Shown: positions 1 through 34,563 of the stretch, piece after piece
Numbering within the stretch: position 1 is the stretch's first letter
Layout: each line of letters starts with the position of its first letter
Source: Candidatus Caldarchaeum subterraneum
GTDB lineage: Archaea > Thermoproteota > Nitrososphaeria_A > Caldarchaeales > Caldarchaeaceae
DNA: 34,563 nt
Assembly: GCA_937934305.1 (NCBI GenBank)
Contig: CALHAG010000021.1
Location: forward strand, 1-34,563
Direction: 5' to 3'
The notes under the pieces: model-generated
Databases searched by the model: none
The model's input: the letters and a program-made list of their open reading frames with translations, nothing else
Told to the model about the DNA's origin: nothing
Made by a program: the position numbers and the translations under genes

Positions 1-419
1 GGGATCACTTGGAAAAAGTAGTTTCAGTTTCACTTTTAGACCGACAACTTACTTTCAATTCCCTCTCTCGGGATCACTGCGTGGGTATGGAAATGACTCC
101 AAAAAATGGGTTGGAAAGACTTTCAATTCCCTCTCTCGGGATCACTTAATAGTTATTCTGTTCACGCATCCAATACCAATACCCTTTCAATTCCCTCTCT
201 CGGGATCACATTTTGACAAGAAGCATGTTGTTGAAAGGTTGAGGAGTTTTCCTTTCAATTCCCTCTCTCGGGATCACATCCTCAATCCTAACAATCCACA
301 GCCTTCGATAATTTATCAACTCCTCTTTCAATTCCCTCTCTCGGGATCACTTTTAAAGACACGATTGCCTGAAGGGAAGGTGCTGACGGCTGACTTTCAA
401 TTCCCTCTCTCGGGATCAC
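1..419 (-). CRISPR. CRISPR array, leader-proximal end (array continues left of the window)
   Basis: Six identical 26-nt repeats are visible at 52-77, 120-145, 184-209, 252-277, 325-350 and 394-419. The last 8 bases of a seventh lie at 1-8. Spacers between them are 38-47 nt long (9-51, 78-119, 146-183, 210-251, 278-324, 351-393). Read on the minus strand the repeat begins GTGATCCC and ends GGGAATTGAAAG. The ATTGAAAG end is the usual 5' handle of archaeal type I crRNAs, so the array is transcribed leftwards and the newest spacer is 351-393. The repeat holds a short TCCC/GGGA inverted repeat. No cas gene is in the window. The subtype cannot be set from the repeat alone, although archaeal I-A, I-B and I-D repeats look like this. 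Confidence 0.97.
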
Positions 420-590
420 TGTGCGTTTTTCCTGTGTTTTTCTTGTTTTCGCGGCATTTTGTCGCCGCGTTTCTTCAGGCAATAAATGTTTAAGGGTTGT
501 ATTTAGGTTTATACCCCCTCGTCCCCCATGAAAGCTTATATAAAATGAGTGAAACTCTCGCTGAAAATCATCGTTAATAAGTGTTTTGGT
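420..590 (-). promoter_or_regulatory. CRISPR leader with TATA box
   Basis: This 171-nt gene-free stretch lies between the last repeat and the end of the YchF-like gene. On the minus strand it holds TTTTATATAA (536-545), a good TATA box. Transcription would start near 510 and give a leader transcript of roughly 90 nt before the first repeat. The part next to the repeat is T-rich on the plus strand. It also contains a perfect 6-bp inverted repeat, CGCGGC (450-455) and GCCGCG (464-469), with an 8-nt loop, which could be a site read during spacer acquisition (inference). Confidence 0.7.
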
Positions 591-1814
591 CTATGTCTTG
601 GACCTGTGCCTCGTCGTCGAAACAATCGACAAAACATCCCTATCCTTTAAACGATAGTCGCCGGGTAAGTGGAGACCCGTCCGCACATCCACCGCATATA
701 GCAAACCCTTCTCAAGCTCGGTGTGAATCGCTCGGGCGAGGTCTTTAACAGTCGAGTTAGGCGGCATGAGATAGGCGTCTGGCAAAACGTTGCCCGAGCC
801 GTCGGAAAGCTTCGCAGGGTCAGACACCGGATAAACCACACCCATCCCCAACAGCTTAAACACAGCCACGTTAATCGCAAACTGGACACCCGTCCGCATA
901 TACTCACCCAAGACACGAGACTCAATAAACTCCAGCGCCTTCCTCTGCTCAGGAGTCAGCTTCGACTCATCAACAATCCTGAAATCCTCCTCACCCGGAA
1001 TATACTTCACAAACCCCTTCTGAACAGCCCTACGTAGAGCAAGCTCCGCCTCCGCGCTCGCGGGAATAACCATGTAACTCGTCAAAGTATCCCTGAGAAT
1101 CTCAAAATTCGCGCCTGCCGTCTCAAGGTCCATCTTGTTAGCCAGAACAATCATCGGCTTAGAGACCTCGAGAAGCTTCTCAGCAAACTTCTTATCCTCA
1201 AGCATCGTCCACTTCTCAAACTCCTCACCCCGAAGCCCCGTTAAACGCAAAGCGGCCTCGATATGCGCCGCAGAAATCTTAACGCCCTGAAGAGCTTCCG
1301 CCAAAGTCTCCACAAACCCTTTCCCAGCCTTAAGGTTACGGACAATCTTATCCTCCTGCCTATCGATAAGCCTCATCAACCACATCACAAGCTCCTCCTG
1401 AATATCGTAGAAATCAGCCAACGGATTCCCCTTCCCCATCTCAGTAATCCGCCCCTCCTCATCAACACTCCCCGAAGCATCAACCACGTGAATAAGCGCA
1501 TCAGCCTGAGAAGCCACGGCGAGAAACTGGTTACCAAGCCCCTTACCAGCCCAAGCACCCTTAATCAAACCCGGCAAATCAATAATCTCAACAGGAATAT
1601 GCCTATAACCATCTACACAAAGCGAGTTCCGCGGATTATCCTTCACGTTAAACTCTCTACAAACACAAGGAGATATGGCATAGGTTGTCCCATAGTTGGG
1701 CTGCTTAGTGGTGAAAGGATAGGTGGAGACCTCGGCGTACTGAAGCGTGGCCGCGTTGAAAAACGTCGTCTTACCCGTGTTTGTTTTACCTATCAACCCT
1801 ATACGAACAGTCAT
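591..1814 (-). CDS. Archaeal Ygr210/YchF-type GTPase with C-terminal TGS domain
   Basis: This is a 407-aa P-loop NTPase of the OBG/YchF class, a translation-associated family acting in the cytoplasm. The G1 loop GKTNTGKT is at residues 9-16, G3 DLPG at 79-82, G4 NKMD at 226-229 and a G5-like SAE at 253-255. The last 65 or so residues form a TGS domain (around 340-402), the usual ending of this family. NKMD suggests guanine specificity, in contrast to bacterial YchF, which prefers ATP. The length is normal for the archaeal and eukaryotic Ygr210 branch. The ATG start follows a G-rich stretch (GGGTCGG). The gene lies 42 nt downstream of nnrD on the same strand and may be cotranscribed with it. 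The exact role on the ribosome is not known. Confidence 0.9.
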   Translation of the reverse strand: MTVRIGLIGKTNTGKTTFFNAATLQYAEVSTYPFTTKQPNYGTTYAISPCVCREFNVKDNPRNSLCVDGYRHIPVEIIDLPGLIKGAWAGKGLGNQFLAVASQADALIHVVDASGSVDEEGRITEMGKGNPLADFYDIQEELVMWLMRLIDRQEDKIVRNLKAGKGFVETLAEALQGVKISAAHIEAALRLTGLRGEEFEKWTMLEDKKFAEKLLEVSKPMIVLANKMDLETAGANFEILRDTLTSYMVIPASAEAELALRRAVQKGFVKYIPGEEDFRIVDESKLTPEQRKALEFIESRVLGEYMRTGVQFAINVAVFKLLGMGVVYPVSDPAKLSDGSGNVLPDAYLMPPNSTVKDLARAIHTELEKGLLYAVDVRTGLHLPGDYRLKDRDVLSIVSTTRHRSKT

Positions 1815-1856
1815 CCGACCCCAACCCTATAACAAACCGCTCTGACAAAAACTTTA

Positions 1857-2729
1857 TCACACCACTCTATCAAACCTCTTCAAAACCATGGGAAGCATCT
1901 CGATAACATCCACGGGAGTAATATGAAGACCCAGTTTCTCGGCAGCAGCCACACCGGCATAACCGTTTGCAACAGCAGCGGCGACAGCGGCGTGAAACGG
2001 CGGAACCATCCTTGCGAGAAAACCCGCCACAACACCTGTCAAAACATCACCAGTCCCACCGACAGTCATGGCCGAGGATAATGGCTGCTTCCTGTTCACA
2101 ACAACCTCCACACCATCCGAGACCACGTCAACATGCCCCTTCAACAAAACCGTCAAACCATACTGCTTAGCCACTCTCAACACCTTCTCAACCCTCTCCT
2201 CAAGCGTGGAACCAGCCTCCTCGCCGAAGAGACGCCTAAACTCACCCGCATGCGGCGTAACAACAGCCCTCGCACCACGGAGAAGCAGCAGCACGTCACT
2301 GAAAAGAGCCGTCGCATCAAGCACGACAGCTATGTTCCGCTCAACAAGCAGCCGAACAAGCTTCAACAAACCCTTCTCACACCCCCTCGCAAGACCAGGG
2401 CCAACAGCCGCCACATTCACGTCATCAAGCACCCTCACAATCCTGTCAACAGACTTCGACGTCAGCTTATAGTCCGGCAGAGGCAGCACAATAAGCGACG
2501 GAGAGAGAGCCCTTATCGCGGTTGCAACTTTCTCAGGCGCGGCTGTGTACACAAGGTCCACACCCGTCCGCATAGCGGCCATAGACACAAGAAATGGCGC
2601 GCCATGATACAGCCAGCTTCCCCCAACCACGAGAACCACACCGTTTTCACCTTTCCTCGACCAAGCCCTCCGAGGAACACAAGCCCGCGCAAGGTCCTCC
2701 TCACCAGCCTCCCGCCAAGAAACAGCCAC
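1857..2729 (-). CDS. nnrD: ADP/ATP-dependent NAD(P)HX dehydratase, stand-alone NnrD
   Basis: This 290-aa ribokinase-fold enzyme repairs hydrated NADH and NADPH. It carries the family signatures TPHAGEF (158-164) and GGTGDVLTG (224-232), the latter being the nucleotide-binding and catalytic loop. Many archaea fuse this domain to the NAD(P)HX epimerase NnrE. Here the N-terminal epimerase domain is absent and no nnrE is visible nearby. The start is GTG at 2729, about 25 nt downstream of a TATA-like TTTTTAAC on the minus strand, so the message is probably leaderless. The gene is transcribed divergently from the Rossmann/Alba pair. Confidence 0.9.
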   Translation of the reverse strand: MAVSWREAGEEDLARACVPRRAWSRKGENGVVLVVGGSWLYHGAPFLVSMAAMRTGVDLVYTAAPEKVATAIRALSPSLIVLPLPDYKLTSKSVDRIVRVLDDVNVAAVGPGLARGCEKGLLKLVRLLVERNIAVVLDATALFSDVLLLLRGARAVVTPHAGEFRRLFGEEAGSTLEERVEKVLRVAKQYGLTVLLKGHVDVVSDGVEVVVNRKQPLSSAMTVGGTGDVLTGVVAGFLARMVPPFHAAVAAAVANGYAGVAAAEKLGLHITPVDVIEMLPMVLKRFDRVV

Positions 2730-2740
2730 ACCGACAACAT

Positions 2741-2757
2741 CTTAAACCGGTTAAAAA
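2741..2757. promoter_or_regulatory. Bidirectional promoter core between nnrD and the Rossmann-alba pair
   Basis: The 48-bp divergent gap contains TTAAACCGGTTAAAAA, a near-palindrome centred on CCGG. AT-rich arms face both ways. The TTTTTAAC arm on the minus strand is about 25 nt from the nnrD GTG, and GGTTAAAAA on the plus strand is about 25 nt from the ATG at 2778. Both spacings are what archaeal TATA boxes show for leaderless transcripts. A regulator binding the palindrome would affect both genes. Confidence 0.5.
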
Positions 2758-2777
2758 GTCTAAGAAACAACTGCAAA

Positions 2778-3539
2778 ATGAGCCAAGAGACCATCCACTT
2801 GTTAGGCGGAGGAGTTTACGCAGTCACAGCCGCGGCGAGACTAAGCCGAAAAGGCCACAAAACATATCTAATCCCACCAGCTAGGAGACTGGGCGTCTTT
2901 CCCTTCACACTACTTCCCCAGCAATTCTTTGACGAAATGAATGTGAGGCCCACGAAGCACATGGAGGCTGAGATAACGGCCCTCGAAACAGAAAACGACA
3001 CGGTAGAGCTAATAGACATGCTATACGTCTGCCGAACAACACCTCTCCTAGAAGAGGTGGCAACCTTGCACAACATCGGCTACACATCCAAACAACCGCC
3101 GGCAACTAGGTTAATCGACTGCACCGGCACCAAGTGGAGAGAAATACGATGCATACAAACACTCGAAACAGCTCCTCCGGGAAAAAACCGTGTCCAGATA
3201 GATGCTGTGCCCAGTAAACACCTATCCGTCACTGTCTACTTCAGAGGACTCGCCCTCAAAACCCTCTACACAAAAACAATGACACCGGTGCAGAGAGAAG
3301 TGCTGGCCTCGGCTGAGAGAGCAACTGCCTTCAAAGACCCCGAGACCATGCAGACCGTTCCAACAGTTTCGCTCCTGGGCCCTGACCATGGAGAATGGCG
3401 GATGAAAACCGAACAGGCTTTGGCGGAGGCCGAGGCTGTTGAGCGGCTCCTCTCCGCAGGCGTCAACCCCGCGGAACTTAACGTTTTTATCCAGCGGATA
3501 TTGTCTATCAGTGCTAAAGGAGGCGAACAACTTGGTTGA
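2778..3539 (+). CDS. Unknown protein with N-terminal dinucleotide-binding Rossmann motif
   Basis: This is a 253-aa protein whose family I do not recognise. It starts with a beta strand, then GGGVYAVTAA (about residues 10-19), which resembles the GxGxxG/A loop of FAD- or NAD-binding oxidoreductases. A basic helix and strand (HKTYLI) follow, where a Rossmann fold would end its second strand. The rest has no motif I can name, and no full FAD-enzyme signature (such as a GD motif) is clear. The open frame runs much further upstream but is there antisense to nnrD. The ATG at 2778 is chosen because a TATA-like box lies about 25 nt before it. Its stop overlaps the alba start by 8 nt, so the two are translationally coupled. 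Confidence 0.6.
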   Translation: MSQETIHLLGGGVYAVTAAARLSRKGHKTYLIPPARRLGVFPFTLLPQQFFDEMNVRPTKHMEAEITALETENDTVELIDMLYVCRTTPLLEEVATLHNIGYTSKQPPATRLIDCTGTKWREIRCIQTLETAPPGKNRVQIDAVPSKHLSVTVYFRGLALKTLYTKTMTPVQREVLASAERATAFKDPETMQTVPTVSLLGPDHGEWRMKTEQALAEAEAVERLLSAGVNPAELNVFIQRILSISAKGGEQLG

Positions 3540-3822
3540 AGACTCCGTGGTTCTCGTAGGAAGAAAGCCGACCATGAACTATGTGCTGGCGACGACTTTG
3601 CCCCTCGCCGAAGGCAAAAGAGTCATCCTAAAGGCCCGTGGAAAAGCCATAGCCAAAGCAGTCGACGTCGTCGAAGTGGTTCGAAGACGCTTTGTCCAAA
3701 ACGCGGTGGTTGAAAAGATAAACATAGGCACAGAGGAGGGCAAAGTCGGAAACGACGGCAGACAGCGAAACATCAGCACCATAGAAATAATACTGAGCCA
3801 GCCAAAGACCTCTAAAAAGTGA
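3532..3822 (+). CDS. albA: DNA/RNA-binding protein Alba
   Basis: This is a 96-aa Alba protein, a small abundant archaeal chromatin and RNA-binding protein that acts as a dimer. Diagnostic stretches are VGRKPTMNYVLA near the N terminus, KARGKAIAKAVDVVEVVRRRF in the middle and the closing NISTIEIIL strand. The lysine pair of the crenarchaeal protein (GKKP) is Arg-Lys here (residues 11-12). The start is taken as TTG 3532 because a strong Shine-Dalgarno (AAGGAGG) ends 8-9 nt before it and the protein then matches the family length. A GTG at 3511 or ATG at 3439 would add residues the family lacks. It overlaps the stop of the upstream Rossmann gene. Confidence 0.93.
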   Translation: MVEDSVVLVGRKPTMNYVLATTLPLAEGKRVILKARGKAIAKAVDVVEVVRRRFVQNAVVEKINIGTEEGKVGNDGRQRNISTIEIILSQPKTSKK

Positions 3823-3828
3823 GCAACG

Positions 3829-3861
3829 CCCGGACAAAACCGGGTTCAACATATTTTTATT
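3829..3861 (+). terminator. Probable transcription terminator after alba, overlapping the next promoter
   Basis: A 5-bp hairpin CCCGG-ACAAAA-CCGGG (3829-3844) is followed within 10 nt by ATATTTTTATTT. A T-rich tract is the usual archaeal termination signal. The same T/A-rich run sits about 25-30 nt before the ATG at 3887, so it may also be the TATA box of the small GTPase gene. Confidence 0.5.
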
Positions 3862-3886
3862 TGTCTATAGAACACTAAACGTTGGA

Positions 3887-4522
3887 ATGTTGAGCGAAAA
3901 GTCCGCGGATTGGTCGTGGGTTGTCTGCAGCAACTGCGGAACAACCACAATCAAGGGCCGCTTCTGTATGAAATGCGGCTCACCCCTTACACAGTATGCC
4001 AAGTCACAATATCAATACCGTTTTGGAGTAGATGTCTTAGGTGAGAAGAATGTAGGGAAAACATCTCTGATAAAGAAGCTGGTTGCTTCAAGCGACGTCA
4101 GCGCCATATCAGACTCTACAGCGTCAGGCAGTTGGATGATAGACAAAGCTGAAATAATCATAGACTTCAAGGAAGTAGACGGAGTGCATGCCGCTTTGGA
4201 TGATAAAATGGATGCGGCGCTGCTCGTCTTCGATTTAAGCAATCGCCGCACATTCGTCAAAAGCCTCCTCTTCCTTGAAAAGCTGAAAATGCTTCCAAAC
4301 CCTCCTCCCACATTCTTGATAGCGAACAAATCCGACGAAACAAGCAACAGAACAGTTTATCAAGAAGAGGCGGCGGACGTGGCCAAAGCTCATGGGGCAA
4401 CATACATAGAAGTATCTGCCTCAAACGGCTACAACGTTGATTTGCTCCGAGAAAAACTTATTAAGGGTCTTCTGGCTAGAAGGCTAGAAAAAATCAAAAG
4501 GTTGTTGAAGAATGGTCAGTGA
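3887..4522 (+). CDS. Small Ras-like GTPase with N-terminal zinc ribbon
   Basis: This 211-aa protein has two parts. Residues 14-30 form a zinc ribbon with two CxxC knuckles (C14/C17, C27/C30). From about residue 46 a small GTPase domain follows, with G1 GEKNVGKTS (52-60), G4 NKSD (147-150) and G5 SAS (177-179). The usual G3 DxxG/Q motif is not clear: the matching strand reads DFKEVDG (93-99), without the catalytic Gln/His seen in Ras-type switches. GTP hydrolysis may therefore depend on a partner. The ATG lies about 30 nt after a T/A-rich TATA-like element. It overlaps the next gene by 11 nt, so the two proteins probably work together. Archaeal Ras-like GTPases of this type have mostly unknown roles. 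Confidence 0.85.
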   Translation: MLSEKSADWSWVVCSNCGTTTIKGRFCMKCGSPLTQYAKSQYQYRFGVDVLGEKNVGKTSLIKKLVASSDVSAISDSTASGSWMIDKAEIIIDFKEVDGVHAALDDKMDAALLVFDLSNRRTFVKSLLFLEKLKMLPNPPPTFLIANKSDETSNRTVYQEEAADVAKAHGATYIEVSASNGYNVDLLREKLIKGLLARRLEKIKRLLKNGQ

Positions 4523-5534
4523 TACTCTGCTGAGAAGACCCGGCGTCGAGTCCTTCCTAAGATACTTGGAGAACAGTGGAAAGGAGTCGATCGACCCCTT
4601 GTTCGAAAAAACCGCCTACCGTTACCCGGTTGCGGAAGAATTTTTTGAAGAAGACGCCGAAACGGTCCTAGAAAACTTAGCTGAGCTGGGCATTTTCGAG
4701 AAAAGGTTGATGGACTCTGCGATGATGTGCCCTGACTGCGGAACACTGGCTCACGTGGTTAAACCTGTTTGCCCAACATGCAGCTCAGCACGTTTGATTA
4801 AAGGCAACGTCATCGAACACATGCTCTGCGGATACGTTGATTTTGAGCAGGAGTTTTACAAACAGGGCTTCAAATGTATCAAGTGTGGAAAAGAGCTTAA
4901 GACGCTTGGAGTTGATTACCGTAGAGCAGGTGTTTTCTACAAATGTATGTCATGTGGCAGGGTTACCGCGATTCCTGTGAAGAGGTTTATCTGCGGCCAC
5001 TGTGGAAGAGCTAGCACCGAGGAGGAGCTGCAGCTCAAACCGGTCTTCAGCTATGTTGTTGTTAGAGAAAAGTTCGCCGTCCTCAAGGGAATGTTCCTCG
5101 ACCTAACCCCCCTCATCAGCTTGATAGAGTCGAAGGGATTCGTCGTAGAATCACCTGCAAAGATAGCCGGAATTTCGGGCGTCGTACACGAGTTTACGCT
5201 GTTCGCAAGCAGGCCCAGTGCACCGGCATCCGCAAGCCTAGCCATAGACATTGTCAGAGATGCGGACGACAACAAGTTGTTCGAATTCTTCACAAAAACC
5301 TTTGACGTCAAAGCTGGGGCCTCCCTACTGCTATGTCTGGGCCATGTTGATGAAAAAGCTAAGAAGCTTGCTGACACGTTTAACATACTGATGCTCGAGT
5401 TCACATCAGCCGACGAACTCGTTGAAAAGTCGAAGACAGAGATAGAGAAAATCCTTGATAAGCTGAGCAAGAGAGAGTTGTATGAGGAGGCTGATTACCT
5501 CGAAGACCTATTGAAAAAGTTAGACAAAGTTTAA
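4512..5534 (+). CDS. Zinc-rich protein with TackOD1-like domain and C-terminal REase-like region
   Basis: This is a 340-aa protein. Residues 1-70 are helical and acidic. Residues 73-164 hold five CxxC pairs (73/76, 87/90, 122/125, 145/148, 161/164) and an H103/C106 pair. The pattern around HMLCGYVDFEQEF and CGKELKTLGVDY resembles TackOD1, a zinc output domain described in thaumarchaeal response regulators. There is no receiver domain here. Residues 180-300 have a strand-helix pattern with GISGVVHEFTLFA and LAIDIV, similar to restriction-endonuclease-like folds of archaeal regulators, although I see no certain nuclease triad. The C terminus is a charged coiled coil (300-340). It overlaps the small GTPase gene by 11 nt. 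A role as GTPase partner or effector is inference. Confidence 0.75.
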   Translation: MVSDTLLRRPGVESFLRYLENSGKESIDPLFEKTAYRYPVAEEFFEEDAETVLENLAELGIFEKRLMDSAMMCPDCGTLAHVVKPVCPTCSSARLIKGNVIEHMLCGYVDFEQEFYKQGFKCIKCGKELKTLGVDYRRAGVFYKCMSCGRVTAIPVKRFICGHCGRASTEEELQLKPVFSYVVVREKFAVLKGMFLDLTPLISLIESKGFVVESPAKIAGISGVVHEFTLFASRPSAPASASLAIDIVRDADDNKLFEFFTKTFDVKAGASLLLCLGHVDEKAKKLADTFNILMLEFTSADELVEKSKTEIEKILDKLSKRELYEEADYLEDLLKKLDKV

Positions 5535-5560
5535 ACCAACGCGAGCCGCTCTATCTGCAC

Positions 5561-6607
5561 ATGGTTTTTAGAGGCAGATGGCTTCTTCCACCAGTATTCA
5601 TTAACCTGTTTCTGGGTCTGGCGGCGGGTGCGTCGAGGATGGGGATTTTACCCGTGTTTGCGTCCGACGCTGTGCAGAATCATGGAGCAGTCATGATGAT
5701 GGGTTTCATATCGGGCATAATCGTAGCCGAGCGTGCCAACACGCTCAAGGACCCGTTTCTGACAGCAGCATCCATCGCTTTCCCGGCTGGCGGGTTCTTA
5801 CTCGTCGCCGGCATAGACTTCGCCGCATATTTCGCATGGTTTTTTGGGTCCTTGCTCTTCGTCATCTGGTCGGCGATTTTTCTCGCAAAATACAGCAGGA
5901 GATACTCTGGTTTTTTCTTTCTCTTCTCATCTCTCCTCAATCTCTTGGGCGTTTATTTCTACGCATATGGTTACTCGGCGACCTTCTACGTTTATAGTTG
6001 GGTAGGGTTTATTGTTTCCTTCATCTGCGGCGAGCGGATGGATATGCTTCAGATATCGAGGCCGAGCGGTTTCTCACGTTTGGCAGCCTACGTGTCGCCA
6101 GCCGCCGCAGCGGCCGGAGTTATCTTCGTTAGAAAAGAGCTGATGGCCATGTTTTTCCTGCTTCTGCTTCTTGCCGTCACACGGCACGACCTAGCCATCC
6201 GAATGTTCAGGAGACCAGGTTTCAGTCGATTTCTCTCCGTAGGCATTATCACGGCCTATGCATGGCTAGGCGTTGCAGTCCTTATGTGGGCCTTGACATT
6301 TTCATGGGACACGATGCTTCACACAATCTTCCTTGGCTTTGTGGGAACGATGATTCTAGCCCACGGGCCAGTCGTGCTGCCCGCCATACTAAAAATCAAA
6401 CACTTTTTCAGCCCACTCCTCTACATACCTTTTATCATTTTGCAGGCATCTACTGTTTTACGCATCGTTTCCGGGGTCTTCATCCGCATAGACGCCTGGG
6501 CCTATTCCGGGTTAATCACAATCATCGCGGTAGCCATTTACGTTTTCTTCGCGTTCTCCACCGCCTTTCTCAGGAAAAACTTTTTGAAAAATCCCTCTTT
6601 CTCTTGA
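5561..6607 (+). CDS. Multi-pass membrane protein, NnrS-like
   Basis: This is a 348-aa integral membrane protein with about 10-12 hydrophobic segments and few charged residues. Histidines sit within or next to membrane segments at H41 (NHGAVMMMG), H254 and H268 (HTIFLGFVGTMILAHGP). This resembles NnrS proteins and the haem-binding layout of haem-copper oxidase subunit I relatives, so haem or metal binding is plausible but not shown. It begins 26 nt after the zinc-protein gene and ends 3 nt before the K+ channel gene, so it is probably read from the same message. The function is uncertain; a role in NO or haem-related stress is only suggested by the resemblance. Confidence 0.6.
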   Translation: MVFRGRWLLPPVFINLFLGLAAGASRMGILPVFASDAVQNHGAVMMMGFISGIIVAERANTLKDPFLTAASIAFPAGGFLLVAGIDFAAYFAWFFGSLLFVIWSAIFLAKYSRRYSGFFFLFSSLLNLLGVYFYAYGYSATFYVYSWVGFIVSFICGERMDMLQISRPSGFSRLAAYVSPAAAAAGVIFVRKELMAMFFLLLLLAVTRHDLAIRMFRRPGFSRFLSVGIITAYAWLGVAVLMWALTFSWDTMLHTIFLGFVGTMILAHGPVVLPAILKIKHFFSPLLYIPFIILQASTVLRIVSGVFIRIDAWAYSGLITIIAVAIYVFFAFSTAFLRKNFLKNPSFS

Positions 6608-6610
6608 ACC

Positions 6611-7405
6611 ATGGTTTCCTGGAGTGAGACTGTCTCATCCGTTCTAGCGGTGGCGTCGATAGTGTTGATTTTGGTGGAGAATTTTGTGTCTCTTAGCTTC
6701 GACCAGGTTGTCGCGTTAATGGCTGCGGATGGGTTGATTGTGCTTTACTTGGCTTTTGACCTTGTCAGGCAGGCGAGAGCTTCGGGAAATGTTTCGGGAT
6801 ATTTGATGAAGAGATGGTATGAGGTGGTGGCACTGACTCCCATGTTTGTTCTCTATCTGCTTGAGACGCAGACGATTTTTGGCGCTGTGTTGAGGGGTAT
6901 GAGGCTGACACGACTGCTTAGGGTTGTGCTTTTGACGGCGAGGGCCAGAAAATCTCTGACGCATCTTCTCGAGTTAGTGCGAATCAGCCGACTTGGCTAC
7001 CTGCTTCTGGCCTCAGCGTTCGTCGTGTTAGCTGGAACTTTCTCGGCCTACTTGCTGGAGGCAGGTGTTGAAGGGGCGAGAATCCATGATTTCGGTGACG
7101 CTTTTTGGTGGGCCTTGGCCACGGTTACGACGGTGGGGTATGGAGATGTTGTCCCAGTCACAGTGGCTGGTAGGATTGTGGGGTCTATACTGATGGTGAC
7201 TGGAATAGCGATACTCGGAGTTTTCATATCATCGCTCGGCTCAGCCATCATAGGTGAAAAGCTTGCCACACATCCAGAGAGTGACGAGCTCAAGGAGCTG
7301 ATGAAGAAAAAAATAGACGCGCTGGAGAGTCTCAGCGAGGAAGAAGTCAGCCAATTGGTGGAGCTGATAAAATTTTATCATGGATTGTCTAAACGTGAAA
7401 AGTAG
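6611..7405 (+). CDS. Voltage-gated-type potassium channel (six-TM, KvAP-like)
   Basis: This 264-aa cation channel has the K+ selectivity filter TVGYGD at residues 174-179, between the pore helix (FWWALATV) and the last membrane helix. Ahead of it lie four hydrophobic segments and an arginine-rich S4-like helix (RGMRLTRLLRVVLLTARAR, about 95-113), so it is the voltage-sensor type and not the two-TM type. A charged, coiled-coil cytoplasmic tail follows (about 210-264), which may help tetramer formation. No RCK/TrkA_C domain is attached. It starts 3 nt after the NnrS-like gene, and its stop overlaps the GTG of the MFS gene by one base. All three are thus likely in one operon. Confidence 0.92.
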   Translation: MVSWSETVSSVLAVASIVLILVENFVSLSFDQVVALMAADGLIVLYLAFDLVRQARASGNVSGYLMKRWYEVVALTPMFVLYLLETQTIFGAVLRGMRLTRLLRVVLLTARARKSLTHLLELVRISRLGYLLLASAFVVLAGTFSAYLLEAGVEGARIHDFGDAFWWALATVTTVGYGDVVPVTVAGRIVGSILMVTGIAILGVFISSLGSAIIGEKLATHPESDELKELMKKKIDALESLSEEEVSQLVELIKFYHGLSKREK

Positions 7406-8532
7406 TGTTGTCAAATGGGGTTAGGGTTATACTCATCCTTGGGCTGGTATCGCTACTGGGAGATTTTGTCTATGAAGGCGGCCGCTCAGTTTTGCCTGAC
7501 TACATGCGTCAGCTTGGCATGAACGCGTTCACCGTGGGAGCTGCTCTTGGAGTTGCCGAGCTTGCGGGCTGGGCCGCGAGGCCGCTGGGCGGGCTACTGG
7601 CGGATAAAACCGGGAAATATTCTCTGATAGTTAAGACAGGTTACGCGGGTTTGATTGTCATCCCCTTGATGGGATTTGTTCCCGTCTGGTGGCTACTGGT
7701 TATACTTGCCTTTCTCGAGAGAGTGTTCAGAGGTATGCGTATTCCTGCGAGGGACGCTATGCTGGCGAGGATGCGTGGCGACGTAAAGGTTGGGAAAGCT
7801 TTTGGCCTGCATGAATTGTTGGACCAGGTCGGAGCAACCGGCGGCACACTTCTAGCCATAGCTGTGTTATCGTTTCTTCCAACCCCTTACGTCTACATGT
7901 CGCTCACCATACCCTACATACTGCTCCTCCTCACACTCAACTTTGTTCCAAGCCACATCGAGAAAGCCCGTGAAACAAGTGAGCTGAAACCCACACGAGG
8001 CGTGGTCGTCTTCTCCTTGGCGGCTGCGTTAAACACCGCGGGGCTGCTGCCGGTGCCGCTTCTCCTCTACATGATTTCCGTCACAGCTGGTTCGGGGTCA
8101 TGGCTCATACCCGCGGCATACACATTAGCGATGGTGGTCGACGCGGTCGCTGGCCTGTTTCTCGGCATGTTTTTCGACAGATGGGGCCTGAAGGTTGTAG
8201 CTTTAGTGATTCCCCTGTCTGTTTTGCCGACGGTTTTCATCTACTCGGACATATCTTTGCTGATGGTTTCCGCCTTCCTGCTGGGGGTTGTGATAGGTGC
8301 TCAGGAGTCGATTTTCAGAGCTATGGTGGCTGAGCTGGCTCAGGACAACGGGCTGGGCTCCGCCTACGCCTCGTATGGACTGGCTTTCGGGGTCGGAGCG
8401 GCTGTTGCCGGCGCTGTCTATGGCTACATGATTCAGACAAGCATGAGCATCTCGGAGCTTGTTCTATATGCGGTGGCTATGCAGGCGGGGTCAGCCGCCT
8501 TACTTTTCAAGACAGCTGAGCTGAGGAAATAG
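7405..8532 (+). CDS. Major facilitator superfamily transporter
   Basis: This 375-aa carrier has about 10-12 membrane segments. The loop after TM2, GGLLADKTGKYSLIVKTGY, is the MFS motif A (GxxxDxxGR-type) signature. The second half repeats a weaker copy, GLFLGMFFDRWGLKVVAL. The start is GTG 7405, overlapping the channel gene's TAG by one base; TTG 7408 is an alternative. The substrate cannot be read from the sequence. It is slightly short for the superfamily but has no visible break. The tight coupling to the channel gene suggests joint expression. Confidence 0.88.
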   Translation: MLSNGVRVILILGLVSLLGDFVYEGGRSVLPDYMRQLGMNAFTVGAALGVAELAGWAARPLGGLLADKTGKYSLIVKTGYAGLIVIPLMGFVPVWWLLVILAFLERVFRGMRIPARDAMLARMRGDVKVGKAFGLHELLDQVGATGGTLLAIAVLSFLPTPYVYMSLTIPYILLLLTLNFVPSHIEKARETSELKPTRGVVVFSLAAALNTAGLLPVPLLLYMISVTAGSGSWLIPAAYTLAMVVDAVAGLFLGMFFDRWGLKVVALVIPLSVLPTVFIYSDISLLMVSAFLLGVVIGAQESIFRAMVAELAQDNGLGSAYASYGLAFGVGAAVAGAVYGYMIQTSMSISELVLYAVAMQAGSAALLFKTAELRK

Positions 8533-8561
8533 TTATTTCGTGGAGCCGATTGATTCAGGGG

Positions 8562-9512
8562 ATGATAACTCTCCGAGACGTTTACCGTGCGAGGAAAATT
8601 GTTTCCAGGTATCTGAAGCCAACACCTCTACAATATTCTAAGAAGCTCTCAAAGGAGTTGGGGGCAGATGTTTATGTCAAGCTCGAGAACCTCAACCCCA
8701 CACACAGCTTCAAGGTCAGAGGCGGCCTCTATTACATGAGCCTGATGCATGACAAGGTGAAGGGCGTCGTCACAGCGTCCATGGGTAACCATGCACAGTC
8801 AATCGCCTACTCCGGCTCGCTCTATGGAGTTGAGACCACTATTGTGATGCCCAGCTGGGTCAATCCCCTGAAAAAAGATGCGGTTACGGAGCTTGGAGCG
8901 AAGGTCATCACCTATGGAGCATACTATGACGAGGCCGCGGCATATGCACAGCATTACGCTGAGGAACATGGGCTTGTTTTCGTTGACCCCATAAATGAGG
9001 TGAAGCTTTATCCAGGTGTTGCGACTATGCATCTCGAGGTCGTTGAGGAGCTTCCGACCGTGGAGACGGTGTTCAACCCGCTGGGAGGAGGGTCGGGCGC
9101 GATAGGCGCGGTCACAGTCTACAAATCCATCAACCCCTCGGTAAGGGTTTACGCCGTTCAAGCGGAAGGCGCGCCAGCCTTCTACCTGTCCTTCAAAAAA
9201 GGCGGTCTCCAATCCACAGACGGCGTCAAAACAATGGCCGAGGGCCTCGCCGTAGCTAAAGCCTATGACACACCTCTCCAGATACTCAAAAACAGGCTCG
9301 ACGACGTGGTTTTGGTGTCTGATGAGGAGATGGAGAAGGCTGTCGTGAAGCTCTACAACACAGTGAGACAGGTCGCCGAGCTGGCGGGCGCCGCCTCCAC
9401 CGCGGCCGCCTACAAATTTTCTGAAAAAATATCAGGGAAAACGGTTGTCCTCATGCTCACGGGCGGAAACATAGACCACAAAAGGTTCGCCGAAATATTG
9501 GCCAGACATTAG
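8562..9512 (+). CDS. Threonine/serine dehydratase-like PLP enzyme
   Basis: This 316-aa fold-type II PLP enzyme belongs to the threonine dehydratase/serine racemase family. The PLP lysine is K51 in SFKVRGG, SMGNHAQ (73-79) binds the substrate carboxylate, and GGGSGA is the phosphate loop. There is no C-terminal ACT/regulatory domain, so it is the short, catabolic-type form. It probably deaminates threonine and/or serine, which would supply 2-oxobutanoate to the branched-chain pathway in which ilvD (29415) acts. I prefer ATG 8562 because the protein then starts MITLRDVYRA, as the family does. An in-frame TTG at 8550 would add four residues. It lies about 30 nt after the MFS gene. Confidence 0.88.
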   Translation: MITLRDVYRARKIVSRYLKPTPLQYSKKLSKELGADVYVKLENLNPTHSFKVRGGLYYMSLMHDKVKGVVTASMGNHAQSIAYSGSLYGVETTIVMPSWVNPLKKDAVTELGAKVITYGAYYDEAAAYAQHYAEEHGLVFVDPINEVKLYPGVATMHLEVVEELPTVETVFNPLGGGSGAIGAVTVYKSINPSVRVYAVQAEGAPAFYLSFKKGGLQSTDGVKTMAEGLAVAKAYDTPLQILKNRLDDVVLVSDEEMEKAVVKLYNTVRQVAELAGAASTAAAYKFSEKISGKTVVLMLTGGNIDHKRFAEILARH

Positions 9513-9553
9513 CCTAAATACCGCGTGGAACCATTATATCCGGTGGCGGGACC

Positions 9554-9889
9554 ATGGGCAAGCGGAAAATTGTCTCCGAACCCGATGAACTGGACCAGTT
9601 GGTGGAGCCTGGCCCCGGCGATGTCTACGGCGTGGTTAGCAAGATGTATGGCTATGATAGGCTTTTGGTGGATTGTTCTGACGGTAAGCAGAGGGTTTGC
9701 CGAATACGTGGACAGCTAAAACGCCGTATCTGGATAAAGGAGGGGGACCTCGTCCTTGTTTCGCCGTGGGACTTTCAGAGAGACAGCAGAGGCGATGTAT
9801 GGTGGCGGTTCACACATAATCAAGCTCTCGAGCTAGCCAAAAAAGGCGTCATTCCAGATTTCTTGAAAGCAAAGCTCGGAGCGGCTTAG
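9554..9889 (+). CDS. eif1A: Translation initiation factor aIF-1A
   Basis: This is a 111-aa S1/IF1-type OB-fold protein, the archaeal counterpart of eIF1A, which binds the small ribosomal subunit A site during initiation. A basic, flexible N terminus (MGKRK) is followed by the OB fold, with CRIRGQLKRRIWIKEGDLVLVSPWDF as its diagnostic centre (about 49-74). The C-terminal helix (HNQALELAKKG) is also present. The length is normal. The ATG is preceded by a G-rich GGTGGCGGG and a TATA-like TAAATACC about 36 nt upstream. It overlaps the convergent GTPase gene by 4 nt. Confidence 0.95.
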   Translation: MGKRKIVSEPDELDQLVEPGPGDVYGVVSKMYGYDRLLVDCSDGKQRVCRIRGQLKRRIWIKEGDLVLVSPWDFQRDSRGDVWWRFTHNQALELAKKGVIPDFLKAKLGAA

Positions 9890-11466
9890 CTCGTTTCCAG
9901 AATCTTTGTCACAACACCTATGCCTTTTGTCTTCCCCTCTCTGAAAACAAACTTGTCACCGGGCTGTATGTAGAAGGGTCTATACTTGAACCTCATCTCC
10001 ACCCTGCCCGATTCTCCTGCCTTAAGGTAGGGCTTGTCAAGTAGCTTAACACGCGTCGTCGAGGCGATTGTGTGGATGTGGACAATCGGCTCATAGCCTG
10101 TGCTAATTCTAGTCGGATGTGAGAGAACTGTGACCTCTGCCTCGAAAGACCAGACACTCACGGGGTTGAGACTTGGCTCACAGATAATCATCCCTCTCTC
10201 GAGAAGCTCTTCTCTCACACCCTTGACCGCGACACCCACGATATACCCCGGCTCAGCCTCCGCCAACCGTGTATAATGCATCTCAATACTCCGAGCACGC
10301 ACAGGAACATACACACCTTTCCTAGTGGGCCCAATGAGAAGCTCGGCCCCCGGTGTCAAACTCCCCTGCCTAACAGAGCCGGAGACAACATTCCCCACAC
10401 CCTCGACATTATACACCCTGTCAATATAGAGCAGGAACGGAAGCTCTCTATTCTTAGTCCTCGGCGGCAGCCTCCTAAGCAGATGATAAACAAGGTCGTA
10501 TCCCTGCCGTGTCACAGAGGAGATTTTTAACACAGGGACAACCACCGAGACCTTGTCGACGAGCAGCTCCACATCGTTAACCGAATTGACTATGAAAGGT
10601 ATCCGCCCCACGCGTTTGAGCAGTGTAGCAATCTCTGACTCGGCGGCCTCCACCCTGCTAGCGGGAACTTTATCGATCTTTGTTATCAGTATGATGACCG
10701 GAATATCCATCGCAAGCATGATGCCTAGATGTTCGCGGGTGATGTGAGTGGGACCGTCATCGGCGGCCACCACTAAGAATCCGTAGTCGATTTCTTGGCC
10801 CAGTATGCCTCGGATGGTTGTCCTCAGCCAAGGTTCATGACCCACCGTGTCAACAAAACTCACGAGACGCTCCGACTCGCGGGTGACACGTATTCTCTCA
10901 GCTCTGTCAAGCGGGTTCTTCATCAAATTGGGCTCTGAGCCGCGGAAGCCTAGAACGATGAAATGAAGGTCGGCTGAAAGATTTCTCTCAACCTCGTGAG
11001 GCAAAGTGTCGAGGTAAAGCCATTTCTGACCGTCATCCCTCTCGCCTGTGATCAGGCATGCGAGGAAGGTGGATTTCCCGTGGTTAACATGACCGGCGAC
11101 TGAGACTACTAGATGGTCAACGCTCGGCCTTGTCTGTGTAGTGATGATGACTCGTGCAATCAAGCCTCCGTTTGAGTCAAACTTCTCAACCCTGTCTATC
11201 GCAGCCCCACACTCAGAGGCAACCTGCTTCAAGACGCTGAGGCTTTCTTCAAGCTCAATCTCCGATATTCCAGACGCTGTCCCATCATCTCTGACCCCTA
11301 GAATGTATACAGCTGTTCCGCCGCCGTTCTCAAGCCGATACTTCATCTGGCTCGCAAGCTTCTGCCTCTTCTCCGTCCTCAGATGAATCTCGGGGATAAG
11401 CTTCTCCTTAAACTCAATATGCATCTTCTCGATAGAGGGGATGGTGAACCTCCGGTTCCCAGCCAT
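9886..11466 (-). CDS. GTPBP1-like translational-type GTPase
   Basis: This is a 526-aa GTPase of the EF-Tu/eEF1A superfamily, closest in layout to GTPBP1/2-type archaeal proteins. After an N-terminal region of about 115 residues come G1 GHVNHGKST (125-133), G3 DTVGH (206-210) and G4 TKID (262-265). Two beta-barrel domains follow, with VEGVGNVVSGSV and the closing barrel ending YIQPGDKFVFREGKTKGIGVV. GTPBP1 relatives act in mRNA surveillance or ribosome rescue in eukaryotes; the archaeal role is not established. The ATG at 11466 overlaps the TGA of the upstream RAM gene (TGATG), so the two are coupled. A TTG at 11469 would add one residue. Confidence 0.88.
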   Translation of the reverse strand: MAGNRRFTIPSIEKMHIEFKEKLIPEIHLRTEKRQKLASQMKYRLENGGGTAVYILGVRDDGTASGISEIELEESLSVLKQVASECGAAIDRVEKFDSNGGLIARVIITTQTRPSVDHLVVSVAGHVNHGKSTFLACLITGERDDGQKWLYLDTLPHEVERNLSADLHFIVLGFRGSEPNLMKNPLDRAERIRVTRESERLVSFVDTVGHEPWLRTTIRGILGQEIDYGFLVVAADDGPTHITREHLGIMLAMDIPVIILITKIDKVPASRVEAAESEIATLLKRVGRIPFIVNSVNDVELLVDKVSVVVPVLKISSVTRQGYDLVYHLLRRLPPRTKNRELPFLLYIDRVYNVEGVGNVVSGSVRQGSLTPGAELLIGPTRKGVYVPVRARSIEMHYTRLAEAEPGYIVGVAVKGVREELLERGMIICEPSLNPVSVWSFEAEVTVLSHPTRISTGYEPIVHIHTIASTTRVKLLDKPYLKAGESGRVEMRFKYRPFYIQPGDKFVFREGKTKGIGVVTKILETS

Positions 11467-11696
11467 CAATGCATCACTATCAAGGAAATAACTGAAGTGA
11501 TGTTTTCAATCTTCTTGACACGGTTGTTGACAACCTGTTTCAACGCATCCAACGAGTCTGCTTCAATTTTCACAACCATGTCATAAACGCCGTATACTCT
11601 CTGGGCGTCCCTAACCTCCTTAATCGCGCGGAGCTGGCTGAGCACCTCCTCCTCCCTCCCGGGCCTAACGTTTAGAAGCATAAAAGCAAGAGCCAT
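11466..11696 (-). CDS. Stand-alone Lrp/AsnC effector-binding (RAM) domain protein, copy 1
   Basis: This 76-aa protein consists of a single RAM domain, the ligand-sensing and oligomerisation half of Lrp/AsnC regulators, without the DNA-binding helix-turn-helix. The pattern is that of the family: a first strand (ALAFMLLNVRPG), a helix, then VYGVYDMVVKIEADS and a closing strand. It probably binds an amino acid and may pair with full-length Lrp proteins or its neighbours (inference). It has its own TATA-like ATTTTTATAG about 36 nt before the ATG and is coupled to the GTPBP1-like gene by a 1-base overlap. Confidence 0.85.
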   Translation of the reverse strand: MALAFMLLNVRPGREEEVLSQLRAIKEVRDAQRVYGVYDMVVKIEADSLDALKQVVNNRVKKIENITSVISLIVMH

Positions 11697-11746
11697 CGGC
11701 TCGCCCAGTCTCTTAGCGCTCAGCCGCTATAAAAATCTGAAAAAAA

Positions 11747-12109
11747 TTACCTAAACCTGTATCCGCAGTAGGAGCAAACAAGCGCGTCTACTTCGTTGAG
11801 GGCTCTGCAGCTGGGGCAGTGAAAAGAAGTGACAAGCTTAATCTCCTCCTTTTTATGGGTCACCGGCTCCTCCGTCGGAGAAGGCATGCATACCAGGGTC
11901 TCTACCTTTACGACGTTGGGCTGCTTAGCCAAGATTTCATACACCCTTTGAGAGAGCTGTTCAACGTTGTCTGCGGAGACGAATAGCACAGCGTCAAACC
12001 TGCCGAAAACGCTGTGGGCTGATACAACTCCCGGCATAGACCTGAGTGCGACTATTTGATGGCTTGTGCCCGGTTGTGTTCGTATCAAAACGTAGGCGAA
12101 TACCTTCAT
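11747..12109 (-). CDS. RAM-domain protein with C-terminal zinc ribbon, copy 2
   Basis: This is a 120-aa protein. Residues 1-75 are a RAM domain (FAYVLIRTQPG, then VFGRFDAVLFVSADN). A charged linker of about 20 residues leads to a zinc ribbon with CPSC and CSYC knuckles near the C terminus. The ribbon could contact nucleic acid or another protein, giving an output that the plain RAM domain lacks (inference). Its ATG overlaps the TGA of copy 3 (TGATG). It is in the glnA operon by spacing. I know RAM-only proteins in archaea, but the zinc-ribbon fusion is less familiar to me. Confidence 0.85.
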   Translation of the reverse strand: MKVFAYVLIRTQPGTSHQIVALRSMPGVVSAHSVFGRFDAVLFVSADNVEQLSQRVYEILAKQPNVVKVETLVCMPSPTEEPVTHKKEEIKLVTSFHCPSCRALNEVDALVCSYCGYRFR

Positions 12110-12360
12110 CAGCCGTTCCCGCTGAACATCACTAAACAGGTCTCTGTTCGAACCACGTTGGGGATTTTTTCGATGACCTTGTAGAGCACCTGAGACAGTG
12201 TTTTCAAATCCTCGACTTCGAGGGTGATGATGGCGTCATATCTTCCGAAGACCGAGTCAGCTGCCACAACGCCTTTTATCGCGGAGGCCTCCTTCAGAAA
12301 CCTCACTATGTCCTCTGATGTTCCGGGCTTTGCTGAAACCAAAACATATGCCTTGACCAT
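12109..12360 (-). CDS. Stand-alone Lrp/AsnC effector-binding (RAM) domain protein, copy 3
   Basis: This 83-aa single RAM domain (AYVLVSAKPG, then VFGRYDAIITLEVED) has no helix-turn-helix. It begins 6 nt after the glnA stop, and a GAGGG Shine-Dalgarno overlaps the end of glnA, so it is surely in the glnA message. The position suggests that it senses glutamine or another amino acid linked to nitrogen status, but the ligand is not readable. It is more similar by eye to copy 2 than to copy 1. Confidence 0.87.
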   Translation of the reverse strand: MVKAYVLVSAKPGTSEDIVRFLKEASAIKGVVAADSVFGRYDAIITLEVEDLKTLSQVLYKVIEKIPNVVRTETCLVMFSGNG

Positions 12361-12366
12361 GTTCCC

Positions 12367-13791
12367 TCACACGTCGAAGTAGAGGTAGAACTCGTAGGGA
12401 TGAGGCTTTGTGGCTACGTCTATGAATGTCTTGAGCTGCAGCTCTGTGTAAACATCTATCAAATCCTCGGTGAACACAGGCTTAAGAAACTCATGGTCGC
12501 TTAACAACTCTTCAACAGCTTCTCGAAGCGAGCCGGGAAGCTCCCGTATCCCAAGCTGCTTTCTCCTCTCGGGGCTGAGCTTGTAAATATCCTCGTTAAC
12601 AGGGTCGCCGGGGTCAATCTTCTTCTTTATTCCATCGATGCCTGCGGCGGCCATCGCGGCGAAGCAGAGGTAGGGGTTTGCTGATGGGTCGGGAGTCCTA
12701 AACTCTATCCTTTTTGACTTCATCGAGGCACGGCCTCTGTAGTAAACGGGTATGCGTATGTTTGCGGACCTGTTTGACCTACTCCACGCTATGAAGACCG
12801 GGGCCTCGTATCCGGGGACAAGCCTCCTGTAGGAGTTTGTTGTCGGGTTGGTTATGGCTGTCAACGCTCGGCTGTGCTCGAGAAGTCCTCCGACAAAGTA
12901 TCTCCCCAGCTGGCTAAGCTCCGCATACTCGTCGTTTTCATCGTAGAAGAGGTTTACGCCGTTTTTCCAGAGGCTTACGTGGACATGCATGCCCGAGGCG
13001 TTGTCTCCGAAAATGGGCTTAGGCATGAAGGTGGCCACCATGCCGAGGTTGTTTGCGACAACACGTGCCACATACTTGTATGTCTGGGCCTTGTCAGCCA
13101 TCTTGGTTAAGGTGTCGAACCTCATGTCTATCTCGCACTGGCCCGCCGTAGCAACCTCATGGTGATGCGCGTCAACTTCGATGTTGAAGTAGTCAGTCAA
13201 GACTCTGCAGACCTCGTTCCTATACTCCATCAAGCTGTCCTGCGGAGGCACTGGATAGTATCCTTCCTTGAACCTGATTGGGTGCTGTGTTCCTCCTGAG
13301 TTCCAAGCGGCTTCTCTTGACTCTATCTTGTAGCTGACGCCTTCAAAGGGTGATTTCACATCCCAGTGAACCTTGTCGAAGACGAAGAACTCTATCTCCG
13401 GGCCCCAATAGGATGTGTCATAGCCCTGCGCCCTAATGTATTCCTCTGCTTTCTGAGCCACGTATCGGGGGTCTCTGCTGAACCTTCCACTTCCAAAGCC
13501 TCGGTACACGTCGCAGATCATCCGAGCTGTTTTGTTGGGTCCGTTGCTCCATGGAAGGATTGCGAAGGTGCTTGGGTCGGGTTTTAGAACCATGTCGGAT
13601 TCATGTATGTCTGCGAACCCTCGCAGCGAGGAGCCGTCGAGCTTCGCAACACCTTCTCGCAATGTGTCCTCAGAAAGGTACTGAGATGTGATTGTGACGT
13701 GGTGAAGCTTTCCTGGTAGGTCAGTCAACTGCAGGTCTATGAACCGGACGCCGCTCTCCTGTATGTGTTCCAATGTTTTGTTCAAGTCCAT
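12367..13791 (-). CDS. glnA: Glutamine synthetase, type I
   Basis: This 474-aa enzyme makes glutamine from glutamate, ammonia and ATP in the cytoplasm as a dodecamer. Signatures seen are GPEIEFFVF, the ATP-binding GMHVHVSLWK, NPTTNSYRRLVPG and the C-terminal substrate segment ending EFRTPDPSANPYL. A Tyr in NEDIYKLSPE stands where adenylylated enzymes have NLYDLPPE. Nothing here shows that modification occurs. I choose ATG 13791 because GAGGTGA lies 8 nt before it. A GTG at 13803 would add four residues but would use up the Shine-Dalgarno. It heads an operon with two RAM proteins. Confidence 0.97.
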   Translation of the reverse strand: MDLNKTLEHIQESGVRFIDLQLTDLPGKLHHVTITSQYLSEDTLREGVAKLDGSSLRGFADIHESDMVLKPDPSTFAILPWSNGPNKTARMICDVYRGFGSGRFSRDPRYVAQKAEEYIRAQGYDTSYWGPEIEFFVFDKVHWDVKSPFEGVSYKIESREAAWNSGGTQHPIRFKEGYYPVPPQDSLMEYRNEVCRVLTDYFNIEVDAHHHEVATAGQCEIDMRFDTLTKMADKAQTYKYVARVVANNLGMVATFMPKPIFGDNASGMHVHVSLWKNGVNLFYDENDEYAELSQLGRYFVGGLLEHSRALTAITNPTTNSYRRLVPGYEAPVFIAWSRSNRSANIRIPVYYRGRASMKSKRIEFRTPDPSANPYLCFAAMAAAGIDGIKKKIDPGDPVNEDIYKLSPERRKQLGIRELPGSLREAVEELLSDHEFLKPVFTEDLIDVYTELQLKTFIDVATKPHPYEFYLYFDV

Positions 13792-13834
13792 TATCTTGCT
13801 CACCTCTCAACAAGTCTCATGTAAACAAAGAGCC

Positions 13835-13843
13835 AATATTTAA
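13835..13843 (-). promoter_or_regulatory. glnA promoter (TATA box)
   Basis: TTAAATATT on the minus strand lies about 48 nt before the glnA ATG. Transcription would start about 20 nt before the start codon. This leaves room for the GAGGTGA Shine-Dalgarno, so glnA has a short leader, unlike most first genes here. Confidence 0.55.
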
Positions 13844-13915
13844 TGGTATATTTTGTCGAATGGCCTGTGAAATTGTATTTTTTCGTCGTTTTGCCGATTA
13901 CATCGTAAAGTCACG

Positions 13916-13925
13916 TTTTTTAATA
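13916..13925 (+). promoter_or_regulatory. TATA box of the CtaA-like gene
   Basis: TTTTTAATAA is centred about 25 nt before the ATG at 13945, which fits a leaderless message. It lies back to back with the glnA promoter in the 153-bp divergent gap. The rest of the gap is AT-rich and holds no ORF I would support. Confidence 0.5.
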
Positions 13926-13944
13926 AGGTGAAAATGGCAAAAGC

Positions 13945-14298
13945 ATGAGACCCGCCCCTCTGCTTCTAGTTTTGGTTCTTTCTCTTTGGCAGCTTGCTCA
14001 GGGCTTGGCGATGCGGTTTGAGGTTGTTGAGCCTGACATGGTTCGTCCTATTCATATTGGGGTGGGCGCATTGACGGCACTCATACTGCTTGGACTTCTC
14101 AGGTCTGCGAGAAAGCAGGGTGAACGCATCGGCTCGGACCTCGCTTTCGTATTTCTTTTGATAATTTTCCAGGGTTTGGCTGGGCTTTTTATCCTCGCCG
14201 AAGTCTCGTTAGCGGCAATAATCCATCTTGTGCTATCTTTCTTTGTCGTTGGGTCGGTGGCCGCCGCCTTGATTTTAGCCGCGTCCGAAACCGGCTAA
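13945..14298 (+). CDS. Small four-TM membrane protein, possibly half-size CtaA-like
   Basis: This 117-aa protein has four membrane helices and two membrane histidines, H37 (RPIHIGVGAL) and H94 (AAIIHLVLSFF). The second half, IIFQGLAGLFIL followed by AIIHLVLSF, resembles the Q-G-x-x-x ... LH pattern of haem A synthase (CtaA/COX15). Half-length CtaA proteins are known in some archaea, but this one is shorter still. Haem A synthesis is therefore a guess. It could equally be another small haem- or quinone-linked membrane protein. The ATG is leaderless by the TATA spacing. The stop codon overlaps that of the convergent VKOR gene. Confidence 0.55.
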   Translation: MRPAPLLLVLVLSLWQLAQGLAMRFEVVEPDMVRPIHIGVGALTALILLGLLRSARKQGERIGSDLAFVFLLIIFQGLAGLFILAEVSLAAIIHLVLSFFVVGSVAAALILAASETG

Positions 14299-14687
14299 CT
14301 TTTAAACTGATAGAAGGACAACGCCGCCACAGCAATCGCTAAGACATGAGCGGCAGTGCATAGGATGCAGACCGCTCCGATAAGCACAAGCTCAACATAT
14401 GTGAGCACGCCAACAGCAGCTACGCCGATAACCGCCCACCCCAGCGCAAGCTTCGCAAACCGTTTACCGTTGCTTGCGAGCATAGATAAAGACGCCGCTA
14501 TTGCGAACCACACAACGCCGTAGAACGCGGTCGGAACTCCGAGAAATTTTGCATACGCGCTAGAGAGCACTGTATCACATGAAAGGAAGCTGGATATTTC
14601 ACAGAACGGGGGCGGAGGCAGAAGAGTTAGGTATATGCTTAGGAAAAGCCCTGAAATCGATACCGCGAATATGAGATATGGAATCAT
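14295..14687 (-). CDS. VKOR-family membrane protein for disulfide formation
   Basis: This 130-aa protein has four to five membrane helices of the vitamin K epoxide reductase family. The loop cysteines are C29 and C37 (CEISSFLSCDTV) and the quinone-side pair is CILC (107-110). The conserved FLGVPTAFYG follows the loop. In prokaryotes VKOR replaces DsbB: it reoxidises an extracytoplasmic thioredoxin-like partner and passes electrons to quinone. The ATG overlaps the stop of the thioredoxin-like gene (ATGA), and that protein is the obvious partner. Confidence 0.92.
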   Translation of the reverse strand: MIPYLIFAVSISGLFLSIYLTLLPPPPFCEISSFLSCDTVLSSAYAKFLGVPTAFYGVVWFAIAASLSMLASNGKRFAKLALGWAVIGVAAVGVLTYVELVLIGAVCILCTAAHVLAIAVAALSFYQFKS

Positions 14688-15286
14688 CCGAGTAGCCTGT
14701 CCAGCTCCCTTGCCAGGGCTTCGTAAGGCTGTTCGCCCTCGAGTTTCGCGGTTATTATGCCATTCCTGTTAACTATGACGTATGTGGGTGTTCCACGGAC
14801 ACCGTATTGGCGGAATATTTCTAGCTGCGGGTCGAAGCCCACGGGCCATGTCACGCGATAGTTTTTGATGAACTGTGCGGTTTTCTGTGCGTCGGTGTTG
14901 TATCCTCCCGCCACAGTTATGAACACGACGCCTTTTTCAGCGTAGGTTTGGTGAAGCCTCTCGACGATGGGCGCCATGTTTCGACAGTGGACACACCATT
15001 CATGGATGAAGTCGATGAAATAGATTTGCCCGGAGTCGGGCCTGAAAGTGACCTTCTCATTTTTCAACCCTGTTTCGTCGATGAGGTCTAGGCTGAAGGG
15101 GGCTGCTATGTCGCCTGTTTTAACCGTGTTTGTTTGCCCCGTGGTTGCAATTGTGGAGATACTCTGAGAGGGTGGTGTAGCAACTAGATACACGATGAAA
15201 ACAACCAGCAGAGCCGCCGGTAGGACCGCTAAATAGGTTGATAGATTACGTTTCTTCTTCACCTTCTTGGAAGGCATCTCGCTCAA
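14684..15286 (-). CDS. Membrane-anchored thioredoxin-like oxidoreductase (TlpA/DsbA role)
   Basis: This 200-aa protein has a short basic N terminus, one membrane anchor (about 19-36) and an extracytoplasmic thioredoxin fold. The active site is WCVHC (97-101) and the cis-proline loop is GTPT (165-168). The layout GDIAAPFSLDLID is of the TlpA/AhpC-TSA kind. With the downstream VKOR it forms a disulfide-bond pathway, the Trx protein oxidising substrates and VKOR recharging it. The start is TTG 15286, about 25 nt after TTAATAATT (15305-15313, minus). ATG 15277 is an alternative start that removes three residues. Confidence 0.9.
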   Translation of the reverse strand: MSEMPSKKVKKKRNLSTYLAVLPAALLVVFIVYLVATPPSQSISTIATTGQTNTVKTGDIAAPFSLDLIDETGLKNEKVTFRPDSGQIYFIDFIHEWCVHCRNMAPIVERLHQTYAEKGVVFITVAGGYNTDAQKTAQFIKNYRVTWPVGFDPQLEIFRQYGVRGTPTYVIVNRNGIITAKLEGEQPYEALARELDRLLG

Positions 15287-15367
15287 GCCTTCTCACCATA
15301 CACCAATTATTAACAATTTTTGGAAATCACTATCACAGTTATATTATTCGTCGCCGGCTCTCGGCTG

Positions 15368-16768
15368 ATGACTGGACAGAGACTGCTTCTCATCGGGCTT
15401 CTGATGGGGATATTTCTAGCCGCTATAGACTCCACCGTCGTCGGAGTCGCACTGCCATCGATAGTATCCTCTCTCAAAGGCTTGAACATCTATAGCTGGG
15501 CTTTCACGGCCTACATACTCACTTCAACTGTTACGGGGCCGCTTTGGGGTAAGCTCAGCGATATCTATGGACGCCGCTTCATCTACGTGGCGGGTGTCTT
15601 GATTTTTCTCGCAGGAAGTCTGCTGTGTGGCTTGGCGCAGGACATGGTTCAGCTGGTTGTCTTCCGCGGTATACAGGGTCTCGGCGGAGGCGCTCTGCTC
15701 GTCCTCACCTTCACAATAGTTGGGGAAATATTCACCCTTAAGGAACGGGCTAAGGCCACGGGCTACACCTCCTCCGTCTGGGCCATGGCAAGCATCGTGG
15801 GGCCACCGCTTGGAGGCTTCATAGTCGACACGGTTGGATGGCGGTGGATATTTTTGATAAATCTCCCAGTGGGTTTGTTCTGTGTAGCCACGGTCGGGCG
15901 CAGCCTCAAGACAAACACCCGGACAGAGACAAAAATTGATGTCAGCGGCTCCATACTCTTCCTAGTGGCCGCATCCGCTTTGCTGCTTTACCTATCAGAG
16001 TTTCAAAACATCGGCGGCACAGCTCCTCTCATACTCTTGACCTCGGGAGCTGCGTTCACGCTTTTCTTCTACAACGAACGCAGGTCACCCAGCCCTCTCA
16101 TTCCGTTCCATCTCTTCCGGGAAAAAATTCTCCGAACAGGTTTTCTCGGCAACTTATTGGCAGGGTTTGTTTTCTTCGGGATAATAGCCTACATGCCCCT
16201 TTATCTCCAGACGGTGCTTGGCTATTCCGCCACCTTTTCCGGAGTGCTGCTGCTCCCCCTTGTTCTTGGATGGGTTGCAAGTGCTAACGCTGCTGCTATG
16301 CTCGCGATAAGAGCTTCCCTCAAAATCCCCGCCATGCTGAGCGGTGTTTTCCTCGTGTCTGGCACAGTGTCTCTTTCGCTGGCTTCGCAGAACATGCCTA
16401 TCTTGTTGACAGGGCTTGGTTTGACGGGTTTGGGAATGGGTTTCACCGTCTCCACTTTCTTAATAGCCACGCAGACGGTTGTTCAACGTGGAGTGCTCGG
16501 TGTCGCAACCTCTTTACTTAGCTTCCTTAGGCTGATGGGTGGAGCTGTCTCGGCTGCCGTGCTCTGGCTACCGATAGGGGCTCTGGTTAAAGACTTGGGG
16601 CTGCAGGAAAGCGTCGGAGTCGTCCTCTCCGAGGCGGAAAAAAGAGCGTTCACCGCAGGCTTCTCACAGTCTCTCGCCATAACCGTAGCAGCATCCGCCG
16701 TGGCCCTCATCCTCTATCTATTCACACCCAGCATCAAGCTCGCCAAACTCGGCGACAAATCATCCTAA
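15368..16768 (+). CDS. DHA2-family MFS drug/metabolite exporter (EmrB/QacA type)
   Basis: This 466-aa protein has about 14 membrane helices. It shows motif D1 in TM1 (AAIDSTVVGVALPSI), motif A (GKLSDIYGRR) and motif C in TM5 (SIVGPPLGGFIVD), followed by WRWIFLINLPVG. Together these define the 14-TM DHA2 branch of proton-driven exporters. The frame is open from a TTG at 15320, but I choose ATG 15368. A TATA-like TTATATTA (15339-15346) lies about 26 nt before it, and the protein then starts directly before TM1 as relatives do. No regulator gene is adjacent. Confidence 0.9.
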   Translation: MTGQRLLLIGLLMGIFLAAIDSTVVGVALPSIVSSLKGLNIYSWAFTAYILTSTVTGPLWGKLSDIYGRRFIYVAGVLIFLAGSLLCGLAQDMVQLVVFRGIQGLGGGALLVLTFTIVGEIFTLKERAKATGYTSSVWAMASIVGPPLGGFIVDTVGWRWIFLINLPVGLFCVATVGRSLKTNTRTETKIDVSGSILFLVAASALLLYLSEFQNIGGTAPLILLTSGAAFTLFFYNERRSPSPLIPFHLFREKILRTGFLGNLLAGFVFFGIIAYMPLYLQTVLGYSATFSGVLLLPLVLGWVASANAAAMLAIRASLKIPAMLSGVFLVSGTVSLSLASQNMPILLTGLGLTGLGMGFTVSTFLIATQTVVQRGVLGVATSLLSFLRLMGGAVSAAVLWLPIGALVKDLGLQESVGVVLSEAEKRAFTAGFSQSLAITVAASAVALILYLFTPSIKLAKLGDKSS

Positions 16769-16810
16769 CCAACTGGAAAGGAATTTATCATCCCCATGAA
16801 CCATATCCTT

Positions 16811-18436
16811 ATGCCGAAATACATCTTCGTAACAGGCGGCGTCGTCAGCAGCGTCGGCAAAGGAACCGTGGCCGCATCTATTGGAAAAATTTTATCCGTC
16901 CGTGGAGTGAAAACGGGGTTTCTAAAGATAGACCCCTACGTTAACGTCGACGCCGGAACACTCAACCCCTTCTCACACGGCGAAGTCTTTGTAACAGACG
17001 ACGGTGCAGAAACAGACCTGGACCTCGGCTGGTATGAGCGCTTTCTCGACATAACAACGTCGAGGAAAAACAACATAACAACTGGACAAATCTATGCAGA
17101 GGTCATCGCGAGAGAGAGGCGCGGCGACTACCTTGGCCAATGTGTCCAGATAGTGCCACATGTCACTGACGAGATTAAGAGAAGAATCAGAGAGGCTTCA
17201 GATGGGGTGGATGTTTTGATTGTTGAGGTCGGTGGAACAGTCGGTGACATCGAGGGGCAGCCGTTTCTCGAGGCGATTAGGCAGATGCGTCTCGAGGAGG
17301 GTGTGGAAAACACCTTGTTTGTCCACGTCGCGCTCGTGCTCACACTCAAGGCGACGGGCGAGTTCAAAACCAAGGCCCTTCAGCACAGTGTCAACACATT
17401 GAGAGCGCTCGGCATACAGCCCGACATAATAGTGGCGAGAAGCGACAAGCCCATAGACCAAGAAGCACGACGCAAGATTGCCTTGTTCGGCACCATTTCA
17501 GAGAAAGCGGTTTTCTCCTCTCATGACGTTGACTGTGTATACAAGGTTCCCGTGGTTTTGGAGAAGCAGGGGATGGGTGAGTATTTGGTTACACGACTTG
17601 GTCTCGGAGAGACGAATCCTGACTGGAGGGAGTGGAATCATGTGCTGGAACTGTATGACCACGCAGTTTTCCCCGTCAAGATAGCTGTTTGCGGCAAATA
17701 CACAAAGCTGGCTGATTCATATGTGAGTGTGAAGGAGGCTCTGCAGCACGCAGGTGTGAACATCGGCGCCCGTGTAGAGATTGACTGGGTCAACACTGAG
17801 GAGTTTGAAAACGGTTCAAGAAGTTTGGAGACGCTTCGCGGCTATGACGGCGTTCTGGTGCCCGGAGGCTTCGGCAGAAGAGGCACCGAGGGCATGGTTG
17901 AATGCATCAGGTTCTGCAGAATAAACGATATCCCGTTCCTCGGAATATGCTTCGGCTTGCAGCTCTCTATCGTAGAGTTTGCACGAAACGTCTGCGGCCT
18001 CGCTGGAGCGAATTCAACGGAGCTGAACCCGGAGACACCGCATCCCGTCATCGACCTTATGCCTGAGCAAAGGAGGATAAGTGGCTTCGGCGGAACCATG
18101 AGGCTCGGCGCTTTATCTGTGCGACTTGTCAAAGGCACTTTGGCGCATAGACTTTATGGAGCTGATGAGATACGTCAGAGACATCGGCACAGGTATGAGG
18201 TTAATCACTTATACTGGGAAACCCTGCAGAAGAATGGGCTGGTTTTCTCAGGTTTTTCACCTGAAGGAGACCGTATTGAGGTCATCGAGTATCCTGTCAA
18301 CAGGTTCTTCCTCGCAACACAGTTTCACCCCGAATATCTATCTCGGCCAAATAAGCCGGACCCGGCGTATCTAGGATTTGTTAAAGCTGCGATGGAGAGG
18401 AGAAAGACTCTCAAAGCAGCCGAGGCCGTTGCCTAA
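16811..18436 (+). CDS. pyrG: CTP synthase
   Basis: This 541-aa enzyme aminates UTP to CTP using glutamine and ATP. The N-terminal synthetase domain starts KYIFVTGGVVSSVGKGT, with its P-loop, and includes KIDPYVNVDAGT. The C-terminal glutamine amidotransferase domain has PGGFGRRG, the nucleophile Cys in FLGICFGLQ, and the His/Glu pair in QFHPEYLSRP. The length is normal. I choose ATG 16811 (MPKYIFV), the family's usual start, which lies about 25 nt after AATTTATC (16782-16789). An ATG at 16796 would add five residues. It shares a 4-nt stop overlap with the convergent ABC permease gene. Confidence 0.97.
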   Translation: MPKYIFVTGGVVSSVGKGTVAASIGKILSVRGVKTGFLKIDPYVNVDAGTLNPFSHGEVFVTDDGAETDLDLGWYERFLDITTSRKNNITTGQIYAEVIARERRGDYLGQCVQIVPHVTDEIKRRIREASDGVDVLIVEVGGTVGDIEGQPFLEAIRQMRLEEGVENTLFVHVALVLTLKATGEFKTKALQHSVNTLRALGIQPDIIVARSDKPIDQEARRKIALFGTISEKAVFSSHDVDCVYKVPVVLEKQGMGEYLVTRLGLGETNPDWREWNHVLELYDHAVFPVKIAVCGKYTKLADSYVSVKEALQHAGVNIGARVEIDWVNTEEFENGSRSLETLRGYDGVLVPGGFGRRGTEGMVECIRFCRINDIPFLGICFGLQLSIVEFARNVCGLAGANSTELNPETPHPVIDLMPEQRRISGFGGTMRLGALSVRLVKGTLAHRLYGADEIRQRHRHRYEVNHLYWETLQKNGLVFSGFSPEGDRIEVIEYPVNRFFLATQFHPEYLSRPNKPDPAYLGFVKAAMERRKTLKAAEAVA

Positions 18437-19698
18437 ACCACAGGTTTTCTTCTGCCCAGCTTGACCCGCATCGTAAGCAGCCTCTCACCTCTGAACATGA
18501 ATGCAGCCAACCCTATGATGACAACGGTCCATGCAACCATCACACCGACGTGTAGCAGGATGTTTAGGTAGCTGGACTCGAGAATAGCCTGAATCGCCAG
18601 CATGAGATGTGTGAAGGGGATGATTAGGATGATTGTGGCCAGCGGCTGCTGCAACGATTGTATACCGCCCGAGAGAAAGAGGAGAAGAGGTAGCAGGATG
18701 AGCGGCAATTGTATGAGGCCTGCCAGCTGCTGACTGCCTCTCACGTCGCCTGCCAATACACCAGCCAAAACACCAAGCCCAAGTGTTGTTACCAGGGCGA
18801 AAAACAGCACAACCATCAGCAGAACTAGGTTGAGCGGCGAGAGGCTAAGGGTGATGCTCATGCCAGCGAAAGCAGTTAAACGGGAAAAATAGAAGACTAT
18901 ACCAGTCATCAGGGACGCTGTTCCCAACAAAGCCACAACGGTGGAGCCTAAAAGCTTCGAGGCCAGTATGGTCGACCTACCTATCGGGTAGGTGAGAAGC
19001 ATTTCAAGTGTCTTGGCCTCCTTCTCGAGACCGATGCTCGTGGCTGCGATGGTTCCCGAAGTTGTTACAACTAATGTGAGCGCTATTGGTATCAGTAGCG
19101 TAGATGCGAAAAATTGTTGAAAAAGTTGTCCAGCATCTGTTTCAGATATTATTTGATCTCTGTAGACCACTTCACCGGATAAATCTATGGGAGCCTTGTA
19201 GAAGGAAACAGCTACACCTTCTTCTGAGGCCAAGGCTTCACCCATCAACGAGACAGCGGCGTAGAAACGGTCACGCATGCTGCCGATTCTCTCAAACTCG
19301 ACAATAGACGAAGAGGCTAGTTTCAGAAACAGCTTCACTGTGGGTTTGTTTTTCTGCTCCAGCTGTGTAGAGAAGCCCTGTGGAATGATGACCGCGGCTG
19401 ATGCTCCGCTGTTTTCGATAAGTTGAAGAAGGTTATCGTTCTGCAGCTGTATGGGCTGAGGATTGAAGCCTGTTTTTCTCAGAGCTTCTACAAATAAGGC
19501 AGCATATTTGCCACCGTCCTGGTCGACTACGAGAACAGCGGCCCCTGGCCCAGCATCTCCCTCCCTCATATTTACCGGCGCCATGGAAAATCCAATGAGG
19601 GGGAAGATGACAAGCGGCATCAAAACCACGCCGATAAGGATGGTTTTCTCACTCAACAGCTCTCTAAGCTCCTTGGACACAAGCGGCATCAGGCTCAC
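18433..19698 (-). CDS. ABC-2 type exporter permease (NatB-like)
   Basis: This 421-aa permease has one N-terminal membrane helix (about 18-40), a large extracytoplasmic domain (about 45-205) and a C-terminal bundle of five to six helices. This is the ABC2_membrane_3/NatB layout. The extracytoplasmic part has the usual VLVVDQDGGKYA start. The GTG start overlaps the TGA of the ATPase gene by 4 nt, so the two proteins are made together. An ATG nine bases in (19689) is an alternative. The substrate (sodium ions, a drug or a lipid) cannot be told from the sequence. Confidence 0.88.
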   Translation of the reverse strand: MSLMPLVSKELRELLSEKTILIGVVLMPLVIFPLIGFSMAPVNMREGDAGPGAAVLVVDQDGGKYAALFVEALRKTGFNPQPIQLQNDNLLQLIENSGASAAVIIPQGFSTQLEQKNKPTVKLFLKLASSSIVEFERIGSMRDRFYAAVSLMGEALASEEGVAVSFYKAPIDLSGEVVYRDQIISETDAGQLFQQFFASTLLIPIALTLVVTTSGTIAATSIGLEKEAKTLEMLLTYPIGRSTILASKLLGSTVVALLGTASLMTGIVFYFSRLTAFAGMSITLSLSPLNLVLLMVVLFFALVTTLGLGVLAGVLAGDVRGSQQLAGLIQLPLILLPLLLFLSGGIQSLQQPLATIILIIPFTHLMLAIQAILESSYLNILLHVGVMVAWTVVIIGLAAFMFRGERLLTMRVKLGRRKPVV

Positions 19699-20411
19699 GG
19701 TGCTTCACCCATTTTTTTGACGAAAAGCTCCTCAAGGTTCTGAACATTATGGGACGCCGTCAGTTCGCGTGGTTTTCCCTCGGCTATGATGCTGCCTCTG
19801 TGTATGAGCGCTATGCGGTCGCAGAGATAGTCTACCTCGAGCATGTTGTGGCTCGAGACTATGAAGGTTGTTCCCTGCTCCGCATACTGGCTGATGATTT
19901 TTCTCACGTAGACGCTGTGTTCAACATCGAGGCCGGCGGTTGGTTCGTCGAGGATGGCGAGACGCGGCTTAACCATCAAGCAGCCTGCGAGCAAAATTCT
20001 CCGCCTCATGCCTTTGCTATATTCGCCCATCCTCCGGTCAACATCCTCTCCCAGCCCAGATATAGTGACACCTTGTTCAAGAGCCGAGGAGCCGAGCCCA
20101 TAAACCCTGCTAACCATTTTGAGAAAACCTCTGCCGGTGAGGTTTTTGTAAACACCCGCCTCCTCGGGAAGATATGCAATCATTCGCCTGACATCGGAGG
20201 CCTCTCTTACAACGTCTTTTCCAAACACTTTCGCTGTTCCGCGGCTGGGGCGGAGCAGCGTCGCCAGTATCCTAAACATGGTTGTCTTTCCCGCGCCGTT
20301 GGGCCCTATCAACCCGTAGACACCGCCCTCTTCCACTGCCAAGCTAACGCCCCGTAGTACGGGATTGTCGCTGAAAAACCGCCAAAGCCCCTCGGCCACC
20401 ACCGCATACAT
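19695..20411 (-). CDS. ABC exporter ATP-binding protein (NatA-like)
   Basis: This is a 238-aa ATPase subunit. It has Walker A GPNGAGKTT (36-44), a Q-loop replaced by YLPEEAGVY (Glu where Gln is usual), an ABC signature reading YSKGM (usually LSGGQ) and Walker B LAILDEPTAGLD, then an H-loop in SSHNMLE. YSKGM and PEE are common in the drug/sodium-exporter (DRA/NatA) class, so they are no sign of decay. The ATG is about 25 nt from the AT-rich CAATTTATT on the minus strand (20432-20440) and so is probably leaderless. It pairs with the permease downstream. Confidence 0.92.
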   Translation of the reverse strand: MYAVVAEGLWRFFSDNPVLRGVSLAVEEGGVYGLIGPNGAGKTTMFRILATLLRPSRGTAKVFGKDVVREASDVRRMIAYLPEEAGVYKNLTGRGFLKMVSRVYGLGSSALEQGVTISGLGEDVDRRMGEYSKGMRRRILLAGCLMVKPRLAILDEPTAGLDVEHSVYVRKIISQYAEQGTTFIVSSHNMLEVDYLCDRIALIHRGSIIAEGKPRELTASHNVQNLEELFVKKMGEAP

Positions 20412-20431
20412 AGCCCATTCTCCGCATACAT

Positions 20432-20440
20432 CAATAAATT
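20432..20440. promoter_or_regulatory. Shared AT box between the ABC exporter and EamA genes
   Basis: CAATAAATT is the only AT-rich element in the 44-bp divergent gap. It is about 25 nt from the ATPase ATG on the minus strand and 20-29 nt from the TTG starts (20456 or 20465) of the EamA gene. Confidence 0.4.
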
Positions 20441-20455
20441 GTTGAACATAGATGT

Positions 20456-21307
20456 TTGGAAAGGTTGTGGGAGCAGCTATCCGCTGTCTATGGTGTGGCG
20501 TCGGCGGTTAGCTGGGGTGCTGGAGACTTTTACGGAGGATACGCGTCGAAAAAAGCAAGCGTGCTCATGGTGGTGGCTGTTTCACAGGCCATCGGCCTCG
20601 CTCTTCTGCTTATTTTCGGCATCGCTTCAGGTGAGAAGCCGCCCACAACCAGCGACATTTACTGGTCAGCCTCGGCAGGCTTTTTCAGCGGCCTCGGAAT
20701 CACTCTATACTATGCCGCTCTTTCACGCGGGTCGATGGGCCTCGCCGCCCCCGTCACAGGCGTTTTGACGGCTGCTGTGCCAGCTTTGACGGGCTCTTTT
20801 CTAGAAGGAGCGCCTACATCTCTTCAGGCTATCGGGTTTCTGCTGGCTTTCGTCAGCATATTTCTCGTCACTGGCAACAAGTTTGACAGGCTTGACGTGA
20901 AGCGGCAGCTCGCTCCAGCGGCGGCCGCGGGCCTCGGCTTCGGCCTCTTCCTCGTAACTATCGGACAAGTCACACCGGGCCACTACTACTATCCACTAGC
21001 CCTCTCGAGGTTCATCACCGTCTCCATGGTGCTTGCCGCGTCTCTGGCAAAGGGCGGAGCCTCTCTATCCAACAGCCGTCTCGCAACAGTGGCCGCAGGC
21101 GTCTTCGACACAGGAGGAAGTTTCTTCTACCTGCTTGCCCGTCAACAGGGAAGACTCGACGAGGCAGGAGTCCTCTCCTCCCTCTACCCCGTCTCAACAG
21201 TTCTCCTCGCAAAAACAGTCCTCGGCGAAAAACTCGGCAAACAAAGAACAACAGGAATACTATGCGCCGCAGCAGCCACCGCGCTAATACAAACAGCAAA
21301 CATTTAA
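20456..21307 (+). CDS. EamA/DMT-family transporter
   Basis: This 283-aa carrier has ten predicted membrane helices in two similar halves (about 5-140 and 150-283), as in drug/metabolite transporters. The second-half signature VLSSLYPVSTVLLAKTVLGEKL is typical of EamA proteins. The ATG at 20452 is out of frame, so the start must be a TTG, at 20456 or 20465. Its last codons (GILC...LIQTANI and stop) are repeated in decayed form at 26073-26116, upstream of tRNA-Asn. The substrate is unknown. Confidence 0.88.
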   Translation: MERLWEQLSAVYGVASAVSWGAGDFYGGYASKKASVLMVVAVSQAIGLALLLIFGIASGEKPPTTSDIYWSASAGFFSGLGITLYYAALSRGSMGLAAPVTGVLTAAVPALTGSFLEGAPTSLQAIGFLLAFVSIFLVTGNKFDRLDVKRQLAPAAAAGLGFGLFLVTIGQVTPGHYYYPLALSRFITVSMVLAASLAKGGASLSNSRLATVAAGVFDTGGSFFYLLARQQGRLDEAGVLSSLYPVSTVLLAKTVLGEKLGKQRTTGILCAAAATALIQTANI

Positions 21308-21308
21308 A
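21283..21308 (+). repeat. Left copy of a 26-bp direct repeat (3' end of the EamA gene)
   Basis: This 26-bp stretch matches 26091-26116 at 24 positions, in the same orientation. It covers the last seven codons (LIQTANI), the stop and two more bases. The two copies flank the giant surface-protein gene. Confidence 0.8.
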
Positions 21309-21345
21309 CGGCAGGCAGAGTGGATGTTGTTTCGTGTGTTAGTTG

Positions 21346-24300
21346 TTATGGTGGTGGAGGCGGCGGTGGGGGAGGACGTCTAAATCTTCGTATCAATACA
21401 AGGGTGACTGCTGCAGCTGCGAGGATGATTACAGTAGCTATCAGAGCGGGTTGAGTTGATGTAGAGGATTGGGTCTCTATATACTGTGTGGTGGTTTTTG
21501 TTGTTGGAGGTGTTGTGGTCATGACTGTGGTGGCTTGTGTGGTGGCGGTGGTTGTTGGCGTTATTGTTGTTGTCTTTGTTTGGACAGGCTCCCAAAGCGC
21601 CCTGAGAGTTACTGGTTTTTCCGCCGTGAATGTTAGCGGGTTCTGGTCAGAGGTTATGTCGCCTGTCCAGCCTTTGAACACATATCCCTGCGGAGCGGTT
21701 GCTTTCAGAGTCACTTTAGCCCCCAGTTTGTAGAAGCCTGAGCCATCTACTTGGCCTATGTTTGTTTCCGCTTTTACCTGCACATATACTGTGTAAAGTT
21801 CTTCAAGATTTAGAGTGGCTTTGTCCTTGAGTTTAACTGTGACTATAGGCTGGTTCGTTTCAAGTTTCCATCCCTTATTCTCGAGCGGCGACTGTATTGT
21901 GAGTATGTATGTTCCTGCAGGTAGCCTAAGGGTGGTTGTTGTGTTTTCGATTTTAAGCGATATTTGTTTTTTGCTGTCTGGAAGAGATATCTTAAGGGTC
22001 ATCCCCTTGACGGCGTCAACTAGTTCCTTTTTGCCTGTAACTATTAGGTTGGCGTGAACGGCTAGTGGCATCATCCTATAGGCTGGTGCAAACCCTTCTT
22101 TTCCAGCTATGATGTGGACGTAGTTTATACCTGCTTTGGATGGTGTGAGGGTGTAGGAAAATGTCCCATCCTGTTCTGTTGTAATGTTAGCTATCCGCCT
22201 TATCTGTCCATCTGGTTCTATGATGGAAATTGAGATGCTTGCTCCGGGTACCCCATTTGAGCCAAACTGGTCAAAGACCTTCCCCTTTATCTTGGTTGGT
22301 TTATCTACGGCTGTCTTGTCGACTGTGAAGTTTAGCCGGAGACCCGGTAGAGGCTGTCCTATGCTCAGTTGATATCGGTTGTCTATGATGACAGGGATTT
22401 TCACAAGCTCGCCGTAGCCGATATTTAGATGAACCGGGATTGTTCGGATGCTTTTTGTATTGCCCCAGTTATAGGTTATGTGTAGGTATGCATCTACGCC
22501 TTTCTCGTCTGTTCCGTATACATTGAGGAAGTATACTCCCGGTGTCATCGCGAATGTTTCGAGGACTTTCGGAAACGAGCCGTAGCCACTATATCTTAGA
22601 GCATTTTCAGAGTATGAGGTGCCATGGTCGGGATGATACCCGGCTATGTTACCAAGGGAATCTTCCAAAGCTAGCTCCAAAAATGGTGGGTCGACGAATA
22701 TTACTCCGGAAGCAATCCACTGCCCTGCAGCTGTCGAAATGACCTCTGAAGGCGCTCCGATTTTTTGGGCGTAATTATTGACTAGGTCGCTGACTACTTT
22801 GCCATTGTAATCCTGAGCTAATTTAACCGCCTGCTCAACTGCATTATCTATATCTGTGCCTGGGTTGACGTTAAATTCAATCTTGGTTGTTGGTATTTTG
22901 GTCAGCTCAGAGTCATAGTTATCAATCTTGTATTTGCCGATAGGGGCTCCTGAAACGGTCGTCACTTCCACCTTGCTCGGAGTTAGCGGTGGAAGACCTT
23001 GCCCTGAGTAAGTCGAGCTTGTTTGGTAGTAGACGCGCATTAAATATTCCTCCCCATCTATTTCTTTGTTAAACTCAACATAGCCCAGTGAATATGCTTG
23101 AAGGTATTTTTGCTGGTTATCGAGAATCTTCTCCTTTACGTCCTTAGGCAAATCCATCCCTGCGAGTAGATTCACAACTTGGCTGTATGTCATTAACCCA
23201 CCGTCAGGGTTATAGTATACAGGCAGCTTTCCTTCCACGAGTGCGAAAATGGTTTGGTATTCTAGGAGATCCTTCTGCAGGTCTTTCAAAGATTGTTCAA
23301 GCTTTTTGTTAGCTTCGGCAAATGATTCGGCGAATTTATCAGCGTCTCCTTTTTTGTAGGCTTCTATTGCCTGGCCGAGCAAGGCGCTTACTTCATTAGA
23401 GGCTTCGGAATTATAGTTGTTTAGCAATTTTTGCGAAGGGTCTCCAGATGTTTCATCAACATTTGTAGAATAAACGGTGTTTTCCGATAATGAGTCCGCG
23501 GAGGCTTCGGCGACTGCTCTGTTTGTCTCCGATATCGTGCCTGTACCACCTCCTGCGACAACGTCGCTTGAGCCCTGTATGATGGTGCCCCAGTCCCATT
23601 CCCATGGGCTTTCATTAGGTATCATATATAGGTAAGCATATTGGTCGGATGCGACAACTGGTTGGATGGGCTCTACTGAAGAGCTGTTAGTGGCAAACAC
23701 ACGTAAAACATCAAATGAGGCCGGCGAACTGGGTATATAAGCGTAAAACTCTGAGCCATACGCCGCTAATTCTACGAGGCGATTGTAAACGTTTTGTGGC
23801 ACAACCCCCTGTAGCGCTGTAACGTTGTCTTTAGTAGCGAAGAGCACTCTGCCTCCTTTGGTCAAGGCGTAATAGAATGAGTGACTTGTGGAGAAGGGTG
23901 ATGATTGCTGCGACCTATACACAGCAACTCCCTCCATCAACGAATCATACACAAATCTCTTGAACATTATTTCCCGCGTCAGCTTTACCTCACCCATAAA
24001 CGGGTCAACAATCATAAAAGCTGCTATCATGTCTTGAGCGTGGATTCCGCCGTTAGAGAGGTATACTTTTCTACCATCATAGCCAATTATGTAGGCGCTT
24101 GACTGAGTAATGGTAAACGGGTACATGGCAAAGACATATGAATGGTTGGCTAATTCCTCCAGCAAATGCCACGACCCAATCCTGTATAGCCGGCCTTGGA
24201 CATATGCGAATCTGCCTACTACTTCGTCGATATCCATACCTTTGAGAAGCTCTGGAGAGGCTAGAGTTAGTGCAAAAATAGATGACGCGTATATCCCCAT

Positions 24301-25884
24301 CTCCCCATTGAATCTCGTCTTCACAAAACTGGGAACATAAGACATGTAACCATTTATCCAAAAATTGCGTCCGGTCCATCTATAAGTGGAGTTATTAGGC
24401 CGCTGAACCTGATGAGTAATGTATAGGGGAGAATAATATCCCGGATAAGCAGGGTCTCCAAGCGAGAGAACGACACCGTTCAGTAGAAACTGAATTCTAA
24501 CCCTTGCCCTCTTTATGTCTATCCCAGGCGTCAGAAGACCATTTGGCTGTGAGGCGATGTATGATGCAGCATATCTATCAGCTGGTATGAATCTAGCTGT
24601 TATTCTATACCCCGCTGCTATAGGCATGGCAAGCGTAAAACTATGATTACCGTTTACGAAATCGTATCCCCTTGAATCGGTCCAAGCCGGATACTCGAAC
24701 TTCAGCCTAGACACATACTCGATAGGCGGCGTGGGGCCTATGTACAAAACAACTCTTTCCCCTACGGGTTCTTGCAGCCCACTGGAAGGTATTATATAGA
24801 CCCCCGGCTGGACATCAGTAGGGTCGAACTTATTTAGAGGTTCCATGTATTCTTTGAAGGACTCCTCAAATTCATCTTGTACAGAAATAACAGGTGGCAA
24901 GGTTACCCCCTCGATTGGTGAACTAGTTTTCCGGATCGTTTTCTTGAACGAGGGGTCCATATCGACCCAAGAATTGTTTACAAAAGCCCTTACCCACGAG
25001 TGTCTAAGCCAGATAACATCGTTAGACGGGTCATACTGGTCAAGGAGATAGGAATAGGTCAGGATCTTTAACAGTGACTCTTTGTTCCAAACACCCAAAG
25101 TGTCCATGACGACTTTTGATTTGACACCCACTAACCCGTAGACATAACGCGCCGGAGTACCTGTGGCTCTCAGCAAAGCCACCAATAAGCTCGACTGGTC
25201 AAAGGAGTTTCCATACAAATCATAATACGTTCTGATCGGCCCTCTCATGACTCCCCAATAAGCATCAAATAAAACATTGTTTCTAACGAATTCGTACAAG
25301 GCCACACTAGTGTTTCCTAACTCTTTTGCAAGTGCATAAAACATGAAAGGAACTGGTGTATACTCATCGGAGGCTAGATCATGAACAGACTTGGGAGCAT
25401 CCATTACATCGGCGAGCTGGCTTGTTGATACAACCATTTTGAGTGTCTTTGGCGTCTTTTGCTGATTCTCCCATACTCTCACCACTATCGTGATTTCTCC
25501 GTCAAAAGTAGGTATGAAGACCATTCGCGGGTTTATTCTGCCTACTACATCGCTTCTAGAGACAACTTGTTCAAATGTTAATGACACATTTCCCTGAAGC
25601 GTCTGATTACCCTTAATCAATATCACTTGGGCATAGTATTGAAGACCTGTTTCAACATCAGTAGAGTTCACGGATATTAGGTACTTTGTCCTTTTTACAT
25701 GTGCATCCGGAATGGAGAGAGTTACAGCTGAAGCGAGAACTCCATCAATCCTCAAACCTCCAACAAACTGTAGAACATATTCTTGGGTTGAGGAGATTAT
25801 GCTGCCGCCGGAACCCCAGACAGAACCAGGAAATGTGGAAATAAATAAGAGAACCGCTAGACCAGCCACAAGTACCTTTAACAT
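21346..25884 (-). CDS. Giant cell-surface protein with transglutaminase-like domain
   Basis: This is a secreted, membrane-anchored protein of 1512 aa. Numbering is from ATG 25884, chosen because the signal peptide then begins at once and an AT-rich TATA-like run (25911-25920) lies about 30 nt upstream. An ATG at 25911 would add nine residues. Order: signal peptide (about 1-25); a beta-rich domain; a transglutaminase-like domain (about 196-313) with Ser227 in place of the catalytic Cys but with H295 and D311 kept; a long unassigned region; a coiled coil (about 825-880); a carboxypeptidase-regulatory/Big-like beta domain (about 1180-1265); an InlB-type repeat (KGWTGDITSDQ, about 1365-1430); a Thr-rich stalk (about 1432-1473); one TM helix; and a tail RRFRR plus nine prolines. 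Its role is probably adhesion or cell-envelope contact. Confidence 0.85.
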   Translation of the reverse strand: MLKVLVAGLAVLLFISTFPGSVWGSGGSIISSTQEYVLQFVGGLRIDGVLASAVTLSIPDAHVKRTKYLISVNSTDVETGLQYYAQVILIKGNQTLQGNVSLTFEQVVSRSDVVGRINPRMVFIPTFDGEITIVVRVWENQQKTPKTLKMVVSTSQLADVMDAPKSVHDLASDEYTPVPFMFYALAKELGNTSVALYEFVRNNVLFDAYWGVMRGPIRTYYDLYGNSFDQSSLLVALLRATGTPARYVYGLVGVKSKVVMDTLGVWNKESLLKILTYSYLLDQYDPSNDVIWLRHSWVRAFVNNSWVDMDPSFKKTIRKTSSPIEGVTLPPVISVQDEFEESFKEYMEPLNKFDPTDVQPGVYIIPSSGLQEPVGERVVLYIGPTPPIEYVSRLKFEYPAWTDSRGYDFVNGNHSFTLAMPIAAGYRITARFIPADRYAASYIASQPNGLLTPGIDIKRARVRIQFLLNGVVLSLGDPAYPGYYSPLYITHQVQRPNNSTYRWTGRNFWINGYMSYVPSFVKTRFNGEMGIYASSIFALTLASPELLKGMDIDEVVGRFAYVQGRLYRIGSWHLLEELANHSYVFAMYPFTITQSSAYIIGYDGRKVYLSNGGIHAQDMIAAFMIVDPFMGEVKLTREIMFKRFVYDSLMEGVAVYRSQQSSPFSTSHSFYYALTKGGRVLFATKDNVTALQGVVPQNVYNRLVELAAYGSEFYAYIPSSPASFDVLRVFATNSSSVEPIQPVVASDQYAYLYMIPNESPWEWDWGTIIQGSSDVVAGGGTGTISETNRAVAEASADSLSENTVYSTNVDETSGDPSQKLLNNYNSEASNEVSALLGQAIEAYKKGDADKFAESFAEANKKLEQSLKDLQKDLLEYQTIFALVEGKLPVYYNPDGGLMTYSQVVNLLAGMDLPKDVKEKILDNQQKYLQAYSLGYVEFNKEIDGEEYLMRVYYQTSSTYSGQGLPPLTPSKVEVTTVSGAPIGKYKIDNYDSELTKIPTTKIEFNVNPGTDIDNAVEQAVKLAQDYNGKVVSDLVNNYAQKIGAPSEVISTAAGQWIASGVIFVDPPFLELALEDSLGNIAGYHPDHGTSYSENALRYSGYGSFPKVLETFAMTPGVYFLNVYGTDEKGVDAYLHITYNWGNTKSIRTIPVHLNIGYGELVKIPVIIDNRYQLSIGQPLPGLRLNFTVDKTAVDKPTKIKGKVFDQFGSNGVPGASISISIIEPDGQIRRIANITTEQDGTFSYTLTPSKAGINYVHIIAGKEGFAPAYRMMPLAVHANLIVTGKKELVDAVKGMTLKISLPDSKKQISLKIENTTTTLRLPAGTYILTIQSPLENKGWKLETNQPIVTVKLKDKATLNLEELYTVYVQVKAETNIGQVDGSGFYKLGAKVTLKATAPQGYVFKGWTGDITSDQNPLTFTAEKPVTLRALWEPVQTKTTTITPTTTATTQATTVMTTTPPTTKTTTQYIETQSSTSTQPALIATVIILAAAAVTLVLIRRFRRPPPPPPPPP

Positions 25885-25939
25885 AATATAATCGCTATCA
25901 AAGAGATGCATAAAAAAATTTCGTAGCTACCTTGAGGAC

Positions 25940-26116
25940 ACGGCTCCAGAAGATGCCCTCAAAGTCGTTCGTGTTCCAGGAACATAATACCCAAAGGCTC
26001 AACCGGCGTGTTATCACGACACCTGCCCTGCCCCAACACCCTATTAGCAACCCTATTCACACAATGAAAGTAAGGAATACTTTGCCCTATGCTGATACAA
26101 ACAGCAAACATATAAA
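25940..26116 (+). pseudogene. Decayed 3' fragment of an EamA/DMT transporter gene
   Basis: The last part (26074-26115) reads GILCPMLIQTANI and stop in one frame. This matches the end of the intact EamA protein at 20456-21307 (GILC, then LIQTANI), with four codons lost. The DNA is 24/26 identical at 26091-26116 and 12/13 at 26073-26085. Just upstream in this frame there are stop codons. In another frame at about 25990-26030 the string QRLNRRVITTPALP loosely resembles QGRLDEAGVLSSLYP, which would mean a frameshifted remnant. Only the last 45 bp are certain; the 5' limit is a guess. The 230-bp stretch holds nothing else I can support except the tRNA promoter. Confidence 0.6.
26091..26116 (+). 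repeat. Right copy of the 26-bp direct repeat, overlapping the tRNA promoter
   Basis: It matches 21283-21308 at 24 of 26 positions. A T-to-A change turns CATTTAAA into CATATAAA, which is a good TATA box (26109-26118) about 30 nt before the tRNA-Asn gene. The remnant may thus have been kept as, or recruited to be, the tRNA promoter. Confidence 0.75.
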
Positions 26117-26142
26117 AAACAACCATATCACGAAAAACCGTG

Positions 26143-26216
26143 GCCGGGGTAGCTCAGCCTGGTAGAGCGGCGGGCTGTTAACCCGTCGGTCAGCGGTTCA
26201 AATCCGCTCCCCGGCG
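26143..26216 (+). tRNA. tRNA-Asn (anticodon GTT)
   Basis: A complete cloverleaf can be folded by hand. The acceptor stem is GCCGGGG (26143-26149) with CCCCGGC (26209-26215), and the discriminator base is G26216. The D arm contains AGCTCAGCCTGGTAGAGC. The anticodon stem 26170-26174/26182-26186 has a 7-nt loop with GTT at 26177-26179. The T arm is AGCGG-TTCAAAT-CCGCT. There is no intron and CCA is not encoded. The convergent HsdR_N-like gene ends 3 nt beyond it. Confidence 0.98.
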
Positions 26217-26219
26217 CAA

Positions 26220-27116
26220 CTAAGCCAAAAACACAACATCAGGCTTTACACCGCAAATCTCAAGCAATCTACGTGTGTGACGTAAAATGTCCCTAGCACT
26301 AAAATGCGTCTCGACATAGACGGAACCTACCTTTTTTGAAAACCTAAATTTTTTACCATCCTCATGCTCTGGGTGCGTGTTGACGAGGTAACTGTCACCC
26401 CTGCTGGTTTTGATTGGTAGATTGGTTAGTTTGTTTGTTGCATTAAGCCATTCAACGGTGGAGGTTAAGATGTCTTTCCAAGACCTCAGTGGATGGGATT
26501 TTCCATCGGGAAAAATGATTTTTTTGTATCGCAGTGTGTCTCCCGGTTTTTGTGATATTCGTGTGAGAGGTGTACCATGTGGTGGCTGTGTGGTCTTAGG
26601 GGGTTCGATTTGTGGGGGTGCAGCCTCTGTGATGCCCGCGTATCGCATTATGGTGAATGCTCTTCTTATGACTTCGCCTGCATTCATCGACTGAATATCC
26701 CATTCAACTATCTTTTTGTCCTGTAGAGGTTTCTGAATGCTTGTGTCATAGACCTCCCATCGGGAGCCGTCTGTTGCTATGAAGTATCTCACCCCCTCGG
26801 AGACACAGTAGGAAATTTGTTGCAGCAAATCCTCCTGCTTACCCAGAGCCTTCGCACCTACGAAAGCCAGCCTCTGACCGCCGTGGAGTAGAGCGTAGTC
26901 AGGCCGCCCCGCCTGTGTCGAGACCTCAGGCCTAACAAGCTCGGGGTTTTCAGTGTCCCATCCAAGGGCCCTCAGCAAGGGGTCTATCAACACATACCGT
27001 GTCAAAGCCTCGCTTGACTGAAGCTCCTTCTGATAATCTTGAATACGTTTCTTAAGCCGGTCAACAAGGGAAACAAGCTCCTGAAGCATCGTAAAAGGAG
27101 CTGTGTATCCACCCAT
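26220..27116 (-). CDS. Orphan HsdR_N-like protein (type I restriction R-subunit nuclease fold)
   Basis: This is a 298-aa protein. The N-terminal coiled coil (about 10-35) is followed by a domain with PLLRALGWD and ELVRPEV. RPDYAL (71-76) and FVGAKAL (85-91) then match the PD-(D/E)xK core of HsdR_N proteins. The usual E-x-K reads G87-A-K89, so the catalytic acid is missing. No helicase domain follows, and no methylase or specificity subunit is near. Residues 190-298 form a second conserved-looking domain that I cannot name (FPDGKSHPLRSWKDIL, then HFSARDILRHTRRLL). An ATG at 27089 is an alternative start, about 28 nt after CATATATGG. A nucleic-acid-binding role without cleavage is inference. 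Confidence 0.75.
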   Translation of the reverse strand: MGGYTAPFTMLQELVSLVDRLKKRIQDYQKELQSSEALTRYVLIDPLLRALGWDTENPELVRPEVSTQAGRPDYALLHGGQRLAFVGAKALGKQEDLLQQISYCVSEGVRYFIATDGSRWEVYDTSIQKPLQDKKIVEWDIQSMNAGEVIRRAFTIMRYAGITEAAPPQIEPPKTTQPPHGTPLTRISQKPGDTLRYKKIIFPDGKSHPLRSWKDILTSTVEWLNATNKLTNLPIKTSRGDSYLVNTHPEHEDGKKFRFSKKVGSVYVETHFSARDILRHTRRLLEICGVKPDVVFLA

Positions 27117-27184
27117 ATATGCGTATTGTCTGTATCGATTTTACGCCGGGTAGTTGTTGAAAGATTAAATTATTGTGGATAGTG

Positions 27185-27592
27185 ATGTCTTCTGGTTTGG
27201 GTGAAGCTCAGTTCGAGATAATTCTCGACCATTACCGTAACCCGCGTAACTATGGAGAGCTGAGTGACGCGTCTGTGAAGGTGAAAGACTCGAACCCTCT
27301 ATGCGGCGATGTGGTGGAGGTTTTTCTCAAGATAAACAGCGACGGCGTGGTTGAGAAGGCGACGTTTCGGGGCCATGGCTGCGCGATTAGCCAAGCCTCG
27401 GCATCGATGCTGATAGAGTCTATTCAGGGCAAGAAACTCGATGAACTCAGGAACCTTGACAAACAACATATCTTTGAGATGCTGGGGATTGAGGTGGGGC
27501 CTGTGAGGGTGAAATGCGCCCTACTTCCGCTAAAGGCTCTCAAAGCCGCTGTCTACAGCTACCTCGGGCTGAAGCTCGAGGAAGAAGAGTAG
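27185..27592 (+). CDS. U-type iron-sulfur cluster scaffold (SufU/IscU-like)
   Basis: This 135-aa protein, on which Fe-S clusters are assembled, has the three cluster cysteines C40 (NPLCGD, with Asp42), C66 (GHGCAISQASASM) and C111 (RVKCALLPLKAL). DHYRNPRNYGEL at the N terminus is the family's opening. I choose ATG 27185; in-frame TTG 27173 and GTG 27182 are upstream but add residues the family lacks. No cysteine desulfurase or SufBCD gene is in the window, so it stands apart from its usual partners. SufU can also act as a zinc-dependent sulfur acceptor, which the sequence does not decide. Confidence 0.92.
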   Translation: MSSGLGEAQFEIILDHYRNPRNYGELSDASVKVKDSNPLCGDVVEVFLKINSDGVVEKATFRGHGCAISQASASMLIESIQGKKLDELRNLDKQHIFEMLGIEVGPVRVKCALLPLKALKAAVYSYLGLKLEEEE

Positions 27593-27619
27593 CTTTTATC
27601 TCCCCATGACATCATCCAT

Positions 27620-28786
27620 TTGTTGAAGCTGGTTAAAGACCCTGTCCACGGCTACATCACCATCTCCGATGAAGAAAGAAAGCTCGTCGACTCCGCGGCG
27701 GTCCAGAGGCTGCGAAGAATAAGCCAGTTGCCTCTTGTCTATCTTGTTTATCCCGGGGCCCGTCACAGCCGCTTCGACCACTCCCTCGGCTGCATGCATC
27801 TTGCTGGAGAGTTCGCCGACCACCTGAACCTCGACACCCATGAGAGAAACCTTCTCAGAGCATCGGCTCTTCTACACGACATCGGCCATACACCGTTTTC
27901 ACACCTCTTCGAGCAGCTTCTCATGGAGAAGGGGCTGAGCCACGAGGACATGAGCATCAAAATAGTGCAAGAAGATGATGAGATAGCCTCTGCGCTGGAG
28001 GCCATGGGACTCGATGTGAAAGAGGTTGTGGATGTTCTGCGAGGCAGGTCCCGGCTAAGCGGCCTCGTCTCAGGCCCCCTTGACGTGGACCGCTTGGATT
28101 TTCTGCTCAGAGACGCCTACTTCACCGGCGCAACCTATGGCGTAGTAGATGTCCGACGAATCATAAGACTCACCCGTCTTCTAGAGGATGGGCCAGCCGT
28201 AGACAGCAGAGGAATCGGAGTGGTCGAGGAGCTCGCCATAGCCCGCTATCACTCCTTCATCAACATCTACTTCCACCACGCGGCGAGAGCGGCTCAACAT
28301 CTTCTCCTCAGAGCGGCCAAAATGCTCGAAGACGAGCTTGACTACAGCACAATGACAGTTCAAGAATATCTCCAACACGACGACTACACAACATGGTGCC
28401 TGATAAGGAGCAGGGAGAAAAGCAGACCATACATCAAAATGCTTGAAAAAAGAATTTTGCCGAAGAGAGTTTTTGAGCAGAAATTTCTCGGCGAGAATGG
28501 TCCGCGGATAAATTACTCAGATATTTCTCTGCTTGAGAGGCTGATTGCCGAGGAGGCTGGAACCGAGCCTATGAAAATCTATGTGGACTACAGCTACGCT
28601 CCTCCGCTAACCAAATACGGGCCCGGAGAAGTTAGAATCCATCCACCCCCCGATACAGATTCATGGATTATTCAGCAACTCTCTAAGCCCTTGAAGCTGG
28701 TGAGGGTTTACGTTGAGCGTGAAGCTGCAGAACTTGACAGAGTTCGAAAGGCCGCGGAAAAAATTATCGACTCAGAGACGGTATAA
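27620..28786 (+). CDS. HD-superfamily phosphohydrolase (SAMHD1/dGTPase-like, COG1078 type)
   Basis: This is a 388-aa metal-dependent phosphohydrolase. The HD residues are H49 and the RFDH motif (51-54), H86-D87 in LLHDIGHTPFSH, and the distal aspartates in GPLDVDRLDFLLRDA (155-160). The start KLVKDPVHGYI is the hallmark of COG1078 proteins. Relatives hydrolyse dNTPs, and thymidylate kinase next door supports a dNTP-pool role (inference). The start is a TTG (27620, or the adjacent 27623), about 25 nt after CTTTTATC (27593-27600). The 3' end overlaps tmk by 23 nt on the opposite strand. Confidence 0.92.
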   Translation: MLKLVKDPVHGYITISDEERKLVDSAAVQRLRRISQLPLVYLVYPGARHSRFDHSLGCMHLAGEFADHLNLDTHERNLLRASALLHDIGHTPFSHLFEQLLMEKGLSHEDMSIKIVQEDDEIASALEAMGLDVKEVVDVLRGRSRLSGLVSGPLDVDRLDFLLRDAYFTGATYGVVDVRRIIRLTRLLEDGPAVDSRGIGVVEELAIARYHSFINIYFHHAARAAQHLLLRAAKMLEDELDYSTMTVQEYLQHDDYTTWCLIRSREKSRPYIKMLEKRILPKRVFEQKFLGENGPRINYSDISLLERLIAEEAGTEPMKIYVDYSYAPPLTKYGPGEVRIHPPPDTDSWIIQQLSKPLKLVRVYVEREAAELDRVRKAAEKIIDSETV

Positions 28787-29360
28787 ATCGTGAAAGCTTT
28801 TCCACCATGGCCTCTGCGACAGCATCCACTGGCTGCTCACCGTCGACCACTAGAACCCTCCGAAAATCGTGCAGAACCCTGCTGTAGGCGTTTTTCACCT
28901 TTCTCAGGAAAACCATGTTTTCGTATCTCTGGGATTTTTTCCTAAGCCTCTTAAGCGCAGTCTCGGGGCTGATGTCTATGTATACGATGATGTCGGGTTT
29001 GACGGCGAAGCGGTTGATCTCGTATACCCAGTTCCTCAGACCCAACGCAGCCGATTGATAGGCGAGAGAAGATACGACGGAGCGGTCGGAGACTATATAG
29101 ACACCTGATTGCTTGGCTGAGATAATTTTTTCCCTCAGTGTTAGCCTGTCGGCTGCGAATAGAAGAGCCAAAACCTCTTCAGAAATGTTAACCCGTTTCG
29201 CCAAAGCCTCCCTGATGAGCCCTCCGATTTTCCCATCGGTGGGCTCGTGTACATTCATCACTCTTAAACCATGTTTCATCAACTTCCGTGCGAGGAGCTT
29301 CGCCTGTGTCGTTTTTCCCGCACCGTCTATTCCCTCGACCGCTATGTAGAATGATTTCAA
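28764..29360 (-). CDS. tmk: Thymidylate kinase
   Basis: This 198-aa kinase phosphorylates dTMP to dTDP. It has the P-loop EGIDGAGKTT (9-18), the nucleobase loop HEPTDG, the catalytic DR motif in VSDRSVVSSLAYQ and an Arg-containing LID region (RLRKKSQRYEN). The start is TTG 29360, about 27 nt from the AT-rich box shared with ilvD, so it is probably leaderless. The length is normal for archaeal Tmk. Its 3' end overlaps the HD phosphohydrolase gene by 23 nt in convergent orientation, so the mRNAs could pair. Confidence 0.95.
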   Translation of the reverse strand: MKSFYIAVEGIDGAGKTTQAKLLARKLMKHGLRVMNVHEPTDGKIGGLIREALAKRVNISEEVLALLFAADRLTLREKIISAKQSGVYIVSDRSVVSSLAYQSAALGLRNWVYEINRFAVKPDIIVYIDISPETALKRLRKKSQRYENMVFLRKVKNAYSRVLHDFRRVLVVDGEQPVDAVAEAMVEKLSRFIPSLSR

Positions 29361-29381
29361 CGACCCAATACCTTTTTACGC

Positions 29382-29393
29382 AAAATTTAAATG
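29382..29393. promoter_or_regulatory. Bidirectional AT box between tmk and ilvD
   Basis: AAAATTTAAATG contains AAATTTAAAT, which reads ATTTAAATTT on the other strand. It is centred about 27 nt from the tmk TTG (minus) and from the ilvD ATG at 29415 (plus). One element seems to serve as TATA box for both genes. Confidence 0.5.
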
Positions 29394-29414
29394 CGGATTG
29401 ACATGTTCTGCGCC

Positions 29415-31082
29415 ATGGTTCGCCGTCTGTATAGTCATGAGGTGACTGAGGGCCCTGAGCGGGCTCCTCACCGTGCTATGCTTCGTGCTGTTGGTTTGAG
29501 AGATGAAGATTTTGGCAAACCTTTCATCGGGGTCGTCAGCACGGGTAACGAGGTGACGCCATGCAATCTACATCTCACAGACCTTGCGAAAGAGGCGAGG
29601 AGAGGTGTTTGGGAAAACAACGGTGTGGGTATAGAGTTCACCACTATCGCGGTTAGCGATGGAATCTCTATGAACACCGAGGGGATGAAGGGCTCGCTTG
29701 TGAGTCGTGAGGTAATCGCTGACTCGATTGAGGTTGAGTGTTTTGCGGAGCGGTTTGATGGTTTGGTGGGAATTGCGGGATGCGATAAAAGCCTTCCCGG
29801 AACAGTGATGGCCATGGCGCGTCTCAACATACCCTCAGTCTTCCTCTACGGTGGAACAATTCTCCCCGGAAAATACATGGGTCGGGATGTAACTATTCAG
29901 GATGTTTACGAAGCGGTCGGCAGCTACAGCACGGGCCAGATGACGCTCCAGCAGCTGATTGAGCTGGAGAAAGTCGCCTGCCCGACGGAGGGCTCCTGCG
30001 CAGGGCTCTACACAGCCAACACCATGGCCTCGGCTATAGAGGCTCTCGGCATGTCTCTCCCCGGCACTGCCTCAATCCCGGCCGTGGACCAGAGAATCTA
30101 TGATGCGGCGTATAGGTCGGGTGCTCAGGTTCTAAAACTTTTGGAAAACGGAATAAAACCACGCGACATAATGACATACGAGGCGTTTGAAAACGCTATA
30201 ACAGTCGTCTGCGCCATGGGCGGCTCAACGAATGCTGTTCTTCATCTACCAGCCATGGCTTATGAAGCCGGTGTAAAGCTCGACATAGATGTCTTCGACA
30301 AAATCAGCAGAAGGACGCCTCACATAGCCGACATGAGGCCCGGCGGCCGGTTTGTGATGGTTGACTTGGACAGGGTAGGGGGTGTGCCGGTTGTTTTGAA
30401 AAAGCTTCTGGATGCTGGCCTCCTCCATGGAGACTGCCTAACTGTCACAGGCAAAACTTTGGCAGAAAACCTTAGGGAGATGAAGATAGGTGATGGCGGA
30501 GAAGTTGTGAGGCCTCTGTCCAACCCGATACATCCAACAGGCGGCATCGCAATACTGAAGGGAAACCTAGCCCCGGAAGGAGCTGTGGTAAAGTCTACAG
30601 CCTCGGCTGTGCAGCATTTCAAAGGCCCAGCCAGAGTGTTCAACTCCGAGGAGGAGGCTTACAGAGCCCTGCTGAAGAGAGAAATTCACCCGGGCGACGT
30701 CATAGTAATCCGGTATGAGGGGCCGAAGGGCGGGCCCGGGATGAGGGAGATGCTCGCTGTCACAGCAATAGTTGTGGGGCAGGGGTTGAAGGAAAAAGTA
30801 GCCCTCTTGACCGACGGCCGCTTCTCCGGAGCAACACATGGGCTAATGGTTGGACATATCTCGCCGGAGGCCGCCGTGGGCGGGCCAATCGCCGCATTGA
30901 GAGACGGCGACATAGTGGAAATAGATGTGCCAAACCGTAAACTATCCGTCGAGCTCTCCGACGAAGAAATACGGAAAAGGATGGAGAACTGGACACCGCC
31001 CCCGCCAAAGTATACACGAGGCGTGTTAGCCAAGTACGCCAAGCTGGTGGGCTCGGCGAGCAGGGGAGCCGTCTGCGGATAA
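29415..31082 (+). CDS. ilvD: Dihydroxy-acid dehydratase
   Basis: This 555-aa Fe-S enzyme of the valine/isoleucine pathway dehydrates 2,3-dihydroxy acids to 2-oxo acids. Cluster cysteines lie in [21 protein letters not shown] and [15 protein letters not shown]. The C-terminal signature is [21 protein letters not shown] choose ATG 29415 because the AT box is about 27 nt upstream and the protein then starts near the conserved [11 protein letters not shown]. An ATG at 29391 would overlap that box. No other ilv gene is near, although the threonine dehydratase-like enzyme (8562) would feed the same pathway. Confidence 0.96.
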
Positions 31083-31093
31083 CGGCTTAAAAC

Positions 31094-31104
31094 TCTTTAT
31101 AAAA
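31094..31104 (+). promoter_or_regulatory. Promoter of the UPF0147 gene
   Basis: CTTTATAAAAG is centred about 47 nt before the ATG at 31146. This gives a leader of about 20 nt that carries GAGGTGG (31130-31136) as a Shine-Dalgarno. It is one of the few leadered first genes here. Confidence 0.55.
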
Positions 31105-31145
31105 GTATCAGCAGTGTTACCGCGGGTTGATGAGGTGGATGACGA

Positions 31146-31427
31146 ATGGCTCAGGCCGGCGCCGATTGGGAGTCAAAGAGGCAGCAAGTTGTTCAGATAC
31201 TCGAGACAATCATAAACGACGCGGACACCCCGCGCAACATCCGCAGAATCGCTAAACAGGCCTCGACAGAGCTTTTCAACGAAAAACTCAGGCCAGCCGT
31301 CAGAGCAGCCAACTCCATCGAGCTCATCGAAGAAATCATAAACGACCCCAACATGCCATCCTTCACACGCACACAGCTCTGGATGGCAATAAGCATACTA
31401 GAAACCATTAGATCATCCCAGACTTAG
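31146..31427 (+). CDS. UPF0147 family protein
   Basis: This is a 93-aa, nearly all-helical archaeal protein of unknown function. The family pattern is clear: DADTPRNIRRIAKQA in the first half, then AVRAANSIELIEEIINDPNMPSFTRTQLW, and a closing ISILETI. The helical repeat arrangement suggests a small HEAT-like protein-binding unit (inference). It is found across archaea, often as a single copy. It has its own promoter and a strong Shine-Dalgarno. Confidence 0.9.
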   Translation: MAQAGADWESKRQQVVQILETIINDADTPRNIRRIAKQASTELFNEKLRPAVRAANSIELIEEIINDPNMPSFTRTQLWMAISILETIRSSQT

Positions 31428-31487
31428 AATATGTAAAAAGGTAAAAATTACACGTAAACAGAAGTAGAACAAACACATCGACGGAGA

Positions 31488-32885
31488 GTGGATTTTTTGG
31501 TCAGCAAACCCATCAAATATGGGGCCGTAGTCGCCTCAGTGGCTATCCTAGGATACCTTATGGGGCTTGATGTTAAGCAGATGACTTCACTCATCGTTCT
31601 CGCGGGAATGATTGGGGCCACTTTGATGTTTTGGCGCTTCAGGCTGGTGTTCGCGTTTTTCGCCCTCGCCTTGATGCTTGGAACAGACCTTCTCGAAATA
31701 GACCTGCTCATCAAATTCGCTCATCTCGACACCATATTGTTTCTCGCGTCGATGATGGTTGTTGTAGGGTATCTCGAGGAGGCGCGTTTCTTTGAATACG
31801 TGATAGACAGGTTACAGGCTATAATAGGAAACAGGCCAAGAGCGATGGTTGTGTTCTTCATGGCCATGTCAGCTCTTTTGGCGGCGTTGGTTGACGAGGT
31901 AACATCGATACTTATTATGACCGCTGTTTTGCTCGACTTCACCTCCCGCTACAACCTTAACCCCGTCAGGTTCATCATACTCTCGATATTCGCAACCAAC
32001 ATCGGAAGCTCCGCGACGGTAGTGGGAAACCCCGTCGGAGTCATGATAGCGTTTCAAGCACAGCTCGGTTTCGCCGACTTTCTGAGATGGGCCACGCCAA
32101 TATCCATCGCCTCCCTGACGCTATGCATACTTCTAAGCCTCTTCGTTTTCCGCAAAGACATAGAGCAGTTAAGCCAAGCCATGAAAAGCGAGTCCAGTGT
32201 GAAAATCACCGCCATCGAAAAGGCAGATGGTGGACATAGAGTTGACATCAGAAAGCCTGCTGTGATTTTCTTGGCCACCATTATCGGTCTCATTCTTCAT
32301 ACACCCATTGAGCAGGCGCTGGGTTTGGGGAAGAACGCCATGCTTCTAGGTGTGCCGTTTCTCTTCGCGGGAATAGTTCTTTTTATGGAGCGGGAGAGAG
32401 CGAGAGAGTTGGTGGAGAGGAGGATAGACTGGTGGACGCTGCTGTTTTTCATGATATTTTTCGCGAGCGTAGGCACTCTTAGCCACACAGGAGCCACTCA
32501 GGTTTTCGCAAATCTGATACTTGCAAACGCTGGCGACTCTTTAACCACACTATCCCTTGTCGTAATGATTGTGGGGGGGTTAATGTCAGCTTTTATGGAC
32601 AATGTTCTCGCGGTAGCCACATGGATTCCCATAATCAAGACGCTAGGAGAATTTGGCGTCAACGTTTTCCCACTATGGTGGACCATGCTGTTTGCGAGCA
32701 CCTTCTGGGGCAACCTGACAGTCATCGGAAGCACAGCCAACATAGTTGCCGTAGGTATGCTGGAGCGCCGTGAACGGATTCACATTACACTTAGGCAGTG
32801 GATAGGTGTGGGTGTGGCAATAACCCTGCCCACCGCGGCGATGGCGCTCACATTAATTTTGATTCAGCTACCCTTGATGATTTAG
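31488..32885 (+). CDS. Ion transporter superfamily permease (ArsB/NhaD/CitM type)
   Basis: This 465-aa carrier has about 11-12 membrane helices in two related halves. Conserved IT-superfamily features are ALVDEVTSILIMT and NIGSSATVVGNPVGVMIA in the first half, with MDNVLAVATWIPI and TVIGSTANIVAVGM in the second. The buried acidic and Asn residues there are used for ion coupling in NhaD/ArsB relatives. The substrate could be Na+/H+, arsenite or a dicarboxylate, and the sequence does not decide. No arsR or arsC gene is nearby. The start is GTG 31488. TTG 31497 is an alternative with better Shine-Dalgarno spacing (GGAG at 31483). It shares a 4-nt stop overlap with the next gene. Confidence 0.85.
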   Translation: MDFLVSKPIKYGAVVASVAILGYLMGLDVKQMTSLIVLAGMIGATLMFWRFRLVFAFFALALMLGTDLLEIDLLIKFAHLDTILFLASMMVVVGYLEEARFFEYVIDRLQAIIGNRPRAMVVFFMAMSALLAALVDEVTSILIMTAVLLDFTSRYNLNPVRFIILSIFATNIGSSATVVGNPVGVMIAFQAQLGFADFLRWATPISIASLTLCILLSLFVFRKDIEQLSQAMKSESSVKITAIEKADGGHRVDIRKPAVIFLATIIGLILHTPIEQALGLGKNAMLLGVPFLFAGIVLFMERERARELVERRIDWWTLLFFMIFFASVGTLSHTGATQVFANLILANAGDSLTTLSLVVMIVGGLMSAFMDNVLAVATWIPIIKTLGEFGVNVFPLWWTMLFASTFWGNLTVIGSTANIVAVGMLERRERIHITLRQWIGVGVAITLPTAAMALTLILIQLPLMI

Positions 32886-33136
32886 TCGGCGCTGGGCTTG
32901 GCTACAATAACGATGTCTTCTTTTTTCTTCGTAACCCATACCTCGTAGCCATACTTCAGCAGCGTCATGAAGCAGTCATGCCACGGAAAAAACGCCGGCT
33001 CCCGGACAACAATCTCAAACCCGCCGTACTCTGTGTTGACCTCGCCTGTCTTACCGACCTGAAGCTCGAGACATTTCCTCAAGTCGGCGCCAAAAAAAGC
33101 AGCAGACTTTTTCCCCGATTCTGTATTCAAAGCCAT
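32882..33136 (-). CDS. Small conserved-looking protein of unknown function
   Basis: This is an 84-aa soluble protein that I do not recognise. It has alternating strand and helix segments: FEIVVREPAFFPWHDCFMTLLKYGYEV in the middle and a charged KKKEDIVIVAK end. It is supported as a gene by a TATA-like TTAAATA (33157-33163, minus) 24 nt before the ATG, which would make the message leaderless, and by the same 4-nt stop overlap with its convergent neighbour that real genes here show. Confidence 0.65.
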   Translation of the reverse strand: MALNTESGKKSAAFFGADLRKCLELQVGKTGEVNTEYGGFEIVVREPAFFPWHDCFMTLLKYGYEVWVTKKKEDIVIVAKPSAD

Positions 33137-33180
33137 GGTTTGATGCCTCTCTTCGGTATTTAACCGCTATCCCGCTAACC

Positions 33181-33190
33181 TTTTATAAAC
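33181..33190 (+). promoter_or_regulatory. TATA box of pheA
   Basis: TTTTATAAAC is centred about 27 nt before the TTG at 33212, fitting a leaderless message. The box of the divergent small gene lies about 20 nt to its left. Confidence 0.6.
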
Positions 33191-33211
33191 CATGGCATCC
33201 ACTGGGGCAGA

Positions 33212-34042
33212 TTGCATACAACTGTTGCCTTCCAAGGTGAGAAAGGGGCCTACAGCGAGGAGGCGATATTCCATTTCTTCGGCGAAAATGTCCAGACCAT
33301 GCCCTGCAAAAGTATTCGGGATGTTTTCAAGAATTGTGAGGCCCGTGTTGTCGACTATGGTGTGGTTCCTGTGGAGAACAGCATAGAGGGAAGTGTCTTC
33401 GAGACCTATGATATGTTTCTCAGCTCAAGCGTAAAAGCTGTTGGCGAAATCATTCTCAGAATACGTCACTGCCTAATTGCTTTACCTGATGTTTCTCTCA
33501 GCGAAGTCGAGACAGTCTACTCCCATCCGCAGGCTCTTGCACAGTGCCGTGGATATCTCCAGTCACTCGGTGTGTCGGTTGAGGTTACCTATGACACCGC
33601 TGGCAGTGTGAAGATGATTAAGGAGCGCGGGTTAAGGAATGCTGCAGCGGTTGCGAGCGAGAGAGCCGCTGAAATCTATGGCATGAAGATTCTTGCAAAA
33701 GGAATAGAAGACTATGGACACAACTATACAAGGTTTCTTGTCATATCGGTGAAGGAGGCGCAGTATACCCCAAACAGTAAAACATCCATCATCTTCTCGA
33801 CAGCCCACAAGCCCGGGGCGCTCTACAACGCACTTGGAGCATTCGCGAGAAACGGTATAAACCTCACCAAGATAGAGTCGCGGCCAACCCGGCAAAGGCC
33901 ATGGGAATACTACTTCTTCGTCGATTTTGAGGGGCATCAAGAAGATGAACACGTGAAGAAAGCTTTGGCTGAGCTGGCCTCCTACACATCTTTCATAAAA
34001 GTCCTCGGCTCTTATCCACGTGCCTCAACCGACTTATCCTAA
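33212..34042 (+). CDS. pheA: Prephenate dehydratase with ACT domain
   Basis: This 276-aa enzyme converts prephenate to phenylpyruvate in phenylalanine synthesis. Catalytic-domain marks are FQGEKGAYSEEA (8-19), VVPVENSIEGSV (51-62) and the TRF motif (173-175). The ACT domain (about 190-265), with GALYNALGAF (202-211) and ESRP (222-225), binds phenylalanine for feedback control. There is no chorismate mutase domain. It starts with TTG 33212, directly before the family's TVAFQG and about 27 nt from the TATA box. It shares a 4-nt stop overlap with the convergent dehydrogenase gene. Confidence 0.96.
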   Translation: MHTTVAFQGEKGAYSEEAIFHFFGENVQTMPCKSIRDVFKNCEARVVDYGVVPVENSIEGSVFETYDMFLSSSVKAVGEIILRIRHCLIALPDVSLSEVETVYSHPQALAQCRGYLQSLGVSVEVTYDTAGSVKMIKERGLRNAAAVASERAAEIYGMKILAKGIEDYGHNYTRFLVISVKEAQYTPNSKTSIIFSTAHKPGALYNALGAFARNGINLTKIESRPTRQRPWEYYFFVDFEGHQEDEHVKKALAELASYTSFIKVLGSYPRASTDLS

Positions 34043-34563
34043 CCAATCCTGATGTTGCAGAGCTTTTCAAGAACCTCAACCAGGGCCTGTGTACCGTTTT
34101 CGCCGTGACCCATTTCATCAAGTGTTTTCACCAGCTCAGATACAAGCGCTACACCGGGTAGGCAGAGGCCAAGGCTCTCGGTTGTCTCCCTCAGGATTCG
34201 CAGGTCTTTCCTAAGGTGCTTCACCTTGAAACCTGGTCTAAAGTCTCTCATCACCATTCTCGGGCCGAGGGTGCTCAGTTGCCAAGAGCCGCCAGCACCT
34301 GTCGAGATCACCTCTATGACTTTTCTCAAGTCAAGCCCTGCCTTGGCCGCGACCATTAGTGTTTCGCATACCCCGAGAAGGTTTAGCGAAACCGCTACTT
34401 GGTTACATAGCTTGGTGAAGCTTCCCATGCCCGCTCCACCCATGTAGTAGATGTTTTTCCCCATCGCCTCGAAAACAGGCCGTATTTTCTCGAAGATTTC
34501 GGGCTTGCCTCCAACCATTATCGTGAGTGCTCCCTGCTCAGCGGCCATAGTGCTTCCAGAAAC
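34039..34563 (-). CDS. Beta-hydroxyacid dehydrogenase (3-hydroxyisobutyrate dehydrogenase family), 5' end cut by window
   Basis: Only the C-terminal 174 residues are present; the frame is open to the window edge (VSGST before the first internal Met). The NAD(P)-binding Rossmann domain would lie outside. The remaining part has VSGSTMAAEQGALTIMVGG, the family's second signature, and GMGSFTKLCNQVAV, where the lysine is the catalytic residue. The helical C-terminal domain then follows. The exact substrate (3-hydroxyisobutyrate, tartronate semialdehyde or another) cannot be told without the N terminus. Confidence 0.9.
   Translation of the reverse strand, partial: VSGSTMAAEQGALTIMVGGKPEIFEKIRPVFEAMGKNIYYMGGAGMGSFTKLCNQVAVSLNLLGVCETLMVAAKAGLDLRKVIEVISTGAGGSWQLSTLGPRMVMRDFRPGFKVKHLRKDLRILRETTESLGLCLPGVALVSELVKTLDEMGHGENGTQALVEVLEKLCNIRIG

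Follow-up and report, generated by a model that had tools for sequence, protein, structure and literature searches.

How did a gene for a giant surface protein come to stand between an EamA-family transporter gene and the tRNA-Asn gene of a Caldarchaeum-group hot-spring archaeon, with a short direct repeat on either side of it? We analyzed a 34,563-nucleotide stretch of DNA (the window, to which coordinates refer unless stated otherwise) from the source genome, a 1.56-Mb, 97%-complete assembly of 30 contigs. The original prediction, made from the letters of the sequence, was that the gene had been inserted next to the tRNA, the EamA tail being duplicated in the process, or that a tandem EamA paralogue had decayed after the insertion. 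The features of the locus are these:

20456..21307, plus strand: intact EamA-family transporter gene, 283 aa, whose 3' end would be the insertion target (open reading frame; Pfam EamA, E 1.9e-25)
21283..21308, plus strand: left copy of the presumed 26-bp target duplication, coding the EamA tail LIQTANI and stop (repeat search, blastn)
21309..26090, no strand assigned: presumed inserted segment, 4782 bp with one gene, absent from the empty site in the relatives G002, G003 and G005 (flank alignment, composition)
21346..25911, minus strand: giant surface-protein gene, 1521 aa (open reading frame, Pfam)
26058..26085, plus strand: probable extension of the right-hand duplication, decayed EamA tail codons, 75% identical (alignment)
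26091..26116, plus strand: right copy of the presumed 26-bp duplication, its 3' end being the probable TATA box of tRNA-Asn (repeat search, blastn)
26143..26217, plus strand: tRNA-Asn (GTT), intact, with no part duplicated (tRNA search)

We looked for EamA in 40 relatives and, in eight of these, also for the downstream HSDR_N gene. Among those with complete genomes the closest is G002, a member of the same genus with a chromosome of 1,680,938 bp. It is apparently the published Caldiarchaeum subterraneum composite genome, because the paper (PMC3293823) and the tRNA search give tRNA-Thr(CGU) one and the same coordinate, 503442-503515. Both genomes share the gene order pyrG-ABC-ABC-EamA-tRNA-Asn-HSDR_N-NifU-HD-tmk-ilvD, the nine flanking protein genes keep their order and strand with 74-98% protein identity, and the giant gene is the only gene of the syntenic stretch that G002 lacks. 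The EamA protein of G002 is 88% identical to that of the source genome and has the same end; its match stops at 126,999 and the HSDR_N match starts at 127,164, with tRNA-Asn alone between them. By blastn, window 20403-21308 aligned to positions 4099-5004 of the G002 stretch L035, and window 26091-26218 to positions 4979-5106 (96.9% identity). The two flanks overlap on this empty site by exactly 26 bp (L035 4979-5004), which defines the insert as 21309-26090. G002 thus offers a site that is empty and holds a single copy of the repeat, and the giant gene is also absent from two more relatives. G003, a second congener whose EamA is 64% identical, has the same short EamA/tRNA-Asn junction, and in G005, of another genus in the same family, EamA precedes tRNA-Asn by about 215 bp with no gene between them. 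EamA and tRNA-Asn are therefore neighbors in relatives without the giant gene, as the original prediction had expected of an insertion. The filled site is known from one genome only, and with the site empty in G002, G003 and G005, the simplest reading is an insertion in the lineage of the source genome.

The repeat that brackets the giant gene is as originally described, 26 bp with 24/26 positions identical. A search of the 1.56-Mb genome with its 21-base core, allowing up to 3 mismatches, found two copies, both at this locus; the reversed control pattern of this core gave zero matches genome-wide in the same search. Where EamA ends in GILC-AAAATA-LIQTANI-stop, the right copy has GILC-PM-LIQTANI-stop and is four codons shorter, again in agreement with the earlier reading. 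Upstream of it, the 28 nt at 26058-26085 match the EamA tail at about 75% and are followed by a net 12-nt deletion; the match has p of about 0.001 in a directed test and about 0.13 in an open one. The duplicated target comprises these 26 bp and probably reached as much as about 71 bp. Each copy differs from the single copy of G002 at 1/26 positions (25/26 identical). The right copy had been said to abut tRNA-Asn, which proved inexact: it ends 26 bp before the tRNA and contains the probable TATA box. The EamA/giant gene pair was correctly singled out as the only convergent protein-gene pair in the window with a gap (38 bp), as the other five of five overlap, four by exactly 4 bp, their stop codons shared as CTAA or TTAG (9886-9889, 14295-14298, 18433-18436 and 34039-34042), and one by 23 bp (28764-28786).

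The sequence of the empty site reads ..CTAATACAAACAGCAAACATATAAAAAAC.., in which ATA-TAA is the last EamA codon plus the stop codon. The same ATA-TAA presumably doubles as the TATA box expected for tRNA-Asn. Across 29 tRNA genes of the source genome, AT content peaks around -36 to -26, and the TATA box of the right copy, at -35 to -27 from tRNA-Asn, falls within this interval. In the left copy ATA-TAA is changed to ATT-TAA, a change that would keep the EamA protein and weaken the TATA box. Judged from position and sequence, the left copy would serve EamA and the right copy the tRNA-Asn promoter, and the position of the EamA stop codon in the empty site, within the tRNA-Asn core promoter, would account for the survival of both copies. 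The description of the right-hand sequence as a decayed EamA 3' end fits what lies upstream of the 26-mer and fails for the 26-mer, which is probably a promoter that was retained and more than the decayed end of a gene. Past the right copy, the tRNA leader is nearly identical to that of G002 and unlike that of G003. Together with the single difference of each copy from G002, this indicates that both flanks are native host DNA and not donor DNA.

Comparison of the sequences shows the following course of events. In the ancestor shared with G002, the last EamA codons and stop overlapped the presumed tRNA-Asn core promoter. Once the two lineages had separated, a 4.8-kb segment with one large surface-protein gene entered at the EamA/tRNA-Asn junction and the target was duplicated, so that the left copy completes the EamA frame and the right copy keeps the tRNA-Asn promoter. 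To this reading, meaning the insertion, the 26-bp duplication and the split of functions, with the enzyme left out of the figure, we assign a probability of roughly 0.85; of the insertion event alone we are more confident still. The G002 empty site and the 26-bp overlap of the flanks bear out the first proposal, in which the gene was inserted next to the tRNA and the EamA tail was duplicated.

The insert was most deviant in composition, with a dinucleotide delta* of 94 against 11-48 for other equal stretches of the window, and the giant gene has the lowest GC3 of 22 genes (0.455; the others 0.49-0.65), although a Ser/Thr-rich surface protein may partly account for such values. The gene family is patchy, occurring in 3/44 genomes of the order, and long homologues, about 36-40% identical, were found in two others only, G039 and G018. 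Those two belong to other families and have unrelated neighbor genes, and the contigs of both end inside the homologue. The patchy distribution and the atypical composition support horizontal transfer, by which we infer that the insert arrived, the donor being perhaps another Caldarchaeales lineage. The insert matched none of the G002 stretches compared. A search of viral contigs with the giant protein gave no match and hence no donor sequence, and a search of the right-hand intergenic region (25880-26110) in eight genomes gave the known repeat and chance hits only. A small frame at 25892-25987, resembling a protein tail (RSYLEDTAPEDALKVVRVPGT), had no convincing relative and no credible Pfam family.

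The giant protein consists of an N-terminal hydrophobic segment, a transglutaminase-like domain, an InlB-type repeat (PF18998, residues 1378-1443), a Ser/Thr-rich linker, a C-terminal hydrophobic segment and a poly-Pro tail. The transglutaminase-like domain (PF01841, residues 203-320) scored 44 bits against a curated cut-off of 23, which places it in the family. At the position that we assign to the Cys of the GNC motif usual in this family, the giant protein has Ser236, and its relatives carry Asp or Ser there; both His304 and Asp319 are retained. The Cys-His-Asp triad of an active enzyme is thus incomplete, and because the catalytic Cys is replaced, the protein, probably displayed on the cell surface, is more likely to act through binding than through catalysis. 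The large transglutaminase-like surface proteins of G039, G018 and the distant G226, all Caldarchaeales, have the same N-terminal architecture with an invariant GN..DQ.SLL, His304 and Asp319, and that of G039 shares the InlB-type repeat near its C-terminus. They differ, however, in sequence (about 34-40% identity) and in genomic neighbors. PDB and PHROGs searches gave no useful match, and a predicted structure of residues 1-760 was set aside (mean pLDDT 37).

Could the giant gene instead be ancestral, flanked from the start by short repeats and lost from G002, G003 and G005 by recombination between them? Deletion between 26-bp direct repeats would yield exactly the arrangement of G002. Losses would then have to have occurred independently in three lineages, and the foreign composition of the insert and the lack of a long homologue in the other family members searched also speak against ancestry. 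Moreover, with both copies at 25/26 to G002, the duplication appears to date from about the time of the split from G002 or later. We regard this account as very improbable, and give marginally less credit to a tandem EamA paralogue upstream of tRNA-Asn that decayed after the giant gene arrived, the second possibility raised at the outset. In favor of a paralogue, the similarity of the right copy extends 28 nt past the 26-mer, with a net deletion of whole codons. Yet 25912-26057 holds no EamA similarity, the best match of the open search was that 28-nt stretch itself, and none of the relatives examined has a second EamA gene at the site.

By what mechanism the segment entered is a separate matter. 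Our best guess, which we hold at about even odds, is that the insert is a cargo-only remnant of an integrated element belonging to a type that uses protein-gene 3' ends or tRNA loci as attachment sites. The repeat and its location are what point to such an element, since the direct repeats fit attL/attR at a tRNA locus or a protein-gene 3' end and lie in the published length range (PMC6563490). The insert holds no integrase, whole or split: it has a single gene, and the small frames at its right end match no integrase. The PF00589 profile had no match in the whole 97%-complete genome, though this model may miss some archaeal integrases. Terminal inverted repeats were likewise sought in the insert and not found, and there is no second gene in it to code a transposase or casposase, so that it does not qualify as a DNA transposon, an insertion sequence or a casposon. 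The lone cargo gene and the missing recombinase and inverted repeats speak for another course, in which a break at the EamA/tRNA junction captured foreign DNA during illegitimate repair and fill-in of long staggered ends duplicated 26-71 bp; the events to survive would be those that left EamA as well as the tRNA promoter working. Such selection for both functions would allow what is seen, a duplication that reaches into EamA but spares the tRNA leader. On the other side, site-specific integration, too, typically leaves a direct repeat this long beside a tRNA locus (PMC6563490, PMC3293823). Illegitimate repair, which competes with the integrated-element step and not with the insertion itself, is a real possibility that we hold somewhat short of probable. 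Doubtful, in our view, is a cargo-only integration unit, in which single surface-protein genes would move among Caldarchaeales without a recombinase of their own, perhaps mobilized in trans by other elements, into overlaps of gene ends and tRNA promoters. No other single-gene insertion with duplication was established when the tRNA flanks of the source genome and G002 were compared; most upstream flanks are conserved and a few are replaced.

A survey of thaumarchaeal integrated elements that includes C. subterraneum counted 39 of 68 in tRNA genes and 14 at the 3' ends of protein-coding genes; the direct repeats went down to 8 bp with a median of 17, most being under 26 bp and a few longer than 25 bp, and for one element of C. 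subterraneum the site is the 5' part of a tRNA-Ser gene (PMC6563490). The elements at 3'-distal regions of protein genes resemble the present case in having a repeat of att length at the 3' end of the host gene, in preserving the gene end and in having been checked against an empty relative. What sets the present case apart is that its insert is one gene without an integrase, and that a tRNA promoter also lies at the site. Another C. subterraneum insertion, 1.87 kb long and located at tRNA-Thr, is bordered by a repeated 5' portion of that tRNA (PMC3293823); like ours, it is from this archaeal group, lies at a tRNA locus and has its direct repeat 5' of the tRNA. Its repeat, however, is the first 27 nt of the tRNA, whereas tRNA-Asn here is untouched, and it holds a putative recombinase, found in several regions of that genome, of which our insert has no counterpart. 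The present site fits the published pattern of integration, but its insert lacks the defining integrase. The kind of event is already known, and the neat detail is that a stop codon and a tRNA promoter overlap at the target: the case illustrates insertion into such an overlap of coding sequence and promoter, a short duplication separating the two functions. It also provides a fully resolved pair of filled and empty sites in a little-studied archaeal order and adds a further surface-protein gene of patchy distribution in this group.

Several minor observations were made along the way. At L092/L123, L094/L125 and L107/L138 (source genome versus G002), the orthologous tRNA is conserved and its upstream flank is replaced; L125 is the tRNA-Thr(CGU) that was placed beside a putative mobile element (PMC3293823). 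The HSDR_N protein (26220-27116) is small, comprising only the N-terminal part of the type I restriction enzyme R domain, and no other restriction genes lie beside it within the window. It is conserved within the genus (G001, G002 and G003) and adjoins tRNA-Asn in G002 and G003. In G004, EamA (C13:9339-10136; L009, L015, L017) was matched as three pieces in different frames, which looks like a frameshifted gene or assembly errors. Beside the giant-gene homologue of G039 (L078:5942-6379) lies an apparent, very short glutamyl-tRNA reductase of 145 aa, its N-terminal part only, which heads a run of heme synthesis genes.
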